A DNA stretch of 64,000 bases. Source: Variovorax davisae. GTDB lineage: Bacteria > Pseudomonadota > Gammaproteobacteria > Burkholderiales > Burkholderiaceae_C. The notes beneath the pieces were generated by a model. The model worked only from the letters and a program-made list of their open reading frames with translations. It was not told the origin of the DNA and ran no database searches. The stretch spans positions 124,001-188,000 of the forward strand of contig NZ_JASZYS010000002.1 of NCBI RefSeq assembly GCF_030316845.1, written 5' to 3'. Shown one piece after another: positions 1-64,000 of this stretch. The position numbers and the translations under genes are program-made. Each line of letters begins with the position of its first letter. Position 1 is the first letter of the stretch.

Positions 1-243
1 GGCCACGATGTCGAAATGGATCGGCGCCCGGGCCCGCAGCTTGAGCAGGATGTCGAGCAGGGCGTAGCTGTCCTTGCCGCCCGACACGCAGACCATGACC
101 TTGTCACCTTCCTCGATCATGTTGTAGTCGACGATGGCACGGCCGACCTCGCGGCACAGCCGCTTCTCGAGTTTGTGGGTTTCACGCTCGATCTTCAGCG
201 CATTGTTGGACGAGGGCGTCTCGTCGATCCATACGGCACTCAT
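1..243 (-). CDS. ttcA: tRNA 2-thiocytidine biosynthesis protein TtcA (5' part only)
   Basis: The first 81 codons of a PP-loop ATPase of the TtcA family, which thiolates C32 of certain tRNAs using ATP and an Fe-S cluster. The translation begins [10 protein letters not shown] and carries the nucleotide-binding P-loop SGGKDS near residue 54, preceded by the [16 protein letters not shown] stretch typical of TtcA. The gene runs off the left edge, so the Cys pairs that bind the cluster cannot be seen. Its start lies just downstream of the folB stop on the same strand, suggesting one transcript SDR–folB–ttcA. Confidence 0.9.
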
Positions 244-244
244 G

Positions 245-634
245 TCACTTGCTCCGGAACACTTCGACGCCGACAGCGTCGCAATCGGGGTACACGTCGG
301 GCTTGGCGGTCGACACCCGCGCCGCCTGCACCTTCGGATGGGCCAGCACCTGCGTGAGGATGTCGTCGCACAGCGTTTCCTGCAAGTGGATGTGGCCCTT
401 GCTCAGGCGGGTGGCGACGGTGCGGCGGATGAAGTCGTAGTCGACCACCTCGTCGAGTTCGTCCGCCTTCGGCGTCGAGACGTCGAGCGGCACGTAGAGG
501 TCGACGTTGATGATCACGCGCTGCTCGGCGCGCTTCTCGAATTCGTGCACGCCGATGTTGATCCAGACCTCGTAGTCGCGCAGGAAGACGCGCCGGCAGG
601 TCAGCAGAAGGGGGTCGAGGGCGGCGGTGGTCAT
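245..634 (-). CDS. folB: Dihydroneopterin aldolase FolB
   Basis: 129 aa, full length for the FolB family. FolB cleaves 7,8-dihydroneopterin to 6-hydroxymethyl-dihydropterin and glycolaldehyde in cytosolic folate synthesis. The family pattern is visible: an N-terminal strand [18 protein letters not shown], then [10 protein letters not shown], the VVDYDFIRR segment and the C-terminal [14 protein letters not shown] strand. The start overlaps the stop of the upstream SDR gene by four bases (ATGA), implying translational coupling. The neighbouring pteridine reductase-like gene supports a pterin or folate role. Confidence 0.92.
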
Positions 635-1428
635 GAAGGGGTGGCTTTCAGCAGTTCGTCGACGACGAACATGATGTCGCGCGCCAGCGGCACCAGGTGC
701 TGGCCGTTGTCGACGCTAAGGGTGGTGCCGGTCACGCTGGGCGTGGCGGCGAGGAAGACGCAGGCGCGGGCGACGTCGGCCGGGTCGATCGGGCGGCGCA
801 GCAGGTTGGCCTGGCGCGCCCGGGCAAAATTGGCCTCGGTCTGCGGGCCGCTGCGGTAGAGGATGCCCGGCGCCACGCCGCAGACCCGCAGCGCCGGCGC
901 CAGCGCCTGCGCCTGCAGCGCCACGGCACGCTCCAGCGCCAGCTTGGACACGGTGTAGGAGAAATAGTCGGGGTTCAGGTTGTAGACCTTCTGGTCAAGC
1001 ACGTGGATGGCCGAGCGGTCGATGCCGTCGCCGGGCGCGGCGCGCTGCGCCAGCAGCCGGGCGAAGGACAGCGGCGCGATCAGGTTCACGCCCAGCTGGC
1101 GCAGCGCGGCGTCGGCGTCGAAGTCGAGCCCGGTGTCGGGGTCGAAGGCCGAGGCGTTGTTGACGACGCAGGCCAGCGGCCCGGCGGCCGAGGCCTGGTC
1201 GACCAGCGCGACGCGGCCCGGCTCGCTGCCGATGTCGGCCTCCACCGCCGTGGCCTCGTGCCCTTCGTCGGTCAGGCGCGCGCACAATGCCAGCGCCGGC
1301 ACGCGCGAGGCACGGTACTGGCACACCACCCGCCAGCCCGCGCGCGCGAAGGCCTCGCAGACCGCGGCGCCCAGTCGCTGGCCGCCGCCGGTCACGAGCA
1401 CGCCTCGGCGTGGGGTCGATTCAGCCAT
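631..1428 (-). CDS. SDR-family oxidoreductase, FolM/pteridine reductase-like
   Basis: 265 aa short-chain dehydrogenase. The cofactor loop is TGGGQRLG, whose Arg in place of the usual Gly suggests NADPH preference, as in FolM and PTR1. NNAS and the catalytic YxxxK (YTVSK, about residue 178) are present. FolM reduces dihydromonapterin to tetrahydromonapterin. Coupling to folB by a four-base overlap makes a pterin substrate likely, but specificity is inferred from context. The start is only 21 bp from the divergent methyltransferase start, so the two promoters must overlap the opposite coding regions. Confidence 0.75.
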   Translation of the reverse strand: MAESTPRRGVLVTGGGQRLGAAVCEAFARAGWRVVCQYRASRVPALALCARLTDEGHEATAVEADIGSEPGRVALVDQASAAGPLACVVNNASAFDPDTGLDFDADAALRQLGVNLIAPLSFARLLAQRAAPGDGIDRSAIHVLDQKVYNLNPDYFSYTVSKLALERAVALQAQALAPALRVCGVAPGILYRSGPQTEANFARARQANLLRRPIDPADVARACVFLAATPSVTGTTLSVDNGQHLVPLARDIMFVVDELLKATPS

Positions 1429-1449
1429 CCTGATAGATTTCCGTTACTT

Positions 1450-2547
1450 ATGAACCTGGAGCAGGGCGCCGAACGCGCCACCCCGTTGACCAAGATTATC
1501 GATGCCTCGCTGCAGCGGGCCGGCGGCTGGCTGCCGTTCGACCGCTTCATGGCCCTGGCCTTGTACGCCCCGGGCCTGGGCTACTACGCCAGCGCGAGCC
1601 GCAAATTCGGCCGGATGCCGGCCTCGGGCAGCGATTTCGTGACCGCCCCCGAGCTGACGCCGCTGTTCGGCCGCACCCTGGCGGTGCAGGTGGCCGAGGC
1701 GCTCGACAAGACCGGCACGCGGGAGCTTTGGGAGTTCGGCGCCGGCACCGGCGCGCTGGCCCTGCAGCTGCTCGATGCGCTCGGCGACAAGGTCGAGCGC
1801 TACCGCATCGTCGATCTCTCGGGCACGCTGCGCGAACGCCAGCAGCAGACGCTCGCCGGGCATGCCGCCAAGGTCGAATGGCTGGCCGAGCTGCCGCCGG
1901 AAATGCGCGGCGTGGTGGTCGGCAACGAGGTGCTCGATGCGATGCCGGTGCAGCTGCTGGTGCGCACCGCCGGCCAATGGCACGAGCGCGGCGTGGTGCG
2001 CCAGGGCGACGGCTTCGCCTGGGCCGACCGGCCGACCGCGCTGCGCCCGCCGGTCGAGGTGGCCGGCCCGCACGACTACCTGACCGAGATCCACCCGCAG
2101 GCCGAGGCCTTCGTCGCCACCCTGGCCGACCGGCTGAAGCAGGGCGCCGCCTTCTTCATCGACTACGGCTTTCCGGAGGCCGAGTACTACCACCCGCAGC
2201 GCCACATGGGCACCGTGATGTGCCACCGCGGCCACCAGGCCGACGGCGATCCGCTGGCCGACGTCGGCGCCAAGGACATCACGGCCCACGTCAACTTCAC
2301 CGGCGTGGCGCTGGCGGGGCAGGACGCCGGCCTCCAGGTGCTGGGCTACTGCAGCCAGGCGCGCTTCCTGCTCAACGCCGGCATCCTGCCGATGATGGAG
2401 GCCGCCCCGCTGGCCGAACGCGCGATGGCCGCGCGGCTGATCCACGAACACGAGATGGGCGAGCTGTTCAAGGTGATCGGCTTCGCGGTGGGCGAGCCCT
2501 GGGATGCGATCGGCTTCGCCGAGGGCGACCGCAGCCACACGCTGTGA
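1450..2547 (+). CDS. SAM-dependent methyltransferase, MidA/NDUFAF7 family
   Basis: 365 aa class I methyltransferase of the DUF185/MidA family, whose mitochondrial member NDUFAF7 methylates an arginine of complex I NDUFS2. Seen here: the N-terminal GGWLPFDRFMALALYAPGLG signature, the SAM-binding motif WEFGAGTGALA at about residues 96–106, then VVGNEVLDAMPVQ and FFIDYGFPEAEYY. The ATG at 1450 is preferred because the family signature begins about 25 residues later; the frame stays open much further upstream but that part is antisense to the SDR gene. The bacterial substrate is not established. Confidence 0.85.
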   Translation: MNLEQGAERATPLTKIIDASLQRAGGWLPFDRFMALALYAPGLGYYASASRKFGRMPASGSDFVTAPELTPLFGRTLAVQVAEALDKTGTRELWEFGAGTGALALQLLDALGDKVERYRIVDLSGTLRERQQQTLAGHAAKVEWLAELPPEMRGVVVGNEVLDAMPVQLLVRTAGQWHERGVVRQGDGFAWADRPTALRPPVEVAGPHDYLTEIHPQAEAFVATLADRLKQGAAFFIDYGFPEAEYYHPQRHMGTVMCHRGHQADGDPLADVGAKDITAHVNFTGVALAGQDAGLQVLGYCSQARFLLNAGILPMMEAAPLAERAMAARLIHEHEMGELFKVIGFAVGEPWDAIGFAEGDRSHTL

Positions 2548-2586
2548 CGGCCGCGGCTGCGGCGGAGGCTGGGTTCTAATCCTCCC

Positions 2587-3369
2587 ATGAGTTCCACCTT
2601 CACCCCGGCCGACGACCTGCGCGTCGCCCACGCCCTGGCCGATGCGGCGGCCTCGCACTCGATGCGCCTGTTCCGCACCCCGCTCGACGTCATCTCGAAG
2701 GCCGACGAAAGCCCCGTGACCCAGGCCGACCGCGCCGCCGAGGCCGCGATGCGCGAGATCCTCGGCGCCGAACGCCCGGCCGACGGCATCTACGGCGAGG
2801 AGCACGGGCTGGAGCGGGTCGATGCCGAGCGCGTCTGGGTGCTCGACCCGATCGACGGCACGCGCAGCTTCATCACGGGCTCGCCGCTCTGGGGCACCTT
2901 GATCGGCTTGCTGCGCGACGGCCGGGTGGAACTCGGCATGGTCGACATGCCGGTGCTCGGCGAGCGCTGGGTCGGCCAGGCCGGCGCCGGGGCCCAGCGC
3001 AACGGGCGCGCGGTGCGCGTCAGCACCTGCGCCACCGTGGCCGAGTCCCGCATCGTGACCACCTCGCCCGACATCTTCGACGCCGCCGACTGGACCGCCT
3101 TCGAGCGGCTGAGCCGCCGCTGCGCGATGCGCCGCTTCGGCGGCGACTGCTACGGCTACGCCCAATTGGCCGGCGGCACCATCGACCTGGTGGTCGAGAC
3201 CGGCCTGCAGCCCTACGACTACCTCGGCCCGACCGGCCTCATCGAAGCCGCCGGCGGCATCGTCACCGACTGGCAGGGCCGGCCGCTGGGCCTGCAGTCC
3301 GACGGCCGGGTGGTGGCCGCCGCCACGCGCGAACTCCACCGACAGGCGCTGGACCTGCTCGCGGCCTAA
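2587..3369 (+). CDS. hisN: Histidinol-phosphatase HisN / inositol monophosphatase family
   Basis: 260 aa Mg-dependent phosphatase of the IMPase superfamily. Metal ligands are visible in YGEEHG (about residue 75), in WVLDPIDGTRSFITG (about 85–100) and in the C-terminal QPYDYLGPTGLIEAAGG. The RSFITGSPLWGTLIGL continuation matches HisN-type histidinol-phosphatases better than suhB-type enzymes. It would release histidinol from histidinol phosphate, although no other his gene is in view. It reads in the same direction as the DUF2905 and ROK genes that follow. Confidence 0.83.
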   Translation: MSSTFTPADDLRVAHALADAAASHSMRLFRTPLDVISKADESPVTQADRAAEAAMREILGAERPADGIYGEEHGLERVDAERVWVLDPIDGTRSFITGSPLWGTLIGLLRDGRVELGMVDMPVLGERWVGQAGAGAQRNGRAVRVSTCATVAESRIVTTSPDIFDAADWTAFERLSRRCAMRRFGGDCYGYAQLAGGTIDLVVETGLQPYDYLGPTGLIEAAGGIVTDWQGRPLGLQSDGRVVAAATRELHRQALDLLAA

Positions 3370-3378
3370 ACTGCATCC

Positions 3379-3573
3379 ATGATTCGCTGGCTGATCGTCG
3401 TCGTCCTGGCCCTGGTGCTCATGAGCGGGCTCACGGCCTGGCTGCGGCGCTTCGGCTTCGGGCGGCTGCCGGGCGATTTCGAGTTCCGTGCGTTCGGGCG
3501 CGAATGGCAGCTGCCGATCGCCAGCACGGTCGTTTTGAGCATGATCGCGGCCCTGGTGGCGCGATGGATCTGA
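3379..3573 (+). CDS. DUF2905 small membrane protein
   Basis: 64 aa protein with two predicted membrane segments (about residues 3–21 and 45–63) separated by a polar stretch containing GRLPGDFEF, the typical central motif of DUF2905 proteins. Function unknown. The gene starts nine bases after the hisN-like stop and its own stop overlaps the first possible start of the ROK gene, so it is probably cotranscribed with both. Confidence 0.8.
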   Translation: MIRWLIVVVLALVLMSGLTAWLRRFGFGRLPGDFEFRAFGREWQLPIASTVVLSMIAALVARWI

Positions 3574-3581
3574 AGGCACCC

Positions 3582-4508
3582 ATGAGAGCCTGCGTCGACA
3601 TCGGCGGCACCAAGATCGCCGTGAGCCTTTCGGCCGACAGCCACACGCCGCTGGTCGGCCGGCGCAGCGAACCGACCGCCAAGACCGGCGGCAACGATGC
3701 GGTGGCGCTGCAGATCCTGCGGCTGATCGACGAGGCCTGCGCCGAACAGAACATCGCCAGCGCCTCGATCGACCGTGTCGGCATCTCGTCGGCCGGCCCG
3801 TTCGAGATCCGCGACGGCATGGTCGAGCTGGCGTCGCCCAACATCTGCGGCGGCATCGCGGGCCCGGCGCGCGGGCTGCCGAACCAGTGGATGACGGCGC
3901 TGATCGAGGCCCCGCTCAAGCGGCGCTTCGCCCATGTGCGGGTCGAGAACGACGCGGTGGCCGCCCTCGAGGCGGAGCGCCGCTGGGGCGCGCTGCAGGG
4001 CGCCGACCATTGCGCCTACGTCACCTGGAGCACCGGCGTGGGCGTCGGGCTGTGCGTCGACGGCCACGTGCTGCGCGGCAAGAACGGCAATGCCGGCCAT
4101 GCCGGCCACAGCTTCGTGTCCGACGACGACAACCAGGCGCTGTGCGGCTGCGGCAATTTCGGCGACGTCGAGGGGCTGGTGGCCGGCAACGCGATCGCCC
4201 GCCGCTTCGGCGAGCCGGCGGCCGACCTGTTCGCCGATGCCGCCCGCGGCGAAGCCAAGGCCCTGGCCACCACCGACGCGCTGTGCCGCGTGATGGGCCG
4301 GATGCTCTTCAACCTGGTCGCCACCCTCGACCTGCAGCGCATCAGCCTCGGCGGCAGCGTGTTCTGGAACAACCGCGACTTCCTGCTGCCGCGGCTGCAG
4401 GCCCAGATCGACGGCAAGCTCGCGGCCCTGACCCGGGGGGCGGTGCTGGTGGCGGCGGGCCTGGGCGACCGGGTGGGCGACTACGGGGCGATGGCGCTGC
4501 TCGATTGA
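3582..4508 (+). CDS. ROK-family sugar kinase
   Basis: About 309 aa ATP-dependent cytosolic sugar kinase of the ROK family (glucokinase, fructokinase or N-acetylhexosamine kinase). The phosphate-binding loop DIGGTKIAVSL is at the N-terminus, VENDAVAA provides the catalytic Asp region, and STGVGVGL the second phosphate loop. The zinc motif reads CGCGNFGDVEG: the last Cys of the usual CxCGxxGCxE is an Asp. The start at 3582 is chosen for the AAGG six bases upstream; an in-frame ATG at 3564 overlaps the DUF2905 stop and is possible. Substrate cannot be assigned. Confidence 0.82.
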   Translation: MRACVDIGGTKIAVSLSADSHTPLVGRRSEPTAKTGGNDAVALQILRLIDEACAEQNIASASIDRVGISSAGPFEIRDGMVELASPNICGGIAGPARGLPNQWMTALIEAPLKRRFAHVRVENDAVAALEAERRWGALQGADHCAYVTWSTGVGVGLCVDGHVLRGKNGNAGHAGHSFVSDDDNQALCGCGNFGDVEGLVAGNAIARRFGEPAADLFADAARGEAKALATTDALCRVMGRMLFNLVATLDLQRISLGGSVFWNNRDFLLPRLQAQIDGKLAALTRGAVLVAAGLGDRVGDYGAMALLD

Positions 4509-4517
4509 GTGCCGCCC

Positions 4518-5987
4518 TCAGGCCGCCATCCGCACCCCCACCCCTCGCCCCGCCCCCGCTTCGCAAGCAATCTCCCCCAGCCGCCGCAACCCGCCCTCGA
4601 TGGCGTCGGTGAAGGGCCAGCCGCAATTGATGCGCAGGTAGTGGTCGAAGCGCGACGAGTTCGAGAACAGGGCGCCGGGCGCCACCAGGATGCCCTCGCG
4701 CAAGGCGCGGTCGAACACGGTCATCGACGGCAGCCGGTCGGGCAGCTCCACCCACAGCTGCAGTCCGCCCGGCGGCAGGTTCAGCCGCGTGCCGGCGGGG
4801 AAGTGCGCCGCGATGGCGTCGGCCGTGCGCTCGCGCTGTTCCCGCAGCCGTTCGCGCAGGCGCCGCAGATGGCGGTCGAAGGCGCCGGTGGCCATGTACT
4901 CGCCGGCCGTCCACTGCGAGAGCTCCTCGTTGCTGCGGGTCTGCGTGTACTTGAGCATCTCGACCCTTCCATGCCAGCGGCCGGCCGAGATCCAGCCCAG
5001 CCGCATGCCCGGCGCCAGGATCTTGTGCAGCGAGGCGCAGTGGATCACGTTGCCCGTGCGGTCCCATGACTTGATCGCCCGCGCCGGCGTCTCGGTGTCG
5101 AGCAGCTCGCTGTAGGTGTCGTCCTCGATCAGCGCCACGCCGTGCTGCTCGCAGAGCGCGACCAGGCGCTGCTTGTGGGCATCGGGCATGACGCTGCCCA
5201 GCGGGTTCTGCAGATGCGGCACCACCACCACCGCCTTGATGTTGTCGTAGGCCTCGAGCGCCATCTCCAGGGCCTCGACCGACAGCCCGGTCTGCGGGCT
5301 GGTGGGAATCTCGACGGCCCGCATGCCCAGGCTCTCGAGCACCTGCAGCAGCCCGTAGAAGGTGGGCGACTCGACCGCCACCGTGTCGCCGGGCTGGGCC
5401 ACGGCGCGCAGCGCCAGGTTGAGCGCCTCGATGCAGCCGTTGGTGGACAGCACCTCCTCGGGCGCGATCGTCATGCCCGCGCGCAGTCCGCGCCGCGCCG
5501 CCGCTTCGCGCAAGGGCGTGAGGCTGCGCGAGGGCGCGGCGGTCGTCAGCAGGGCGGGCCGCTGGCGCAGCAGCCGCATCATGATCGCCTGCAGCGCCTG
5601 CGCCGGATAGAGCTCCGGCGCACCGCGCGCCAGCGAGAAGTCGATCCGCACCTCGCCCTGGCGCCTGCGGGCGACGAATTCCGAGACCTTCGCATGGATG
5701 CCGACGTACTGCGCCGGATCGGGCGCCACGTCGGCGGCGGGCTCTTCCATGGCCGCGATCGCGAGCCGGCGCGGGCGCCGCACGAAGTAGCCCGAGCGGT
5801 CGCGGGCCTCGACCCAGCCTTCGGCTTCCATGGTGCGGCACAGCTGCAGCGCGGTCGACAGGCTGATGCCGTGCAGCCGCATCAGCGCCCGCAGCGAGGG
5901 CAGCTTGTCGCCCGCCTTGAGCGAGCCGGCCTGGATCGCGTCCAGGTAGTGGGCGGCCAGCTGGCGGTAGAGAGGTGCCTGTTCCAT
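4518..5987 (-). CDS. MocR-type regulator (GntR HTH fused to class I aminotransferase)
   Basis: About 489 aa fusion. Residues 1–70 form a GntR winged helix (AGDKLPSLRALMRLHGISLS), the rest a fold-type I aminotransferase domain with SPTFYGLLQ, QNPLG, EDDTYSEL and the PLP lysine in SLHKILAPGMRLGW (about residue 320). MocR regulators such as GabR and PdxR bind PLP or aldimines and control nearby metabolic genes. The start at 5987 gives MEQAPLYRQL, typical of the family; an ATG at 6005 adds six residues. It is divergent from a small DUF2917-like gene, with a palindrome between them. Confidence 0.87.
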   Translation of the reverse strand: MEQAPLYRQLAAHYLDAIQAGSLKAGDKLPSLRALMRLHGISLSTALQLCRTMEAEGWVEARDRSGYFVRRPRRLAIAAMEEPAADVAPDPAQYVGIHAKVSEFVARRRQGEVRIDFSLARGAPELYPAQALQAIMMRLLRQRPALLTTAAPSRSLTPLREAAARRGLRAGMTIAPEEVLSTNGCIEALNLALRAVAQPGDTVAVESPTFYGLLQVLESLGMRAVEIPTSPQTGLSVEALEMALEAYDNIKAVVVVPHLQNPLGSVMPDAHKQRLVALCEQHGVALIEDDTYSELLDTETPARAIKSWDRTGNVIHCASLHKILAPGMRLGWISAGRWHGRVEMLKYTQTRSNEELSQWTAGEYMATGAFDRHLRRLRERLREQRERTADAIAAHFPAGTRLNLPPGGLQLWVELPDRLPSMTVFDRALREGILVAPGALFSNSSRFDHYLRINCGWPFTDAIEGGLRRLGEIACEAGAGRGVGVRMAA

Positions 5988-6048
5988 GGCTCGATGCTGG
6001 CGCACGCCCCCGGTCTTAAACAGATGCAGATTCTAGAAGAACGACCAT

Positions 6049-6075
6049 AACAGAAGGCCGCCACCGGCTTCTGTT
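6049..6075. promoter_or_regulatory. Inverted repeat, candidate MocR operator
   Basis: AACAGAAG-N11-CTTCTGTT, a perfect 8-bp inverted repeat in the divergent spacer between the MocR-type gene (start 5987) and the small gene at 6164. A related half site AAACAGATGCAG sits upstream at 6018–6029. No T-run follows the repeat, so an operator is more likely than a terminator. Role inferred from position only. Confidence 0.45.
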
Positions 6076-6163
6076 CTGCCCTCGAAGGGCGGTTGTTGTG
6101 CCTGTTTTTTGAGCGCCCGCCTGCCTACGATGACCCCATCCCCACCAACCTTCCGAGGTGTCC

Positions 6164-6490
6164 ATGACAAGCGAGCTTCACGAAACCACGCGGCTGCTGC
6201 CGGGCCAGGCGCTGCGCGTGGCGGTCGATCCCGGCCATGCGCTGTGGGTGCTGGAAGGCCGCGTCGACCTGGTGTCGCCGCCGGGCTGGTTCGGCGAGAC
6301 CGTGTTCAGCGTCAGGACGCCGCTGCAGGCGGGCGATGTCCACGTGGTCGAGCGCGGCGGCTGGATCGAGGTCTGCGCCCTGTCGCCGGCCGAGTTCCGG
6401 GCCCTGCCGGCCGCACGGCCGGCGCCGGCCGCCCCCCTGGTGGCGCGGCTGGTGCAGCTGCTCACCGGCCAGGTCGCCTGGCGCGGCTAG
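6164..6490 (+). CDS. Small DUF2917-like protein
   Basis: 108 aa, no signal peptide or membrane segment. The pattern LPGQALRVAVDPGHALWVLEG, then LQAGDVHVVERGGWIEV, resembles a short cupin-like beta fold and the DUF2917 pattern seen in the gene at 20385: an N-terminal residue run, a V.EGR V.L strand pair, and a central G-D loop. Function unknown. The start at 6164 follows GAGGTG with proper spacing. It is divergent from the MocR regulator and may be its target. Confidence 0.6.
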   Translation: MTSELHETTRLLPGQALRVAVDPGHALWVLEGRVDLVSPPGWFGETVFSVRTPLQAGDVHVVERGGWIEVCALSPAEFRALPAARPAPAAPLVARLVQLLTGQVAWRG

Positions 6491-6562
6491 GCCTGGCGGG
6501 CTTCCTATACTGCGCAGGCCTGCGCTCGGCGCGGTGCGCGACTTCGAAGAAAAGGAATGCCC

Positions 6563-6976
6563 ATGGTCAGATCCGCCGCCTCCGTTCGTGCCTTGCGCAC
6601 GCGCCTGTCCGCCACGCTCGCCCCGCCGCTCCTCGCAGCCCTGCTGGCGGCGGGGTGCGCGAGCCAGGCCGTGGGCCCCGGGGAGACGGCCGACTGGAAG
6701 CCGCAGACGCCCAATGCGCCGGCGGTCTATCCGTCCGAATCGAAGATGAACAACGAACAGGGCCAGGTGCTGCTGCGCGTGCTGACCGGGCCCGACGGCC
6801 GGCCGACGCGCGTCGAGGTTCAGAAGTCGAGCGGCTTCAACCGGCTCGACCAGGCCGCCGTCGACGCCGTCCGGCGCTGGCAGTTCAAGCCGCTGCCGCA
6901 GGACGGCACCATCACCTGGCGCGAGGTGCCGATCAACTTCGTGCTGGCGCCGGTCAACGCCGAGATGCCCAAGTAG
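6563..6976 (+). CDS. TonB C-terminal domain lipoprotein (energy transducer TonB family)
   Basis: 137 aa. A lipoprotein signal ending LLAALLAAGCAS puts the acylated Cys at about residue 31. Residues 60–135 form a TonB C-terminal fold: GQVLLRVLTGPDGRPTRVEV, SSGFNRLDQAAVDAVRRW, QFKPLP. TonB normally links the inner-membrane ExbBD motor to outer-membrane receptors, but this protein lacks the N-terminal helix and Pro-rich linker, so it is probably a stand-alone periplasmic TonB_C protein. The start at 6563 has AAAAGGA upstream; the ATG at 6557 is too close to it. Confidence 0.8.
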   Translation: MVRSAASVRALRTRLSATLAPPLLAALLAAGCASQAVGPGETADWKPQTPNAPAVYPSESKMNNEQGQVLLRVLTGPDGRPTRVEVQKSSGFNRLDQAAVDAVRRWQFKPLPQDGTITWREVPINFVLAPVNAEMPK

Positions 6977-6986
6977 GCTTGCGGGC

Positions 6987-8368
<1,382 letters not shown>

Positions 8369-8372
<4 letters not shown>

Positions 8373-10234
8373 ATGCACGAATCCCAGGGCGCCGACAGCC
8401 GCACCGCCGCATTGATGATGCCGACCATCGAGTAGGTCTGCGGGAAGTTGCCCCACATCTCGCCGGTCTCGGGGTGGGTGTCCTCGGACAGCAGCCCGAG
8501 CGGGTTGCGCGCCGCCAGCATGGTCTCGAAGATCTGCCGTGCCTCGGCCTTGCGGCCGATCTTGGCCAGGGCGTCGATGCGCCAGAAGGTGCAGATGTTG
8601 AAGGCGGTCTCGGGCTTGCCGAAGTCGTCGGCGGCCTCGTAGCGGCGCATGTAGGGGCCGTCGCAGAGCGACTTCTCCATCGCCTCGACGGTCGAGATGA
8701 AGCGCGGGTCGCGGGCGTCGATGAGTCCGACCTCGACCATCAGCAGCACGCTGGCGTCGAGCTCGTGGCCGCCGAAGCTCTCGGCGAAGGCCTGCCGTTC
8801 CTCGCACCACGACCTGGCCAGGATCTCCTCGCGCATCCGCGACGAATGGCCGTGCCAGTAGGCCGCCCGCTCGGGCAGGTTCAGGGTGCGCGCGATCTTC
8901 GCCAGCCGGTCGCAGGCGGCCCAGCTCATCAGCGCCGAGCTGGTGTGGATGCGGGCCCGGGTGCGCAGCTCCCACATGCCGGCGTCGGGCGTGCCGTAGA
9001 CCCGGATCGCCTGTTCGCCGACCGCCTCCAGGTATGGGAATTCATTGACGCCGGCCCGGCTCAGCAGCCGGTGGTCGTGGAAGGACTGGGCTGCCCCGAG
9101 CACGATGTTGCCGTAGACGTCGTGCTGGAAATGCTCCTGCGCCTGGTTGCCGACGCGCACCGGTCCCATGCCGCGGTAGCCGCCCAGGCCCTCGACGAAG
9201 GACTCGGGCAGCTCGGGCTCGAGCCCGATGCCGTAGAGCGGCTGGATGTGCTCGCCGTGCGAGCCGATCACCACGTTCGACAGCCAGCGCAGGTAGTCCT
9301 CCATGGTGCCCACCTCGGACAGGCTGTTGAGCGCGCGCACCACGAAGAAGGCGTCGCGCAGCCAGCAGTAGCGATAGTCCCAGTTGCGCTGGCTGCCCGG
9401 CGCCTCGGGGATGCTGGTGGTCATCGCGGCGACGATCGCGCCGGTGTCCTCGTACAGCGAGAGCTTGAGCGTGATCGCGGCGCGGATCACCGCATCCTGG
9501 TATTCGAACGGGATCGCCAGCCGCTTGCTCCAGGTGCGCCAGTAGGCGATGGTCTCCTGCTCGAAGTGGCGCGCGGTGTCGGCGATGCCGTCGGTCAGCG
9601 TTTCGTCGGCGCCGAGCACGAAGTTGTGTTCGCGCGAGAGCACGAAGGGCTGGCGCGAGAGGATGTGCGAGACCGAGGCGTCGGTGTTGAGCCGCAGCGT
9701 GAAGTCGGGCCCGACGTAGCGGATGTGGTTGCTGCCCCGGGTGATGGTCGGCGCCATCGCACCCCAGTTGAAGCGCGGCGCCAGCGACACGCGGATCCGC
9801 GGCGTGCCCTGGATCGGCTTGACCCGCCGCACCATCGTGAGCGGGCGGAAGTAGCGTGAGCGGCTGTGGAAGCGCGGCGCCAGGTCGGTGATCTCGATCC
9901 CCTGGCCGGCGCTGTCGAACAGCCGGGTGCGCAGCACCGCGGTGTTCGGCTCGTACCACTGGGTCGAGGAGGCGAAATCCTCGATCTCGATGGCCCAGGC
10001 GCTGGCGTCCGCGCCAGGGTCGAGCAGCGCATTGAAGACCGGGTCGCCGTCGAAGCGCGGCAGGCAGCACCAGACCACGCGGCCGCGGGCGTCGACCAGG
10101 GCGCTGTAGGCGCAGTTGCCGATCACGCCGACATCCAGCGAGGCGGGCGCCGGCGGGCCGAAGCCCCCTGGCGCGGGCGTCGGGGAGGCGCCCGCGTGGT
10201 CTCCGGCGGCGGCCTCTGCGGTGGCGGATGTCAT
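8369..10234 (-). CDS. GH15-family glucoamylase/trehalase-like hydrolase
   Basis: 621 aa glycoside hydrolase of the bacterial GH15 type. An N-terminal beta domain (LDVGVIGNCAYSALVDARG, WCCLPRFDGDPVFNALL) precedes an (alpha/alpha)6 catalytic barrel with the hallmark NWDYRYCWLRDA and, later, GEMWGNFPQTYSMVGIINAA. Members hydrolyse starch, dextrin or trehalose (the mycobacterial trehalase is GH15). Four-base ATGA overlaps with otsB upstream and otsA downstream tie its dose to trehalose synthesis. The first 40 residues are a low-complexity Ala/Pro/Gly tail. Substrate unproven. Confidence 0.88.
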
Positions 10235-10998
10235 TCGTCGGTCCTTTTCGGGATGGGGGGAGGGGGCGGCGAGGCCAGCTGGTCGCGGGCCGCGATCAGC
10301 CACTCGAACACCGCCCGCGGCGAGTCCAGCCGGTGCAGCGCCTGGCTGGGGCCCGAGCCCACCTTGATCGCGATGCCGCCGCGCGGCTGGACCACGGCGA
10401 AGCCGTTCTCGTCCGTGGTGTCGTCGCCGGCGAACACCGGCACCCGGCCGGCGAACGGCGCCTCTTCCATGAAGGCGGCGATGGCGCCGCCTTTGTGGAT
10501 GCCCGCGGGCTTGACCTCGAAGACGAACTTGCCGTGCATGAGTTCCAGCTGCGGCTGGTCGAAGATGATGCGCGCCATGGCGTCGCGGCAGACGGCTTCG
10601 AGCTGCGGCGCCAGCCGGTAGTGCAGGGCGATGGCGGCGTGCTTGCGCTCCACCAGCAGGCCTTCGTGCACCCGCGCCAGTTCGTTGGCGGCATCGAGGA
10701 CCCGCGTCAGCTCGGGGGCGCGCTGCTCCTGCATGCGGCCTTCGGCATCGCGGCGCTGGACGCCGTGCTCGCCGGCGGCGGGCAGGCGCAACGGGGCCAG
10801 GAAGCGGTCGAGGACGTCGATCTGGCGCCCGGAGACGACCGCCAGCGCACCGCCCAGCAGGTCGCGGAGGTCGCCGAGCAGCCCCACCATGGCCGGCGGC
10901 ACGTGGATGGCCTCGGGCGTTTCGGCGAGGTCCACCAGCGTGCCGTCGAAGTCGAGGAACAGGGCCGCGTCGGGCGGGAGTCGGGGAGGCTTCTGCAT
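10231..10998 (-). CDS. otsB: Trehalose-6-phosphate phosphatase OtsB
   Basis: 255 aa HAD-superfamily phosphatase converting trehalose-6-phosphate to trehalose. Motif I is DFDGTLVDLAETPEAI (nucleophile Asp near residue 16), motif II VVSGRQIDVLDRF, then GEHGVQRRD, and motif IV FAGDDTTDENGF. First gene of the coupled operon; its stop overlaps the GH15 start. The C-terminus is Pro-rich (PPPPPIPKRTDE), probably an irrelevant tail. Confidence 0.94.
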   Translation of the reverse strand: MQKPPRLPPDAALFLDFDGTLVDLAETPEAIHVPPAMVGLLGDLRDLLGGALAVVSGRQIDVLDRFLAPLRLPAAGEHGVQRRDAEGRMQEQRAPELTRVLDAANELARVHEGLLVERKHAAIALHYRLAPQLEAVCRDAMARIIFDQPQLELMHGKFVFEVKPAGIHKGGAIAAFMEEAPFAGRVPVFAGDDTTDENGFAVVQPRGGIAIKVGSGPSQALHRLDSPRAVFEWLIAARDQLASPPPPPIPKRTDE

Positions 10999-11060
10999 GG
11001 AGGGAAAACCATAGCAGAGTCGCGCGCCGCGGCGCGTCGGCCAATGTCCCTAATCGAAAC

Positions 11061-12326
11061 TCAGTGTGCCGGCAGGGCGGCCGCGACCGCCGCCACCCGG
11101 GCCCGCGCGATGGCCTCGCCGATCTTCGGGCCGGCGGCGCCGCTCGCCTGGGCTTCGCGGGCGATGGGTTCGGTGGCCACGGCACGCGCTGCCGCCAGGG
11201 CGGCCAGCAGCCTGGGGCGCGGCAGGTAGGGCGTGTCCTCCAGGCCCAGGCGCCCGCGTGCGTCGCACTCGCAGGCCAGCAGCACCTCGTCGAAGCGTTC
11301 GGGCTTGCGGAAGGCGTCGCAGCGTTCGAGCAGGCGGACGATGGCGGCGGCATTCAGGTCGCCGCTGCGGTGGATGTTGCCGTGCTCGCGGGCGACCACG
11401 TCGGCCAGCTCGCGCACCTCCACCGGCACCCGCCAGCGCTCGCAGACCGCGCGCAGCAGCCGGGCGCTGCGCTGCTCGTGGCCGATGTGGCGCGGCAGGG
11501 CGTCGGTCGGGGTCGTGCCCTTGCCGAGGTCGTGCACCAGGCAGGCGAAGCGCACGCCCAGCGGCGCCGTGAGCCGGGCCGCCATGTCGAGCACCATCAT
11601 GAGGTGCACGCCGGTGTCGATCTCGGGATGGTGCGCCTCGGGCTGGGGCACGCCCCACAGGCGGTCGACCTCGGGCAGCAGCACCGCGAGGGCGCCGCAG
11701 GCGCGCAGCAGCTCGAACATGCGCGAGGGCCGGCCCTCCATCAGGCCGCGTGCCAGTTCCTGCCAGACCCGCTCGGGCACCAGGGCGTCGACCTCGCCGG
11801 CCTCGACCATCTCGCGCATCAGGACCAGGGTCTCGGGCGCCACCTCGAAATCGGCGAAGCGGGCCGCGAAGCGCGCGACCCGCAGGATGCGCACCGGGTC
11901 TTCGCGGAAGGCCTCGGTCACGTGGCGAAGCTGCCTGCGCTGCAGGTCGCGCTGGCCGTGGAAGGGGTCGACCAGGTCGGCCGGGTCGATGTCCAGCCGG
12001 TCCGAGGCGACGAGCTTGTCGGCCGACAGCGCGATCGCGTTGATCGTCAGGTCGCGCCGCGCCAGGTCCTGCTCGAGCGTGACGTCGGGCGCCGCGTGCA
12101 CCACGAAGCCGCGGTAGCCCGGCGCGCTCTTGCGCTCGGTGCGCGCCAGGGCGTATTCCTCGCGCGTTTCGGGGTGCAGGAAGACCGGGAAGTCGCGCCC
12201 CACGGGCAGGAAGCCGCGCGCCGTCATCTGCTCGGGCGTGGCGCCGACCACGACCCAGTCGTGGTCGCTGCCGGCGCGGCCGAGCAGCGCATCGCGGATC
12301 GCGCCGCCGACGAGATAGGTTTGCAT
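11061..12326 (-). CDS. cca: CCA-adding tRNA nucleotidyltransferase
   Basis: 421 aa, the length of gammaproteobacterial-type multifunctional CCA enzymes. The nucleotidyltransferase core shows YLVGGAIRDALLG and DHDWVVVG (catalytic Asp pair), RRDLTINAIAL and the template helix EDPVRILRVARFAARF. The C-terminal half has an HD phosphohydrolase motif (CLVHDLGKGTTP), giving 2',3'-cyclic phosphodiesterase or phosphatase activity in E. coli. It builds or repairs the 3'-CCA of tRNAs. Separated from otsB by about 60 bp. Confidence 0.95.
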   Translation of the reverse strand: MQTYLVGGAIRDALLGRAGSDHDWVVVGATPEQMTARGFLPVGRDFPVFLHPETREEYALARTERKSAPGYRGFVVHAAPDVTLEQDLARRDLTINAIALSADKLVASDRLDIDPADLVDPFHGQRDLQRRQLRHVTEAFREDPVRILRVARFAARFADFEVAPETLVLMREMVEAGEVDALVPERVWQELARGLMEGRPSRMFELLRACGALAVLLPEVDRLWGVPQPEAHHPEIDTGVHLMMVLDMAARLTAPLGVRFACLVHDLGKGTTPTDALPRHIGHEQRSARLLRAVCERWRVPVEVRELADVVAREHGNIHRSGDLNAAAIVRLLERCDAFRKPERFDEVLLACECDARGRLGLEDTPYLPRPRLLAALAAARAVATEPIAREAQASGAAGPKIGEAIARARVAAVAAALPAH

Positions 12327-12529
12327 GCCGGGAGTCTAGAGCGCCGCTGTCCGCATGGGTGCGTCGGCGCGTCGAAAGGGGTCGTGGTGACGGCAGCCTG
12401 GCAAGGCGTCTTTCAGACGCAGTCCCCGATGGCGCAGACCTTTCCTCTTGCCCCTGGTGTTGGCGATGGACGCTAATCCTTCAGGCGCCGCGTTGTCGCG
12501 CCCTGCAACACACTGATTGAGGAGCCAAA

Positions 12530-13012
12530 TTGTCGCAAGACATCTTTATGAAATTGACCGGGATCAACGGTGAGTCGCAAGACGCCACCCATAAGCACGA
12601 AATTGAAGTCCTGGATTGGGAGTGGGAGGTCACGCAGGCGTCCAGCATGCACTCCGGCACGGGAGGCGGTGCGGGCAAGGCCACCGTGCATGACTTCTCC
12701 TTCGATCATTACGTGGACCGCGCGAGCCCTAACCTAATGCAGCACTGCTTGACCGGCAAACACATCGAAACGGCCACGCTCGTCGTGAGAAAGGCGGGCG
12801 AGAAGCCGCTGGAGTTTCTCAAGATCGCGATGGACGATGTGATCGTGACCCAGGTTGCCCTCAGCCTCAAGACCACCATGCGGCAGGCAAGAGAGACGGT
12901 CAGTCTCTCATTCGCGCGAGTGAAGCAGGAGTACACCATCCAGAACCAGCAGGGTGGTTCCGGCGGCACGGTGTCGATGAGCTTCGACATCCAGAAAAAC
13001 ACCGAAAAATAG
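12530..13012 (+). CDS. hcp: Hcp-family type VI secretion tube/effector-carrier protein
   Basis: 160 aa, the normal Hcp1 length. Hcp forms hexameric rings that stack into the T6SS inner tube and can carry small effectors in the lumen. The N-terminal MSQDIFMKLTGINGES, the HKHEIEVLDWEWEV strand and the central LMQHCLTGKHIETATLVVRK are typical of Hcp. The start is a TTG placed nine bases after GAGGAG. No tssBC or vgrG is nearby, so this is an orphan copy. The amidase gene starts eight bases downstream. Confidence 0.92.
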   Translation: MSQDIFMKLTGINGESQDATHKHEIEVLDWEWEVTQASSMHSGTGGGAGKATVHDFSFDHYVDRASPNLMQHCLTGKHIETATLVVRKAGEKPLEFLKIAMDDVIVTQVALSLKTTMRQARETVSLSFARVKQEYTIQNQQGGSGGTVSMSFDIQKNTEK

Positions 13013-13020
13013 GGGGTGGC

Positions 13021-13653
13021 ATGGGACTCTATATCGATCGTGTCGGAATCGTTGACGCCGAACGGATCAAGGTCAAAATATTTCCGCTCATTGAGCGTGG
13101 AAAGTTAAGTGCGGTGAATGGCATCGTGGTTCACCAGACAAACAGCCCCACTGCGCAGGGCGCTTTCAATTCGTATTCTCAAAAAAGACCCGACGGCACG
13201 GCGCCAAATGGAGCTCATTTCATGATTGACAAGGATGGACAGGTTTATCAGACAGCATCGCTCTTCAGGGTTGCCAACCATGTAGGTTCGTTGCAGTCAA
13301 GATGTGTTGTTACGCAAAAATGCGCGCCCACTGAACTGAAAAGCGCCCGCGCCTTGGAGAAAATCAAGGGCAACAGCGACAGGGCTAAAGCAATTCACGC
13401 AAACGAAAAAGTAAAAAATTTCCCTGCCCGTTTCCCAATGAACGAAGACGCGATTGGAGTAGAAATTGCCGGACTTGCTACTGGTCCGACAGATCGCGAG
13501 ATATTTGAGCCTGTAAATGAGAGGCAAAATGCGTCACTAAAATGGCTTATTCGAGAGCTTGTGGAAACGTTCAATGTTTCGATGGGGGAAATTTATCGAC
13601 ATCCTGCCATCGGCAGAAAGAACGAGACTGAGGCGAGCACTGCAAAATGGTGA
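13021..13653 (+). CDS. N-acetylmuramoyl-L-alanine amidase-like T6SS effector candidate
   Basis: 210 aa Amidase_2/PGRP-like protein without a signal peptide, as expected for a toxin delivered by T6SS. Core features: GIVVHQTN (Zn ligand H38), NGAHFMIDKDGQVYQTAS and the C-terminal RHPAIGRKN (H194); the usual third ligand in a GRKxDPG loop is replaced by an ETEAS stretch. Such enzymes cut the amide between MurNAc and the stem peptide. The position between hcp and a secreted small protein suggests an effector/immunity pair. Its end overlaps the next gene by seven bases. Activity is inferred. Confidence 0.82.
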   Translation: MGLYIDRVGIVDAERIKVKIFPLIERGKLSAVNGIVVHQTNSPTAQGAFNSYSQKRPDGTAPNGAHFMIDKDGQVYQTASLFRVANHVGSLQSRCVVTQKCAPTELKSARALEKIKGNSDRAKAIHANEKVKNFPARFPMNEDAIGVEIAGLATGPTDREIFEPVNERQNASLKWLIRELVETFNVSMGEIYRHPAIGRKNETEASTAKW

Positions 13654-14081
13654 ATCTGACCAGGACCTTCTTCGTTGCGGCATTTGCATTGCCCCTGACC
13701 CTTGCATCTGTTTGCGCAAACGCCAGAACTATCAAAAGCGTAACCATCTCGAAAACAGGAATCAACATGAATCCAAAGGAAGAATGGTTAAACAATGCGT
13801 GCAAGAAGTTCAGGCCCACTGCCCGACAGGTAAAAAACTACTTTCAGAAGGCTTATTCGGTCCCCAGGACTTATGGCACAAACGATCGATACGCCCCTTG
13901 CGTTGCTTCGGGAACAATCGTTTTCAGCGACCTTGGGAAGGCAGAGTGGGCAATATCGTCGGGCGGTGCTGGCTCATTGACTTGGAATGAAGACGATCAC
14001 GTCTATCTGTTCTATAAGAACAACAAATGGTTTGACCCAACCGCTTGTTCGTATGGTGCAGGAAACGAAGGGAATTGTTGA
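13647..14081 (+). CDS. Secreted small protein, likely periplasmic immunity protein
   Basis: 144 aa with a clear Sec signal peptide (hydrophobic core residues 8–22, cleavage near ANA|RT). The mature part has four Cys (in NNAC, APC, TAC and GNC) that could form two disulfides, and a conserved HVYLFYKNNKWFDPTAC segment. I do not recognise a named family. Overlap with the amidase gene, export to the periplasm where such an amidase would act, and a paralogous neighbour together indicate immunity function; this is inference. Confidence 0.75.
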   Translation: MVNLTRTFFVAAFALPLTLASVCANARTIKSVTISKTGINMNPKEEWLNNACKKFRPTARQVKNYFQKAYSVPRTYGTNDRYAPCVASGTIVFSDLGKAEWAISSGGAGSLTWNEDDHVYLFYKNNKWFDPTACSYGAGNEGNC

Positions 14082-14113
14082 GTACGACGTGATGGCTAAA
14101 TGCATAGCGGAAC

Positions 14114-14472
14114 TTGAAGTCCATGGTTCTCGCCTTGTCACTGGCCCAAGGCGTCAGCAGTGAAGCCAGGACCGTTCATAAGCTGGAAATCAAAGGTGAC
14201 GGATTGACCAGTAATCGGATGAACGAACCAAGGAGTTGTGCAAGGCATTTAAGCCGACGCTCAAGCAGGTTAGGAACTATTCCAACAAGGCTTACCAAAT
14301 CGAAAGCTACATTGGTACGCCGGAGTGTTATTCTCCTTGCAATGCAATGGGAACGTTGACATTCAGCGACGGCTCTTTCGGGGATTGGACCTGCATTCGA
14401 GTGGTCTTCAATCGAGGTGATTCTGTTTCTTTGTTCTACAGACACAACAAGTGGAACGATCCCACCGCCTGC
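14114..14472 (+). pseudogene. Frameshifted, 3'-truncated second immunity-like copy
   Basis: A paralogue of the 13647 gene. The first part in one frame gives a signal-like MVLALSLAQGVSSEART then VHKLEIKGDG. Homology resumes one frame over as ELCKAFKPTLKQVRNYSNKAY, SPCNAMGTLTFSDG and SLFYRHNKWNDPTAC. At 14228–14232 CCAAGG replaces an expected CCAAAGG (copy 1 reads CCAAAGGAAG), so a one-base deletion explains the break. Homology ends at TAC (14472) with no stop: the frame runs on antisense to the GST gene, so the 3' end was lost. The N-terminus also looks eroded. Confidence 0.75.
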
Positions 14473-14502
14473 ACCAGGCCGAGCGCCCGGGCGATCGGGG
14501 GC

Positions 14503-15186
14503 TCAGCGGGCGCTGCGGTAGGGCTCCTCGAAGGGCAGGAAGTCCTTCTCGGCCAGCGCCTCGTCGATCCAGGCCTTGACGCCCGGCAGGGCCTGCACGC
14601 GTTCGATGTAGGCGCTGATGGCGGCGGGCACCGGCAGGCCGTAGGTCTTGATGCGGGTGCCGATCGGCGCGAAGTAGGCGTCCGCGATCGTGAACTCGCC
14701 GAACAGCAGCGGCCCGCCGTGCTGTGCCAGCAGGTCGCCCCACATCTGGACGATGCGTTCCAGGTCGGACTTCACCTCCGGCTGTTCGCGCAGCAGCCGG
14801 GCGCCGACTTCGGGCAGCGAGGCCTCGATGTTCATGCCGCAATGGCCGCGCAGCCCGCCGAATCCCGAGTGCATCTCGGCGCAGATGCTGCGCGCCCGGG
14901 CGCGGTCGGCCACCGCCTGCGGCCACAGCTTCTTGTCGGGATGGGTCTCGGCCAGGTACTCGGCAATGGCCAGCGTGTCCCAGACCACCAGGCCATCGTC
15001 GACCAGCACCGGGACCTTGGCGACCGGGTTGAGCGCGCCGATGGCGTTCTTGAATTGCGAGCCGGTGTCGAAGGAGTCGAAGCGCAGCACCACTTCCTCG
15101 AACGGGATGCCGGCCTGCTTCATGAGCACCCAGGGTCGCATCGACCACGACGAGTAGTTCTTGTTTCCGATGTAGAGCTGGGTCAT
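14503..15186 (-). CDS. Glutathione S-transferase family protein
   Basis: 227 aa cytosolic GST. N-terminal thioredoxin-like domain: LYIGNKNYSSWSMRPWVLM with the catalytic-region Ser, NPVAKVPVLVDDGLVVWDTLAIAEYL giving the cis-Pro and the glutathione gamma-Glu site. C-terminal helical domain: FTIADAYFAPIGTRIKTYGLP. Likely detoxifies electrophiles or peroxides. The start at 15186 is preferred because GGAGG lies six bases upstream; a start four codons earlier is weaker. Its stop is 30 bp from the truncated immunity copy. Confidence 0.88.
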   Translation of the reverse strand: MTQLYIGNKNYSSWSMRPWVLMKQAGIPFEEVVLRFDSFDTGSQFKNAIGALNPVAKVPVLVDDGLVVWDTLAIAEYLAETHPDKKLWPQAVADRARARSICAEMHSGFGGLRGHCGMNIEASLPEVGARLLREQPEVKSDLERIVQMWGDLLAQHGGPLLFGEFTIADAYFAPIGTRIKTYGLPVPAAISAYIERVQALPGVKAWIDEALAEKDFLPFEEPYRSAR

Positions 15187-15219
15187 GGGGGCCTCCAAGG
15201 TGATGCAAAGCCCCCGATG

Positions 15220-15783
15220 CTAGCGGGGCCCGGCCGGGTCGTCCGGCGCGGCGATCACCCGGGGCTTCGCGCCGTCGTCGGCGGGCGGCCCGACCACCCG
15301 CTCGATCAGCGCCACCAGCCGCGGCACCAGCGACAGCACCGCCAGCGCCAGCAGGGCGCTCAGCACGGCGGTCACCTCGCGCCCGAGGCCACAGGCCATG
15401 CCGATCGCGGCCGTCATCCACAGGCCGGCCGCGGTCGTGAGGCCCTGCACCTGCTGCTCGTCGCGGCCCTGCTTGAGGATGGTGCCGGCGCACAGGAAGC
15501 CCACGCCCGCCACCAGGCCCTGGATGACCCGGCTCATGTCGGCCGGCTGGATGCCGGCCTGCTGCGGCACCAGCACGAACATCGCCGAGCCGATCGCCAC
15601 CAGCATGTGGGTGCGCACCCCCGCGGCCTTGCCGTGCTGCTCGCGCTCGAAGCCGAGCAGGAAGCCGAGCACCGAGGCCAGCGTCAGGCGCACGGCGATG
15701 CGCAGCACCTGCGGGAGATCGGGAACGTCGGAGAACTCGGCGGCGAGCACCTCGGTGGTCGCCGCCCAGACGGAGGCGGCCAT
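15220..15783 (-). CDS. MgtC/SapB family membrane protein
   Basis: 187 aa with about five hydrophobic segments. The MgtC signature is clear: LASVLGFLLGFEREQHGKAAGVRTHMLVAIGSAMFVL (in two short blocks), then GLVAGVGFLCAGTIL and LTTAAGLWMTAAIGMACG. MgtC proteins modulate magnesium or phosphate homeostasis and bind the F1Fo ATPase in pathogens. This copy ends soon after the membrane domain and lacks the C-terminal ACT-like domain of Salmonella MgtC. Same strand as GST, separated by about 33 bp. Confidence 0.88.
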   Translation of the reverse strand: MAASVWAATTEVLAAEFSDVPDLPQVLRIAVRLTLASVLGFLLGFEREQHGKAAGVRTHMLVAIGSAMFVLVPQQAGIQPADMSRVIQGLVAGVGFLCAGTILKQGRDEQQVQGLTTAAGLWMTAAIGMACGLGREVTAVLSALLALAVLSLVPRLVALIERVVGPPADDGAKPRVIAAPDDPAGPR

Positions 15784-15865
15784 GCTGCGGCTGGTAGTCG
15801 GGGGTGGCCGCAGTGTCGCCGGGCGGCGCGCGCCCGACTGTAGGACGGCGGCACTTTCGCGCCGC

Positions 15866-16498
15866 TCAGCCGGGCGGCGCCTCGTCGACGGGCCGTGGCG
15901 CCAGGTCGAGCGTGGGCGGCAGCGCCGGCGCGCTGCCGTGCCAGCGGCGCACGGCGCGCTGGAAGAACATGCTGTTGGGGATCTTCAGCGTGGTCCCGCC
16001 CTGCGCGCTGCCGCTTTCCTCCAGCGTGGTGAAGACCAGGTTGATGTCCATCACCCGGCCCTTGAGGCCCGGCTTCTCGCCGTTCTCGAGCACCTCGATC
16101 GTGTCGCCGGGCCAGAACATCCGGGTGGTGAAGATCAGCAGCGCGCAGAAGATGTTCGACAGCACGCTCCAGGCGGCGAAGAAGGCCACCGCACCGACGG
16201 CGGCGAAGCTGGTGAAGGCGGTCCACAGCACGGTGCCGGACACGCCCAGCCGCTCCAGGCCCCACAGCAGCGCGCCGCCATAGATCAGGAAGGCGACCGT
16301 GCGCCGCGTGACCAGGTCCACGTTGCCGTGCAACGCGTAGCCGGTGGTCACGCGCTCGATCAGGCGCCGCGCGAAGCGCACCAGCAGCCAGGCGCCCAGC
16401 AGGATCAGCGCCACCTGCGCCAGCGGGACGATGACTTCGAGCCATTCGATGGCCCAGGGAGGGAGCTGGGCGCGCAGGCCTTGCAGGGTTCGGTTCAT
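15866..16498 (-). CDS. Small MscS-type mechanosensitive channel
   Basis: 210 aa with three to four membrane segments. The pore-helix-like FAAVGAVAFFAAWSVLSNIFC block and the following TTRMFWPGDTIEV and GLKGRVMDINLVFTTLE mark the MscS beta domain; KIPNSMFFQRAVRRW closes it. At 210 aa it is shorter than E. coli MscS (about 286) because the C-terminal vestibule is reduced. It would release ions and solutes under hypo-osmotic shock. It lies downstream of the lytic transglycosylase on the same strand. Confidence 0.88.
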   Translation of the reverse strand: MNRTLQGLRAQLPPWAIEWLEVIVPLAQVALILLGAWLLVRFARRLIERVTTGYALHGNVDLVTRRTVAFLIYGGALLWGLERLGVSGTVLWTAFTSFAAVGAVAFFAAWSVLSNIFCALLIFTTRMFWPGDTIEVLENGEKPGLKGRVMDINLVFTTLEESGSAQGGTTLKIPNSMFFQRAVRRWHGSAPALPPTLDLAPRPVDEAPPG

Positions 16499-16517
16499 TG
16501 CCCGGTTCGCGAGCGCC

Positions 16518-18539
16518 TCAAGGCAGGTCCTTGTTGGGCTCCGGCTCGGCCGCGTTGCGCGGCCCCACGCTGCCCAGACGCGACTTGAGCGACTGCGGCT
16601 GGCCGCTGATCACGGCGGCGTAGTTGGTGGTGTTCGCGAGCACCTTCTTGACGTAGTCGCGGGTCTCGTTGAAGGGCACGTTCTCGGCCCAGATCGCGGC
16701 TTCCATGGTCGGCCCGTTGCGCCAACTGCGCGGCCGGCCCGGGCCGGCGTTGTAGGCCGCCGCGGCGAGCGCCATCGAGCCGTCGAAGTCGTCCAGCGCC
16801 AGCTTGAGGTAGTTGGTGCCGATCGTGATGTTGGTGTCGCGGTCGGTGATCTGGCCCGGCGTGAAGTCGGCCAGGCCGATCTTCTTGGCCGTCCAGCGCG
16901 CGGTGGCGGGCATCACCTGCATCAGGCCGGAGGCGCCGACGCCCGAGCGCGCGTCCATGATGAAGCGGCTTTCCTGGCGGATCAGGCCGTAGACGTAGGC
17001 CGGGTCGAGGCCGATCTCCTGGCTCTTGCGCAGCACTGCGTCATGGAAAGGCATAGGGAAGCGCTGGTCGACGTCGATCACGCCCTTGGTGCGCTCGCTG
17101 GTGTTGATGCAGCGGTCCCAGACCTCGCGCTGGCAGGCCAGGTCGGCGGCGGCCAGCAGTTCGCGGTCGCCCAGGCCGCCCTTGTCGTGCAGGTTGGTGG
17201 CGTAGTTCCATTCGCGCGTGCCTTCGGGGCGCAGCCCGATCGCGATCGCGTAGAGCGCGCGGTTGAGCGCCGGGTTGTTGCGGGCGGCGGCCTTTTCCTC
17301 CGGCGTGAGCGGCGCCGGCTTGGTCGGCACGGCGGCCCGCTGGCCGAGCTCCTCGAGCGCCAGCAGTTCGTAGAAGCCCCGGGTGCCGGCGATGCTCTCG
17401 AACAGGATGCGGGCCTGGCCCCGGCGCTCCTCGCCGCCGCCGGCCAGCAGGGCGCGGGCCTTCCAGTAGACCCAGGTCGGGTCTTGCTGCTGCGTTGGGC
17501 CCATGGCGTCGACGGCGGCCTGCACGTCCTTCCAGCTGCCCGTGCGCAGCGCCGCGCGGGCCTTCCAGGCCAGCATGTCGTCGCTCAGGTCGCCCAGCTT
17601 GGTGACGTTGGCGAAATAGCTGCCGGCCAGCGGCGACAGCTTGGTCGCGAACTGGCGGCCGATGGCGCCCCAGAGCCAGTTGCGCTCCTCGGTCGACAGC
17701 GTGCTGTCCCACTTGCCCTCGAGCTGGGCGGCGGCCACGGCCGGGTCGGCCACGGTCATCTTGATCAGGGCCAGCACCACCAGCTCGCGGCGCGACTTGG
17801 CGACCGCGGTGGCGCGGCCGGCCAGGAACTTGGCCGGGCTGGCGTTCATCTCGTCGAACAGGGCGATGGCGTCCGGCGCCACCAGCGTGACCGCGGCGCG
17901 GGCGGCCTGCGGCCGGTTGGCCTCGATCGCCAGCCGGGCTTTCTTCCAGGCGTCGTTGGGCGACATCAGGCGGGCGCCGATCATGCGGTCGGCGGCTGTC
18001 AGGCAGCCGTCGTCGAGCTCGCGCTGGGCGAACCAGTGGCGCCGGACCTCGTCGGCCTGGGCCTGGGTGGCGCTGCCCGAGCGCAGCGTCTCGACCAGGA
18101 TCGCGTAGCAGCTCACCTGGGCATCGTCGTTCATGCGGTAGGCCGGGTGCAGGCTGCTGAAGCTGTCCCAGTCGCGGCGCTGGCCGGCCAGCAGCAGCCA
18201 GTCGTTGCGCATCCGGTCTTCCTGGTAGGTGCCGGCGTAGCGGGCCAGGAAATCCTGCACTTCCTGGGCGCTGCTTTCGCCCAGCCGGGCCTTCAGCTCC
18301 CAGTAGGCGGCCCAGGGTTCGAGCGCATGGCCGCGCGCCTGCGGCAGCAGGGCCGACAGCCGGGCCTTGTCGCCGCGCTGGGCGGCCTGCTTCATTTGCA
18401 GCAGGACGTCGTCGCCGGCGCTCTGCGCGCGGGCCGGCTGCCACAGGGCGGTGGTGGCCAGGGCGAGCGAAAAAGCGAGGGTGGAAAAAGAGGTGCGGGG
18501 AAGGCGCCGCGCGGATGCCAAAATGCTTGCGAACTGCAT
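16518..18539 (-). CDS. Soluble lytic murein transglycosylase (Slt70-like)
   Basis: 673 aa with a signal peptide (ATTALWQPARA|QS). Residues 40–470 are an alpha-superhelical U-domain; the C-terminal SLT domain (about 500–640) has the catalytic Glu in GLIRQESRF, SGLMQVMPATAR, and NYLKLALDDFDGSMALAAAAYNAGP. It cleaves the MurNAc–GlcNAc bond of peptidoglycan from the non-reducing side, leaving 1,6-anhydro ends. Periplasmic. Divergent from the 5-formyl-THF cyclo-ligase with only about 9 bp between starts. Confidence 0.92.
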   Translation of the reverse strand: MQFASILASARRLPRTSFSTLAFSLALATTALWQPARAQSAGDDVLLQMKQAAQRGDKARLSALLPQARGHALEPWAAYWELKARLGESSAQEVQDFLARYAGTYQEDRMRNDWLLLAGQRRDWDSFSSLHPAYRMNDDAQVSCYAILVETLRSGSATQAQADEVRRHWFAQRELDDGCLTAADRMIGARLMSPNDAWKKARLAIEANRPQAARAAVTLVAPDAIALFDEMNASPAKFLAGRATAVAKSRRELVVLALIKMTVADPAVAAAQLEGKWDSTLSTEERNWLWGAIGRQFATKLSPLAGSYFANVTKLGDLSDDMLAWKARAALRTGSWKDVQAAVDAMGPTQQQDPTWVYWKARALLAGGGEERRGQARILFESIAGTRGFYELLALEELGQRAAVPTKPAPLTPEEKAAARNNPALNRALYAIAIGLRPEGTREWNYATNLHDKGGLGDRELLAAADLACQREVWDRCINTSERTKGVIDVDQRFPMPFHDAVLRKSQEIGLDPAYVYGLIRQESRFIMDARSGVGASGLMQVMPATARWTAKKIGLADFTPGQITDRDTNITIGTNYLKLALDDFDGSMALAAAAYNAGPGRPRSWRNGPTMEAAIWAENVPFNETRDYVKKVLANTTNYAAVISGQPQSLKSRLGSVGPRNAAEPEPNKDLP

Positions 18540-18548
18540 CGGGGGATT

Positions 18549-19166
18549 ATGGACAAGTCAAAGGGTGCCGACACCTCGGAAACGGCCACTTTTCTCAAGG
18601 GACAACTGCGTGCCGCGCTGATCGAGCAGCGCCTGGCGATGCCCGACCGCCTCGCGCGCGCCGACCTGCTCCAGCGCGTGATGCGGATCTGGCTGGTGGG
18701 CCGGCCGGACACCGTCATCGGCGCCTACTGGCCGATCAAGGGCGAATTCGACCCGCTGCCGGCGCTGCACCGCTGGAAGGAAGACGGCGAGCTGCTCGAC
18801 GAGCCGCAGCGCCGCCGCATCGGCCTGCCGGTGGTCGACCGGGTCCACAAGACGCTGACCTTCCACGCCTGGTATCCCGGCTGCCCGATGGAGAACGACG
18901 CCTTCGACATCCCCAAGCCCAAGGACACCGAACTGATCGTGCCGACGCTGCTGTTCGTGCCCTGCCTGGGCTACAGCGCGGGCGGCTACCGGCTGGGCTA
19001 CGGCGGCGGCTTCTACGACCGCACGCTGGCGGCGCTGGAGCCGCGCCCGTTCACGGTCGGGCTGGGCTACACGGGCGGTTTCCTCGACGAATTCGAGCCC
19101 GAGGCGCACGATCTGCCGCTCGACGCCATCCTGAACGACAACGGGGTCGTCTGGCCGATAGGGTGA
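18549..19166 (+). CDS. 5-formyltetrahydrofolate cyclo-ligase
   Basis: 205 aa enzyme converting 5-formyl-THF to 5,10-methenyl-THF with ATP. The family signature is present as GYSAGGYRLGYGGGFYDRTLA (split GYRLGYGGGFYDR), with an N-terminal KGQLRAALIEQRLAM and a middle PKPKDTELIVPTLLFVP. The ATG at 18549 is taken because the preceding open frame is antisense to the lytic transglycosylase. The gene ends in a hairpin-rich GC element shared with the convergent LysR gene. Confidence 0.92.
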   Translation: MDKSKGADTSETATFLKGQLRAALIEQRLAMPDRLARADLLQRVMRIWLVGRPDTVIGAYWPIKGEFDPLPALHRWKEDGELLDEPQRRRIGLPVVDRVHKTLTFHAWYPGCPMENDAFDIPKPKDTELIVPTLLFVPCLGYSAGGYRLGYGGGFYDRTLAALEPRPFTVGLGYTGGFLDEFEPEAHDLPLDAILNDNGVVWPIG

Positions 19167-19169
19167 CCT

Positions 19170-19256
19170 CAGGCCGGCGCCGGGCCGCCCCAAGGCGGCC
19201 TGCGGCCCCCTCGGGGGGCAGCGACCACACGAAGTGAGGGAGCGCGGGCGCCACAT
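19170..19256. repeat. GC-rich extragenic hairpin element (possible REP-like, bidirectional terminator)
   Basis: Between two convergent genes. It has a perfect hairpin GGCCGCC-CCAA-GGCGGCC (19183–19200), then a second GCCCCC/GGGGGC stem (19205–19219), then a conserved-looking tail GCAGCGACCACACGAAGTGA. I remember very similar strings repeated many times in Comamonadaceae genomes, so this is probably a repetitive extragenic element also serving as terminator. Only one copy is seen in this window, so repetitiveness rests on memory. Confidence 0.6.
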
Positions 19257-20240
19257 TCAGTCCATCTGGTCGACGGTGTCGGGGTCGGGCACTTCGCCGA
19301 TCGTCTCCCGGGTCGTCGCGGCCTGGGCCTGCAGCCACTCGCAGAAGGCCTGGATCTCGGGCCGGGGCGCGCTGCGCGGGCCGGTGATCAGCCAGTAGGC
19401 CATCGGCGAATCCATGCGGTGGTGCGGCAGCACCTCGACCAGGTCGCCGTTGGCCAGGCTCTCGGCGATCAGCGAACTGCGCGCCAGCACCACCCCCTGG
19501 CCGGTCAGCGCGGCCTGCACCATCTGGTAGGCGTAGTTGAAGTACAGCCAGCGCCGCGGCTGGGCCCGCAGCATGTCGTTGACCTCGAACCAGCGGCGCC
19601 AGGTCAGCCACTCGAGGTGGGTGCGATGGGCGTCGCCGGCCTCGATCAGGGTGAAGCGGGCGATGTCGGCCGGCGCCTTGATCGCCGGGTTGCTCTTGAT
19701 CAGCCAGGGGCTGGCCACCGGCGTGATGGTCTCGCCGAACAGCCGGTGCGCGCCCGCCGGCATGTGCTCGCGCGGCCCGTAGCGCAGCGCGATGTCGACG
19801 TCGGCGATGTCCATGTCGAGCGCGACGTCGCTGGCGTCGATGCGGATGTCGATCTCGGGGTTGTCGCGCTGGAAGGCCTCGAGGCGCGGGATCAGCCACA
19901 TCGAGGCGAAGGAGGCGAAAGTGGTGAGCGAGACGCTCTTGCGGCCCGCGTTCTGGCGGATCTGGCGCACCGCGCCGTCGATGCGCGGCAGCGACTGCTG
20001 CACCGCCAGCAGCAGCTGGGCCCCGGCGCCGGTGAGCTCCACCGCCCGCGTGTGGCGCAGGAACAGGCTGACGCCGACCTCTTCCTCGAGCGACTGGATC
20101 TGGCGGCTGACGGCCGACTGGGTCAGGGCCATTTCCTCGGCCGCGGCGCGGAAGTTCAGGTGCCGGGCGACCGCCTCGAAGGCGCGCAGATGGCCGGCCG
20201 AGATCGGCCGGGAACGCAGGTGGGTCTGGGAATGGAGCAC
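19257..20240 (-). CDS. LysR-family transcriptional regulator (GcvA-like)
   Basis: 327 aa. The winged HTH occupies residues 16–76 (HLRAFEAVARHLNFRAAAEE, then LTQSAVSRQIQSLEEEVGVSLF). The effector-binding domain begins SVSLTTFASFASMWLIPRLEAF, typical of the GcvA/AmpR-like subgroup. The target is unknown. It is divergent from the DUF2917 gene at 20385, and a TGAT-N11-ATCA dyad at 20270–20288 lies 30 bp upstream of its start. Confidence 0.9.
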   Translation of the reverse strand: MLHSQTHLRSRPISAGHLRAFEAVARHLNFRAAAEEMALTQSAVSRQIQSLEEEVGVSLFLRHTRAVELTGAGAQLLLAVQQSLPRIDGAVRQIRQNAGRKSVSLTTFASFASMWLIPRLEAFQRDNPEIDIRIDASDVALDMDIADVDIALRYGPREHMPAGAHRLFGETITPVASPWLIKSNPAIKAPADIARFTLIEAGDAHRTHLEWLTWRRWFEVNDMLRAQPRRWLYFNYAYQMVQAALTGQGVVLARSSLIAESLANGDLVEVLPHHRMDSPMAYWLITGPRSAPRPEIQAFCEWLQAQAATTRETIGEVPDPDTVDQMD

Positions 20241-20269
20241 GGAGGGCGGGGGCTCGGGCGATGGTGGAT

Positions 20270-20288
20270 TGATGCGAAACCGGAATCA
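20270..20288. promoter_or_regulatory. T-N11-A dyad, candidate LysR box
   Basis: TGAT-N11-ATCA, matching the T-N11-A rule of LysR binding sites, in the spacer between the divergent LysR gene and the DUF2917 gene. It is the only such dyad I noticed in this spacer. Assignment is by position and shape only. Confidence 0.35.
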
Positions 20289-20384
20289 GTAGGCTACCCC
20301 GTTTTCATTGGACTGCCAACGAGCCCGGGAAGATCATTCATTCCCGAAGCGCGCCTTTGCGCACAGTCACCTCAGGAGTCCGTC

Positions 20385-20699
20385 ATGTCCGCCGTCTACA
20401 CCTCGCCCTCGCTTTCGTCCGCCACCCTGGCTCGTCCGGCTGCCGTGCCGCCGGCCGTGCGTCGTGGTGCCTGGCAGCTCGATGCCGGCCACGCCATGAG
20501 CCTCAAGGCCTCCGGCGCGAGCGTGCTGCGCATCCGCCAGGGCCGGGTCTGGGTGACCCGCGACGCCTCCGCCCATGCCGGCAGCGAAGACCTGGTGCTG
20601 GCGCCGGGCGAGTCGCTGGCCGTGGCCGCCGGCGAGCGGATCGTGATGGAGCCGTGGGACAGCCACGGCGCCACCTACAGCTGGGACGCCGCGGCCTGA
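20385..20699 (+). CDS. DUF2917 domain protein
   Basis: 104 aa cytosolic protein. After a 30-residue Ser/Ala/Pro-rich head, residues 31–100 show the DUF2917 pattern: WQLDAGHAMSLKA, VLRIRQGRVWVTRD, DLVLAPGESLAVAAGERIVMEPW. It is likely a small beta-barrel; function unknown. CAGGAG precedes the ATG by seven bases. The divergent LysR regulator with a T-N11-A dyad between them suggests LysR control. Confidence 0.8.
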   Translation: MSAVYTSPSLSSATLARPAAVPPAVRRGAWQLDAGHAMSLKASGASVLRIRQGRVWVTRDASAHAGSEDLVLAPGESLAVAAGERIVMEPWDSHGATYSWDAAA

Positions 20700-20717
20700 G
20701 CCTCGGCCGCCCGGGGC

Positions 20718-21113
20718 TCAGCCGCCGATGTCGAAGCGCGGCCGCAGCGCAATGAAGCGCTGCAGGGCTTCGTCGCCCTGCAGCAGCGTGATGTCGGCCA
20801 GGTCGTCCTGGAACTCGACTTCGGCCAGCCCCATCTCGAAGCGCTGGTAGCGCCGCGCGGCCAGCTCGCCCTGGTGCAGCACGCACAGCTCGGTATGGCG
20901 CCGGTCGGCCTCCAGCCGCGCCAGCAGTGCGCGCACCGTCTCCGGCGGCCCCTCGAAATGCTGGCAGAAGCGCATGCCGTCGAACACCAGCAGGCCGGTG
21001 ATGCCCTCGCTGGCGTTGCGTGCGCGCGCGTGGGTCACGATCCGGCCGACGATCTGGGTGGGTTGGTCGGGCGCCAACAGGCTGCAATAGAGAATTTCTT
21101 CGAGTTCCGGCAT
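20718..21113 (-). CDS. Stand-alone BLUF-domain blue-light photoreceptor
   Basis: 131 aa consisting almost only of a BLUF domain, which binds FAD and senses blue light through a hydrogen-bond switch. The three residues needed for photochemistry are present: Y9 (ILYCSLL), N33 (ARNASEGITGLLV) and Q51 (FCQHFEG); the ADRRHTEL turn is also typical. About 40 C-terminal residues cap the domain, with no EAL or cyclase output. Short BLUF proteins act by protein–protein contact (PixD, BlrB). The partner is unknown. Convergent with the DUF2917 gene, 18 bp apart. Confidence 0.85.
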   Translation of the reverse strand: MPELEEILYCSLLAPDQPTQIVGRIVTHARARNASEGITGLLVFDGMRFCQHFEGPPETVRALLARLEADRRHTELCVLHQGELAARRYQRFEMGLAEVEFQDDLADITLLQGDEALQRFIALRPRFDIGG

Positions 21114-21324
21114 TCGGGGGCTAGGTTGCGTGCGAGCGCAGTCTAGAAGCTTGCAGGCGTCCCAGAAATGTCAAAAGACACACCGCGGCCCCTGGGGCGG
21201 GGGCTGATGCGTCTGTTGGTCATAATGGTCTGCGCATCCGGGCCTTCCTCTTTCCGATTTCCGTTCACCTCTGCGAGCCGCACAGGCAGCCGCCTGTTCG
21301 TTTGGCAGGCCAAATCTCGTCTCG

Positions 21325-22482
21325 ATGCACAACGAAAAGCGATATTTGTACGAGCTCGATCTGCTGAGGTTCTTTGCCGCGAGCATGGTGGCGATCTTTC
21401 ATTTGACGACGCACTACGCGGATCTCGACGAGGCCATCCCGTTCGGCTGGGTGGGTGTCCAGATCTTCTTCGTCCTGTCCGGCTTCGTCATCGCCAATTC
21501 GTCCGAGAACGTCGGCGCGGGGCGGTTTCTGAAAAGCCGGGTGCTGCGTCTCTATCCGGCGGCGATGATCACGACGGTGATCGGCGCCGCCTTGCTGTGG
21601 ACCGGGACCGGCGGGCCGGGCGTCGGCCGGGTGGCGGTCGAAAACTCGTTCTTCATCAGGCCGGTCGGGCCCTGGATCGCCAGGTCGTATTGGACGCTGC
21701 CGATCGAGATGTTCTTCTATCTGCTGGTGTTCGCCCTGATCAGGCTGAACATCCACAACCGGCTGGAGAGACTGGCGATCTTCCTGAGTTTTCTGAGCAT
21801 TCCCTACAACGTCTACCTTCTGGGCGGCGAGCTGGCCTGGTGGGACGACCCGGGGCTGATCTGGAATTACGGCCCGATCAACATCCCGCTGATCAGGCAC
21901 GGTCAGTTCTTCGCTCTCGGCATCTTCATCTGGCTCGCCTCGCGCAACGGCGGCAAGATGAATCACAGATTCCTTTTCGTGCTGGCGGCGGCGATGTCCG
22001 CGGTCGAGATCTGGCTGACGGCCAGCTTCGAGACGGCGCCGGCCCGGGGCAACGACCTGACGACCAGCACGCTGTATCTGGAGGCCCTGGGGGTCTGGGT
22101 CCTGGCGGTGGTGTTCCTGTACTGCAGCGCCGTTGGAGTGATCCGGATCCCGGCGCGCCAGGGCGCGGGCCGCCGGCCGAGCCTGCGTTCGCTGCTGCGA
22201 ACCCTGGGGCTGGCGACCTATCCGCTCTACCTGGTGCACGAGAGCTTCGCGGCGCGGATCATTCCCTTCCTGAGGGACCGGGGGGGCCTGCCCGATTCGC
22301 TGTCGGTCGCCGGTTCCTATGTCGCCACGGTGATCGCTTCGGTGGTGATCGTGAAATTCATGGAGGCCAGGCTGAAGACGCTCATGTCGGCCCTGATCGA
22401 CCGGCTGGTCGCATTGGCAAGACGGCTGCCACCGGCAGCACCCAGGGCCGAGCGCAACGATTCGCGCTGGCGTGGCCTATAG
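21325..22482 (+). CDS. Membrane acyltransferase family 3
   Basis: 385 aa integral membrane protein with about ten hydrophobic segments, of the OafA/NodX type. Family marks: LYELDLLRFFAASMVAIFHL (with the conserved His of R-x10-H), WVGVQIFFVLSGFVIA and, near the C-terminus, LATYPLYLVHESFAA. It would transfer an acyl group (often acetyl) to an extracytoplasmic sugar. The following flippase and glycosyltransferase genes point to exopolysaccharide or O-antigen modification. The 210 bp before it hold nothing recognisable. Confidence 0.88.
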   Translation: MHNEKRYLYELDLLRFFAASMVAIFHLTTHYADLDEAIPFGWVGVQIFFVLSGFVIANSSENVGAGRFLKSRVLRLYPAAMITTVIGAALLWTGTGGPGVGRVAVENSFFIRPVGPWIARSYWTLPIEMFFYLLVFALIRLNIHNRLERLAIFLSFLSIPYNVYLLGGELAWWDDPGLIWNYGPINIPLIRHGQFFALGIFIWLASRNGGKMNHRFLFVLAAAMSAVEIWLTASFETAPARGNDLTTSTLYLEALGVWVLAVVFLYCSAVGVIRIPARQGAGRRPSLRSLLRTLGLATYPLYLVHESFAARIIPFLRDRGGLPDSLSVAGSYVATVIASVVIVKFMEARLKTLMSALIDRLVALARRLPPAAPRAERNDSRWRGL

Positions 22483-22489
22483 TGCGCGG

Positions 22490-23260
22490 GTGAAGTTCGA
22501 GGACTATCCGGCGCCATCCCACCCACCGCGGTGTGCGCACCCTTGCGAGGAATGCACGCTGCGCGCCAACCCCGCCTTTCTCGCGGTCGGCTCCGACGAG
22601 GTGCGCACCATCCAGTCCTTCCGCAGCGGCACCCGGGTGGTCGAGGCCGGCGGCGTCATCGTCGGCGAGGACCGGCCCTCTGCCCAGCTCTTCACGCTGT
22701 ATTCGGGTTGGGCCTTCCGCTACAAGACGCTCAGCGACGGCCGGCGCCAGATCCTCAGCTTCCTGCTGCCGGGCGACTTCATCGGCCTGCAGGATGAATT
22801 CGCCGACGGCCATACGCACGGCGTTGAGGCCGTGACCGACACGACGATGTGCAGCTTCGAGCGCGACACCCTGTGGAACCTGTTCCACGCCCGTCCCAAG
22901 CTCGGCTACCACATCACCTGGCTGGCGGCGCGAGAGGAGAAGCTGGTCGACGACAACCTCGTGACGGCCGGCCGGCGCAACGCGAGCGAAAGGGTCGCGA
23001 TGCTGCTGATGCAGCTGTACCGGCGTGCGGAGCGCGTCGGCATGGTGCGCGAAGGCTGGGCCGAGTTCCCGTTCAACCAGCAGCACATCGCCGATGCGCT
23101 GGGCCTGTCGCTGGTGCACACCAACAAGACGCTGCGGCGCCTGCAGCGCCTGGGGCTCTACAAGCTCGACAGCGGCTGGCTGCGCATCCTGGAGCCGCAT
23201 GCCCTGGAGACGCTGGGCGACTATTTCGAACGGCCGATGCAGCCTTTGCCGCTGATCTGA
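22490..23260 (+). CDS. Crp/Fnr-family regulator with FNR-like cysteines
   Basis: About 256 aa. A cyclic-nucleotide-fold domain (FTLYSGWAFRYKTLSDGRRQILSFLLPGDFIGL) is followed by a C-terminal winged HTH (FNQQHIADALGLSLVHTNKTLRRL). Four cysteines at C15, C19, C22 and C121 lie close to the positions that hold the 4Fe-4S cluster in E. coli FNR (20, 23, 29, 122), so redox or oxygen sensing is possible. The recognition helix lacks FNR's ExxSR, so DNA specificity differs. The start is unsure: GTG at 22490 or 22472; the latter overlaps the acyltransferase stop. Confidence 0.85.
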   Translation: MKFEDYPAPSHPPRCAHPCEECTLRANPAFLAVGSDEVRTIQSFRSGTRVVEAGGVIVGEDRPSAQLFTLYSGWAFRYKTLSDGRRQILSFLLPGDFIGLQDEFADGHTHGVEAVTDTTMCSFERDTLWNLFHARPKLGYHITWLAAREEKLVDDNLVTAGRRNASERVAMLLMQLYRRAERVGMVREGWAEFPFNQQHIADALGLSLVHTNKTLRRLQRLGLYKLDSGWLRILEPHALETLGDYFERPMQPLPLI

Positions 23261-23368
23261 GTGAAGGCGGCTGCGTTCGCGTATCGTAGAGCCCTCGCCC
23301 GGTTCCGGGCCCGCTCGAATTCGCCTCCGGCCCACGCCGGCCATCCACATGACCGACGCCGCCCGCCA

Positions 23369-24658
23369 GTGAATCTTGTTGCCCGTCTGCGCCAGATCGC
23401 CATGGTCGGCGGCGTCGAGACCTTCGGCGTGGTCGCCGGGGGTCTGGCCGGCCTGCTGATCGTCAACGTGCTGCCGAAAGACCAGTACGCCGCCTACACC
23501 TTCCTGTTCGCCTGCCTCACGCTGCTGCTGGGCGTGACCGACCTCGGGCTGGCCCATTGCTGCCTGCCGGTGGTGGGGCAGCGTGCCCGGGAACTGCTGT
23601 GGGTGGTGGGCGCCTGCCGGCAGGTGTTTCGCCGGCGCTGGATGCTGCTGGCCGCCGGGGTCGTGATCGTGGTGCCCTACTGGTTCATCGGTTCGCGCGA
23701 ACACGGCTGGATCAACGCCGGCTATCTGCTGGCCTCGGTGTTCGCGATGGCGGCGGTGCTGACCTCGCTGCGCGACCACTACCTGCGCACGGTGCTGACC
23801 ATCCTGGGCCATGTGACGAGCCTGAGCCGGATCGGCCTGATCTCGACCGTGGTCCGCATCGCTCTGGTCTGCGCGGTGCTCGCGCTGCCCCTGGGGTCGT
23901 GGGCGGTGGCCGGCGTGGTGGCGGCCACGACGGCGGCCAGTGTCGCCAGCATCGCGCTGATGCGGCGCGATCTCGCGGCCCGCCAGGTCCCGGACCACCG
24001 GCTCGATGCCGCCGACGCCAAGCGGGTCGATGCCGAGGTGATCCGCATCGCCAAGCCGCTGGTGCTGCCGGCGATCTTCTACCAGCTGCAGGGCGTCATC
24101 ACGGTGTTCCTGGTGTCGCTGTTCGGCACCTCCAACATGATGGCGGAGGTCGGCGCCTTCGGACGGCTGGCGATGGCGCTGATGATCGTGGACCGGGTCA
24201 CCGGCATCCTGCTGTTCCCGGCGGTGGCGCGGGCGAAGCCCGGGCGCGAGGTGCGCGCGATCATGTGGCGGGCCCACCTGGCCTACCTCGGCATGATGGC
24301 CGTGCTGCTGCTGAGCGCCTACCTCCTGCCCCAGTACTGGATCCTGCTGCTGGGCGAGAAGTACCGCAGCATGGAGCCGCTGGTCTGGATGATCTTCCTG
24401 TCGTCGATCCTCGCCAGCGCGGCCGGCTATGCCTTCAGTTCGCTGACGGTGCGAGGCGCGACTGCGGGCCAGACCTACAGCATCGCCGTGACGCTGGCGA
24501 TCCAGTCGCTGTACCTGGCCGTGATCGGCATCAGCGACCTGCGTTCGATCCTGGGCTTCGCCATCGCGACCGGGGTCGCCAATTTCGTCTTCCAGTACGG
24601 CCTGCTGATCCTGCGCTGGCGGCAGTGGGGCGTCGAGGAGCCTCAGTCCCGCCTGTAG
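23369..24658 (+). CDS. Polysaccharide flippase, Wzx/MATE-like membrane protein
   Basis: About 429 aa with roughly twelve hydrophobic segments arranged like oligosaccharide flippases. The first helix is VGGVETFGVVAGGLAGLLIV, and a late conserved block YWILLLGEKYRSMEPLVWMIFL is typical of PST-family exporters. It would move undecaprenyl-linked sugars across the inner membrane. GTG at 23369 is chosen because it begins VNLVARLRQIAM; an ATG lies 33 bases further. The end overlaps the convergent glycosyltransferase gene by 16 bp. Confidence 0.78.
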   Translation: MNLVARLRQIAMVGGVETFGVVAGGLAGLLIVNVLPKDQYAAYTFLFACLTLLLGVTDLGLAHCCLPVVGQRARELLWVVGACRQVFRRRWMLLAAGVVIVVPYWFIGSREHGWINAGYLLASVFAMAAVLTSLRDHYLRTVLTILGHVTSLSRIGLISTVVRIALVCAVLALPLGSWAVAGVVAATTAASVASIALMRRDLAARQVPDHRLDAADAKRVDAEVIRIAKPLVLPAIFYQLQGVITVFLVSLFGTSNMMAEVGAFGRLAMALMIVDRVTGILLFPAVARAKPGREVRAIMWRAHLAYLGMMAVLLLSAYLLPQYWILLLGEKYRSMEPLVWMIFLSSILASAAGYAFSSLTVRGATAGQTYSIAVTLAIQSLYLAVIGISDLRSILGFAIATGVANFVFQYGLLILRWRQWGVEEPQSRL

Positions 24659-25575
24659 AAGCGGCCGATGGCCGATGCGAGCTTGTGCGACCACACGCGC
24701 CGCGTGAAGTCGGCCGAGCCGAACACCTTGATCGGATGGTTGGCGAAGTTGTAGTACGCCTTGGTCGCCGGCGAGGGCGGCATGCCGAGCAGGGCCTGGC
24801 GGATGTGCCGCCCGCCCCAGGGCTTGAGCCAGCCGATGGCATGCGACAGGTAGTAGCCGCCCGGCATGAAGTCCATGGCCTCGGGCCCGGCCGTGTTGAG
24901 CGGCACCGTGCTCACGGTGAGGGCGTGGTTGAGCGCGTCCTGGTCCGTCGAATGGAAAATGGAGCTCGCGTCGCCGGCCTTCAGGTGCTTGAGGCCCTGG
25001 TTGTGGTCGACCACCAGGTCGCACAGGTGGGTCCAGAGATCCAGGAAGGTCATGTGCGCGCGCGGCACGCCGATGAAGCCGGAGTTGTAGTAGCGCGCCA
25101 CGCCGCGCTGCGAGGTGACGCCGCGCGACTCGAAAAAGCGCCGCCACTGCAGGCGCTTGGGGTGCCGCTCGGGAAAGTTGGGGTTGACGTCCTCGCACAG
25201 CGAGATCCCGTCGTCCGAGAACCAGGCGGCGAATGACGGCCACTTGCACTTGAGGACGATGTCCGGATCCAGGTAGGCGACCACCGTCGCCTCGGGGGCG
25301 TGCCGCTCGAAGACCTCGCGCAGGAAGGTCGGCTTGTAGTAGGCGAAGTGCAGCGGGGTGTCGATCTGCACCATGTGCAGCTTCAGCGTCGGCGCGACCC
25401 GCAATTCGCCGCTGGCCCGGTCGAAGTCGGGGGAATCCACGATCCACGCCGGCAACTCACCGCGATAGCCGACCCAGAAATCGCCCGCGAAGCCCGCGGC
25501 GATCAGCGAATTCGACAGTGCGGCAACACCATAGTGGTAGTTGCCTTCGAACAGAGTGCAGAGCGTGATGGTCAT
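24643..25575 (-). CDS. Glycosyltransferase-like protein with DxD motif
   Basis: 310 aa cytosolic protein that looks like a GT-A fold (GT8-like) glycosyltransferase: N-terminal strand ITLCTLFEGNYHYGVAALSNSL, then the metal-binding VVAYLDPDIVL with D103 and D105, and a distal YYNSGFIGVPRAHMTFL. Donor and acceptor are unknown. It sits convergent to the flippase and near the acyltransferase, which supports a surface-sugar role. Short regions near the 5' end are slightly AT-richer. Confidence 0.7.
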   Translation of the reverse strand: MTITLCTLFEGNYHYGVAALSNSLIAAGFAGDFWVGYRGELPAWIVDSPDFDRASGELRVAPTLKLHMVQIDTPLHFAYYKPTFLREVFERHAPEATVVAYLDPDIVLKCKWPSFAAWFSDDGISLCEDVNPNFPERHPKRLQWRRFFESRGVTSQRGVARYYNSGFIGVPRAHMTFLDLWTHLCDLVVDHNQGLKHLKAGDASSIFHSTDQDALNHALTVSTVPLNTAGPEAMDFMPGGYYLSHAIGWLKPWGGRHIRQALLGMPPSPATKAYYNFANHPIKVFGSADFTRRVWSHKLASAIGRFYRRD

Positions 25576-25639
25576 GGATTCTGGTTACGATTTGGGTCGA
25601 TTGTAAACAAACGTTCTACAAAACAGGTTCAGGACCAGT

Positions 25640-26527
25640 TCAGGGTGTGTCGGCGGCGCCTCGGACATCCGCCAGTTGGCGCAGGTCGTCGGCGTAGGCT
25701 TGCAAGCGCCGCGCCGCCTTCTCGCGCTGGGCCGCGGTGGTGCGGTTGTGCAGCAGCGCCATCGTGTCGCAGGCCTCCTGCATCATCGCCGCCTGCCGCG
25801 CGGCGGTCGGGCCCGGCGCCGGCTCGGACACCTGGCGCACGTAGGCCTGGATCAGCGCCTGCGTCTCGCGCGGCGGCAGCTGCTGCGCCTGCACCCGGCG
25901 CAGCAGGGCCAGGACTTCCTGCTGGCGGCGCCTGCGCTCGGCGTCGACCTCGCGTGGATCGAAGGCCGACCGGTCCATCTGCTGGCGCAGCAGTTCGCGC
26001 TGGCCGGCGTCGAGACGGCCGTAGAAATCCTCGCTGCGATCGAGGAACTGGTCGTAGCGCTTCTCGCGCTGCCGGGCCGGGCTGCGCTCGAGCCAATCCT
26101 CGGCGTAGGTGGCGTTGGTCTTCTGGTATTTGCGCTCGATCTGGCGCAACTGCGCCTCGCTCAGGCTGCGCGCGAGTTCGGCGCCGGCCGGCGCGCCGCG
26201 ATCCGCCACCGTCATCAAGCGCGCGCGGAAGGCGTCGAGCAGCTCGCAGGCCTGCGCCGGCGTGATCTCCCCCGGCGCCAGGGCCTGGGCCTGCTGCAGC
26301 AGGGCGGCGAGCTTGGGCAGCTCGTGGCGCCGGTGCCAGGCCAGCAGCTGCTGCAGTTCCTCGCGCACCCGCGGCGTCTGCGCGTCGTCGAAGTCGACGT
26401 AGCCGTCGAGCCACCAGTAGCCGACTTCGGGCAGGTTGTTGTAGGCAAGCTTGAGCGCGCTGCAGGAAGCGAGCAGGGCGGCGGCCATCAGCGCGCCGAT
26501 AATCCGCGCCAGCATTGCGCAACGCAT
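25640..26527 (-). CDS. DUF6279-type lipoprotein
   Basis: About 295 aa lipoprotein: signal MLARIIGALMAAALLASC with the acylated Cys in LLASCSAL, followed by KLAYNNLPEVGYWWLDGYVD, the recognisable opening of DUF6279 proteins. The rest is strongly helical and charged, with many Arg and Gln. It probably sits on the periplasmic face of a membrane; role unknown. A start at 26542 would overlap the glmU start on the other strand, so a later ATG (26527 or 26515) is preferred; none has a good ribosome site. Confidence 0.8.
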   Translation of the reverse strand: MRCAMLARIIGALMAAALLASCSALKLAYNNLPEVGYWWLDGYVDFDDAQTPRVREELQQLLAWHRRHELPKLAALLQQAQALAPGEITPAQACELLDAFRARLMTVADRGAPAGAELARSLSEAQLRQIERKYQKTNATYAEDWLERSPARQREKRYDQFLDRSEDFYGRLDAGQRELLRQQMDRSAFDPREVDAERRRRQQEVLALLRRVQAQQLPPRETQALIQAYVRQVSEPAPGPTAARQAAMMQEACDTMALLHNRTTAAQREKAARRLQAYADDLRQLADVRGAADTP

Positions 26528-26540
26528 TCGGGAAATTGGC

Positions 26541-27977
26541 ATGAATCAGATTCAGGAAGACAACCAGGAGCCGGTCGACGTCGTCATCATGGCGGCCGGA
26601 AAGGGCACGCGCATGAAAAGCAGCCTGCCCAAAGTGTTGCATCGTTTGGGCGGGCGCGCGCTCATCGCCCATGTGATCGATACCGCGGCCGGCATCGGCG
26701 CCCGCCATGTCGTGGTCGTGACCGGCCATGGCGCCACCGATGTCGAGACCGCCCTCGAGGGCGCCGTGGCCGGCGCGACGCCGCAGTTCGCGCGCCAGAT
26801 GCCGCAGCTCGGGACCGGCCACGCCGTCCAGCAGGCGGCGCCGCTGCTGCCCGACGATGGCACGGTGCTGGTGCTGTCGGGCGACGTGCCGCTGATCGGC
26901 GGCGACACCCTGCGGGCGCTGGTGGCCGAGAGCGCCGGCCGCCGGCTGGCGCTGCTCACCATCCAGGTCGACGACCCCAAGGGCTACGGCCGCATCATCC
27001 GGGTCCAGGGGCCGCAGGACGACGAAGGCGAGGTCCAGTCGATCGTCGAGGAAAAGGACGCCTCCGAGGCGCAGCGCGCCATCCGCGAGATCTACAGCGG
27101 CGTGATGGCGGTGCCGGCCCGGCTGCTCAAGACCTGGCTGGCGCGGCTGGACAACAAGAACGCGCAAGGCGAGTACTACCTGACCGACATCGTCGGCTTC
27201 GCCGCCGTGGACGGCGTCCCGGTGGTCGCGCACCGCACCGACGACGCCCTGCAGGTGGCAGGCGTCAACAGCCCGGCCCAGCTGGCGGCGCTCGAGCGCG
27301 CCCACCAGCTGCGCCTGGCGCAGTCCCTGATGGCGCAGGGCGTCCGGCTGGCCGATCCGGCGCGCTTCGACCTGCGCGGCACGCTGGTCTGCGAATCCGA
27401 TGTCGAGATCGACGTCAACTGCGTCTTCGAGGGCGCGGTGTCGCTCGGCGCCGACGTGCGCATCGGCGCCAACTGCGTGATCGCCAATGCCCGCATCGAG
27501 ACCGGCGCGGTGATCCATCCGTTCACCCACATCGACGGCGAGAAGGCCGGCGTGACGGTGGGCGCCGGCGCCCTGGTCGGGCCGTTCGCGCGGCTGCGGC
27601 CCGGGGCCCGGCTGGGCGCCGAGGTGCACATCGGCAACTTCGTGGAGGTCAAGAACTCCACCCTCGCGGCCGGCGCCAAGGCCAACCACCTGGCCTACCT
27701 GGGCGACGCCACGGTCGGCCAGCGCGTCAACTACGGGGCCGGCAGCATCACGGCCAACTACGACGGCGCCAACAAGCACCGCACGATCATCGGCGACGAC
27801 GTCCACGTGGGCAGCAACTGCGTGCTGGTGGCGCCGATCACGATCGGCGCCGGCGGCACCATCGGCGGCGGCTCGACCATCATCAAGAGCACCGAGCCCG
27901 GCGCCCTGACCATCTCGCGCGCCAAGCAGGCCAGCTACGCCGACTGGCAGCGGCCGCAGAAGGCCCCGAAGGCATAG
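26541..27977 (+). CDS. glmU: Bifunctional GlmU uridyltransferase/acetyltransferase
   Basis: 478 aa, full length. The N-terminal pyrophosphorylase has VVIMAAGKGTRMKSSLPKVL and SGDVPLIG. The C-terminal half is a left-handed beta-helix of hexapeptide repeats (AEVHIGNFVEVKNS, ANHLAYLGDATVG, TANYDGANKH). It acetylates glucosamine-1-phosphate and forms UDP-GlcNAc, the precursor of peptidoglycan and LPS. The start follows a GGGAA about seven bases upstream. It lies next to an Lrp regulator and glmS, so the amino-sugar pathway is clustered. Confidence 0.96.
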   Translation: MNQIQEDNQEPVDVVIMAAGKGTRMKSSLPKVLHRLGGRALIAHVIDTAAGIGARHVVVVTGHGATDVETALEGAVAGATPQFARQMPQLGTGHAVQQAAPLLPDDGTVLVLSGDVPLIGGDTLRALVAESAGRRLALLTIQVDDPKGYGRIIRVQGPQDDEGEVQSIVEEKDASEAQRAIREIYSGVMAVPARLLKTWLARLDNKNAQGEYYLTDIVGFAAVDGVPVVAHRTDDALQVAGVNSPAQLAALERAHQLRLAQSLMAQGVRLADPARFDLRGTLVCESDVEIDVNCVFEGAVSLGADVRIGANCVIANARIETGAVIHPFTHIDGEKAGVTVGAGALVGPFARLRPGARLGAEVHIGNFVEVKNSTLAAGAKANHLAYLGDATVGQRVNYGAGSITANYDGANKHRTIIGDDVHVGSNCVLVAPITIGAGGTIGGGSTIIKSTEPGALTISRAKQASYADWQRPQKAPKA

Positions 27978-27996
27978 CGCCGGCGGCATCGCGTGT

Positions 27997-28476
27997 TCAG
28001 GCGGGGCCGGGCAACGGCACCCGCGGCGCGAACTTGGCCCGGTGCAGGCTGAAGAAGGCCTTGACGTTGCGCACGTTGGCGTCGCTGGTGAACAGCCGCT
28101 GCGCCAGCGCCTGGTAGCCGGGCATGTCGCGGACGGTGACGACCAGCACGAAATCCGGTCCGGGCGAGACGCGGTAGCACTGCTGCACCGCGTCGTCCGG
28201 GGCGACCCGCCGCTCGAAGGCCTCCAGCGAGCCCGCATCCTGCCGGTCGAGCGAGACCTCGATGACCGCGGTGAGCAGCGGCCCGAGCCGCACCGGGTCC
28301 AGCAAAGCGACCTCGCTGGCGATCCATCCGCCCGCACGCAGGCGCCGCAGCCGCCGCAGGCAGGTCGGAGGCGAGATGTTCAGGCGCTCCGCCAGCGACT
28401 GGTTGCTGGTGGACGTGTCACGCTGCAAGGCATCGAGCAGGCGGAGGTCGATATCGTCGAGATCTTCGGATTTCAT
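27997..28476 (-). CDS. Lrp/AsnC-family regulator between glmU and glmS
   Basis: 159 aa. N-terminal HTH: DDIDLRLLDALQRDTSTSNQ, LAERLNISPPTCLRRLRRL. C-terminal RAM ligand-binding domain from about residue 65, ending VKAFFSLHRAKF. It is divergent from glmS (134-bp spacer with two strong AT palindromes). By its location it may control itself and glmS; the ligand is unknown. Its stop is 20 bp from the glmU stop. Confidence 0.9.
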   Translation of the reverse strand: MKSEDLDDIDLRLLDALQRDTSTSNQSLAERLNISPPTCLRRLRRLRAGGWIASEVALLDPVRLGPLLTAVIEVSLDRQDAGSLEAFERRVAPDDAVQQCYRVSPGPDFVLVVTVRDMPGYQALAQRLFTSDANVRNVKAFFSLHRAKFAPRVPLPGPA

Positions 28477-28485
28477 TTAAGAATC

Positions 28486-28530
28486 AATTATGAAATAATT
28501 CTAGATGACATCCGATTTGTGAAATATTTC
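28486..28530. promoter_or_regulatory. Paired AT-rich palindromes, candidate Lrp operators
   Basis: Two dyads in the lrp–glmS spacer. AATTAT-GAA-ATAATT at 28486–28500 is perfect. GAAATATTTC at 28521–28530 is perfect and is flanked by TTTGT and GACAAA, extending it to a nearly complete 21-base dyad. They sit 10 to 54 bases upstream of the lrp start and are AT-rich, as Lrp-type sites are. Autoregulation and glmS control are inferred. Confidence 0.5.
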
Positions 28531-28610
28531 GACAAATAAGCCACTGAATCGATCTCAAATTTCAATCGACGAGGCCTAGCATCACGGCTCCAACCTCAGG
28601 AGCAGATCAC

Positions 28611-30491
28611 ATGTGTGGCATCGTCGGCGCCGTTTCCGGTCGCAATATCGTCCCGGTCCTGGTTCAGGGCCTGCAGCGGCTCGAATACCGCGGCTACGAC
28701 TCGTGCGGCGTGGCCGTCAACGCCCACGGCCTGCAGCGCGCGCGCACCACCTCGCGGGTCGCCGACCTGCTGGCGCACGTTCGCGACGACCACATCGAGG
28801 GCAGTACCGGCATCGCCCACACGCGCTGGGCCACCCACGGCGCGCCGGCAGTGCACAACGCCCATCCGCATTTCAGCCACGGCCCGGGGGCCGATGCCGG
28901 GAGCGCACGGCCCGGCCGCGTGGCCCTGGTCCACAACGGCATCATCGAGAACCACGAGGCGCTGCGCGCCGCGCTGCAGGCCAAGGGCTACGTGTTCGCG
29001 AGCCAGACCGACACCGAGGTGATCGTCCACCTGATCGACAGCCACTACGACGGCGACCTGTTCGAGGCCGTGAAGACCAGCGTGAAGCAGCTGCACGGCG
29101 CCTACGCCATCGCGGCCATCTGCCGCGACGAGCCGCAGCGGGTGGTCGGCGCCCGCGCCGGCTCGCCGCTGATCCTCGGCGTCGGCCAGGACGGCGGCGA
29201 GAACTTCCTGGCCAGCGATGCGATGGCCCTGGCCGGCGTGACCGACCAGATCGTCTACCTCGAGGAGGGCGACGTGGTCGACATCCAGCCCGGCAAGTAC
29301 TGGATCGTGGACCGGACCCACAAGCCGGTGGCCCGCACGGTGCGCACCGTGCACGCCCACAGCGGCGCCGCCGAACTCGGCCCCTACCGGCACTACATGC
29401 AGAAGGAGATCTTCGAGCAGCCGCGCGCGATCGCCGACACGCTCGAAGGCGTGGCGGGCATCGTGCCCGAGCTGTTCGACGGCGCCGCGGTCGACGGCGT
29501 GCCCGGCGCGGCGGCCTGGCGCGTGTTCAAGGAGATCGACCGGGTGCTGATCCTGGCCTGCGGCACCAGCTACTACAGCGGCTGCACCGCCAAGTACTGG
29601 CTCGAGGGCATCGCGAAGATCCCGACCCAGGTCGAGATCGCGAGCGAATACCGCTACCGCGACTCGGTGCCCGATCCGAAGACGCTGGTCGTGACGATCA
29701 GCCAGTCGGGCGAGACCGCCGACACGCTGGCGGCCCTGCGGCATGCGCGCTCGCTGGGCATGGAACAGACGCTGACCATCTGCAACGTCGCCACCAGCGC
29801 GATGGTGCGCGAATGCAAGCTGGCCTACATCACGCGTGCCGGTGTCGAGATCGGCGTGGCGTCGACCAAGGCCTTCACGACGCAGCTGGCGGGGCTGTTC
29901 CTGCTCACGCTGGCGCTGGCGCAGGCCAAGGACCGGCTCGGCGAGGCCGACGAGGCGCGCTACATCAAGGAGATGCGGCACCTGCCGGTGGCGCTGCAGT
30001 CGGTGCTGGCACTGGAGCCGCAGATCATCAGCTGGTCGGAGGATTTCGCGCGCAAGGAGAACGCGCTCTTCCTCGGCCGCGGCCTGCACTATCCGATCGC
30101 GCTGGAAGGCGCGCTCAAGCTCAAGGAAGTGACCTACATCCACGCCGAGGCCTACGCCGCCGGCGAGCTCAAGCACGGGCCGCTGGCGCTGGTGACCAGC
30201 GAGATGCCGGTCGTGACGGTGGCGCCCAACGACGCGCTGCTCGAGAAGCTCAAGAGCAACCTGCAGGAAGTGCGCGCTCGCGGCGGCGTGCTGTACGTGC
30301 TGGCCGATGGCGACACGCGGATCGAGAACAGCGAGGGCGTCCATGTGATCCGCATGCCGGAGCACTACGGCGCGCTGTCGCCGCTGCTGCACGTCGTGCC
30401 GCTGCAGCTGCTGGCCTATCACACGGCCTGCGCGCGTGGGACCGACGTGGACAAGCCGCGCAACCTGGCGAAGAGCGTGACGGTGGAATAG
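28611..30491 (+). CDS. glmS: Glutamine–fructose-6-phosphate aminotransferase GlmS
   Basis: 626 aa, isomerising glucosamine-6-phosphate synthase. The N-terminal nucleophile is C2 ([10 protein letters not shown]), followed by [11 protein letters not shown] and HTRWATHG. Two SIS domains follow ([43 protein letters not shown]), and the C-terminus ends [11 protein letters not shown] as usual. It makes GlcN-6-P from fructose-6-phosphate and glutamine. AGGAG precedes the ATG by about nine bases. No glmS ribozyme is expected in this phylum and none was seen. Confidence 0.97.
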
Positions 30492-30677
30492 GGCGGATGC
30501 ATGAGTGCTGCCACTGGTCGCCTGCAAGGCGGTGCCTCAAGCACTAAAAATGTGAACTTCCGTACTGTTTCTTGAGCGCGATAGGTTATAACCGCCGCTA
30601 CCGATGTTAACGTCTAGATACGATTTTCGTCGAAACCGGACGCGCATCACTTCCGTACGACCCATGGGATTCTTCCA

Positions 30678-31493
30678 ATGCTGACCTTCATCGTGCCTGT
30701 ACGACATCCGCAAAATGCGCGGGACTGGTCGCGTGTCAAACAGGTACTCAAACAAACTGCGACCTCCATCGCTGGTCAGGAGTCAGATGAGTGGCGCGCG
30801 GTCGTGGTCGCAAATACGGGCTCGGACTTGCCGCCTTTGCCGCCGCGATTCAGCGTGGCTTGGGTCGATTTCCCGCCAAATCCGGCGCATGACGTGAATA
30901 TTCCGACACCGGAGGACAAGTTCGAAATATTCAGGTACGACAAGGGCCAGCGCGTCGCAGCGGGCTTGGTACACGCCCCCGACAGTGACTACTACATGGT
31001 GGTTGATGACGACGATTTCGTGTCCTCGCGCTTGGCAGGGTTCGCTGCGCGCCATCGAGATGAACACGGGTGGTATATCGGAAACGGTTATTGCTGGTCG
31101 GAAGGCAGCCAGTGGGCTTTCGCCCATCCGACGCTCCACAAGGCCTGCGGTACGACCCACATCCTGCATCGGGACTTGATGAAGATTCCACTGTCGGTGG
31201 CTGATGCGCCACGGCCACATGTGCGCTGGTTGGGGCAACACGGCCAAACGACGGAAGATCTCGTCGCTGCGGGGACACCGCTCCAACTCTTGCCGTTCCC
31301 TGGAGCCGTGTACCGCATCGGGCACAGCAATGCTCACAGCTTGTCGCGTTCCATCTGGCGGACATTCATTCTGCGCAAGAATGTGCTGATGCGACCCAAC
31401 GTTCTGGTTCGCAATTCACTACGCCTGAAACGCCTGACTCCCGCGCTGATGCGAGAATTCGGAATGGGCGAAGCAGTTGGCAAGAGCCGTTGA
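30678..31493 (+). CDS. Glycosyltransferase family 2-like protein, AT-richer
   Basis: 271 aa. The N-terminal FIVPVRHPQNARDW and the acidic VVDDDDFVS motif (D110–D113) suggest a GT-A fold with the metal/nucleotide site; a His/Trp-rich middle and Arg-rich C-terminal tail follow. No signal peptide or membrane helix. Codon use is noticeably less GC-rich than in its neighbours, hinting at recent acquisition, possibly for capsule or LPS decoration. Donor and acceptor unknown. The 186 bp before it hold no clear gene. Confidence 0.7.
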   Translation: MLTFIVPVRHPQNARDWSRVKQVLKQTATSIAGQESDEWRAVVVANTGSDLPPLPPRFSVAWVDFPPNPAHDVNIPTPEDKFEIFRYDKGQRVAAGLVHAPDSDYYMVVDDDDFVSSRLAGFAARHRDEHGWYIGNGYCWSEGSQWAFAHPTLHKACGTTHILHRDLMKIPLSVADAPRPHVRWLGQHGQTTEDLVAAGTPLQLLPFPGAVYRIGHSNAHSLSRSIWRTFILRKNVLMRPNVLVRNSLRLKRLTPALMREFGMGEAVGKSR

Positions 31494-31560
31494 CTGGCGT
31501 TGAACTGAAGCTTCCCAAGCTGCGCCAAGGCAGCGACTTCCCCGGGTTCCTCCGCAGGCG

Positions 31561-32358
31561 CTAGCGCAGCTTGCCCAGCCACAGCGCCGTCAGCGCCGCG
31601 CGATTCCGGACGCCGAACTTGCTGTAGATCGACTTGACGTGGAAGTGCGTGGTGTTCGGACTCTGGTCCAGCGTCTGTGCGATCTGCTTTTCGACCTGCC
31701 CGTCGAGCATCCCGAGCAGCACCCTGCGCTCGGCCGGCGTGAGGGGCGCATTGGCGATCAGAAGCCCGTGGCTCAGCAGCTGCTGCCGATAGAACCATCG
31801 CAACCCGCGCATCACGAAATCGAGCAGGCTGCAGTCCGCGGCGGAGAAGCGCGGTGTCGGTGCGTCGCGAAAGACGAACAGGTGGATCCGCACGTCGTCG
31901 TTGAGCGCGCAGCGCATCGACAGGCTGTCGGCGTGGCCGACTTCCAGGTAGTGACGCCGGTAGTGGTCGCCCTCGAACCACGCGGGCGGCAGCGCGTCGA
32001 AGAGCCGGCGCGTGCGGAACGGCTCGTCACCGGTCACTGCGACGATCTGCGACAGGTCGATGTCGGCGGACCAGAGCGCATCGAACTGCGCCTGCACCGA
32101 CGCCGCGGCCGCCGGAACCGGATGCAGGAGCCGAACCAGGCGGGGACGCCAGCCGAGCAGAGGGTCGCCCGGCGCCGCCGAAGGCAGGCGCACCACCACG
32201 GCCCAGAGCGCATTCCGTGCCGCGAACATGGCGCACAGCGCGGCCAGCAGGTGGGCGAGCGCCGCATCGCCGTCGCCGACCGAGAACTCGGCCAACCGAT
32301 CCCATAGCGCGTAGACCTCGTCGTTGCTCGATGGCGTGGAATCGGTGGATGGATGCAT
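31561..32358 (-). CDS. LuxR-type HTH regulator
   Basis: 265 aa. The C-terminal 60 residues form a LuxR/FixJ HTH (LTPAERRVLLGMLDGQ, EKQIAQTLDQ, TTHFHVKSIYSKFGVRNRAAL). The N-terminal 190 residues are a GAF- or autoinducer-like sensory region without recognised ligand motifs. The start at 32358 has GAGG five bases upstream; a start at 32370 is possible. Targets unknown; the second LuxR-type gene is 0.6 kb away. Confidence 0.85.
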   Translation of the reverse strand: MHPSTDSTPSSNDEVYALWDRLAEFSVGDGDAALAHLLAALCAMFAARNALWAVVVRLPSAAPGDPLLGWRPRLVRLLHPVPAAAASVQAQFDALWSADIDLSQIVAVTGDEPFRTRRLFDALPPAWFEGDHYRRHYLEVGHADSLSMRCALNDDVRIHLFVFRDAPTPRFSAADCSLLDFVMRGLRWFYRQQLLSHGLLIANAPLTPAERRVLLGMLDGQVEKQIAQTLDQSPNTTHFHVKSIYSKFGVRNRAALTALWLGKLR

Positions 32359-32461
32359 GTCGCCTCGCACGGTACCACCTATCCAGGTAGTACCCCGGCG
32401 CGTCGAGGCGCACGATATTCAGGGCATCGCATCGAGCCTCATGGCAGCCTTCACCTACCGG

Positions 32462-32890
32462 TCATTCGCCCAACACGCACAGCCGGTGCCACTGCACCAC
32501 GCGCTGGCCGCAGTAGTTCGCGACCACGCGGCCCACCAGCTCGGTCCGATCGGAGACGTCCCAGCGCCTGTCCATCCATTCCAGGGCCTCGTAGAGATCG
32601 TCCGATTCGCCGGCCACGTCGTACCGGTCGAGCAGCGCGGCGGTGAGCTCGAGGTTGGAGCGCTCGTCGCCGCTCGCCGCCTCGCGCCGCAGGGCGTCGA
32701 ATCGCGGGGCGTCCGGCGCTGCAGAGGGGACGCCGCGCGTGTCCACGGGATGTTTCATCGCCGCCTGGACATGCACGATCGGGCTGTTCCACGCGTACGC
32801 CAGCAGAACGCAGGCGAGCAGCGTGACGACGTAGCCTGCGGAGGTCCTCCCGGCAGCGCTGGCGAGGCTTCGAATGACGCGATGGAACAT
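32462..32890 (-). CDS. Hypothetical membrane-anchored protein
   Basis: 142 aa. One N-terminal membrane helix (GYVVTLLACVLLAYAW) and a soluble C-terminal part with ASGDERSNLELTAALLDRYD, which could be helical repeats. No family recognised. The start at 32890 is chosen for GGAAGG upstream. It lies between two LuxR-type regulators and may be under the control of one. Confidence 0.55.
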   Translation of the reverse strand: MFHRVIRSLASAAGRTSAGYVVTLLACVLLAYAWNSPIVHVQAAMKHPVDTRGVPSAAPDAPRFDALRREAASGDERSNLELTAALLDRYDVAGESDDLYEALEWMDRRWDVSDRTELVGRVVANYCGQRVVQWHRLCVLGE

Positions 32891-32993
32891 CGGCAACCTT
32901 CCTTCGGAAATACGTGATGCCCGCAAGCGTAGGCAATCGCCCCGGGTTCGGCGTCATCCGAAGCAATGACGAACGCGCTGAAAGGAACTCCAC

Positions 32994-34160
32994 ATGATCG
33001 ACTTGGAAGGCGTGACGGCCGGGCAGCTGTCCGACGTGATCGGCGCGATCTACGACTGCGCCCTCGACCCCGAGCGCTGGCCCGCCGCCTGTCGCTCGGT
33101 CGCCGACCTGTGCGCCAGCACGGGAGGCGGCATCTGCGTTCATGATCTCCAGCAGGTGCGCAACGACCAGCTGTTCGTGTTCGGCTACCAGCCCGAATTC
33201 CTGCAGACGCTGGGCAGCCGGTTCGCTGACAGCCCGATGGCCGCCGCGGACATCGTCTCGAACGTGGGGGACGTCAACTCCCTCGCCATGGAGCCCCGGC
33301 AGCTGCTCGAAAGCCGCTTCTACCGCGAAGTGCTGGCGCCCTACGGGTTGACCGACATGATCTGGTTTCCCGCGCTGCGCACCGGGGGGCGGATGGCGTC
33401 GCTGCATGCGTCGCGCAACGACAGGAAGCCGTACTACCAGCAGCACGACCTGCGGCTGTTCAGGCTCCTGGCGCCGCACGTCTGCCGCGCGCTCGCGATT
33501 TCCGATGCGCTCGACATCCGCGCACTCCGCTCGGAAATGCTCGAGAAGACGCTGGACGGACTCGCCGCCGGCGTCTTCCTCACGGCCCGCGACGGGCACG
33601 TGGTCTACATGAACGCCGCTGCCGAACGGCAGGTCAGGGCGGGCCACGCGATCCGGCTGGCCCACAACCGGCTGTCCGCCGTCGATCCGGCGGCGCGCGC
33701 GGCCCTCGCGAGCAGCATCGACGACGCGGCGCGGGCAGAGCCGGCCATGCCCCCGGGCGCGCATGCCGTGGCGATCCCGGACGGTGTCGGCGGCGGCTAC
33801 GTCGCCACCCTGCTGCCGATCGAGAACGGCCAGCGCAGCGGGATCCTGGCACCGTTCGCCGCATCGGTGGCCGTGTTCGTGCAGGACCCGATCGAGGTCC
33901 CGCTGATGCCGGGCGAAGCCTTTGCGCGGCTGCACGGGCTGACCGGCGCCGAGCTGCGCGTGCTGATGGCGCTTGCGCAAGGACTCGGAGGGATGGCGGT
34001 GGCGGAGATGCTCGGCATCAGCGAGCCGACCGTTCGCACGCACCTGCAGCGCATCTTCTCCAAGACCGGCACCGCCAGGCAGTCCGACCTGCTGGGCCTG
34101 CTGCATCGCGCCACGCCGCCGGTCCGGGCGCCGCATCCCCAATCCGTGGGATGCCGGTGA
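32994..34160 (+). CDS. LuxR-type HTH regulator with N-terminal PAS/GAF-like domain
   Basis: 388 aa. The opening SDVIGAIYDCALDPERWPAA is a recognisable start of a group of LuxR regulators of unknown ligand. Residues 210–260 read like a PAS core (GVFLTARDGHVVYMNAAAERQV). The C-terminal HTH is LTGAELRVLMALAQGL, MAVAEMLGISEPTVRTHLQRIF. Targets unknown. A small membrane protein gene follows, perhaps cotranscribed. Confidence 0.87.
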   Translation: MIDLEGVTAGQLSDVIGAIYDCALDPERWPAACRSVADLCASTGGGICVHDLQQVRNDQLFVFGYQPEFLQTLGSRFADSPMAAADIVSNVGDVNSLAMEPRQLLESRFYREVLAPYGLTDMIWFPALRTGGRMASLHASRNDRKPYYQQHDLRLFRLLAPHVCRALAISDALDIRALRSEMLEKTLDGLAAGVFLTARDGHVVYMNAAAERQVRAGHAIRLAHNRLSAVDPAARAALASSIDDAARAEPAMPPGAHAVAIPDGVGGGYVATLLPIENGQRSGILAPFAASVAVFVQDPIEVPLMPGEAFARLHGLTGAELRVLMALAQGLGGMAVAEMLGISEPTVRTHLQRIFSKTGTARQSDLLGLLHRATPPVRAPHPQSVGCR

Positions 34161-34206
34161 CGCGGCATGCGGCCAGACTCGCGCCTCCAATACGAGGAGC
34201 TTGTCG

Positions 34207-34404
34207 ATGGAGTTCGTTCACCTGATCTGGCTTGGCGCCAGCCTGGTCGCCGTGGCGTCGGGCTGGGTCTGGATGGCATGGCGCGGCGGCCGGCATCTGA
34301 ACGATCGGATGAGCGAGCAGGTCTCGCGCTCGGCCGCCCTGGCGCGGGAATGCGCCACGACCCTGGGCTTCGACACCGCCTCGGGTTCCTTGTCCAGCCG
34401 CTGA
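34207..34404 (+). CDS. Small single-pass membrane protein
   Basis: 65 aa with one N-terminal membrane helix (LIWLGASLVAVASGWVWMAW) and a polar tail. GAGGAG is nine bases upstream of the ATG, a good ribosome site. No family recognised. Downstream of the LuxR-type gene on the same strand. Confidence 0.5.
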   Translation: MEFVHLIWLGASLVAVASGWVWMAWRGGRHLNDRMSEQVSRSAALARECATTLGFDTASGSLSSR

Positions 34405-34464
34405 GCGCCAGCCTCCCCCTTCGGTGGGATTCGCCCGCCACCGGGTCGCCCGGACAATGCGGCG

Positions 34465-34587
34465 ATGCTGCTCTACCCGATGCTCGTGCTGCTTCGGCGC
34501 CTGACATGGCCGCCGGCCTGGCTGCTGCTGATCATGGGCTGGATCGTGCTGACCTCCGAGCTGGTCCTCCTGCTGCGGGCGGCCTGA
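34465..34587 (+). CDS. Possible 40-residue hydrophobic protein
   Basis: Open frame of 40 codons encoding MLLYPMLVLLRRLTWPPAW, then a hydrophobic segment WLLLIMGWIVLTSELVLLL. There is no clear ribosome site (only GCGGCG before the ATG). It ends 10 bp before the stop of the convergent cyclase gene. It could be a real microprotein or chance. Confidence 0.3.
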   Translation: MLLYPMLVLLRRLTWPPAWLLLIMGWIVLTSELVLLLRAA

Positions 34588-34596
34588 AACGTCGCC

Positions 34597-35736
34597 TCAG
34601 CCATCCAGGTCGCCGAACACGCGCCAGGCGGCCACCTTGCGGTGGAAGCCCTTGAGCTCCAGTTCGCCCACCGCCTCGATCGACCATTCGGCCTCGAGCG
34701 CCATGTCCTGCAGGGCCGCCTTGATGCGCTGCGAGACCAGGATCTCGCCGCCCGCCGCTTCGCCGCAGAGCCGGGCCGCCAGGTTGGTGACGGTGCCGAT
34801 GGCGCCGTAGTCGATGCGGCCGTCGAAGCCGATGCCGCCCAGCGTGGCGAAGCCCTGCGCGATGCCGACGCCCATGTGCAGGTCGTAGCCGCGCCGCCGC
34901 CACTGCCCACTGAGGGCCGTCATCTCGCGCTGCATCTGGACCGCCATGCGCAAGGCGCGGGCCGGCGCGTCGTCCACGGGCTGCGGGTCGTTGAAGAAGA
35001 TCATCATGCCGTCGCCCGAGAAGCGCTCCAGCGTGCCTTGGTGGTCGAGCACCAGCCGGCCCATGGCGGCATGGTATTGCGCCAGCACCGCCATCACTTC
35101 CTCGGGGTCGGCGGTCTCGGTGAACGCGGTGAAGCCGCGCAGATCCAGGAAGACGACGGTGATCTCGCGCCGGTGGCTGCGCAGCGGATCGTCGGCGCCG
35201 CCGGCGATGATCGCCTGCGCCAGCTGCGGCGAGAAGAAGCGCTTGAGCTGGCCCACGCGCTCCAGCTGCTGCACGCTTTCGGCGACGCGCTGCTCGAGCG
35301 TGCGGTTCCAGGCCAGCAGCTCGGCGCGCTGCCGCTGCACCTCGTCGTACAGCGTCTTCACGCGCAGCAGGGAGCGCACCCGGGCCAGCAGCTCGGCCTG
35401 ATGGATCGGCTTGCTCAGGAAGTCGTCGGCCCCGGCGTTCAGGCCGTTGACCCGCTCCTGTTCGGGATTCAGCGCCGTCACCAGCACCACCGGCAGCACG
35501 GCCTGGGCCGGGTCGGCGCGGATGGCCCGGCAGACGTCGTAGCCGTTCATGCCCGGCATCATCACGTCCAGCAGCACCAGGTCGGGCGGGTCGTCGGCGA
35601 TGCGCGCCAGCGCCTCTTCGCCCGAGGCCGCGGTGCTGGTGCGGTAGCCGCGCGCCGTCAGGATGTCGGCGAGCAGCCGGACGTTCTTGTCGACGTCGTC
35701 GACCACCAGGATATGAGCGTTCTCTTGTGCATTCAT
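34597..35736 (-). CDS. Response regulator fused to class III adenylate/guanylate cyclase
   Basis: 379 aa. Receiver domain 1–125: ILVVDDVDKN, phospho-acceptor Asp in LVLLDVMMPGMNG (about 55), Thr in LVTAL and Lys in FLSKP. A coiled-coil-rich linker (about 130–180) precedes a cyclase domain with VVFLDLRGFTAFTE (metal Asp), ERFSGDGMMIFF and DYGAIGTVTNLAARLC. It would turn kinase phosphorylation into a cyclic nucleotide. The start overlaps the histidine kinase stop by four bases, so the pair is coupled. Nucleotide specificity not assigned. Confidence 0.9.
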   Translation of the reverse strand: MNAQENAHILVVDDVDKNVRLLADILTARGYRTSTAASGEEALARIADDPPDLVLLDVMMPGMNGYDVCRAIRADPAQAVLPVVLVTALNPEQERVNGLNAGADDFLSKPIHQAELLARVRSLLRVKTLYDEVQRQRAELLAWNRTLEQRVAESVQQLERVGQLKRFFSPQLAQAIIAGGADDPLRSHRREITVVFLDLRGFTAFTETADPEEVMAVLAQYHAAMGRLVLDHQGTLERFSGDGMMIFFNDPQPVDDAPARALRMAVQMQREMTALSGQWRRRGYDLHMGVGIAQGFATLGGIGFDGRIDYGAIGTVTNLAARLCGEAAGGEILVSQRIKAALQDMALEAEWSIEAVGELELKGFHRKVAAWRVFGDLDG

Positions 35737-38222
35737 TCGACGGCCTCGAGCATCATCAGCGGCAGCGAGAAGGTGAAGGTGGCGCCTTCGCCCAGGCGGC
35801 TGTCGAGCGCCAGCGTGCCGCCGTGCAGCTCGACGAAACGGCGCGCCAGCGACAGGCCCAGGCCGGTGCCCTCGGCCTTGCGCAGGTAGTCGTCGCCGGC
35901 CTGGCGGAACTCGTCGAACACCCAGTCGTGGTCCTCGGGCGCGATGCCGACGCCGGTGTCGGCCACGCTCACCTCGGCCATGGGGTGGCCGTCGGCGCCC
36001 TCGATGCGCCGCGCCATGAGCCGTACCTGGCCGCCGGCCGGCGTGAACTTCACCGCGTTCGACAGCAGGTTCACCACCACCTGCTTGACCTTGCGCGCAT
36101 CCGCGACCCATTCGGCGAGCCCGTCGCCGACTTCCAGCGACAGCCAGAGGCCGCTGCGCTGCGCCCGCTCGCGCACCAGCGTCAGGGCGTTCTCCAGCAG
36201 CAGGCCAAGGTCGAAGCAGCTCAGGTCCAGCTCCATCCGCCCGGCCTCGATCTTCGACAGGTCCAGCACGTCGTTGATCAGGGTCAGCAGGTGCTGGCCG
36301 GACGAATGGATGTCGCGCAGGTATTCCATCTGCTTGTCGTTGACCGCGCCGAAGGTCCGCTCGGTCAGCACCTCGGAAAAGCCGATGATGGCGTTCAGGG
36401 GCGTGCGCAGTTCGTGCGACATGTTGGCCAGGAACTCCGACTTGTGCTGGTTGGCCACTTCGATCTGGCGGCTCTTTTCCTCGATCTCGCGGAACAGGCG
36501 CGCGTTCTCGATCGCGATCACCGCCTGGTCGGCGAAGGTCTCGACCAGCCGGACCTCGGCATTCGAGAACGGCTGCACCTGCCGGCGCATCACGGCGATG
36601 ATGCCGACCGAGGCGCCGTCGCGCACCATCGGAACGGCCAGCACGGTCCGGAACCCGTGGCGGGTCTGGGGCTCGCGCGATTCCGGGTACTCCGCATCGA
36701 ACAGCCGCGTGACGTCCTGCACATGGACGGTCCGGCGCTCGGCGAAGGCGCGGCCGACCACCGATCCGCGGCCGAGCGGCAGGACTTCGTCGCGGCCGGC
36801 CACCGCCTCGTCGCCCCGCACGCCCAGGTAGCCGGTCATGGAGCGCAGGTGGTCTTCCTCCGGCAGCCAGATCCTGCATCCGTAGGCCCGGCACAGCGCC
36901 GCCGAGCGCTCGGCCACGGCCTGGAGCACCGGCTGCAGGTCGGTCGGCGAGCGGCTGATCACGCGCAGGATCTCGGCCGTCGCGGTCTGGTGCTCGAGCG
37001 CCGCGCTCAGCTCGGCGGTGCGCTGCTCGACCTTGCGCTCCAGCTCGCCGTAGGACTCGCGCAGCTGGGCCGACATCCGGTTGAACTGGTGGGCCAGGCC
37101 TTCGAGCTCGTCGCCGGTGCGGACCTCGATCTGCTGGTTGAGGTCGCCCTGGCCGATGCGCCGCGCGCCGCGCGCCAGGGTGCGGATCGGCCGCACCATG
37201 CTGCGCGCCAGCAGCGAGGCCGCCAGTGCCGAGATCACCAGCCCGGCCAGCAGCAGCACCGCGGCGCGCAGGAACGAGTCGTTGAGCTTGGCGTAGACCT
37301 CGCCGATCGGCTGCTCGACGAACACCTTCCAGCCCAGCGGCTGGATCGGCGCCATCGAGGTCAGGACCGAGGCGCCCTGCAGGTCGCGCGACACCATCGC
37401 CTGGCCCTGCGGCGCACCGCCGGCCGCCGCCTGCACGTGCGGCAGCGCGGCCAGGCTGGTCTTGCGCAGCACCAGGCCGATGTCGGGGTCGGCCACCAGC
37501 AGGCCGTTGCTGTCGATCACGTAGGCCTTGCCGGCTTCGCCGATGTGGATGCGCGAGACCACCTCCCAGATGAACTTCAGGTTCAGCTCGGCGACCGTGA
37601 CCGGGCCCTTGGGGCCGCCGGCGCGGATCGCGACCGCCATGTAGGGCTCGGTGCCGCGGTTGAAGTACACCGGGCCGAACCAGGGCGCGTCGGGCAGGGC
37701 GCCGCGGAAGGCGGCCTCCGACGCCCGGTTGCGGCCGGAACCCAGCACGTCCATGCCGACCCGCGAGACCTCGATCTGCTCGCGCCCGGTGCTGTCGAGC
37801 TGGGCGATGTCGGTGACCTCGGGCGCCTGGCGCAGCAGCCGCCAGAATTCGGCCCGCCGGGACTCCAGGTCCGAGGCGTCGAGCTGGGCCAGCGAGGCAT
37901 AGGCCAGCTGCTCCGACACCTGCTGCACGTACTGCTCGATGCGCGACGCCGCGCCCACCGCCTTTTCGTGTTGCAGGCTGGCCAGGGCCGACTTGTTCTC
38001 CTGGTAGGAGAAATAGAGGCTGATGGCGCTCGATGCCAGCAGCACCGTGGTCACCAGCGACAGGATCAGCAGCAGGTACTTGCGGAACAGGCGGCCCCGG
38101 TGGACATCGCGCGTGCCCTCCGACAAAAGGGCAGAGCGCCGGCCGTGGGCCGTCGAGGCAAGCTCGCCGGAAAGCGAGGCGGGAAACGAATCCGGAGCCG
38201 TCATGGCCTGTCGATTGGACAT
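35733..38222 (-). CDS. Membrane sensor histidine kinase with Cache-like, HAMP and GAF domains
   Basis: 829 aa from the start MSNRQAMTAP. Membrane helix 1 is about residues 45–70, a roughly 250-residue periplasmic Cache-like sensor follows, and helix 2 is AAVLLLAGLVISALAASLLA. HAMP, GAF (RHGFRTVLAVPMVRDGASVG) and a transmitter follow: phospho-His in NMSHELRTPLNAIIGF, N box NLLSNAVKFT, DTGVGIAPED and GTGLGL. The partner is the coupled response regulator-cyclase. It is divergent from an orphan solute-binding protein, which could feed its sensor domain. An earlier start at 38342 seems unlikely because it overlaps that gene. Confidence 0.9.
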   Translation of the reverse strand: MSNRQAMTAPDSFPASLSGELASTAHGRRSALLSEGTRDVHRGRLFRKYLLLILSLVTTVLLASSAISLYFSYQENKSALASLQHEKAVGAASRIEQYVQQVSEQLAYASLAQLDASDLESRRAEFWRLLRQAPEVTDIAQLDSTGREQIEVSRVGMDVLGSGRNRASEAAFRGALPDAPWFGPVYFNRGTEPYMAVAIRAGGPKGPVTVAELNLKFIWEVVSRIHIGEAGKAYVIDSNGLLVADPDIGLVLRKTSLAALPHVQAAAGGAPQGQAMVSRDLQGASVLTSMAPIQPLGWKVFVEQPIGEVYAKLNDSFLRAAVLLLAGLVISALAASLLARSMVRPIRTLARGARRIGQGDLNQQIEVRTGDELEGLAHQFNRMSAQLRESYGELERKVEQRTAELSAALEHQTATAEILRVISRSPTDLQPVLQAVAERSAALCRAYGCRIWLPEEDHLRSMTGYLGVRGDEAVAGRDEVLPLGRGSVVGRAFAERRTVHVQDVTRLFDAEYPESREPQTRHGFRTVLAVPMVRDGASVGIIAVMRRQVQPFSNAEVRLVETFADQAVIAIENARLFREIEEKSRQIEVANQHKSEFLANMSHELRTPLNAIIGFSEVLTERTFGAVNDKQMEYLRDIHSSGQHLLTLINDVLDLSKIEAGRMELDLSCFDLGLLLENALTLVRERAQRSGLWLSLEVGDGLAEWVADARKVKQVVVNLLSNAVKFTPAGGQVRLMARRIEGADGHPMAEVSVADTGVGIAPEDHDWVFDEFRQAGDDYLRKAEGTGLGLSLARRFVELHGGTLALDSRLGEGATFTFSLPLMMLEAVE

Positions 38223-38340
38223 CGTCGCCCGCGCGATGGGAAGCCCGGCTGCGTAGGCCTCATGGCCGACATGCCCCAGCGCGCACGCGACGCCGCGGCG
38301 GCGCAAAATCGCTGGGCGCGGCGGCCGGCCCCGAGGAGAC

Positions 38341-39327
38341 ATGATGCGCAGCAGGTGGTGGTGGATTCTTCTTTGCGTGGCGCTGGCACTCGCCGGCTCA
38401 CTGGCGCGGGCCCAGCAGCCGAAGAAAATTCCGCGCCTCGGCTACCTGGCAGCCGTCTCGGCCAGCGCCGACGCGCCGCGGCTGGAGGCGTTCCGCCGGG
38501 GGCTGCGCGATCTTGGCTATGTCGAAGGACAGACCATCCTGATCGACTACCGCCACGAGAGCCAGGACCTGCAGCGCCTGTCGACCTTGGCCGACGAACT
38601 CATCCGGCTGGACATCGACGTGCTCGTCGCCGTCACGACCAACGCGGCGCAGGCGGCCAGCAAGGCGACCAAGACCGTGCCGATCGTCTTCATGGGCGTG
38701 ACCGACCCGATCGCCACCGGGCTCGCCGAAAGCCTGGCGCGGCCCGGCGGCAACAGCACGGGCATCACCAACGTGGCGGCGATCCTCACCGGCAAGAGGC
38801 TGGAGATCCTGAAGGAGACGCTGGCTGGCATCACCCGGGTGGCGGTGCTGTGGGACCCCCGCGCGCCCGGCTCCGTGCCCCAATGGGAAGCCAGCCAGGT
38901 CCCGGCCGAGAAGCTCGGCCTCCAGCTCTATTCGATGGAGGCCAGCAGCGCCGACAGCTATGCGGAGGCCTTCAAGGCGGCCGTCAAGGCGCGCAGCGGC
39001 GCCGTGTGGGTGACGCTGAACCCGGTCGCCAATTCGAACCAGCGGCAGATCGCCGAACTGGCGATCGCCCACCGGCTGCCGTCGATCTGTGCCCGCGGCG
39101 ACTATGCCGAGAACGGCTGCCTGATGGCCTACGGGCCCGGCTACGGCATGGAAGGCAAGGACGGCGCCCGCTACGTCGACCGGATCCTGAAGGGCGCCCG
39201 GCCCGCGGACCTGCCGATCGAGCAGCCGACCAAGTTCGAACTGCTGATCAACCTGCAGACCGCCAAGCGGCTCGGCGTGACCATTCCGCGTGCCGTGCTG
39301 AACCGGGCCGACCGGATCATCCAGTGA
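38341..39327 (+). CDS. ABC_sub_bind-type periplasmic solute-binding protein (orphan)
   Basis: 328 aa with a signal peptide (VALALAGSLARA|QQ). The mature part matches the ABC_sub_bind (TrpX-like) family: IPRLGYLAAVSASADAPRLEAFRRGLRDLGYVEGQ (in two runs), RPGGNSTGITN, IPRAVLNRADRIIQ at the end. No permease or ATPase gene is adjacent, so it may not feed a transporter. Its start is 118 bp from the divergent histidine kinase start; a sensory role is plausible. Ligand unknown. Confidence 0.85.
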   Translation: MMRSRWWWILLCVALALAGSLARAQQPKKIPRLGYLAAVSASADAPRLEAFRRGLRDLGYVEGQTILIDYRHESQDLQRLSTLADELIRLDIDVLVAVTTNAAQAASKATKTVPIVFMGVTDPIATGLAESLARPGGNSTGITNVAAILTGKRLEILKETLAGITRVAVLWDPRAPGSVPQWEASQVPAEKLGLQLYSMEASSADSYAEAFKAAVKARSGAVWVTLNPVANSNQRQIAELAIAHRLPSICARGDYAENGCLMAYGPGYGMEGKDGARYVDRILKGARPADLPIEQPTKFELLINLQTAKRLGVTIPRAVLNRADRIIQ

Positions 39328-39345
39328 ACCCCGGCGTGGGGGCGC

Positions 39346-40017
39346 TCAGTCGTCGGCCGTATTGCCGCCGCCCGCGCTGGCGGTGAGGAACGGCATCGGG
39401 TCGATCGCACTGCCGTTGCGGCGCAGCTCGAAGTGGAGCTTCACGGTGGCGGATTCGGTGTTGCCCATGCGGGCGATGACCTGGCCCCGCTTGACGGCCT
39501 GTCCTTCCTTCACCAGCAGCTCGCTGTTGTGGGCGTAGGCCGACATGTAGGTGGCGTCGTGCTTGATCATCACGAGCCGGCCGTAGCCGCGCAGCGTGGC
39601 GGCCGCGAAGACCACCTTGCCGTCGCCGGCGGCGCGCACCGGATCGCCCTTGGCGCCGCCGAAGTCCACGCCCTTGTTCGCGCCGCCGTCGAAGCGCGAC
39701 ACCACCGCGCCGCCCGCGGGCCGCAGGAAGCTGCGGTCGACCTTGGCCGTGGCTTGCGGCTTGTCGGAGCGGTTGCGCGGTGGCGCTTTCTCCTGCTTCG
39801 GCTTGGCCGCCTTGGCGCTGCGCGACGACTCGGCGCGGGCGCTCGGATTGGCGCGGGCACCGGGGCTGGCGGCGGCCTCCGACGGGGCGGCGGCCGGCGT
39901 TGCCCGCTTCGGCGGAGTTGAAGATGTCGACGCGCAACCGACGAGCAGCACGCCCGCTGCCGCGCAGGCGATGGCCACCGCTTGGCGGCCGATGAATGTC
40001 CTGTACTGAGCTGTCAT
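39346..40017 (-). CDS. LytM/M23-like lipoprotein with degenerate active site (NlpD-like)
   Basis: 223 aa. Lipoprotein signal ends VLLVGCAST. A basic, Ala/Pro-rich linker (30–95) is followed by a LytM domain (100–210): GVDFGGAKGDPV, YMSAYAHN, KLHFELRRNGSAIDPMPFL. The usual Zn ligands are changed: the first His is Lys (NKGVD) and HxH is KLH, as in NlpD/EnvC. It more likely activates a murein amidase at division than cuts peptidoglycan. No LysM domain is seen. Convergent with the solute-binding gene. Confidence 0.78.
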   Translation of the reverse strand: MTAQYRTFIGRQAVAIACAAAGVLLVGCASTSSTPPKRATPAAAPSEAAASPGARANPSARAESSRSAKAAKPKQEKAPPRNRSDKPQATAKVDRSFLRPAGGAVVSRFDGGANKGVDFGGAKGDPVRAAGDGKVVFAAATLRGYGRLVMIKHDATYMSAYAHNSELLVKEGQAVKRGQVIARMGNTESATVKLHFELRRNGSAIDPMPFLTASAGGGNTADD

Positions 40018-40041
40018 GGTTCGACTTTAAAGGCAGCCGAC

Positions 40042-40923
40042 TCAGCCCAGCTGGGAGGCCAGCAGCGCGCGCACGCGCGTGACGAGTTCGGCCTCGCCGC
40101 GCCGGGCCGGCAGGAATTGGAAGGCGACGCGCGGCAGCGCCGGCAGGCCGTGCGGCGCCGGCAGCCTCGCCACGCCGGGGCACAGCGCCGATTCGTTGAG
40201 GCAGGCCACGCCCAGCCCCGCCGCCAGGGCCGACTGCAGCCCCGCCACGCCCGAGGCGACGTGCGCCACCGCATGCGGCACGCGCCGCTGGCGCAGCAGC
40301 CGGAGCGTGAACTGGTGCAGCGAGCAGCTGTCGGGCAGCACCAGCAGCCGCAGCGGCTCGCCGCGCGAGATGCGAAGGCCCTCGGCGGCGACCCAGGCCA
40401 GTGCTTCGCGGCGCCATGGCGAGACCGGCCCCCGGGCGCCGGCCCGGGGTGCCGCGGGGTTGATCCGCATCGCCAGGCCGATATCGAAATCGCCGCGCCC
40501 GAAGGCGGCTTCCATCGCGCTGCCCTGCAGCACGCTGACGTGCAGGCGCAGCTGCGGGTAGTCCTGCCCGAGCCGGCTCAGGAGGCGGCTCAGCTCACCG
40601 GGCCGGAAATAGTCGGTGACGGCCAGCCGCAGTTCGCCCTGCAGCGTCTCGCCGCTCAGGTCGCGCAGGGCCTCGTCGCTGGCGGCGAGCAGGCGCCGGG
40701 CATGGCCGAGCAGGCGAAGGCCCGCGGGCGTCGGCGCCACGCCGGCCTTGCTGCGGGTCAGCAGCGCATGGCCGCAGCGCGCTTCGAGCTTGCGCATCTG
40801 CTCGCTGACGGCGGACTGCGAGAGGAACACCACCGGCGCCGCCGCCGTGAGGCTGCCCGCATCGACCACGGCGACCAGGGTCTTGAGCTGTTCGAGATCG
40901 AGGGGCTGCATGCGCATATCCAT
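40042..40923 (-). CDS. LysR-family transcriptional regulator
   Basis: 293 aa. HTH at 8–68 (LEQLKTLVAVVDAGSLTAAA, LSQSAVSEQMRKLEARCG). The ligand domain starts ELRLAVTDYFRPGELSRLL, typical of a LysR subgroup. It is divergent from the tautomerase gene at 41021, its likely target. The start at 40923 could also be 40911 (MQPLDLEQ). Confidence 0.88.
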   Translation of the reverse strand: MDMRMQPLDLEQLKTLVAVVDAGSLTAAAPVVFLSQSAVSEQMRKLEARCGHALLTRSKAGVAPTPAGLRLLGHARRLLAASDEALRDLSGETLQGELRLAVTDYFRPGELSRLLSRLGQDYPQLRLHVSVLQGSAMEAAFGRGDFDIGLAMRINPAAPRAGARGPVSPWRREALAWVAAEGLRISRGEPLRLLVLPDSCSLHQFTLRLLRQRRVPHAVAHVASGVAGLQSALAAGLGVACLNESALCPGVARLPAPHGLPALPRVAFQFLPARRGEAELVTRVRALLASQLG

Positions 40924-41020
40924 TCAAAAAATAGATGACATGCATCATATCTTCCTGCTTTTCAGGAGGATGCGCTGTTCCCACAATGGGGGCTCGTTCA
41001 CGGAGAAAGGACACATCGCC

Positions 41021-41419
41021 ATGCCCCACATCGTCATTCATCTGTCCGGCCAGCCCGACCCGCAGCTCACGCGCAAGGTGGTCGACACCGTGGCCGAGCT
41101 GACCCAGTCGGTGCTCGACAAGCAGCTGCCCGTGATCGCGACCACGGTGCAGTACATCGCCGCCGAGAGCTGGTTCATCGGCGGCCGGTCGCTCGCCGAA
41201 CTCGGGAAGTCGGCCTTCCACCTGGACATCAGCATCACCGACGAGACCAATACCAAGGCCGAGAAGGCCCGCTACCTGCGCGCGGTCTTCGATGCCATGG
41301 CGGCGCTGCGGGGCAACCTGCACGAGGTCTCGTACGTGCACCTGATCGATGCCCGCGCCGCGGCCTACGGCTACGGCGGCCGGACGCAGGAGTTCCGGCA
41401 CCAGCAGGCGGGGGCCTAG
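41021..41419 (+). CDS. 4-oxalocrotonate tautomerase-family protein
   Basis: 132 aa. MPHIVIHLSG places the catalytic Pro2 after Met, as in 4-OT, CHMI and MIF-like tautomerases. The PQLTRKVVDTVAELTQSVL helix is typical. It is longer than the usual 62–76 aa 4-OT subunits. Substrate unknown. AGAAAGG precedes the ATG. The stop overlaps the stop of the convergent RidA gene in a CTAG. Confidence 0.8.
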   Translation: MPHIVIHLSGQPDPQLTRKVVDTVAELTQSVLDKQLPVIATTVQYIAAESWFIGGRSLAELGKSAFHLDISITDETNTKAEKARYLRAVFDAMAALRGNLHEVSYVHLIDARAAAYGYGGRTQEFRHQQAGA

Positions 41420-41790
41420 TCGATCACCGCGTAGGCGACGATCTCGATCCTCATGCCCGGCACCACCAGCCCCGAGACGCCCATGCTCGAGCGGTTCGGA
41501 TAGGGCGGCGCGAAGAACTCGCGGTACACGCGGTCGATCTGCGGCATGTCGTTGACGTCGGTCATGTAGATCAGCACCTGGGTGACGTCGCCGAGGCCGC
41601 CGCCGGCGGCAGCGACGGCGCGCTGCAGGTTGCCGAAGGTGAGGCGGGCCTGGTCCTCGATGGCGCCGGTGTCGATGCTGCCGTCGGCGCGCACCGGCCC
41701 GTGGGCCGTGAACAGCAGGCCCCTGGCCTTGACCGCCCAGGAGAAGGGCTGCGCCAGCGGCGGCAGGCCGGTGTCGACGACCTGCTTCAC
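41416..41790 (-). CDS. RidA-family protein
   Basis: 124 aa, full length. RidA proteins hydrolyse reactive enamine/imine intermediates from PLP enzymes. Signature: QARLTFGNLQRAVAAAGGGL, DVTQVLIYMTDVNDM, VYREFFAPPYPNRSSMGVSGL. The GTG start overlaps the aminotransferase stop (GTGA), so the two are translated together, which fits RidA clearing products of that enzyme. Only one RidA start is used; the open frame continues upstream within the aminotransferase. Confidence 0.88.
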   Translation of the reverse strand: MKQVVDTGLPPLAQPFSWAVKARGLLFTAHGPVRADGSIDTGAIEDQARLTFGNLQRAVAAAGGGLGDVTQVLIYMTDVNDMPQIDRVYREFFAPPYPNRSSMGVSGLVVPGMRIEIVAYAVID

Positions 41791-43004
41791 GCGAGCACCG
41801 CCGCCATCGCCTGCGCCACGTGGTCGACATTGGCGCCGGTCAGCCCCGAGAGGCACATCCGGCCCGAGCGCACCAGGTAGACCGCGTGGTCGTCGCGCAG
41901 CCGCGCCACCTGCGATTCGTCGAGGCCGGTGTAGCTGAACATGCCGCGCTGCCGGACCAGGTAGCCGAAGTCGCGCCGCCCCTGGAACTTCTCGTCGAGG
42001 ACCGCCAGCAGGCGTTCGCGCATGGCGCGGATGCGCTGGCGCATGGCGGCCGTCTCGTCGCGCCAGAGCGCGAACAGGGTGGGGTCGTTCAGCACCCGGG
42101 TGATGACGCGAGCGCCGTGCGTGGGCGGCGTCGAGTAGTTGCGGCGCACCGTCGCCTTCAGCTGCCCCAGCACGGTGTCGGCGGCGTCGCGGTCGCTGCA
42201 CACCACGCTCAGGCCGCCGCAGCGCTCGCCGTACATCGAGAAATTCTTCGAGAACGAATTGGCGGCGAAGAACTGAATGCCGGCGTCGGCCAGCGCGCGC
42301 AGCGCGCAGGCGTCTTCGTCGAGGCCGTCGCCGAACCCCTGGTAGGCGATGTCGACGAAGGGAATCAGTTCGCGTTCGCGCAGCACCGGGATCAGTGCCT
42401 GCCACTGGGTCTTCGAGAGGTCGACCCCGGTCGGGTTGTGGCAGCTGGCGTGCAGCAGCACGATGCTGCGCGGCGGCAGGGCGTCGAGGCTGGCCAGCAT
42501 GCGGTCGAACGAGAGGCCGCCGGTGGCCGGGTCGTAGTAGGGATAGCTGTGGACGTCGAGGCCGGCGCCCTCGAAGATCGCGCGGTGGTTGTCCCAGGTG
42601 GGGTCGCTGACCCAGACCCCGGCGCCCGGAAAGTAGCGCCGCAGGAAGTCGGCGCCGACCTTGAGGCCGCCGGAGCCGCCGAGGGTTTGCAAGGTGGCGA
42701 TGCGGCCGCTGGCGACGGCTTCGTGGCCGGCGCCGAACAGCAGGCGCTGGACGGCGGCGCGGAACTCCGCGATGCCTTCGATCGGCAGGTAGGGCCGGGC
42801 CCCGATGTCCTGCGACAGCGCGGTCTCGGCCTGGCGTACCGAGGGCAGCACCGGCAGGCGGCCTTCATCGTCGAAATAGACGCCGATGCTGAGACTGACC
42901 TTGTTCGGACGCGGATCGGCCTGGAAGGCCTCCATCAGCGAGAGGATGGGGTCGCCGGCGTAGGGCGGGACGTGGCTGAACAGCGAGGAGGTGGGGGCGG
43001 TCAT
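41787..43004 (-). CDS. Aromatic/aspartate aminotransferase (TyrB/AspC family)
   Basis: 405 aa class I aminotransferase. YAGDPILSLMEAFQADPRPNKVSLSIGVYFDDEG (opening, in two runs), SCHNPTGVD and the PLP Lys in ANSFSKNFSMYGER are all TyrB/AspC-like. It transfers amino groups between 2-oxoglutarate and aromatic or aspartate 2-oxo acids. Start at 43004 (MTAPTSSLF) is the usual family start; 43016 is possible. It is divergent from an Lrp/AsnC regulator and coupled to RidA downstream. Confidence 0.92.
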   Translation of the reverse strand: MTAPTSSLFSHVPPYAGDPILSLMEAFQADPRPNKVSLSIGVYFDDEGRLPVLPSVRQAETALSQDIGARPYLPIEGIAEFRAAVQRLLFGAGHEAVASGRIATLQTLGGSGGLKVGADFLRRYFPGAGVWVSDPTWDNHRAIFEGAGLDVHSYPYYDPATGGLSFDRMLASLDALPPRSIVLLHASCHNPTGVDLSKTQWQALIPVLRERELIPFVDIAYQGFGDGLDEDACALRALADAGIQFFAANSFSKNFSMYGERCGGLSVVCSDRDAADTVLGQLKATVRRNYSTPPTHGARVITRVLNDPTLFALWRDETAAMRQRIRAMRERLLAVLDEKFQGRRDFGYLVRQRGMFSYTGLDESQVARLRDDHAVYLVRSGRMCLSGLTGANVDHVAQAMAAVLA

Positions 43005-43068
43005 GAAGGATTCCATCGAAAAAGGCAAGGCTGGGCCAGGATTCTTGATTCGAAGGATCGCCGTGCCA

Positions 43069-43098
43069 ACAAATTTTTGATTGGCGCATAATTTTGTC
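43069..43098. promoter_or_regulatory. AT-rich imperfect dyad, candidate Lrp site
   Basis: In the spacer between the aminotransferase and the Lrp gene: ACAAATT near 43069 and AATTTTGT near 43091 form an imperfect inverted repeat in an AT-rich patch. The local sequence is unlike the GC-rich surroundings, as is common for Lrp-type sites. Assignment is weak. Confidence 0.3.
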
Positions 43099-43110
43099 CC
43101 CATGTAGTCA

Positions 43111-43605
43111 ATGTCGGGTTTTTTTATGCAGATCGAATCGGACGATACCGACCGCCAGCTGCTTGCCGCCCTGCAGCAGAACGCCCGCCTGACCACCGGC
43201 GAGCTGGCGCAGATGACCGGGCTGTCGCAATCGCCCTGCTGGCGCCGCATCAAGCGCCTGGAAGAGTCGGGCCTGATCGACGGCTACCACGCGCGGCTGA
43301 ATCGCCGGGCGCTGGGTTACGGAGTGGTGGCCTTCGTCAGCATCAGCATCGAGTTTCAGACCGAAGCTCGCTCGCGTGAGTTCGTCGAGGCCGTGCTGGC
43401 GATCCCGCAGGTCGTGATGTTCCACGGCATGAGCGGCAACGCCGACTTCCTGCTGATGGTGGTGGCCGAGGACCTCGATGCGTATTCGGCCCTGCTGACC
43501 ACCCGGCTGCAGCGCCTGCCGGGGGCCAGGCAGGTGCAGAGCAGCTTTTCGCTGCAGGAGTTCCGGCGCTTCGACGACCTGCCGATTCCGCCGGTTCCGG
43601 CTTAG
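43111..43605 (+). CDS. Lrp/AsnC-family regulator
   Basis: 164 aa. HTH: DDTDRQLLAALQQNARLTTG, ELAQMTGLSQSPCWRRIKRL. RAM domain from about residue 75 (VVAFVSISIEF, then FHGMSGNADFLLMVVAEDLD). An in-frame ATG at 43126 may be the true start. Divergent from the aminotransferase gene, the likely target, so amino acid-responsive control of that operon is probable. Confidence 0.9.
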   Translation: MSGFFMQIESDDTDRQLLAALQQNARLTTGELAQMTGLSQSPCWRRIKRLEESGLIDGYHARLNRRALGYGVVAFVSISIEFQTEARSREFVEAVLAIPQVVMFHGMSGNADFLLMVVAEDLDAYSALLTTRLQRLPGARQVQSSFSLQEFRRFDDLPIPPVPA

Positions 43606-43889
43606 CGCACGCGGGTGGTCGTGTCGCCGTAGGCCGCCGCGCCTTCGGCGCTGATGGCGCGCGCGCCGGCGCGTACCTGCGCGCGGTCGGCCATGCCGAC
43701 CCGCGCCGCGACGCCGGTGCCGCCGTTGCTGATCGGCAGCGGCTGCAGGGCCTGCGCCCGCACCTCGGCGCGCGATTGCATCGACTGGAAGGGCGGCGGC
43801 GGCAGCGGGTTCTGCTCGCCCTGGAAAGCCCGCGCGCCGAAAGCCGAGAGGCCGCACAGGGCCGCGATCGCGATCTGTCTGGAGTTCAT
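43602..43889 (-). CDS. Small secreted protein, DUF4148-like
   Basis: 95 aa with a signal peptide (IAALCGLSAFGARA|FQ). The mature part has QSRAEVRAQALQ and AARAV-like Ala-rich repeats, resembling short periplasmic DUF4148 proteins. Function unknown. It lies 46 bp downstream of the fasciclin gene on the same strand and may share its transcript. Its stop overlaps the Lrp stop. Confidence 0.55.
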   Translation of the reverse strand: MNSRQIAIAALCGLSAFGARAFQGEQNPLPPPPFQSMQSRAEVRAQALQPLPISNGGTGVAARVGMADRAQVRAGARAISAEGAAAYGDTTTRVR

Positions 43890-43935
43890 GGCGTTGTCCT
43901 CGTGAAATGGATGAGCGTGGCGCTGCGCCGGGGCC

Positions 43936-44493
43936 TTACTTTGGGAGCAGCACCTTGTCGACCACGTGGATCACGCCGTTGGACTGCACGACGTCGGCGA
44001 TCGTCACGTTGGCCGCGTTGCCGTTGGCGTCGACCACCATCACCTTGCCATTGGCGGTCTTGGCGGTCAGCGCGCCGCCGGCCACGGTCTTCAGCGAGGC
44101 CATGCCGCCGCCGTCCTTGATCTCCTTCATCAGGGTCGCGGCGTCGATCTTGCCCGGCACCACGTGGTAGGTGAGGATGGTGCCGAGCTTGCCCTTGTTC
44201 TCCGGCTTCAGCAGCATGTCGACGGTGCCGTCGGGCAGCGCGGCGAAGGCCTCGTTGGTCGGCGCGAACACCGTGAAGGGGCCCGGACCCTTGAGCGTGT
44301 CGACCAGGCCCGCGGCCTTGACCGCCGCCACCAGCGTCGTGTGGTCCTTCGAATTCACCGCGTTGTCGATGATGTCCTTGGTCGGCAGCATCGGTGCGCC
44401 GCCGACCATCACCTGCGCCATGGCCGAAGCGGCGCCGACGGCGAGCGAGACGGCGAGGGCGATGGAAGCGGCGCGTTGGAATCTGATCTGCAT
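43936..44493 (-). CDS. Fasciclin (FAS1) domain secreted protein
   Basis: 185 aa with a signal peptide ([11 protein letters not shown]). One FAS1 domain: [20 protein letters not shown], the H1 motif [26 protein letters not shown], and [17 protein letters not shown]1 domains mediate adhesion or protein contact in the periplasm. The promoter at 44543–44572 is an exact spacing match of the RpoE-type element, so it is probably a ChrR/RpoE regulon member. A fasciclin gene (RSP1409) is an RpoE target in Rhodobacter sphaeroides, from memory. Confidence 0.9.
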
Positions 44494-44542
44494 GGAGTGC
44501 TCCTGGTTGAATGCACCGCCGCGAGATGCGCGACGGCTGCTC

Positions 44543-44572
44543 TTGATACGCAGGTGCGGGCGCCGCAGATCA
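44543..44572 (-). promoter_or_regulatory. RpoE/ChrR-type promoter of the fasciclin gene
   Basis: Minus strand: -35 TGATCT (44572–44567), 18-base spacer, -10-like TATCAA (44548–44543), 50 bases before the fasciclin ATG. The two hexamers and the spacing are identical to those before rpoE at 48021–48050. It overlaps the 3' end of the CFA gene, so FAS1 has its own promoter in addition to possible read-through. Confidence 0.7.
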
Positions 44573-45802
44573 GCGTTGGGAGGCGTGCGAGAAATTAAAG
44601 AGACCGACGTCGACGCGGCCGGTGCGAAAGCCCGCTTCGCAATAGCACAGGTAGTACTCCCACAGCCGGCGAAACGCATCGTCGTAGCCCAGCGCGGCGA
44701 TGGCCGGCCAGGCCGCATGGAAGCGGCGACGCCACTCGGCCAGCGTGAGCGCATAGCTCGCGCCGAAGGATTCGGCCGTCTGCAGCACGAGGCCTGCCCG
44801 CTCGGCGTGCGCCGTCATCGCGCGCACCGATGGCAGCTTGCCGCCCGGGAAGATGAAGCGCTGCACGAAGTCGGTGCTGGCCCGATAGCGGTCGAAATGG
44901 TCTTCGGCGATGGTGATGACTTGCAGCACGCCCGAGCCGCCGGGCGCGAGCCGCTCGCGCAGCGTGTCGAAGTACAACGGCCAGTAGCGCTCGCCGACCG
45001 CCTCCAGCATCTCGATCGAGACGATGCGCTGGTAGCGGCCTTCGATATCGCGGTAGTCCTGCAAGCGCAGGTCGACGTCCGCGAGCCCCTGCGCGCGCAC
45101 CTGTGCCCGGGCGTGGGCCAGCTGTTCGGTCGACAGCGTCAGGCCGGTCACGCGGGCGCCGTGGCGGGACGCGAGTGCCGTGGCCAGCGCGCCCCAGCCG
45201 CAGCCGATCTCGAGCACCGTCGATCGCGGCGGCAGGTCGAGCAGCGCGACGATGCGATCGATCTTGGCGGCTTGCGCCGCTTCGAGCGATTCGTCGCCGC
45301 GGGCGTAGAGCGCGCTCGAGTAGATCAGCGCCGGGTCCAGCCATTGGGCATAGAAGTCATTGCCCATGTCGTAGTGGAAGGCGATGTTGCGCCGGCTGCC
45401 GCGCCGCGTGTTGGCGCGGCGCAGGCGGAACAGGTCGCCCAGGCGGCGCGCGAACCACGAGCCTTCGAGCACCCGGCCCCAGCTGGCTTCGTTGCGAATC
45501 CCGAACTCGAGCAGCGCGGCCAGGTCCGGCGTCGACCAGTCGCCATCGCGGTACGAGGCGGCCAGCCCGAGGTCGCCTTGCAGCAGCAGCCGCAGCAGCG
45601 GACGCCAGCGGTTGAGCGTGATCGAGGCCTGCGGTCCGTCCGCCGCGGCGCGGCCCGCGATGCGCTGGCCGTCCGGCAGCTGCACGTGGAGCGCACCCTG
45701 GCTCAGGCTGCGCAGCAGCCGCGCGAGCAGCTGGCGCAGCGGGCCGCCGCCGGCGCGGTCGTCGCCGCCGAAGCCGTGGGAGGAAGAGGAGGGTGCGCTC
45801 AT
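44570..45802 (-). CDS. CFA-superfamily SAM-dependent fatty acid methyltransferase (1)
   Basis: 410 aa, cyclopropane-fatty-acyl-phospholipid synthase family. SAM site [16 protein letters not shown]; family motifs [20 protein letters not shown] and [14 protein letters not shown]; late [15 protein letters not shown]. It would use SAM to cyclopropanate or methylate the double bond of phospholipid acyl chains. The start overlaps the DUF1365 stop (ATGA), making it third in the FAD–DUF1365–CFA operon. In Rhodobacter such RpoE-controlled genes include furan fatty acid functions; the exact product here is unproven. Confidence 0.9.
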
Positions 45803-46596
45803 GGATCTCGGGCCTTGGTGATGGAGACCGGCGTGGCCGGCGGCGCGGGGCGCGCGTGCAGGCGCAGGCCCCGCGTCCACAGCTTCAGCGCTTCCCAGTG
45901 GATCCCCGCCACGACCTTGAGCGTCAGCAGGGGGTGGGTGAAGAAGACGCGCAGCAGCGCGGCGTCGCCGAGCGGACGGCGCCGCGCGTCGAGCCGCGCG
46001 TGCAGCAGCACGCCCCCGGCGTCGCTCGCATCCACGCCGATGACCAGGCCCGCGCGCCCGGCCCGCGGCGGCGTAATGCGAAATCCGTAGTGCATGTCGA
46101 GCCCCAGGAAGGGCGAGACGTGGAAGCGCTTGTCGCACTGCTGCCGGATGGATTCGCCGCCGGCTTCGGCTTCGTCGACCGGGATCAGGTAGCCGTGGCG
46201 TTCGCCGAAGGTGTTGTTGACTTCGTAGAGGATCGCTTGCAGCACGCCGTCCGGCCGCAGGCAGAAGTAGACCGACAGCGGATTGAAGGCATGGCCGAGG
46301 ATGCGCGGCATGCTCAGCAGGCGGATCGGGCCGCCGGTGGGCAATCCGGCGGCGGCGAGCTGCCGCTCCACATGCGCTCGCAGGCCGCGGCCATCGCCGT
46401 AGTCGGCCTGGTGCAGGCTGAAGAGGTTGAAGCGGTCGAGCGAGAACAGGCGCAGCCGGCGATCCAGATCGGCCAGCTCGTCCAGGTCCAGCAGCAGCGA
46501 GAACAGGCGGTAGTCCAGCCGATGGCGGACCGGCCGCAGCCGCTGGTGCATCACGCGGCCGACGTACAGCGCCGATTCGTCCGGGCGGAGGCTCAT
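45799..46596 (-). CDS. DUF1365 protein
   Basis: 265 aa from MSLRPDES. Family signature: GRVMHQRLRPVRHRLDYRLF, RILGHAFNPLSVYFCLRPDG, ILYEVNNTFGERHGYL, and a FHVSPFLGLDMHYGF block. DUF1365 proteins nearly always sit between an amine-oxidase-like flavoprotein and a CFA enzyme, as here. Function unproven; a role in fatty acid modification is likely. Start overlaps the FAD gene stop by four bases. A longer start at 46644 lies inside that gene and is not supported. Confidence 0.9.
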   Translation of the reverse strand: MSLRPDESALYVGRVMHQRLRPVRHRLDYRLFSLLLDLDELADLDRRLRLFSLDRFNLFSLHQADYGDGRGLRAHVERQLAAAGLPTGGPIRLLSMPRILGHAFNPLSVYFCLRPDGVLQAILYEVNNTFGERHGYLIPVDEAEAGGESIRQQCDKRFHVSPFLGLDMHYGFRITPPRAGRAGLVIGVDASDAGGVLLHARLDARRRPLGDAALLRVFFTHPLLTLKVVAGIHWEALKLWTRGLRLHARPAPPATPVSITKARDP

Positions 46597-47951
46597 GTCT
46601 CGGCCGGCAGCCGCAGCCGCCCCGACTCGTTCGCGACCCGCCATGGACGGCGCACCTGCCCGAGCGCCTCGGCCACGGCGAGTCCGGCCTGCAGCCCGTC
46701 CTCGTGGAAGCCCGAGCCGAAATAGGCGCCGCAGAACCAGGTGCGGCCGCGGCCCTGCAGCGACCAGAGTTCGCCCTGCGCGCGCAGCGCGGCTCCATCG
46801 AACAACGGGTGCTCGTAGACCTCGCTGTGGATCAGGTGGCCGGCCGCCGGGTCGCGCCAGGGATTGAGTGTCAGGAACAGGGGCGTGGATTCGGCGATGC
46901 CCTGCAGCCGATTCATCCAGTAGGTCACGCTCAGGGCGTCGCTGCGGCGGCGGTCGGCGACGTAGTTCCAGCTCGACCAGACGGCGCGGCGCCGCGGCAT
47001 CAGGGTGGCGTCGCTGTGCAGCACGGCGCGGTTGCGGCTGTAGCGAAAGGCGCCGAGCAGCCGGCGCTCGTGCGCGCTGGCATCGGCCAGCAGCCGCAGT
47101 GCCTGGTCGGCGTGGGTCGCGATCACCACGTGGTCGAAGCGCTCGGCCGCGGCCCCGGGGGCGCAGCGCACGAAAGCGGCCTGGCCGTCGCGCCGCACCT
47201 CGATCGCCGGGCTGTCCAGCCGCAGCCGGTCGCCGAGCAGGCCGGCGAGCCGCTGCACGTAGCTGCGGCTGCCGCCCTGCACGGTGCGCCAGGCGTCGCG
47301 CCCACCGAGTTCGAGCAGCTGGTGGTTCTCGCAGAAGCGGATGAAGGCCTCGGTCGGGTAGCGGCCGATCTGCGCCGCCGGGGTCGACCAGATGGCGGCG
47401 GCCATCGGGTACAGGTGGTCGTCGCGGAAGGCGCGTCCGTAGCCGCGCAGGTCGAGGTAGACGTCGAGCGGCATCGGCCCGAAGCGCTCGGCGTCGCCGG
47501 CCGCCTGGCGGTAGAAGCGCACCAGGTCGCGCAGCATCGACCAGAAGCGCGGCCGCGCGAGGTTGGCCGGCTGCGCGAACAGGCCGCGCAGGCCGCTGCC
47601 CGAATATTCCAGCGCGCCCTGGTCGAGGCTCACGGCGAAGGACATCTCGGCGGGCCGGGTCGGCACCGCCAGGTGCGCCAGCAGCGCGCTCAGGTTCGGG
47701 TAGGCGGCTTCGTTGTAGACGATGAAGCCGGTGTCGACCGCGATCGGGCCGCCAGCCGACGGCACGTCGACCGTATGGCTGTGGCCGCCGGCCCGGCGAT
47801 CGGCCTCGAACAGCGTGACCTGGTGCCGCTGCGCCAGCAGCCAGGCGGCCGAGAGGCCGGCGATGCCGCTGCCGATGACGGCGATGGCCAGCGCCGGCCG
47901 GTCGGCGGCGCGCGGGGCAGGGGGGCCGTCGGGCGTGAAGTGGGTTCTCAT
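46593..47951 (-). CDS. FAD-dependent amine-oxidase-like protein
   Basis: 452 aa. Dinucleotide-binding VIGSGIAGLSAAWLLA near residue 25 and the GGHSHTVDVP loop; later VDTGFIVYN and AAAIWSTPAAQIG, then WFCGAYFGSGFHEDGLQAGL for the FAD C-terminal site. This group (NAD(P)-binding/flavin amine oxidase, COG2907) is paired with DUF1365 and CFA genes, so it likely oxidises a fatty acyl chain (desaturase-like). Start at 47951 lies 30 bp from the RpoE-type -10. Confidence 0.9.
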   Translation of the reverse strand: MRTHFTPDGPPAPRAADRPALAIAVIGSGIAGLSAAWLLAQRHQVTLFEADRRAGGHSHTVDVPSAGGPIAVDTGFIVYNEAAYPNLSALLAHLAVPTRPAEMSFAVSLDQGALEYSGSGLRGLFAQPANLARPRFWSMLRDLVRFYRQAAGDAERFGPMPLDVYLDLRGYGRAFRDDHLYPMAAAIWSTPAAQIGRYPTEAFIRFCENHQLLELGGRDAWRTVQGGSRSYVQRLAGLLGDRLRLDSPAIEVRRDGQAAFVRCAPGAAAERFDHVVIATHADQALRLLADASAHERRLLGAFRYSRNRAVLHSDATLMPRRRAVWSSWNYVADRRRSDALSVTYWMNRLQGIAESTPLFLTLNPWRDPAAGHLIHSEVYEHPLFDGAALRAQGELWSLQGRGRTWFCGAYFGSGFHEDGLQAGLAVAEALGQVRRPWRVANESGRLRLPAET

Positions 47952-47980
47952 GGCGGCGGGTCCTGGCACGGGTGACCTGG

Positions 47981-48010
47981 GTTCTACGCCGGCCGGGCGG
48001 TTTTGGATCA
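47981..48010 (-). promoter_or_regulatory. RpoE/ChrR-type promoter of the FAD–DUF1365–CFA operon
   Basis: Minus strand: TGATCC (48010–48005), 18-base spacer, TAGAAC (47986–47981), 30 bases before the ATG at 47951. Its -35 lies back-to-back with the rpoE promoter, 11 bp apart, giving a divergent control region. Consensus compared from memory with the TGATC-type -35 of the Rhodobacter RpoE. Confidence 0.72.
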
Positions 48011-48020
48011 GCAAACGCTG

Positions 48021-48050
48021 TGATCTAATTTCGCCGCCGGTGCGTATCAA
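48021..48050 (+). promoter_or_regulatory. RpoE/ChrR-type autoregulatory promoter of rpoE-chrR
   Basis: TGATCT (48021–48026), 18-base spacer, TATCAA (48045–48050). A transcription start near 48057 would exclude the upstream ATG at 48055, and so supports the ATG at 48154 as the rpoE start. Same hexamers and spacing as the fasciclin promoter. Confidence 0.72.
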
Positions 48051-48153
48051 CGGCATGATCACCGTGCGACAGCCCTCCGCAGCGGCCGCAAGGCCTGTAT
48101 TGCCCAGGCCCCCTGGCCGCTCGACACTGACGCTGCATCAGAACCGGGGTGCG

Positions 48154-48717
48154 ATGCCGACTAGCGAAGAACTCAGCGAGATGCTGCTGGCCGTGGCCCG
48201 CGAGGGTGATCGCCAGGCTTTCGCCGTGCTGTTCCGCCATTTCGCGCCGCGCGTGAAGGCCTACCTGATGCGCGGCGGCAGTGCCGAGGGCCTGGCCGAG
48301 GAACTGGCGCAGGAGACCCTGATCAGCGTCTGGCGCAAGGCCGCGATGTTCGACCCGCGCCAGGCCGGTGTCTCGACCTGGATCTTCACCATCGCCCGCA
48401 ACCTGCGGGTCGACCACTTCCGGCGCCAGGGCGGGGCGAGCTTCGTCGACGGCGACGACGACGAGGTCGCTGAACTGCCCGACACCGCGCTGGGGCTCGA
48501 CGAGCAGCTGCGCGCCGGGCGGCGCGCGCGCGGCGTGCGCGAGGCCTTCGCGCGGCTGCCCGCCGAGCAGGCACAGGTGCTGCACCTGTCGTTCTACGAA
48601 GAGCAGCCGCATGCGCGGATCGCGCACGACCTGGGCATCCCGCTCGGCACCGTCAAGTCGCGCGTGCGGCTTGCCGTGAACCATCTGCGTCGCTTGCTCG
48701 ACGCGCTCGAACCATGA
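48154..48717 (+). CDS. rpoE: ECF sigma factor RpoE, ECF11-type
   Basis: 187 aa. Sigma region 2 is REGDRQAFAVLFRHFAPRVK through LAQETLISVWRKAAMFDP; region 4 is LPAEQAQVLHLSFYEEQ, IAHDLGIPLGTVKSRVRLAV. The FRHFAPRVKAYLMRGG opening is characteristic of ChrR-partnered ECF11 factors. It would transcribe a stress regulon after release from ChrR. The start at 48154 is preferred over 48055 (see promoter). Its stop overlaps the chrR start (ATGA). Confidence 0.93.
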   Translation: MPTSEELSEMLLAVAREGDRQAFAVLFRHFAPRVKAYLMRGGSAEGLAEELAQETLISVWRKAAMFDPRQAGVSTWIFTIARNLRVDHFRRQGGASFVDGDDDEVAELPDTALGLDEQLRAGRRARGVREAFARLPAEQAQVLHLSFYEEQPHARIAHDLGIPLGTVKSRVRLAVNHLRRLLDALEP

Positions 48718-49370
48718 TCCACCATCACCCGGACGACGGACTCCTGCTGGCCCAGGCGGCCGGCACCCTTTCCAGCGGGCATTCGCTGCTGGTCGCCAGC
48801 CATGTCGAGGGCTGCGGCGAATGCCAGGCGCGCCTGCGCGAACTCGAATCGATCGGCGGCGCCATGCTGGAGCAGCTGGCGCCGGCCGTGCTGCCCTCGC
48901 AGGCGCTGGCGCGCACCTTGGCCGCGATCGATGCGCCGGCGCCGCCGCAGGCGAAGCCCGCGCTGCGACGCGCCAGCCGGCCGCCGCTGCCGCAGGGCAT
49001 GGCCTGGCCGCGTGCGCTGCGCGGCTGCAGCGCGACCGCGTGGCGCTGGCTCGGGCCCGGCATGCGCTGGAGCCGCGTCACGCTGCCTGGCGACCCCAAG
49101 GCCAATGTCTTCCTGCTGCGCATCGGTGCCGGCCGGGAACTGCCGGTCCACACCCACAGCCACAGCGAGCTGACCCAGGTTCTGCATGGCGCCTTCCACG
49201 ACGGCCGGGCCCTCTTCGGCGCGGGCGATTTCGACGAGACCGATGGCGACATCCGCCACCAGCCCAAGGTGCTGGCGGCCGGCGAGTGCATCTGCCTGGC
49301 CTCGGTCGAGGGCCGGGTGCTGTTCGAGGGCGCGCTGGCGCGCATGCTGGGCTCGTTGGTCGGGATGTAG
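48714..49370 (+). CDS. chrR: ChrR-type zinc anti-sigma factor
   Basis: 218 aa, two domains. The N-terminal zinc anti-sigma domain has H5, H30, C34 and C37 (HHHPDD then HVEGCGEC), the ZAS ligands of ChrR. The C-terminal cupin shows HTHSHSELTQVLHGAF and RHQPKVLAAGECICLA. ChrR holds RpoE inactive; singlet oxygen or organic peroxides release it. Coupled to rpoE by ATGA overlap. Confidence 0.93.
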   Translation: MIHHHPDDGLLLAQAAGTLSSGHSLLVASHVEGCGECQARLRELESIGGAMLEQLAPAVLPSQALARTLAAIDAPAPPQAKPALRRASRPPLPQGMAWPRALRGCSATAWRWLGPGMRWSRVTLPGDPKANVFLLRIGAGRELPVHTHSHSELTQVLHGAFHDGRALFGAGDFDETDGDIRHQPKVLAAGECICLASVEGRVLFEGALARMLGSLVGM

Positions 49371-49378
49371 GGCCCCCG

Positions 49379-49804
49379 TCAGGCGGCCGCGCCAGGGCGG
49401 CTCGGGCGGCTCGCCAGCCAGCAGGCGGCGGCCGCCGCCACCGCGGTGGCCGACACGCCCCAGCAGAGGTCGGCCAAGGTCACGTGCCAGGGCCAGTCCT
49501 TCAGGGTCGCCTGGTTGGTGAGGTCGTAGGTGGAATAGGCGACGAGGCCGAGCAGCGCCCCCCTGCCGAGCGCGCCGCGCCATTGCCGCCGGCCGAGCGC
49601 GGGGGCGACGGCCAACGCCACCACGCCCGCGACGTAGACCGCGTAGAAGACGATGGCGGGCCAGGGCGCGAAGCGCTCGCGCAGGAGGTGGCCGAGCGCC
49701 GGCCGGTAGAGCAGGTCCGCCATCGTGGTCAGCCACAGGGCGTCGAGCCCCAGGAAGACGGCCGCGGTGGCGCCGTAGGCGATCGCGAACTGCCTGAAGC
49801 TCAT
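49379..49804 (-). CDS. DUF2177 membrane protein
   Basis: 141 aa with four hydrophobic segments. Family marks: FLGLDALWLTTMADLLYRPALGHLL (in two runs) and GLVAYSTYDLTNQATLKDWP. Function unknown. Start overlaps the DUF1295 stop (ATGA). Last gene of the CFA2 operon; converges with chrR. Confidence 0.87.
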   Translation of the reverse strand: MSFRQFAIAYGATAAVFLGLDALWLTTMADLLYRPALGHLLRERFAPWPAIVFYAVYVAGVVALAVAPALGRRQWRGALGRGALLGLVAYSTYDLTNQATLKDWPWHVTLADLCWGVSATAVAAAAACWLASRPSRPGAAA

Positions 49805-50604
49805 GCCGGGTCCTTGTGCGGCGGCCCCGGGATGAAGGCGTTGGTGCGCGCGACGTAGCCGCGGTAGGCCGGCCGGCGTTCGGCGATGTCCTGCTCGAGC
49901 AGGCGCACGCCCGACACCCGCAGCAGCAGCAGCGTCATCAGCGCCGGCGAGAGGGCGGCCCAGGCGGCGCCCCAGCCGGCCGCCGCGAGGGCCATGAGCC
50001 ACAACCCCCACCAGACGCAGGCCTCGCCGAAATAGTTCGGATGGCGGCTGTAGTGCCACAGGCCGCGGTCCATCACCCGGCCGCGCTGCGACGACTGGGA
50101 CTTGAAGTGCGCCATCTGGGCGTCGGCGATGGCCTCGAAGGCGATGCCGAACGCCGCCAGCGCCGCACCGGCGGCGTCGAGTCCGCCCAGCGCCCGCCCG
50201 CCCGCCATGCCGACCAGCAGCGGCGCCGTCACGGCCCAGGCCAGCATGCCCTGCAAGCCGAACACCAGGTAGAGGCTCTTGCGCCCGAAGTGCGGCTGGT
50301 GCCGTGCCCGCATCTGCTGGTAGCGCCGATCCTCGCCGCGGCCGCGGTTGCGCCGGTGGATGTAGAGAGCGAGGCGCAGGGCCCAGACGATGCACAGCGC
50401 CGCCATCAGCCAGGCCCGCACGCCGGTGCCGGGCAGCAGCGCCAGGTAGACCAGCGCGGCGCCGCCGATGAAGGCCGGCCAGGCGCGGTCCGCCAGGCTG
50501 GCGTCGCGCTGGCGCAGGCTGACCAGCCAGGTCAGAACGGCGAGGCCGGCGATCAGGGCCAGGCCGGCCAGCGCGGGCAATGCCATCGGCGAATCGTCAA
50601 TCAT
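49801..50604 (-). CDS. DUF1295 membrane protein (steroid 5-alpha-reductase-like)
   Basis: 267 aa with six to seven hydrophobic segments. The DUF1295 marker GLWHYSRHPNYFGEACVWWG is present, plus RALRLALYI-like early blocks and DIAERRPAYRGYVARTNAFIPG at the end. Related to isoprenylcysteine methyltransferases and 5-alpha reductases, so a membrane lipid reductase or methyltransferase is likely. Overlaps the CFA2 stop by 8 bp. Confidence 0.88.
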   Translation of the reverse strand: MIDDSPMALPALAGLALIAGLAVLTWLVSLRQRDASLADRAWPAFIGGAALVYLALLPGTGVRAWLMAALCIVWALRLALYIHRRNRGRGEDRRYQQMRARHQPHFGRKSLYLVFGLQGMLAWAVTAPLLVGMAGGRALGGLDAAGAALAAFGIAFEAIADAQMAHFKSQSSQRGRVMDRGLWHYSRHPNYFGEACVWWGLWLMALAAAGWGAAWAALSPALMTLLLLRVSGVRLLEQDIAERRPAYRGYVARTNAFIPGPPHKDPA

Positions 50605-51649
50605 GGCGTTGCGCCGGCTCGAACAGGTAGTGGCTCACACCCCACGGCCGTCCGCCGGCGAAGCCGAACAGCTCGGCCACCGCCATGAAGAACACGCGCC
50701 AGCGGTTCCACCAGATGGCGGCCTCGGCACCGTAGGTGGCCGCGAACAGCGGGCGCAGGGCCTGTTGCCGGCGGTCCATGTTGGCGAGCCAGGCCTCGGC
50801 CGTGCGCTGGTAATGCGTGCCGTCCCAGCGCCACTGTTCCAGCAGCCGCAGGCTGTCCTGGCAGCGGGCCGCGAGCGCGTCGCTGGGCATCATGCCGCCG
50901 GTGAAGAAATGGCGGCTCATCCAGTCGCTGTCGTCGCGCGCGACGAAGGCGTAGGGCGTGTCCCGGTGCGCGAAGACATGCATGAAGAATCGGCCCTGCG
51001 GCGCCAGCCAGCGCGCGACGTTGGCGAAGGCCTGCGGCCAGTTGCGCAGATGCTCGAACATCTCGACCGACACCACCCGGTCGAAGCGCTGGCGGGTGTC
51101 GAAGGCGTTGATGTCCGCGGTCACGACGCGCAGGTTGCGCAGGCCGCGGCGCCGCGCCTCGGCCTCGATGTGAAGGCGCTGGCCCCGCGCGTTGGACAGG
51201 GCGGTGATGCGGCTCGCCGGATGGCGCTCGGCCATCCACAGGCTGAGTGCCCCCCATCCGCAGCCCAGTTCCAGCACCTCCTGGCCGTCGGCCAGCCCGG
51301 CCCGCTCACACGTGAGCGCCAACGCCGCGGCTTCGGCCTGGTCCAGCGTGCAGCCGGCGGCGGGCCAGTAGCCGCTGCTGTACTTGCGGTGGCCGCCGAG
51401 CACGGCGCCGAAGAAGTCGGCCGGCAGCTCGTAGTGCTGCGCGTTGGCCGCGTCGGGCCATGGCGCGAGCGCCGCGCTGCGCATCGAGGCGATGAAGTCG
51501 TGGGTCAGCCTGGCGCTGGCCGCGCGGTCGCCATCGCCGAGTTCGGCCAGCCGCGCCTGCAGCAGGCGCCGGATGCCGAAGCGCACGACGCGGTCCGGCA
51601 CCAGCCCCTTCTCGACCCAGCCGATGGCTCCGGCGATGTGATTCGGCAT
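50597..51649 (-). CDS. CFA-superfamily SAM-dependent methyltransferase (2)
   Basis: 350 aa. SAM motif VLELGCGWGALSLWMAE, then VTADINAFDTRQRFDRVVSVEMFEHLRNW (two runs), FMHVFAHRDTPYAF. It is a divergent member of the cyclopropane-fatty-acid synthase group, with a longer N-terminus and the FKYSSGYWP motif (here HRKYSSGYWP). Substrate unknown; under an RpoE-type promoter it likely works on membrane acyl chains under oxidative stress. Confidence 0.9.
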   Translation of the reverse strand: MPNHIAGAIGWVEKGLVPDRVVRFGIRRLLQARLAELGDGDRAASARLTHDFIASMRSAALAPWPDAANAQHYELPADFFGAVLGGHRKYSSGYWPAAGCTLDQAEAAALALTCERAGLADGQEVLELGCGWGALSLWMAERHPASRITALSNARGQRLHIEAEARRRGLRNLRVVTADINAFDTRQRFDRVVSVEMFEHLRNWPQAFANVARWLAPQGRFFMHVFAHRDTPYAFVARDDSDWMSRHFFTGGMMPSDALAARCQDSLRLLEQWRWDGTHYQRTAEAWLANMDRRQQALRPLFAATYGAEAAIWWNRWRVFFMAVAELFGFAGGRPWGVSHYLFEPAQRHD

Positions 51650-51694
51650 GCCTGCGTTTCCTCGAACGTCGGCACCGGTGCAGTGCCCCGGTCT

Positions 51695-51724
51695 CTGGTA
51701 CGCGGCCAGCGGCAGTTTGGATCA
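51695..51724 (-). promoter_or_regulatory. RpoE/ChrR-type promoter of the CFA2–DUF1295–DUF2177 operon
   Basis: Minus strand: TGATCC (51724–51719), 18-base spacer, TACCAG (51700–51695), 46 bases before the ATG at 51649. The bases after the -35 (AAA) also match those of the 48005 site. The -10 is poorer than the others after the leading TA. Confidence 0.62.
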
Positions 51725-51851
51725 GCGCGGTGCATGGATGTTGTGTTTCCAACATTGTCAAGACGTATCTGTTCTGTTCATTCGCATTGCCGATGAGGAA
51801 ACGTCCGTGTTTAATGCCCAAAAAAGGGGCATGGCCTCAGGAGGAGCTTGA

Positions 51852-53051
51852 ATGAGCCGACGCGAGAGGAAACAAGGCGGGCACCATGGTGCACGGTGCG
51901 CGTTCGTGGGCGCCATCGCACTGTTCGCTGCCGCGGCGGCCTTCGCGGCCGAACCGGATCCGGCGCGGGCACGCGAACTGGTGCAGGCTGCCCAGGCCCA
52001 GCCCCCGAGCACGGTCGCCGCGCACCTGGAACTCGGCCGCGCCTATTACGTGCTCGGGCAGTACGCCGAGGCGAAGATCGAGTTCGAGACCGTGCTGCGC
52101 TTCGACAACCTGCCGCAGGACCTGTTGAGCCAGGTCGAGATCTACAACCAGGCCGCGACCCAGGCGCTGGACGGCAAGCGGCCGCTCACCGGTTTCGGCT
52201 ATGCCGAGACCGGCATCGGGCGCTACCGGGTGAACAGCACCGTCGGCACCAACGCGCTCGGCGGCGGCGACCGCCGCGACACCTTCTACAACGCGCGCGC
52301 GGGCGGTGGCCTGAACTATGCGCTGCCGAACGACTACGCGATCGACGCCACGCTGGACTATCGCTTCCGCCACTACGACAACTCGGACAGCCGCAACGAC
52401 TCCGACCTGCGCTGGCGCCTGGCCGGCAGCCGCTCGTTCGGCGACAGCAACCTGGCGGTCGGACTCCGCGGGCGCAACAGCTATCGCGGCGACGGCGACT
52501 ACCGCAACGACGCCGGCCTGTTCGCCGACTACCGCTATCGCGTCGACCCCGACAACCAGCTCACGCTGGGCGCCGAGTACCGCCGCCGCCGCTATCCCGA
52601 AGGCAGGCTGCGCGACAGCAGTCGCACCAGCGCCGAAGTCTCGGGCGGCTGGGTGCATTCGCTGCTGGACGGCGCCGGCAGCCTGACGCTCACCGCGCAT
52701 GGCGGCCAGCATTTCGCGACCAGCCGGCCGGACGGCAACTCCAGCTTCTACGGCGCCACCGCCGCGCTCGACTTCACCGTCAACAGCAAGGTGGGCTGGG
52801 GCACCTTCGTCTGGTGGGAGCACGATGCCTTCAACAACGACCGCATCCACTTCCACCCCGACACGCTCGACAACAGCGTGCTGCTGCGCCGCAAGGACAA
52901 CCTGTACGAGGTCGGTGCCTACCTGGTGTGGGAGTTCGTGCCCACCTGGACGCTGCGGCCCGAGGTGCTCTGGATTCGAGACCAGAGCAACTCGATCGGA
53001 TTCAACTACAGCTCGACGGAGTTCTGGCTGAACATCCGCAAGGCCTTCTGA
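51852..53051 (+). CDS. Outer-membrane beta-barrel protein with TPR-like N-terminus (DUF560/Slam-like)
   Basis: 399 aa. Signal peptide ends AAAAAFAA|EPD. Residues 40–100 resemble two TPR units (AHLELGRAYYVLGQYAEAKIEF). From about 120 to 399 the alternating pattern of aromatic and polar residues (GFGYAETGIGRYRVN, LDYRFRHYDNSD, GAEYRRRRYP) ends with the C-terminal FWLNIRKAF, a typical outer-membrane barrel signal with final Phe. This layout is like surface lipoprotein assembly modulators. Function unproven. GAGGAG precedes the ATG. Confidence 0.72.
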   Translation: MSRRERKQGGHHGARCAFVGAIALFAAAAAFAAEPDPARARELVQAAQAQPPSTVAAHLELGRAYYVLGQYAEAKIEFETVLRFDNLPQDLLSQVEIYNQAATQALDGKRPLTGFGYAETGIGRYRVNSTVGTNALGGGDRRDTFYNARAGGGLNYALPNDYAIDATLDYRFRHYDNSDSRNDSDLRWRLAGSRSFGDSNLAVGLRGRNSYRGDGDYRNDAGLFADYRYRVDPDNQLTLGAEYRRRRYPEGRLRDSSRTSAEVSGGWVHSLLDGAGSLTLTAHGGQHFATSRPDGNSSFYGATAALDFTVNSKVGWGTFVWWEHDAFNNDRIHFHPDTLDNSVLLRRKDNLYEVGAYLVWEFVPTWTLRPEVLWIRDQSNSIGFNYSSTEFWLNIRKAF

Positions 53052-53173
53052 GGACGAGCGGTTCGCGGCGTGCGTATGCGTGCGCCTTGACAAACCTCAT
53101 TGACGGATCAATCCTGCGGGCGCCAAGCGAAGGCTCGGATTGAAGTGATCGCGTAGAACAACAAGGAGTAGGA

Positions 53174-54595
53174 ATGGCTTCGACTGACCAAAAGATGTCG
53201 CGCATGCAGCTCACTGCGATGGTGGTGGGCGGCATGGTCGGCGCGGGGATCTTCTCCTTGCCGCGCACCTTCGCGAACGCGACCGGCCCGCTCGGGGCCG
53301 TCATCGCATGGCTCATCGCGGGCACCGGCATGTACATGCTGGCGCGGGTCTTCCAGTCGCTGGCCGAGCGCAAGCCCGACCTCGACGCCGGCGTCTTCGC
53401 CTATGCCAAGGCCGGCTTCGGCGACTACCCCGGCTTCCTGTCGGCCTTCGGCTACTGGATCGGCAGCTGCATCGGCAACGTGTCGTACTGGGTGCTCATC
53501 AAGTCCACGCTGGGCGCCTTCTTCCCGGTCTTCGGCGACGGCAACACGGTGGTGGCGATCGTGGTCGCATCGGTGGGCATCTGGCTGTTCCACTTCATGA
53601 TCCTGCGCGGCATCAAGCAGGCGGCCTTCATCAACAGCGTGGTCACGGTCGCCAAGATCATCCCGATCCTGGTCTTCATCGCGCTCTTGGCCTTCGCCTT
53701 CAAGATGGACCTGTTCAGGGCCAACCTGTACGGCGGCGGCCTCGAGGGCGGGATCTTCGAGCAGGTGCGCGCCACCATGCTGGTCACGGTGTTCGTGTTC
53801 CTCGGCATCGAGGGCGCCAGCGTCTATTCGCGTTTCGCCAAGGAGCGCGCCGATGTCGGCAAGGCCACCATCATCGGCTTCATCGGCGTCACCGGCCTGA
53901 TGGTGCTGGTGTCGATGCTGCCCTACGCGGTGCTGCAGCGCGCCGACATCGCCGGCATGCGCCAACCCTCGATGGCCACGGTGCTGGAGGCGGTGGTCGG
54001 CCACTGGGGCGCCATCTTCGTGAGCGTCGGCCTGATCGTCTCGGTGCTGGGCGCCTACCTGGCCTGGTCGCTGATCTGCGCCGAGGTGCTGTTCACCGCG
54101 GCCAAGACCAAGGACATGCCGGCGATCTTCGCCAAGGAGAACAGCAACCAGGTGCCGGCCAACGCGCTGTGGCTGTCGAACATCATCGTCCAGCTGCTGG
54201 TGATCACCACCTACTTCTCGAATGACGCCTTCGCGCTGATGCTCAACCTGACCAGCGCGATGGCGCTGATCCCGTACCTGTTCGTGGCCGCCTACGGCTT
54301 CATGATCTCGAAGCGCGCCGAGACCTACCAGCTGCGCCCCGAGGAGCGCACGCGCGACCTGATCATGGCGTCGGTGGCGGTGATCTACACGGTGTTCATG
54401 ATCTACGCCGGCGGCCTCAAGTTCATCCTGCTGTCGGCGGTGCTGTACGCGCCCGGCACGCTGCTCTACATCTGGGCCCGGCGCGAGCAGGGCAAGACCG
54501 TCTTCACGGTCACCGACTGGGTCATCTTCCTGGTCGCGGTGGTGGGTGCCGTGGTCGGCATCTACGGCCTCGCGACCGGCACCATCACCATCTAG
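53174..54595 (+). CDS. Arginine/ornithine antiporter-like amino acid transporter (ArcD/APC)
   Basis: 473 aa with about thirteen membrane helices. APC-superfamily opening: [20 protein letters not shown], then [30 protein letters not shown] (two runs), later [16 protein letters not shown]. The gene directly precedes arginine deiminase, which points to arginine import coupled to ornithine or citrulline export. AAGGAG lies just upstream of the ATG. No arcB or arcC seen nearby. Confidence 0.88.
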
Positions 54596-54642
54596 TCACA
54601 AGCTGGATATACCGTTCATTCATCGGATCTTTGGAGATCATC

Positions 54643-55902
54643 ATGGCGACTACGGAAGCGAAAGAGACAACGTTCGGCGTGCACTCGGAAGTCGGGCAAC
54701 TGCGCAAGGTGATGGTGTGCGCCCCGGGCCTGGCCCATTCGCGCCTGACGCCGAGCAACTGCGACCAGCTGCTGTTCGACGACGTGCTGTGGGTCGAGAA
54801 CGCCAAGCGCGACCACTTCGATTTCGTCACCAAGATGCGCGACCGCGGCATCGAGGTGGTCGAGATGCACAACCTGCTGGCCGAGACGGTGGCGGTGCCC
54901 GAAGGCAAGAAGTGGATCCTCGACAACCAGGTGGTGCCCGACCAGGTCGGCCTCGGCTTCATCGACGAACTGCGCAGCTACCTCGAGGGCCTGGACAACC
55001 GCAAGCTGGCCGAGACGCTGATCGGCGGCCTGTCGACCAACGACTTCCCCGAGTCGGTCGGCGGCAAGGCGCTGGCGGTGGTGCGCGAGGCCGCCGGCGT
55101 CACCGAATACCTGTTGCCGCCGCTGCCCAACACGCTCTACACGCGCGACACCACCTGCTGGATCTACGGCGGCGTGACGCTCAACCCGCTGTACTGGCCG
55201 GCGCGCCACGAGGAAACCATCCTCACCACCGCGATCTACAAGTTCCATCCCGACTTCGCCGGCAAGGTCAACGTCTGGTGGGGCGACCCGACCGAAGACC
55301 ACGGCCTGGCCACGCTCGAAGGCGGCGACGTGATGCCGATCGGCAAGGGCAACGTGCTGATCGGCATGAGCGAGCGCACCTCGCGCCAGGCCATCAGCCA
55401 GCTGGCGGCCACGCTGTTCAAGAAGGGCGCGGCCGAGCGCGTGATCGTGGCGGCGATGCCGAAGATCCGCGCCGCGATGCACCTGGACACCGTGTTCACC
55501 TTCGCCGACCGCGACTGCGTGCTGCTGGCGCCGGACTTCATGAACCAGACCCGCACCTACTCGTACCGGCCCAGCAGCCATCCGAGCGGCGTCGAACTGC
55601 ATGCCGAGAACAAGCCCTTCGTCGACGTCGTGGCCCAGGCCCTGGGCTTCAAGAAGCTGCGCGTGGTCGAGGCCGGCGGCAGCGACTACCAGCGCGAGCG
55701 CACCCAGTGGGACAGCGGCGCCAATCTGGTCTGCGCGTCACCGGGCGTGGTTTATGCATACGACCGCAATACCTACACCAACACGCTGCTGCGCAAGCAG
55801 GGCATCGAGGTGGTGACCATCGTCGGTGCCGAACTGGGCCGCGGACGGGGAGGCGGCCATTGCATGACCTGCCCGATCATTCGCGATCCGGTCGACTTCT
55901 GA
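54643..55902 (+). CDS. arcA: Arginine deiminase
   Basis: 419 aa, full length. Catalytic Cys in [10 protein letters not shown] (about residue 409), with the partner motifs [43 protein letters not shown] and [12 protein letters not shown]. It hydrolyses arginine to citrulline and ammonia. GGAG sits eight bases before the ATG at 54643; a TTG at 54631 is less likely. Only antiporter and deiminase are present, so citrulline could be exported rather than processed by the usual OTC and carbamate kinase, unless those lie elsewhere. Confidence 0.96.
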
Positions 55903-55928
55903 CGCAAGATGAAAGAGGAAGCCAGCTC

Positions 55929-57044
55929 GTGCATGTGAAGAAATCCGCTGCCCAACGCTTTGGAATCCGGTCCGGGACGACGACGCTGCTGGCCGTCGTG
56001 GCACTGGTGTCCCTGTCGGCCTGCAGGCGCGCCGAGGAGGCGCCCGCGCCGGAGGTGCGGCCGGTCCGCGTGATCACGATCGAGCGGCGCACCGTCGGCG
56101 ACTCGGTGTCGCTCACGGGCCGCGTGCAGGCCCAGAGCGAGGTCAACCAGTCGTTCCGCATCGACGGCCGGCTGATCGAGCGCAACGTCGACATCGGCGA
56201 CCGGGTCCGGCCCGGCCAGCTGCTGGCCCGCCTCGACCAGATGAACGAAGACAGCAGCCTGCAGTCGGCCCGGGCCCAGCTCGCGGCGGCGCAGGCGCAG
56301 GGCATCGAGGCCCGCAACACCTTCAACCGGATGCGCGACCTGCTGGCCGAGAACGCGGTCTCGCGGGCCTCGTTCGAGCAGGCCGAGGCGATGCTCAAGG
56401 TCACGCAGTCGCAGGTCAATTCGGCCCAGTCGCTGGTCGACATCGCGCAGAACCGGCTGAGCTACACCCGGCTGCTGTCCGACGTCGCCGGCGTGGTGAC
56501 GGCGCGCGGCGCCGAGCCCGGCGAGGTGATCGGCGCCGGCCGCATGGTGGTGCAGGTCGCGCGCGAAGGCGCGATCGACGCGGTGTTCGACGTCCCGGCG
56601 CAGATCAAGGACATCGCGCCGCGCAACCCCGACATCACGGTCACGCTGGGCGGCGACCCGAGCGTCACGGCCCAGGGCAAGGTGCGCGAGGTGTCGCCGC
56701 GCGCCGATCCGGTCACCGGCACCTTCGCCGTGCGCGTGCGCCTGATCAACCCGCCCGCCGCGATGCGCCTGGGCAGCACCGTCACCGGCCGCATGAAGCT
56801 CGACACCGAGGCGGCGCTCGACATCCCGGCCAGCGCGCTGATGCGCAGCGGCGGCCAGACCGCCGTCTGGATCGTCGACACCAAGGCCGGCACGGTATCG
56901 CCGCGCAACGTCGAGGTGCGTGCCTACGACGCGGCCCGCGTGCAGGTCTCGAACGGGCTGGCACCGGGTGACGTGATCGTCACCGCCGGGGTCCAGGCCC
57001 TGCGGCCGGGGCAGAAGGTCCGCTGGCTCGAGGCCGCGAAGTGA
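55929..57044 (+). CDS. RND efflux periplasmic adaptor (membrane fusion protein)
   Basis: 371 aa with a lipoprotein signal ending VALVSLSACRR. Domains: barrel-sandwich hybrid (SFRIDGRLIERNVDIGDRV), a helical hairpin of about 75 residues (SLQSARAQLAAAQAQGIEAR), and a beta-barrel with DTEAALDIPASALM. It bridges the RND pump and an outer-membrane channel. GTG at 55929 has GAGGA nine bases upstream. Its TGA overlaps the pump start (GTGA). Confidence 0.9.
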   Translation: MHVKKSAAQRFGIRSGTTTLLAVVALVSLSACRRAEEAPAPEVRPVRVITIERRTVGDSVSLTGRVQAQSEVNQSFRIDGRLIERNVDIGDRVRPGQLLARLDQMNEDSSLQSARAQLAAAQAQGIEARNTFNRMRDLLAENAVSRASFEQAEAMLKVTQSQVNSAQSLVDIAQNRLSYTRLLSDVAGVVTARGAEPGEVIGAGRMVVQVAREGAIDAVFDVPAQIKDIAPRNPDITVTLGGDPSVTAQGKVREVSPRADPVTGTFAVRVRLINPPAAMRLGSTVTGRMKLDTEAALDIPASALMRSGGQTAVWIVDTKAGTVSPRNVEVRAYDAARVQVSNGLAPGDVIVTAGVQALRPGQKVRWLEAAK

Positions 57045-60000
57045 TCGGCCCGAACCTGTCGGAGTGGGCGCTCTCGAAGCGCTCGCTGGTGGTGTTCCTG
57101 ATGATCGTCGCGGTCGTCGCGGGCACGCTGTCGTTCCTGCGGCTGGGGCGCGGCGAGGACCCGACCTTCACCTTCCGCACCATGATCGTGGCCGCCGGCT
57201 GGCCCGGCGCCACGGTCGACGAGACGCTGTCGCAGGTCACCGAGCGGCTCGAACGCACGCTGCAGGAAACGCATCACCTCGATCGCGTGCGCAGCTACAC
57301 GACGGCCGGCCAGACGACGATCTTCGTCGACCTGAAGCAGTCGACGCCGCCGGGCGAAGTGGCGGACATCTGGTACCAGGTGCGCAAGAACATCGGCGAC
57401 ATGCGCCAGACGCTGCCGTCGGGCGTGGTCGGGCCCTTCTTCAACGACGACTTCGGCAGCACCTTCGGCATCATCTATGCCTTCACGGCCGACGGCTTCA
57501 CCTTCCGCGAACTGCGCGACCAGGTCGAGTCGGCCCGCTCGCGGCTGCTGCAGGTGCCCGACGTCTCGAAGATCGAGGTGCTGGGCGCGCAGGACGAGCA
57601 GATCTTCATCGAGTTCTCGACCGAACGGCTGGCCGGCCTGCGGCTGGACTATGGCGCGATCGTGCAGGCGCTGCAGGCACAGAACGTGATCCGTCCGGCC
57701 GGCACCTTGCACACCGAGCAGGAGCGCATGTTCATGCGCGTGACCGGCGCCTTCGATTCCGAGCGCGACATCGAGTCGGTCAACCTGGTGCTCGGCGGGC
57801 GCAACATCCGCCTGGGCGACATCGCGACCGTGCGCCGCGGCTTCTCCGATCCGCCGCAGCCGATGTTCCGGGTCAACGGCAAGCCGGCGATCGGCCTGGC
57901 GATCGCGATGCGCGACGCCGGCGACATCCTGGCGCTGGGGAAGAACATCAAGGCCGTGATGGCCGACGTCACGGCCAACCTGCCGCATGGCATCGAGCCG
58001 ACGCTGGTGGCCGACCAGGCCGTGACCGTCGACGTCGCGATCAACGACTTCATGGCCTCGCTGTGGCAGGCCATCGCGATCATCCTGGTGTGCAGCTTCG
58101 TGAGCCTGGGCGTGCGTCCGGGCGCCGTGGTGGCGCTGTCGATCCCGCTCACGCTGGCGATCGTGTTCGCGGTCATGGACTTCGTCCACATCGACCTGCA
58201 CCGGGTGTCGCTCGGAGCGCTGATCATCGCGCTGACCCTGCTGGTCGACGACGCGATGACCACGGTCGACGCCATGCTCAACCGGCTGGCGGCCGGCGAC
58301 ACCAAGGACCAGGCGGCGACCTTCGCCTACCGCACGCTGGCGGCGCCGATGCTGATCGGCACGCTGGTGTCGATCTCCAGCTTCGTGCCGATCGGCTTCG
58401 CGCGCAGCTCGGCGGGCGAATACACCTTCTCGATCTTCGCGGTGGTGGCGATCGCGCTGATCGTGTCCTGGCTCGGCGCCGTGATCTTCGCGCCGCTGGT
58501 CGGCAAGGCGCTGCTCAAGACGCCCAAGGCCGACGCGGTGGTCAAGCCGAGCAAGTTCCTGAATGCCTTCGGCGGCTTCCTGCAGGGCGCGATCCGCGCC
58601 AAGTGGCTGACCATCGGCCTCACGCTGGCCGCCTTCGTGGTGTCGATGTTCCTGGTGCGCTTCGTGCCGCAGCAGTTCTTCCCGGCCTCCGACCGGCCCG
58701 AGCTGACGGTCGACCTGACCTTGCGCCAGAACGCCTCGATCTATGCCACCGAGGAGGAAGCCAAGCGCTTCGAGGCCCTGCTCAAGGACGACCCGGACGT
58801 CGACCACTTCAGCACCTACGTGGGCCGCGGCGCGGTGCGCTTCATCCTCACGCTCAACGCGCAGCTGGCCAATCCCTTCTTCGCCCAGGTGATCGTGGTC
58901 GCCAAGGACCTCGAGGCCCGCGACCGCCTGCAGCTCAAGCTCGAGAAGGCGCTGGCCGAGCAGTTCCCGGACATCGTCGCGCGCATCTCGCCGCTCGAAC
59001 TCGGGCCGCCGGTGGGCTGGCCGCTGCAGTACCGCGTGATGGGGCCGGACAAGGACGAGGTGCGCCGGATCTCGCTCGAGCTGGCGGGCGTCCTCGGCGG
59101 CCACCCCGAGGCCCGGCACGTGAACTTCGACTGGATGGAGCCGGCCCGGCAGATCCGCATCCGCATCAACCAGGACGAGGCGCGCCAGCTCGGCATCAGC
59201 AGCGCCGCGCTGGCCACCATCATGAACGCCACCGTCACCGGGACCCCGGTCACGCAGGTGCGCGACGACATCTACCTGGTCAACGTGGTCGCCCGGGCCA
59301 GTGCCGAGCAGCGGCTGTCGCTGCAGACGCTGAGCACGCTGCAGGTGCCGACCGCCAGCGGGCGGATGGTGCCGCTGAGCCAGTTCGCGACCTTCTCGGA
59401 GGAGCAGGAGTCGCCGCTGGTCTGGCGCCGCAACCGGGTGCCGACGCTCACGGTGCGGGCCGACGTCATCCACGGCGCACTGCCCGACACGGTGGTCGAG
59501 GCGCTGGCGCCGAAGATCAAGGAGCTCAACGCCGGTCTGCCCAAGGGCTACAAGATCGAGACCGGCGGCCTGTCCGAGGAAAGCGCCGAGTCGAGCGCCT
59601 CGGTGTTCGCCGTCGTGCCGCTGATGATCGTGCTCATGCTGCTGAGCATGATGGTGCTGCTGGTGAGCTTCAGGCGCCTCGCGATGGTGGTCTGCGTGAT
59701 GCCGCTGGGCCTGATCGGCGTGGTGCTGACCTTGCTGATCTTCAACCGGCCGCTGGGCTTCGTGGCCATCCTGGGCATCCTGGCGCTGATCGGCATGATC
59801 GCCAAGAACGGCGTGATCCTGATCGTGCAGATCGAGACCTACCGGGCCGAGGGCATGAACGTGCTCGATGCCGTGGTGACCTCGGCCACCTCGCGGATGC
59901 GGCCGATGATGCTGACCTCGATCTCCACCGTGCTCGGCCTGATTCCGATCGCGCCGACGGTGTTCTGGGGCTCGATGGCCTTCGCCATCATGGGCGGGCT

Positions 60001-60100
60001 GCTGGTCGCCACCCTGCTCACGCTGGTGTTCCTGCCGACGCTCTACGTGCTGGTGTTCGGCAGGGAAGACCGGCCGGCCGGTGCGGTCGAGCCGGCGTAG
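57041..60100 (+). CDS. RND efflux pump permease subunit
   Basis: 1019 aa, standard AcrB-type length, 12 membrane helices, two large periplasmic loops. Helix 4 has the proton-relay pair in LTLLVDDAMTTVDAML; the second repeat has ILALIGMIAKNGVILIVQ. Exports a drug, lipid or similar compound using the proton gradient. Starts with GTG inside the adaptor's last codons. No TolC-like gene follows, so the outer-membrane channel is elsewhere. Substrate unknown. Confidence 0.93.
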   Translation: MIGPNLSEWALSKRSLVVFLMIVAVVAGTLSFLRLGRGEDPTFTFRTMIVAAGWPGATVDETLSQVTERLERTLQETHHLDRVRSYTTAGQTTIFVDLKQSTPPGEVADIWYQVRKNIGDMRQTLPSGVVGPFFNDDFGSTFGIIYAFTADGFTFRELRDQVESARSRLLQVPDVSKIEVLGAQDEQIFIEFSTERLAGLRLDYGAIVQALQAQNVIRPAGTLHTEQERMFMRVTGAFDSERDIESVNLVLGGRNIRLGDIATVRRGFSDPPQPMFRVNGKPAIGLAIAMRDAGDILALGKNIKAVMADVTANLPHGIEPTLVADQAVTVDVAINDFMASLWQAIAIILVCSFVSLGVRPGAVVALSIPLTLAIVFAVMDFVHIDLHRVSLGALIIALTLLVDDAMTTVDAMLNRLAAGDTKDQAATFAYRTLAAPMLIGTLVSISSFVPIGFARSSAGEYTFSIFAVVAIALIVSWLGAVIFAPLVGKALLKTPKADAVVKPSKFLNAFGGFLQGAIRAKWLTIGLTLAAFVVSMFLVRFVPQQFFPASDRPELTVDLTLRQNASIYATEEEAKRFEALLKDDPDVDHFSTYVGRGAVRFILTLNAQLANPFFAQVIVVAKDLEARDRLQLKLEKALAEQFPDIVARISPLELGPPVGWPLQYRVMGPDKDEVRRISLELAGVLGGHPEARHVNFDWMEPARQIRIRINQDEARQLGISSAALATIMNATVTGTPVTQVRDDIYLVNVVARASAEQRLSLQTLSTLQVPTASGRMVPLSQFATFSEEQESPLVWRRNRVPTLTVRADVIHGALPDTVVEALAPKIKELNAGLPKGYKIETGGLSEESAESSASVFAVVPLMIVLMLLSMMVLLVSFRRLAMVVCVMPLGLIGVVLTLLIFNRPLGFVAILGILALIGMIAKNGVILIVQIETYRAEGMNVLDAVVTSATSRMRPMMLTSISTVLGLIPIAPTVFWGSMAFAIMGGLLVATLLTLVFLPTLYVLVFGREDRPAGAVEPA

Positions 60101-60115
60101 TCCTGGTCGACGCGC

Positions 60116-60703
60116 ATGCAGGCCTCTCCCTCCAGCACCGGAACCGCGGCAGGCGGCGCGCACGCCGTGCTCGACCTGCACGTGGCCGAGCTGAGGCAGC
60201 TGTTCAACTCGATGGACCCGGCGCCCTTTCGCGAGCGCGACCTGGATGCCAAGGCGCAGGCCTACATCGTCGACTGGGCGCAGGAAGTGCCGGCCGGGCG
60301 GCCGCTCGAACTGGTGGTGCACGTGGACGCCGACAGCGTCACGGCGGCCGATGCGGCGATGCTGGAGGAGGCCGTCGACGAATATTTCCGCCAGCGGGCG
60401 CTGGCCACCTGGCGAGGCTTGCGCAAGATGTTCCGTACCGGCCGCATCAGCCTGCTGATCGGCGTGCTGTTCGTCGGCGCCGCCGCCCTCATCGGTGAAT
60501 CGCTCGCCAGCCTGTTCAGCAAGGCGCGCTACGCCACGCTGGTCCACGAGAGCCTGGTGATCGGGGCCTGGGTCGCCCTGTGGCGGCCGATGGAGATCTT
60601 CCTCTACGACTGGTGGCCGGTGCGCACCGAGGCCCGGCTCTACGAGCGACTGAGCCGGATCGGCGTGCGCTTGAATGCGGTCCGGGCGAGGACGGGCGGA
60701 TGA
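60116..60703 (+). CDS. Conserved membrane protein upstream of Mrp antiporter
   Basis: 195 aa. Cytosolic first 105 residues (LDLHVAELRQLFNSMDPAPF, ELVVHVDADSVT), two membrane helices (about 110–125 and 140–155), then a basic C-terminal tail with RPMEIFLYDWWPVRTEARLYERLSRI. I do not recognise a named family. Its stop overlaps the MnhE start by three bases, so it is translationally linked to the antiporter operon and may be an accessory subunit. Confidence 0.72.
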   Translation: MQASPSSTGTAAGGAHAVLDLHVAELRQLFNSMDPAPFRERDLDAKAQAYIVDWAQEVPAGRPLELVVHVDADSVTAADAAMLEEAVDEYFRQRALATWRGLRKMFRTGRISLLIGVLFVGAAALIGESLASLFSKARYATLVHESLVIGAWVALWRPMEIFLYDWWPVRTEARLYERLSRIGVRLNAVRARTGG

Positions 60704-61212
60704 AGGCCGCCCCATCGCCGCCCTCCCGGCGCACCACGGCCCTGGTTCGCGGCGTACTGCTGTTCGTGCTCTGGCTGCTGCTGATGCCCAGCGCCAAGCC
60801 CGCCGATCTGGCGGTCGGCCTGATCGCGGTGCTGGCCGGGACCTTTGCCAGCATGCGCCTGCTCCCGCCCGAGGCCGGCCACCTGCGCCTCGGTGCGCTG
60901 CTCGGCTTCCTGCCGCATTTCCTCTGGCAGTCGGTGCTGGCGGGCGTCGACGTGGCGCGCCGCGCGCTGTCGCCACGCATGCCGTTGAAGCCGGGCTTCA
61001 TCGTCTACCGGGTCGGCTTCCGTCCCGGCCTGGCGCGCAACGAGTTCGCCTCGATCACCAGCCTGCTGCCGGGCTCGGTGCCGGTCGGCGACTCGGAGCA
61101 CAGCATGATCTACCACTGCCTGGACATCGACGAGCCGGTCGCCGAGCAGATGGCGGCCGAGGAGCAGCGCCTGCGCGGCGCGCTGGTCGCGGGGGAGCGC
61201 CACCATGACTGA
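60700..61212 (+). CDS. mnhE: Mrp-type cation/proton antiporter subunit E
   Basis: 170 aa. Two to three N-terminal helices (RGVLLFVLWLLLMPSAKPAD) and the conserved soluble end FASITSLLPGSVPVGDSEHS, HCLDID. Subunit E is needed for assembly of the Mrp complex that exchanges sodium or potassium for protons. Overlaps its upstream gene by ATGA and ends 8 bp into the mnhF reading frame. Confidence 0.88.
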   Translation: MKAAPSPPSRRTTALVRGVLLFVLWLLLMPSAKPADLAVGLIAVLAGTFASMRLLPPEAGHLRLGALLGFLPHFLWQSVLAGVDVARRALSPRMPLKPGFIVYRVGFRPGLARNEFASITSLLPGSVPVGDSEHSMIYHCLDIDEPVAEQMAAEEQRLRGALVAGERHHD

Positions 61213-61486
61213 GTTCCTGCTCGGCGCCTCGGCCTTCGTGCTGCTGACGGTCGCGGTCGGGCTGGTCTGCATCCTGCGCGGCCCCGACGACGTCGACCGC
61301 ATGATGTCGGTGCAGCTGTTCGGCACCGCCGGCATCGCGGCGCTGCTGTTGCTGGGGGCGGCGATCGGCGCCGCCGCCGTGGTCGACCTGGCGCTGATCC
61401 TGGCGGTGCTGGCGGCCTTCGCCGCGATCGCCTTCGTCAAGGCCGGCGCCCGCCCGCCGCCCGGCGAGCCCGAGGAGCGCCCATGA
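61205..61486 (+). CDS. mnhF: Mrp antiporter subunit F
   Basis: 93 aa with three membrane helices. Marker CILRGPDDVDRMMSVQLFGTAG, as in MrpF/PhaF. Part of the coupled antiporter operon; starts inside mnhE and ends overlapping mnhG by four bases. Confidence 0.9.
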   Translation: MTEFLLGASAFVLLTVAVGLVCILRGPDDVDRMMSVQLFGTAGIAALLLLGAAIGAAAVVDLALILAVLAAFAAIAFVKAGARPPPGEPEERP

Positions 61487-61776
61487 AGACGATCGCCGAC
61501 CTCTTCACCATCGTCGCCGTGGTGGCGGGCGCCTTCTTCTTCATCGCCGGCACCGTGGGGCTGCTGAGGTTCCCCGACACCTTTACCCGGCTGCACGCAT
61601 TGACCAAGGCCGACAACCTCGGGCTCGGCCTGGTGGTGATGGGCCTGCTGCCGCAGATGGACGGCGTGCTGGCCGGCCTCAAGCTGATCCTGGTCTGGCT
61701 GATGGTGCTGCTGGCCTCGGCCACGGTGTCGCAGCTGATTGCGCGCGCGGTGCGGCGCGGCGGGCCCGAGGCATGA
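61483..61776 (+). CDS. mnhG: Mrp antiporter subunit G
   Basis: 97 aa with three membrane helices. Family marker GTVGLLRFPDTFTRLHALTKADNLG. Start overlaps mnhF (ATGA), and its stop overlaps a short 21-codon frame leading to the next subunit. Confidence 0.9.
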   Translation: MKTIADLFTIVAVVAGAFFFIAGTVGLLRFPDTFTRLHALTKADNLGLGLVVMGLLPQMDGVLAGLKLILVWLMVLLASATVSQLIARAVRRGGPEA

Positions 61777-61838
61777 GCGCCGCCCGGCCGCCCGAAGGCG
61801 CTCGCACCGCAGTGCGCAGCACGGAGGTTTCACCGTGA
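61773..61838 (+). CDS. Possible 21-codon coupling ORF
   Basis: ATG overlapping the mnhG stop (ATGA) begins MSAARPPEGA and ends with a TGA overlapping the GTG of the next subunit (GTGA). It bridges an otherwise untranslated 58-base gap and could pass ribosomes downstream, though the next gene also has its own GGAGG. Could be chance. Confidence 0.25.
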   Translation: MSAARPPEGARTAVRSTEVSP

Positions 61839-62779
61839 CCGAGGCCCTGACCCTGGCGTTGGTCGGCCTGCTGATGGCGCTGGCGGTCTGGACCCTGGTG
61901 GCGCGCGACACCTTCGCCGCCGTCGCCGGCTTTGTGCCCTACGGCCTGCTGCTGACCTTGGCCTGGCTGCAGCTGCGCGCGGTCGACGTCGCGATGACCG
62001 AGGCCGCGATCGGCGCCGGCCTGACCGGCGTGCTGCTGATCGCCGCCGCCGCCCGCCTGCGCGCCACCGAGGCGCCGGCCTGGGCCGAGCGGCCCGGCGC
62101 GCTGACCCGGGTGCTGGCCGCGATCGTCTCGGCCGCCGTGGCCGCGGCCATCGGCGCCTGCGTGCTGCTGCTGCCCGACCCGGCACCGACCCTGGCGCCG
62201 GCGGTGGCGCAGAACATCGCCTCGACCGGCGTCGGCAACCCGATCACCGCCGTGCTGATGTCCTTCCGCGCGATGGACACGCTGCTCGAGGCCATCGTGC
62301 TGCTGCTCGGCCTGGTCGGCATCTGGTCGCTGGCGCCCGACCGCTTCTGGGGCGGGCGGCCGGGCCCGGCACCGACCGAGGATCCGAACGGCATCCTGGG
62401 CTATTTCGCGCGCGTGCTGCCGCCGATCGGGATCGTCGTCGGCGTCTATATCCTCTGGGTCGGCGCCGACCATCCGGGCGGCAAGTTCCAGGGCGCCACG
62501 GTGCTGGCCGCGATGTGGCTGCTGGTCATGCTGGCCGGGCTCTCCGATGCGCCCGCGGTCGACCGCCGCTGGGTACGGATCGCGCTGGCCGGCGGGCCGC
62601 TCGTCTTCATCGCGATCGGACTGCTCGGCGCCGGCATCGCGGGGGCCTTCCTGGGGTATCCCGAGGGCTTCGCCAAGCCCTTGATCGTGGTCGTCGAGGC
62701 GGCGCTGCTGCCGTCGCTGGCGGTCACGCTGGCCCTGCTGCTGGCCGGACCGCCGCGCCGCAAGGAGGGCGGGAAATGA
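61835..62779 (+). CDS. Fused DUF4040/MnhB-like Mrp antiporter subunit
   Basis: 314 aa, about nine membrane helices. The first 100 residues resemble DUF4040 (LRAVDVAMTEAAIGAGLTGVLL), the end of the usual MrpA; the second half is MrpB-like (LPPIGIVVGVYILWVGADHPGGKFQGATVLAA, two runs). This fusion is normal in operons that keep E-F-G before B-C-D. GTG start, GGAGG nine bases before it. Stop overlaps mnhC (ATGA). Confidence 0.85.
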   Translation: MTEALTLALVGLLMALAVWTLVARDTFAAVAGFVPYGLLLTLAWLQLRAVDVAMTEAAIGAGLTGVLLIAAAARLRATEAPAWAERPGALTRVLAAIVSAAVAAAIGACVLLLPDPAPTLAPAVAQNIASTGVGNPITAVLMSFRAMDTLLEAIVLLLGLVGIWSLAPDRFWGGRPGPAPTEDPNGILGYFARVLPPIGIVVGVYILWVGADHPGGKFQGATVLAAMWLLVMLAGLSDAPAVDRRWVRIALAGGPLVFIAIGLLGAGIAGAFLGYPEGFAKPLIVVVEAALLPSLAVTLALLLAGPPRRKEGGK

Positions 62780-63120
62780 ACACGCCGACGCTGCTCGGGC
62801 TGTGCGCCGCCGTGCTGGTCGGGCTGGGCCTCTATGGCCTGATCGTCAGCCCGCACCCGCTGCGCAAGATCATGGCCTTCAACGTGATGGGCAACGGGAT
62901 CTTCCTGGTCTGCGCGGTGATCGCCCGCCGCGGCGCCGGCGCCGGCATGGGCGGCGACCCGGTGCCGCAGGCGCTGCTGATCACTGCCCTGGTGGTGGCG
63001 TTCGCGGCGTCGGCGCTGGCCGTCGCCCTGGTGCTGCGGCTGTTCGAAGAGACCGGCTCGACCTCGCTGACCGCCCAAGCCGCCGCCCCCAAGCCGACTG
63101 CCGCCGAGGGCGAGGTCTAA
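62776..63120 (+). CDS. mnhC: Mrp antiporter subunit C (NuoK-like)
   Basis: 114 aa with three membrane helices. Marks: GLYGLIVSPHPLRKIMAFNVMGNGIFL (two runs) and PVPQALLITALVVAFAASA. Homologous to NuoK of complex I. ATG overlaps the previous stop; ends with TAA directly before the GTG of mnhD. Confidence 0.9.
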   Translation: MNTPTLLGLCAAVLVGLGLYGLIVSPHPLRKIMAFNVMGNGIFLVCAVIARRGAGAGMGGDPVPQALLITALVVAFAASALAVALVLRLFEETGSTSLTAQAAAPKPTAAEGEV

Positions 63121-64000
63121 GTGCCGCCCTCCGTGCCCGTGGACCTGACGACGACCGGCGGCCTGCTGCTGGTGCTGGCCGTGCTGCTGCCCTTCGTCGG
63201 GCTGATGCTGGGCTTCGTGCTCGGCGGCCGGCGCGCCCAGCAGGTGGCCTGGCTCACCATCGGGCTCGGCGCGGTGCTGGTGGCGGCGATCGCCCACCGC
63301 CTGTGGGTGTCGGGCGACGCCCTGGTCTACCTGCTCGGGGGCTGGGCGCCGCCGCTCGGCGTCACCTTGCGCGCCGACGGCCTGTCGGTCTGCATGATGG
63401 TGCTCGTGATGGTGGTGGTGGTCGGCATCGGCACCTACGCCAACGGCGACTTCGGCACGCCCGACGGCGTGCGCGAGAAGCGCGGCGCGCTGACCTTCTG
63501 GCTGCTGCTGCTCGCGGTCTGGGGGTCGCTCAACCTGGTGTTCGTGAGCGGCGACGTGTTCACGCTGTACGTGGCGCTGGAGCTGCTCACCTTCGCCGGC
63601 GTGCCGCTGGTCAGCCTCGACGGCCGCGGCGAAACCCTGCAGGCCGCGCTGCGCTACCTGATCTACGCGCTGGCCGGCTCGATGCTCTATCTGCTGGGCG
63701 TCTTCCTGCTGTATGGCGCCTACGGCACGCTGGACATCGCGCTGCTGGCGCAGCGCGTCGGCGCCGAGCCCGTGGCCTGGGGTGCCGCGGCACTGATGAC
63801 CGCCGGCCTGCTCGCCAAGACCGCGCTGTTCCCGCTCCACCTGTGGCTGCCGCCCGCCCATGCCGGCGCACCCGCCGCCGCCAGCGCGCTGCTGTCGGCG
63901 CTGGTGATCAAGGGCGCCTGGTTCCTGGTCGTGCGGCTGTGGGTCGACGTCTTCCCCGGCGTCGTGACGCTGCCTTCGGCGCAGCTGCTGGGGGCGCTGG
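63121..64000 (+). CDS. mnhD: Mrp antiporter subunit D, NuoN/M-like (3' end outside window)
   Basis: First 293 codons of a proton-translocating subunit. Nine or more helices are visible, with VSGDVFTLYVALELLTFAGV (the conserved Glu) and TAGLLAKTALFPLHLWLPPAHAGAPAAASA (two runs; conserved Lys and His). GTG start directly after the mnhC stop. Continues past the right edge. Confidence 0.9.
   Translation, partial: MPPSVPVDLTTTGGLLLVLAVLLPFVGLMLGFVLGGRRAQQVAWLTIGLGAVLVAAIAHRLWVSGDALVYLLGGWAPPLGVTLRADGLSVCMMVLVMVVVVGIGTYANGDFGTPDGVREKRGALTFWLLLLAVWGSLNLVFVSGDVFTLYVALELLTFAGVPLVSLDGRGETLQAALRYLIYALAGSMLYLLGVFLLYGAYGTLDIALLAQRVGAEPVAWGAAALMTAGLLAKTALFPLHLWLPPAHAGAPAAASALLSALVIKGAWFLVVRLWVDVFPGVVTLPSAQLLGAL

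Follow-up and report, generated by a model that had tools for sequence, protein, structure and literature searches.

A predicted RpoE–ChrR regulon with a putative furan-fatty-acid operon in Variovorax davisae

Introduction

One of the closest described counterparts of the locus reported here is the sigmaE–ChrR system (ECF11) of R. sphaeroides, which it resembles in its sigma/anti-sigma pair, its promoter type and, by prediction, its autoregulation. The targets of that system, or the genes co-listed with them, include UfaD, UfaO (DUF1365), a CFA-type methylase and the fasciclin protein RSP_1409; genes of these kinds are predicted targets here. Judging by locus number, R. sphaeroides ufaD and ufaO (RSP_1091 and RSP_1090) adjoin rpoE–chrR (RSP_1092 and RSP_1093), whereas ufaM (RSP_2144, with phrB) and the fasciclin gene are at other places in the genome; the targets there also include rpoHII. 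In the V. davisae locus, ufaM, the fasciclin gene, a FufM-like methylase gene, DUF1295 and DUF2177 are all in one 7.8-kb cluster. An earlier sequence-only reading of this DNA had named fasciclin and CFA genes as RpoE targets in Rhodobacter, and the literature agrees: a table of log2 changes places RSP_1409 beside RSP_1087-1091 and rpoHII (with 2.8 and 4.5), and a CFA gene belongs to the proposed core RpoE–ChrR regulon (PMC5507510).

Other bacteria offer partial parallels. The PSPTO_1043 regulon of P. syringae has the identical consensus TGATCC-N16-CGTA, obtained by ChIP-seq of the orthologue; its phrB locus holds ufaD, ufaO and cfa homologues, an esterase/lipase gene also carries the motif, and the main text of the paper makes no mention of fasciclin, DUF1295, DUF2177 or DUF1365 (PMC5507510). 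Shewanella RpoE2 promoters match the element, two of them with mapped starts (PMC4336711), and a Vibrio paper gives it as TGATC-N16-18-CGTAW. The R. palustris trio RPA2571-2570-2569 shows the same gene order, ufaD-ufaO-ufaM, and this species too has a second, weakly CFA-like methylase gene (fufM, RPA0924). That gene is far from the trio by locus number, whereas in the V. davisae locus the FufM-like gene has DUF1295 and DUF2177 as neighbours, an RpoE-type promoter of its own, and ufaD only 2.6 kb away.

In Chlamydomonas, the singlet-oxygen genes that depend on SAK1 include six of the seven effector families, a match at family level only. In the source table (PMC4067076, Table 5), which ranks 104 genes in order of induction, CFA1, CFA2, the fasciclin FAS2, DUF1365, DUF2177 and DUF1295 occupy rows 2, 11, 12, 18, 22 and 25, MSRA3 is at row 19, and CFA2 is also annotated as coclaurine N-methyltransferase. 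The regulator there is the eukaryotic SAK1 rather than RpoE–ChrR, and the FAD protein is not separately listed. Passages of a 2021 review (PMC8491031) already note that CFA and GPX5 genes are common to Chlamydomonas and Rhodobacter and that a furan-type modification was being sought; the sharing between these organisms is therefore not new. Within the open-access literature, the accessible portions of PMC4067076, PMC7380195, PMC10940516, PMC11313482, PMC8491031 and PMC7074977 do not join DUF1295, DUF2177 and fasciclin to RpoE–ChrR, and no title among the matches listed is devoted to RpoE–ChrR in Variovorax.

Promoter-type elements around rpoE–chrR

The sequence-only reading had claimed four TGATC(C/T)-N18-TA sites, each in front of an operon. 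A pattern scan of the window (the whole stretch analysed, 64,000 bases) recovered the same four as its only matches to TGATCY-N18-TA, all confined to the 7.2 kb surrounding rpoE–chrR. The checked start codons lie 33 to 107 nt away (TA-to-proposed-ATG gaps of 107 nt for rpoE, 33 for the FAD gene, 53 for fasciclin and 49 for CFA2). The claimed spacing of 18 holds to the TA, but CG directly precedes TA in all four elements, so the spacer is better counted as 16 to CGTA and the element better written TGATCY-N16-CGTA. The rpoE and fasciclin copies do have identical −35 hexamers (TGATCT); those of ufaD and cfa2 read TGATCC. The predicted promoters and the regulatory genes are as follows:

48021..48046, + strand: predicted RpoE promoter of rpoE-chrR (TGATCT-N16-CGTA)
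47985..48010, − strand: predicted RpoE promoter of ufaD-ufaO-ufaM (TGATCC-N16-CGTA)
44547..44572, − strand: predicted RpoE promoter of the fasciclin gene (TGATCT-N16-CGTA)
51699..51724, − strand: predicted RpoE promoter of cfa2-DUF1295-DUF2177 (TGATCC-N16-CGTA)
48154..48717, + strand: rpoE, ECF sigma factor of the RpoE–ChrR type (sigma70 r2 and r4; best PDB match 2q1z)
48714..49370, + strand: chrR, anti-sigma factor with a cupin-like domain (TIGR02451; 2z2s alignment)

The predicted rpoE and ufaD promoters stand back to back, with 10 bp separating their −35 elements, and the first three bases (TGA) of the fasciclin-site −35 double as the stop codon of ufaM, the gene upstream.

Among solved structures, RpoE scores highest against R. 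sphaeroides SigE (2q1z), at 131 bits; the chain ranked second reaches 65. ChrR scores 191 bits against TIGR02451 (cut-off 124.5), and alignment to 2z2s finds all eight zinc ligands present, namely His6, His31, Cys35 and Cys38 in the anti-sigma domain and His141, His143, Glu147 and His177 in the cupin. At the sequence level, the autoregulatory promoter type of the RpoE–ChrR (ECF11) group, TGATCC-N16-CGTA, is matched, with TGATCT in the copy here. The reading of the four sites as a putative RpoE–ChrR regulon is supported.

Genome-wide density

Dinucleotide shuffles of the window (n = 100) gave a mean of 0.41 matches and at most 3, so that 0/100 reached 4. The whole genome was scanned, as had been proposed with the original claim, and held 30 matches to the loose TGATCY-N18-TA form versus 11 for a reversed control, and 9 versus 2 for TGATCY-N16-CGTA. 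The reversed control understates the background, because 71 sites (0.70 per Mb) are present even in the 16 congeners that have no ChrR match. At that density 7.2 kb is expected to hold 0.005 sites, and the probability of 4 or more is ~3e-11, a Poisson figure for a single anchored locus. Congeners with ChrR carry 7.0 sites per genome (n = 21) versus 4.4 in those without (n = 16; p = 0.007).

Three more sites, before msrP, lipocalin and esterase genes, are kept in near relatives. They extend the predicted regulon, and because of them a purely local regulon is rejected; of the local ChrR regulon proposed earlier, the predicted regulon stands and its restriction to this locus does not.

Conservation in relatives

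Relatives were picked by their CFA2 or ChrR protein alone, and the chrR-bearing loci were counted. Before the five target genes in these loci, the exact element occurs 94 times at a spacer of 16; at other spacers it occurs 4 times at 17, once at 15, once at 24 and nowhere else in the range 8–25. Permuted motifs (200 draws) averaged 0.02 occurrences before the same genes, with at most 2. A relaxed element (at least 4 of the 6 −35 letters plus N16-CGTA) precedes rpoE in 46/51 loci, cfa2 in 43/44, ufaD in 41/45, DUF2177 in 14/46 and fasciclin in 2/3. Internal genes have it in 3/167 cases (ufaO 0/42, cfa1 0/28, chrR 0/51, DUF1295 3/46), and no gene exceeds 5 at spacers of 12, 14, 15, 17, 18 or 20. 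The rpoE element mostly lies about 108 nt from the start, and the exact form is found before cfa2 in 24/44 and ufaD in 8/45. In named loci whose stretch lacks chrR, the element precedes cfa2 in 6/48 and ufaD in 0/13.

The predicted furan-fatty-acid operon

Downstream of two of the predicted promoters lie the following genes:

46593..47951, − strand: ufaD-like FAD amine-oxidase-type protein, predicted methyl-fatty-acyl desaturase (Amino_oxidase 71 bits; R. palustris gene order)
45799..46596, − strand: ufaO-like DUF1365 protein, predicted furan-forming oxygenase (DUF1365 272 bits, from a scan with three extra codons; ATG checked)
44570..45802, − strand: ufaM-like SAM-dependent fatty-acyl methylase of the CFA synthase family (CMAS 266 bits, from a scan without its ATG, since confirmed; CFA synthase best in PDB)
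43936..44493, − strand: fasciclin-domain protein (Fasciclin 122 bits)

UfaO is a DUF1365 protein according to PMC7380195. Genes for an FAD desaturase-type protein and a CFA-type methylase adjoin ufaO in the R. palustris order (the latter taken from locus numbers), and the ufaM product (CFA1) finds its best PDB match in CFA synthase at 196 bits, versus 46 for a coclaurine-type N-methyltransferase. The operon is thus predicted to correspond to ufaD-ufaO-ufaM of the furan-fatty-acid pathway. The sequence-only reading had placed a promoter in front of an FAD–DUF1365–CFA operon; the predicted promoter stands, and the DUF1365 gene and the R. palustris order make this a predicted furan-fatty-acid operon, more than a CFA operon.

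CFA2, DUF1295 and DUF2177

The fourth predicted promoter precedes three genes:

50597..51649, − strand: cfa2, predicted FufM-like methylase of the coclaurine N-methyltransferase branch (PDB matches; co-occurrence with DUF1365)
49801..50604, − strand: DUF1295 membrane protein, predicted sterol/steroid-reductase fold
49379..49804, − strand: DUF2177 protein, predicted four-helix membrane protein (DUF2177 149 bits, from a scan without its ATG, also confirmed; model pLDDT 94.4)

The 9M5-FuFA methylase FufM is described as apart from CFA synthase, on the branch of AT4G33110/LIME1, and as present in only a subset of Ufa-pathway organisms. In the genus, CFA2 is found in 22/28 congeners with DUF1365 versus 0/9 without (p = 4e-5); class-wide, DUF1365 is present in 28/34 CFA2 genomes versus 50/240 genomes without CFA2 (p = 3e-12). 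Within the genus this is the distribution predicted for the furan methylase FufM; in the class, 6 of the 34 CFA2 genomes are exceptions to it. For the DUF2177 model, Foldseek returned nothing from the PDB below E = 1 and no convincing match. As regulon members, DUF1295, DUF2177 and CFA2 appear to be new, in a regulon that is itself of a known kind.

Alternative explanations

A chance origin of the sites in GC-rich DNA could draw support from the bare element, which occurs 4.4 times per genome even in congeners without a ChrR match. Four sites in 7.2 kb are scarcely compatible with that density, and their position and spacer are conserved in relatives; together with the shuffles this leads us to reject chance, which the sequence-only reading had found hard to accept as an explanation, and we give it almost no credence. 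Another possibility is that the sites are real but regulation is limited to rpoE-chrR and cfa2, the matches before ufaD and fasciclin being by-products of a shared divergent spacer and of a stop codon. The low count of the exact element before ufaD fits this, as does the overlap of the fasciclin −35 with the ufaM stop codon, and the fasciclin check covers just the three chrR-bearing relatives in which a fasciclin start was mapped. Against it, the count of the relaxed element before ufaD drops from 41/45 to 0–5 of 45 when any of six other spacers is used; two near relatives with the same gene order, L132 and L133, retain the fasciclin element; and work in other genera links RpoE to fasciclin and to ufaD homologues. 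We consider this narrower regulon improbable.

CFA2 might be an ordinary second cyclopropane synthase with no tie to furan lipids: it belongs to the CMAS family (127 bits), and 6/34 CFA2 genomes of the class have no DUF1365. Among solved structures, however, it is closest to coclaurine, pavine and protoberberine N-methyltransferases (222 down to 163 bits), with CFA synthase behind them at 109, the reverse of what is seen for CFA1; in the genus it occurs only with DUF1365; and PMC10940516 reports an Arabidopsis homologue of FufM, AT4G33110. The ordinary-synthase reading is therefore rather unlikely, though it deserves some weight. We hold about as much doubt over DUF1295, which could be an ICMT-like lipid or protein methyltransferase instead of a reductase; its predicted membrane fold is that of steroid 5-alpha-reductase and delta-14-sterol reductase.

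Proposed mechanism

Very probably, the four RpoE-type promoters join rpoE-chrR and the three neighbouring operons in one regulon that switches on the predicted furan-fatty-acid pathway. The same predicted start signal stands before a gene pair that resembles a known stress switch and before three neighbouring groups of lipid and cell-envelope genes, and singlet oxygen would therefore likely turn on the whole set, the predicted synthesis of protective furan lipids included. ChrR, with its ligands present, is predicted to hold RpoE through the zinc anti-sigma domain. By analogy with papers on Rhodobacter, ChrR would be lost once singlet oxygen (or organic peroxide) is present, and the freed RpoE would then transcribe from TGATCY-N16-CGTA, its own operon included. 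A methyl furan fatty acid would arise from cis-vaccenoyl lipids in three steps, methylation, desaturation and oxidation, carried out by the UfaM-, UfaD- and UfaO-like enzymes; we infer these steps from homology, gene order and PMC7380195. The product would react with singlet oxygen. CFA2 is predicted to add a second methyl group, as FufM does, and DUF1295 may, speculatively, be a membrane NADPH reductase handling the spent, ring-opened furan. Envelope repair or protection would fall to fasciclin, MsrP, lipocalin and the esterase.

More tentatively still, and with less confidence than in either doubt raised above, the cluster could be one complete furan shield, in which UfaM, UfaD and UfaO make the methyl furan lipid, a FufM-type CFA2 methylates it a second time, singlet oxygen consumes the furan and opens it to a reactive ene-dione, DUF1295, as a membrane enzyme akin to steroid reductases, reduces this ene-dione, and DUF2177 and fasciclin are membrane and surface partners; the six families under SAK1 would then belong to one bacterial–green algal singlet-oxygen lipid module. 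If so, bacteria and green algae would have this module in common under unrelated regulators. Promoter, neighbourhood and co-occurrence place DUF1295, DUF2177 and CFA2 in a predicted bacterial singlet-oxygen response, and two of the three gain a testable place in furan-lipid chemistry. The evidence suggests furan lipids as a defence of Variovorax-group bacteria against singlet oxygen.

Remaining sites in the genome

Neither a photolyase gene nor rpoH was seen downstream of any of the genome's nine sites. The −35 swap series at msrP, whose promoter has GAAACC, GAATCC and TGATCC forms, appears to be new. Two sites are most likely background: C23:144907, which precedes a 401-aa frame that matches no Pfam family, and C23:186916, which lies inside a frame.

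Layout of the locus and its predicted promoters

In the window (C12:124001-188000 of the 7.18-Mb own genome), the cluster runs from left to right through a minus-strand group (fasciclin, CFA1, DUF1365 and FAD protein genes), the plus-strand pair rpoE and chrR, and a second minus-strand group (DUF2177, DUF1295 and CFA2). The host belongs to the GTDB genus that includes Variovorax: over 3.6 kb, the chrR stretches of two congeners match named Variovorax records at 100% identity (L117 with L056, Variovorax sp. UMC13; L124 with L079, V. soli). The FAD, DUF1365 and CFA1 genes are here called ufaD, ufaO and ufaM, a predicted furan-fatty-acid operon. Overlaps of 4-8 bases join the operon neighbours (ufaD/ufaO, ufaO/ufaM, rpoE/chrR, CFA2/DUF1295 and DUF1295/DUF2177). 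The predicted promoters of rpoE and ufaD are arranged back to back, their −35 elements 10 bp apart, and the stop codon of ufaM forms the start of the fasciclin −35 element. Beyond cfa2 lie:

Window 51852-53051: 399-aa protein, divergent from cfa2, with weak TPR matches only in Pfam
Window 53174-55902: predicted amino-acid antiporter, then an arginine-deiminase-like gene (labels assigned by eye)

The sequence-only reading had claimed four TGATCY-N18-TA sites; exactly four matches are present in the 64 kb, and all of them read as TGATCY-N16-CGTA, the RpoE element. The orthologue in P. syringae recognizes TGATCC-N16-CGTA by ChIP-seq (PMC5507510), Shewanella has TGATCC and CGTA-type elements, the starts of rpoE2 and pgpD having been mapped there (PMC4336711), and in Vibrio the spacer is given as N16-18 or N18 (PMC5241685). 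The solved R. sphaeroides pair is the best match of the window RpoE and ChrR, and the window ChrR aligns at each of the eight zinc ligands that PMC6852236 lists.

A whole-genome scan for this tight form returns nine matches versus two for a reversed control. This control is too kind as a background estimate, because 71 sites (0.70 per Mb) remain in the 16 congeners (genomes of the GTDB genus holding Variovorax) that gave no ChrR match. Even at that density, four sites in 7.2 kb have P ~3e-11, which speaks against chance occurrence. As far as the sequence evidence goes, this is a genuine regulon, and it is of a known kind; worth following are the extended furan module, the FufM-like and reductase-like members, the promoter series of msrP and an algal parallel.

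Conservation of the element in relatives

Two sets of relatives were used: the best 80 of 240 loci found by CFA2 protein (named set) and 20 congener stretches chosen by ChrR protein, with three genomes common to both. Exact elements were counted at chrR-bearing loci within 200 nt upstream of each gene, leaving out matches below 60 bits and genes whose match starts beyond residue 30. The relaxed form allows a −35 with four of six letters, at a spacer of 16 and within 150 nt upstream.

Table. Genes preceded by the RpoE element at chrR-bearing loci (gene: exact, named set; exact, congener set; relaxed form)
rpoE: 27/31; 19/20; 46/51
cfa2: 15/31; 9/13; 43/44
ufaD: 6/28; 2/17; 41/45
DUF2177: 7/29; 7/17; 14/46
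fasciclin: 0/1; 2/2; 2/3

Before internal genes the exact element is absent (chrR 0/51, DUF1295 0/46, ufaO 0/42, ufaM 0/28), and the relaxed form is found only before DUF1295 (3/46; ufaO 0/42, ufaM 0/28, chrR 0/51). Scanning spacers of 8-25 gives 94 matches at 16, four at 17, one each at 15 and 24, and none elsewhere; the relaxed form at spacers of 12, 14, 15, 17, 18 and 20 yields at most five for every gene. Permuted motifs (200 draws) average 0.02 matches and reach at most two, versus 59 for TGATCC alone. The relaxed form precedes ufaD and cfa2 so consistently that their predicted promoters can be called conserved in almost all relatives, with −35 elements that differ in strength; the window has the consensus forms. 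DUF2177 has its own predicted promoter in some relatives.

At named loci with no chrR on the stretch, the exact element precedes cfa2 in 6/48 and ufaD in 0/13. The loci L060, L067, L069, L071, L095 and L108 carry the element before cfa2 with no chrR on the stretch; chrR may lie elsewhere in these genomes. One congener, G213, has two ChrR genes on two contigs, and the rpoE on one of its stretches (L148) is without the exact element.

Sites beyond the window and the msrP promoter

Of the genome's nine tight sites, a further three, beyond the window, precede start codons and are conserved:

C12:287422-287447 (L009): before a molybdopterin oxidoreductase gene (Pfam Oxidored_molyb); kept in relatives G222 and G225
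C23:39427 (L015) and C3:174135 (L002): before a lipocalin and an esterase-type gene; element kept in G225

We take the molybdopterin oxidoreductase to be MsrP; the esterase-type protein has a lipoprotein-like signal. When 20 further sites were inspected in three congeners, from 138 listed (cluster sites included), four were orthologues of the msrP, lipocalin and esterase sites, and most of the remainder look like background inside frames.

The msrP promoter was surveyed in the own genome and in congeners, of which 29 out of 36 were searched and 28 gave a match (L172-L199); the −35 was taken as the hexamer 16 bases before CGTA, within 110 nt. TGATCC (n=4), GAATCC (n=2) and TGAACC (n=1) occur only with ChrR, GAAACC occurs in six genomes with ChrR and 10 without, and GAAGCC and GAAACT (one each) occur without it; the other ChrR-bearing genomes have another hexamer (n=1) or no CGTA (n=3). 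Hexamers leaning to TGATCC are thus seen in 7/17 genomes with ChrR versus 0/12 without (p = 0.02, kinship ignored). The −35 forms a series from GAAACC through GAATCC/TGAACC to TGATCC, while the CGTA and the spacing of 16 bases are constant; msrP looks to have been captured from another ECF sigma by changes in the −35, with CGTA and spacer kept. The Caulobacter sigmaF set includes yedY (CC2748), with GTAACC-N16-CGAA (PMC3511200).

The predicted furan module and CFA2

Starting from a cis-vaccenoyl lipid, UfaM, UfaD and UfaO produce a methyl furan lipid; UfaO carries DUF1365, and the second methyl group comes from FufM (RPA0924), which is 26% identical to UfaM (PMC7380195). The R. palustris order RPA2571 (UfaD), RPA2570 (UfaO), RPA2569 (UfaM) (PMC7380195) is that of the window FAD-DUF1365-CFA operon, the likeness being one of gene order.

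Among solved structures, CFA2 is closest to coclaurine N-methyltransferase (222 bits) and related enzymes, with CFA synthase at 109; CFA1 is the opposite (CFA synthase 196 bits, coclaurine-type 46). In the genus (37 genomes), CFA2 (E <= 1e-60) occurs in 22/28 genomes with DUF1365 and 0/9 without (p = 4e-5). In a class sample of 274 genomes, own included, with at most seven candidates scored per genome, DUF1365 is present in 28/34 CFA2 genomes versus 50/240 without CFA2 (p = 3e-12); both p-values overstate the association because the genomes are related. Six CFA2 genomes lack a DUF1365 match (G346, G366, G391, G450, G460 and G511). FufM homologues are reported in only a subset of organisms with predicted Ufa enzymes (PMC7380195), and Arabidopsis AT4G33110 is a named FufM homologue (PMC10940516). 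From its relatives, the co-occurrence with DUF1365, the FufM distribution and AT4G33110, we predict that CFA2 is FufM-like, and do not claim identity as FufM itself.

DUF1365 is found in 21/21 genomes of the genus with ChrR and 7/16 without. The latter seven congeners have it despite having no ChrR match (G206, G215, G216, G221, G227, G231 and G233), five of them (G206, G215, G216, G227 and G231) with CFA2 too, and their furan module is apparently under other control. At E 1e-10, ChrR is matched in 2/200 genomes sampled across the order (own included) versus 21/37 in the genus, a patchy distribution that may reflect transfer or frequent loss.

The algal parallel

The open-access literature searched yielded no report joining these DUF families to RpoE-ChrR. 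Table 5 of PMC4067076 lists, in order of induction, 104 Chlamydomonas genes that need SAK1 for singlet-oxygen induction, and that table holds the single mention of each DUF name in the paper. Its rows include CFA1 (2), CFA2 (11), FAS2, a fasciclin (12), DUF1365 (18), DUF2177 (22) and DUF1295 (25), along with GPX5 (14) and MSRA3 (19). The first 25 of the 104 genes therefore cover six of the window cluster's seven effector families, a match at family level; unlike in the window cluster, the FAD protein has no separate listing in that table. The Chlamydomonas CFA2 is also annotated as coclaurine N-methyltransferase (PMC4067076), and CFA, GPX5 and furan lipids are noted in a review (PMC8491031).
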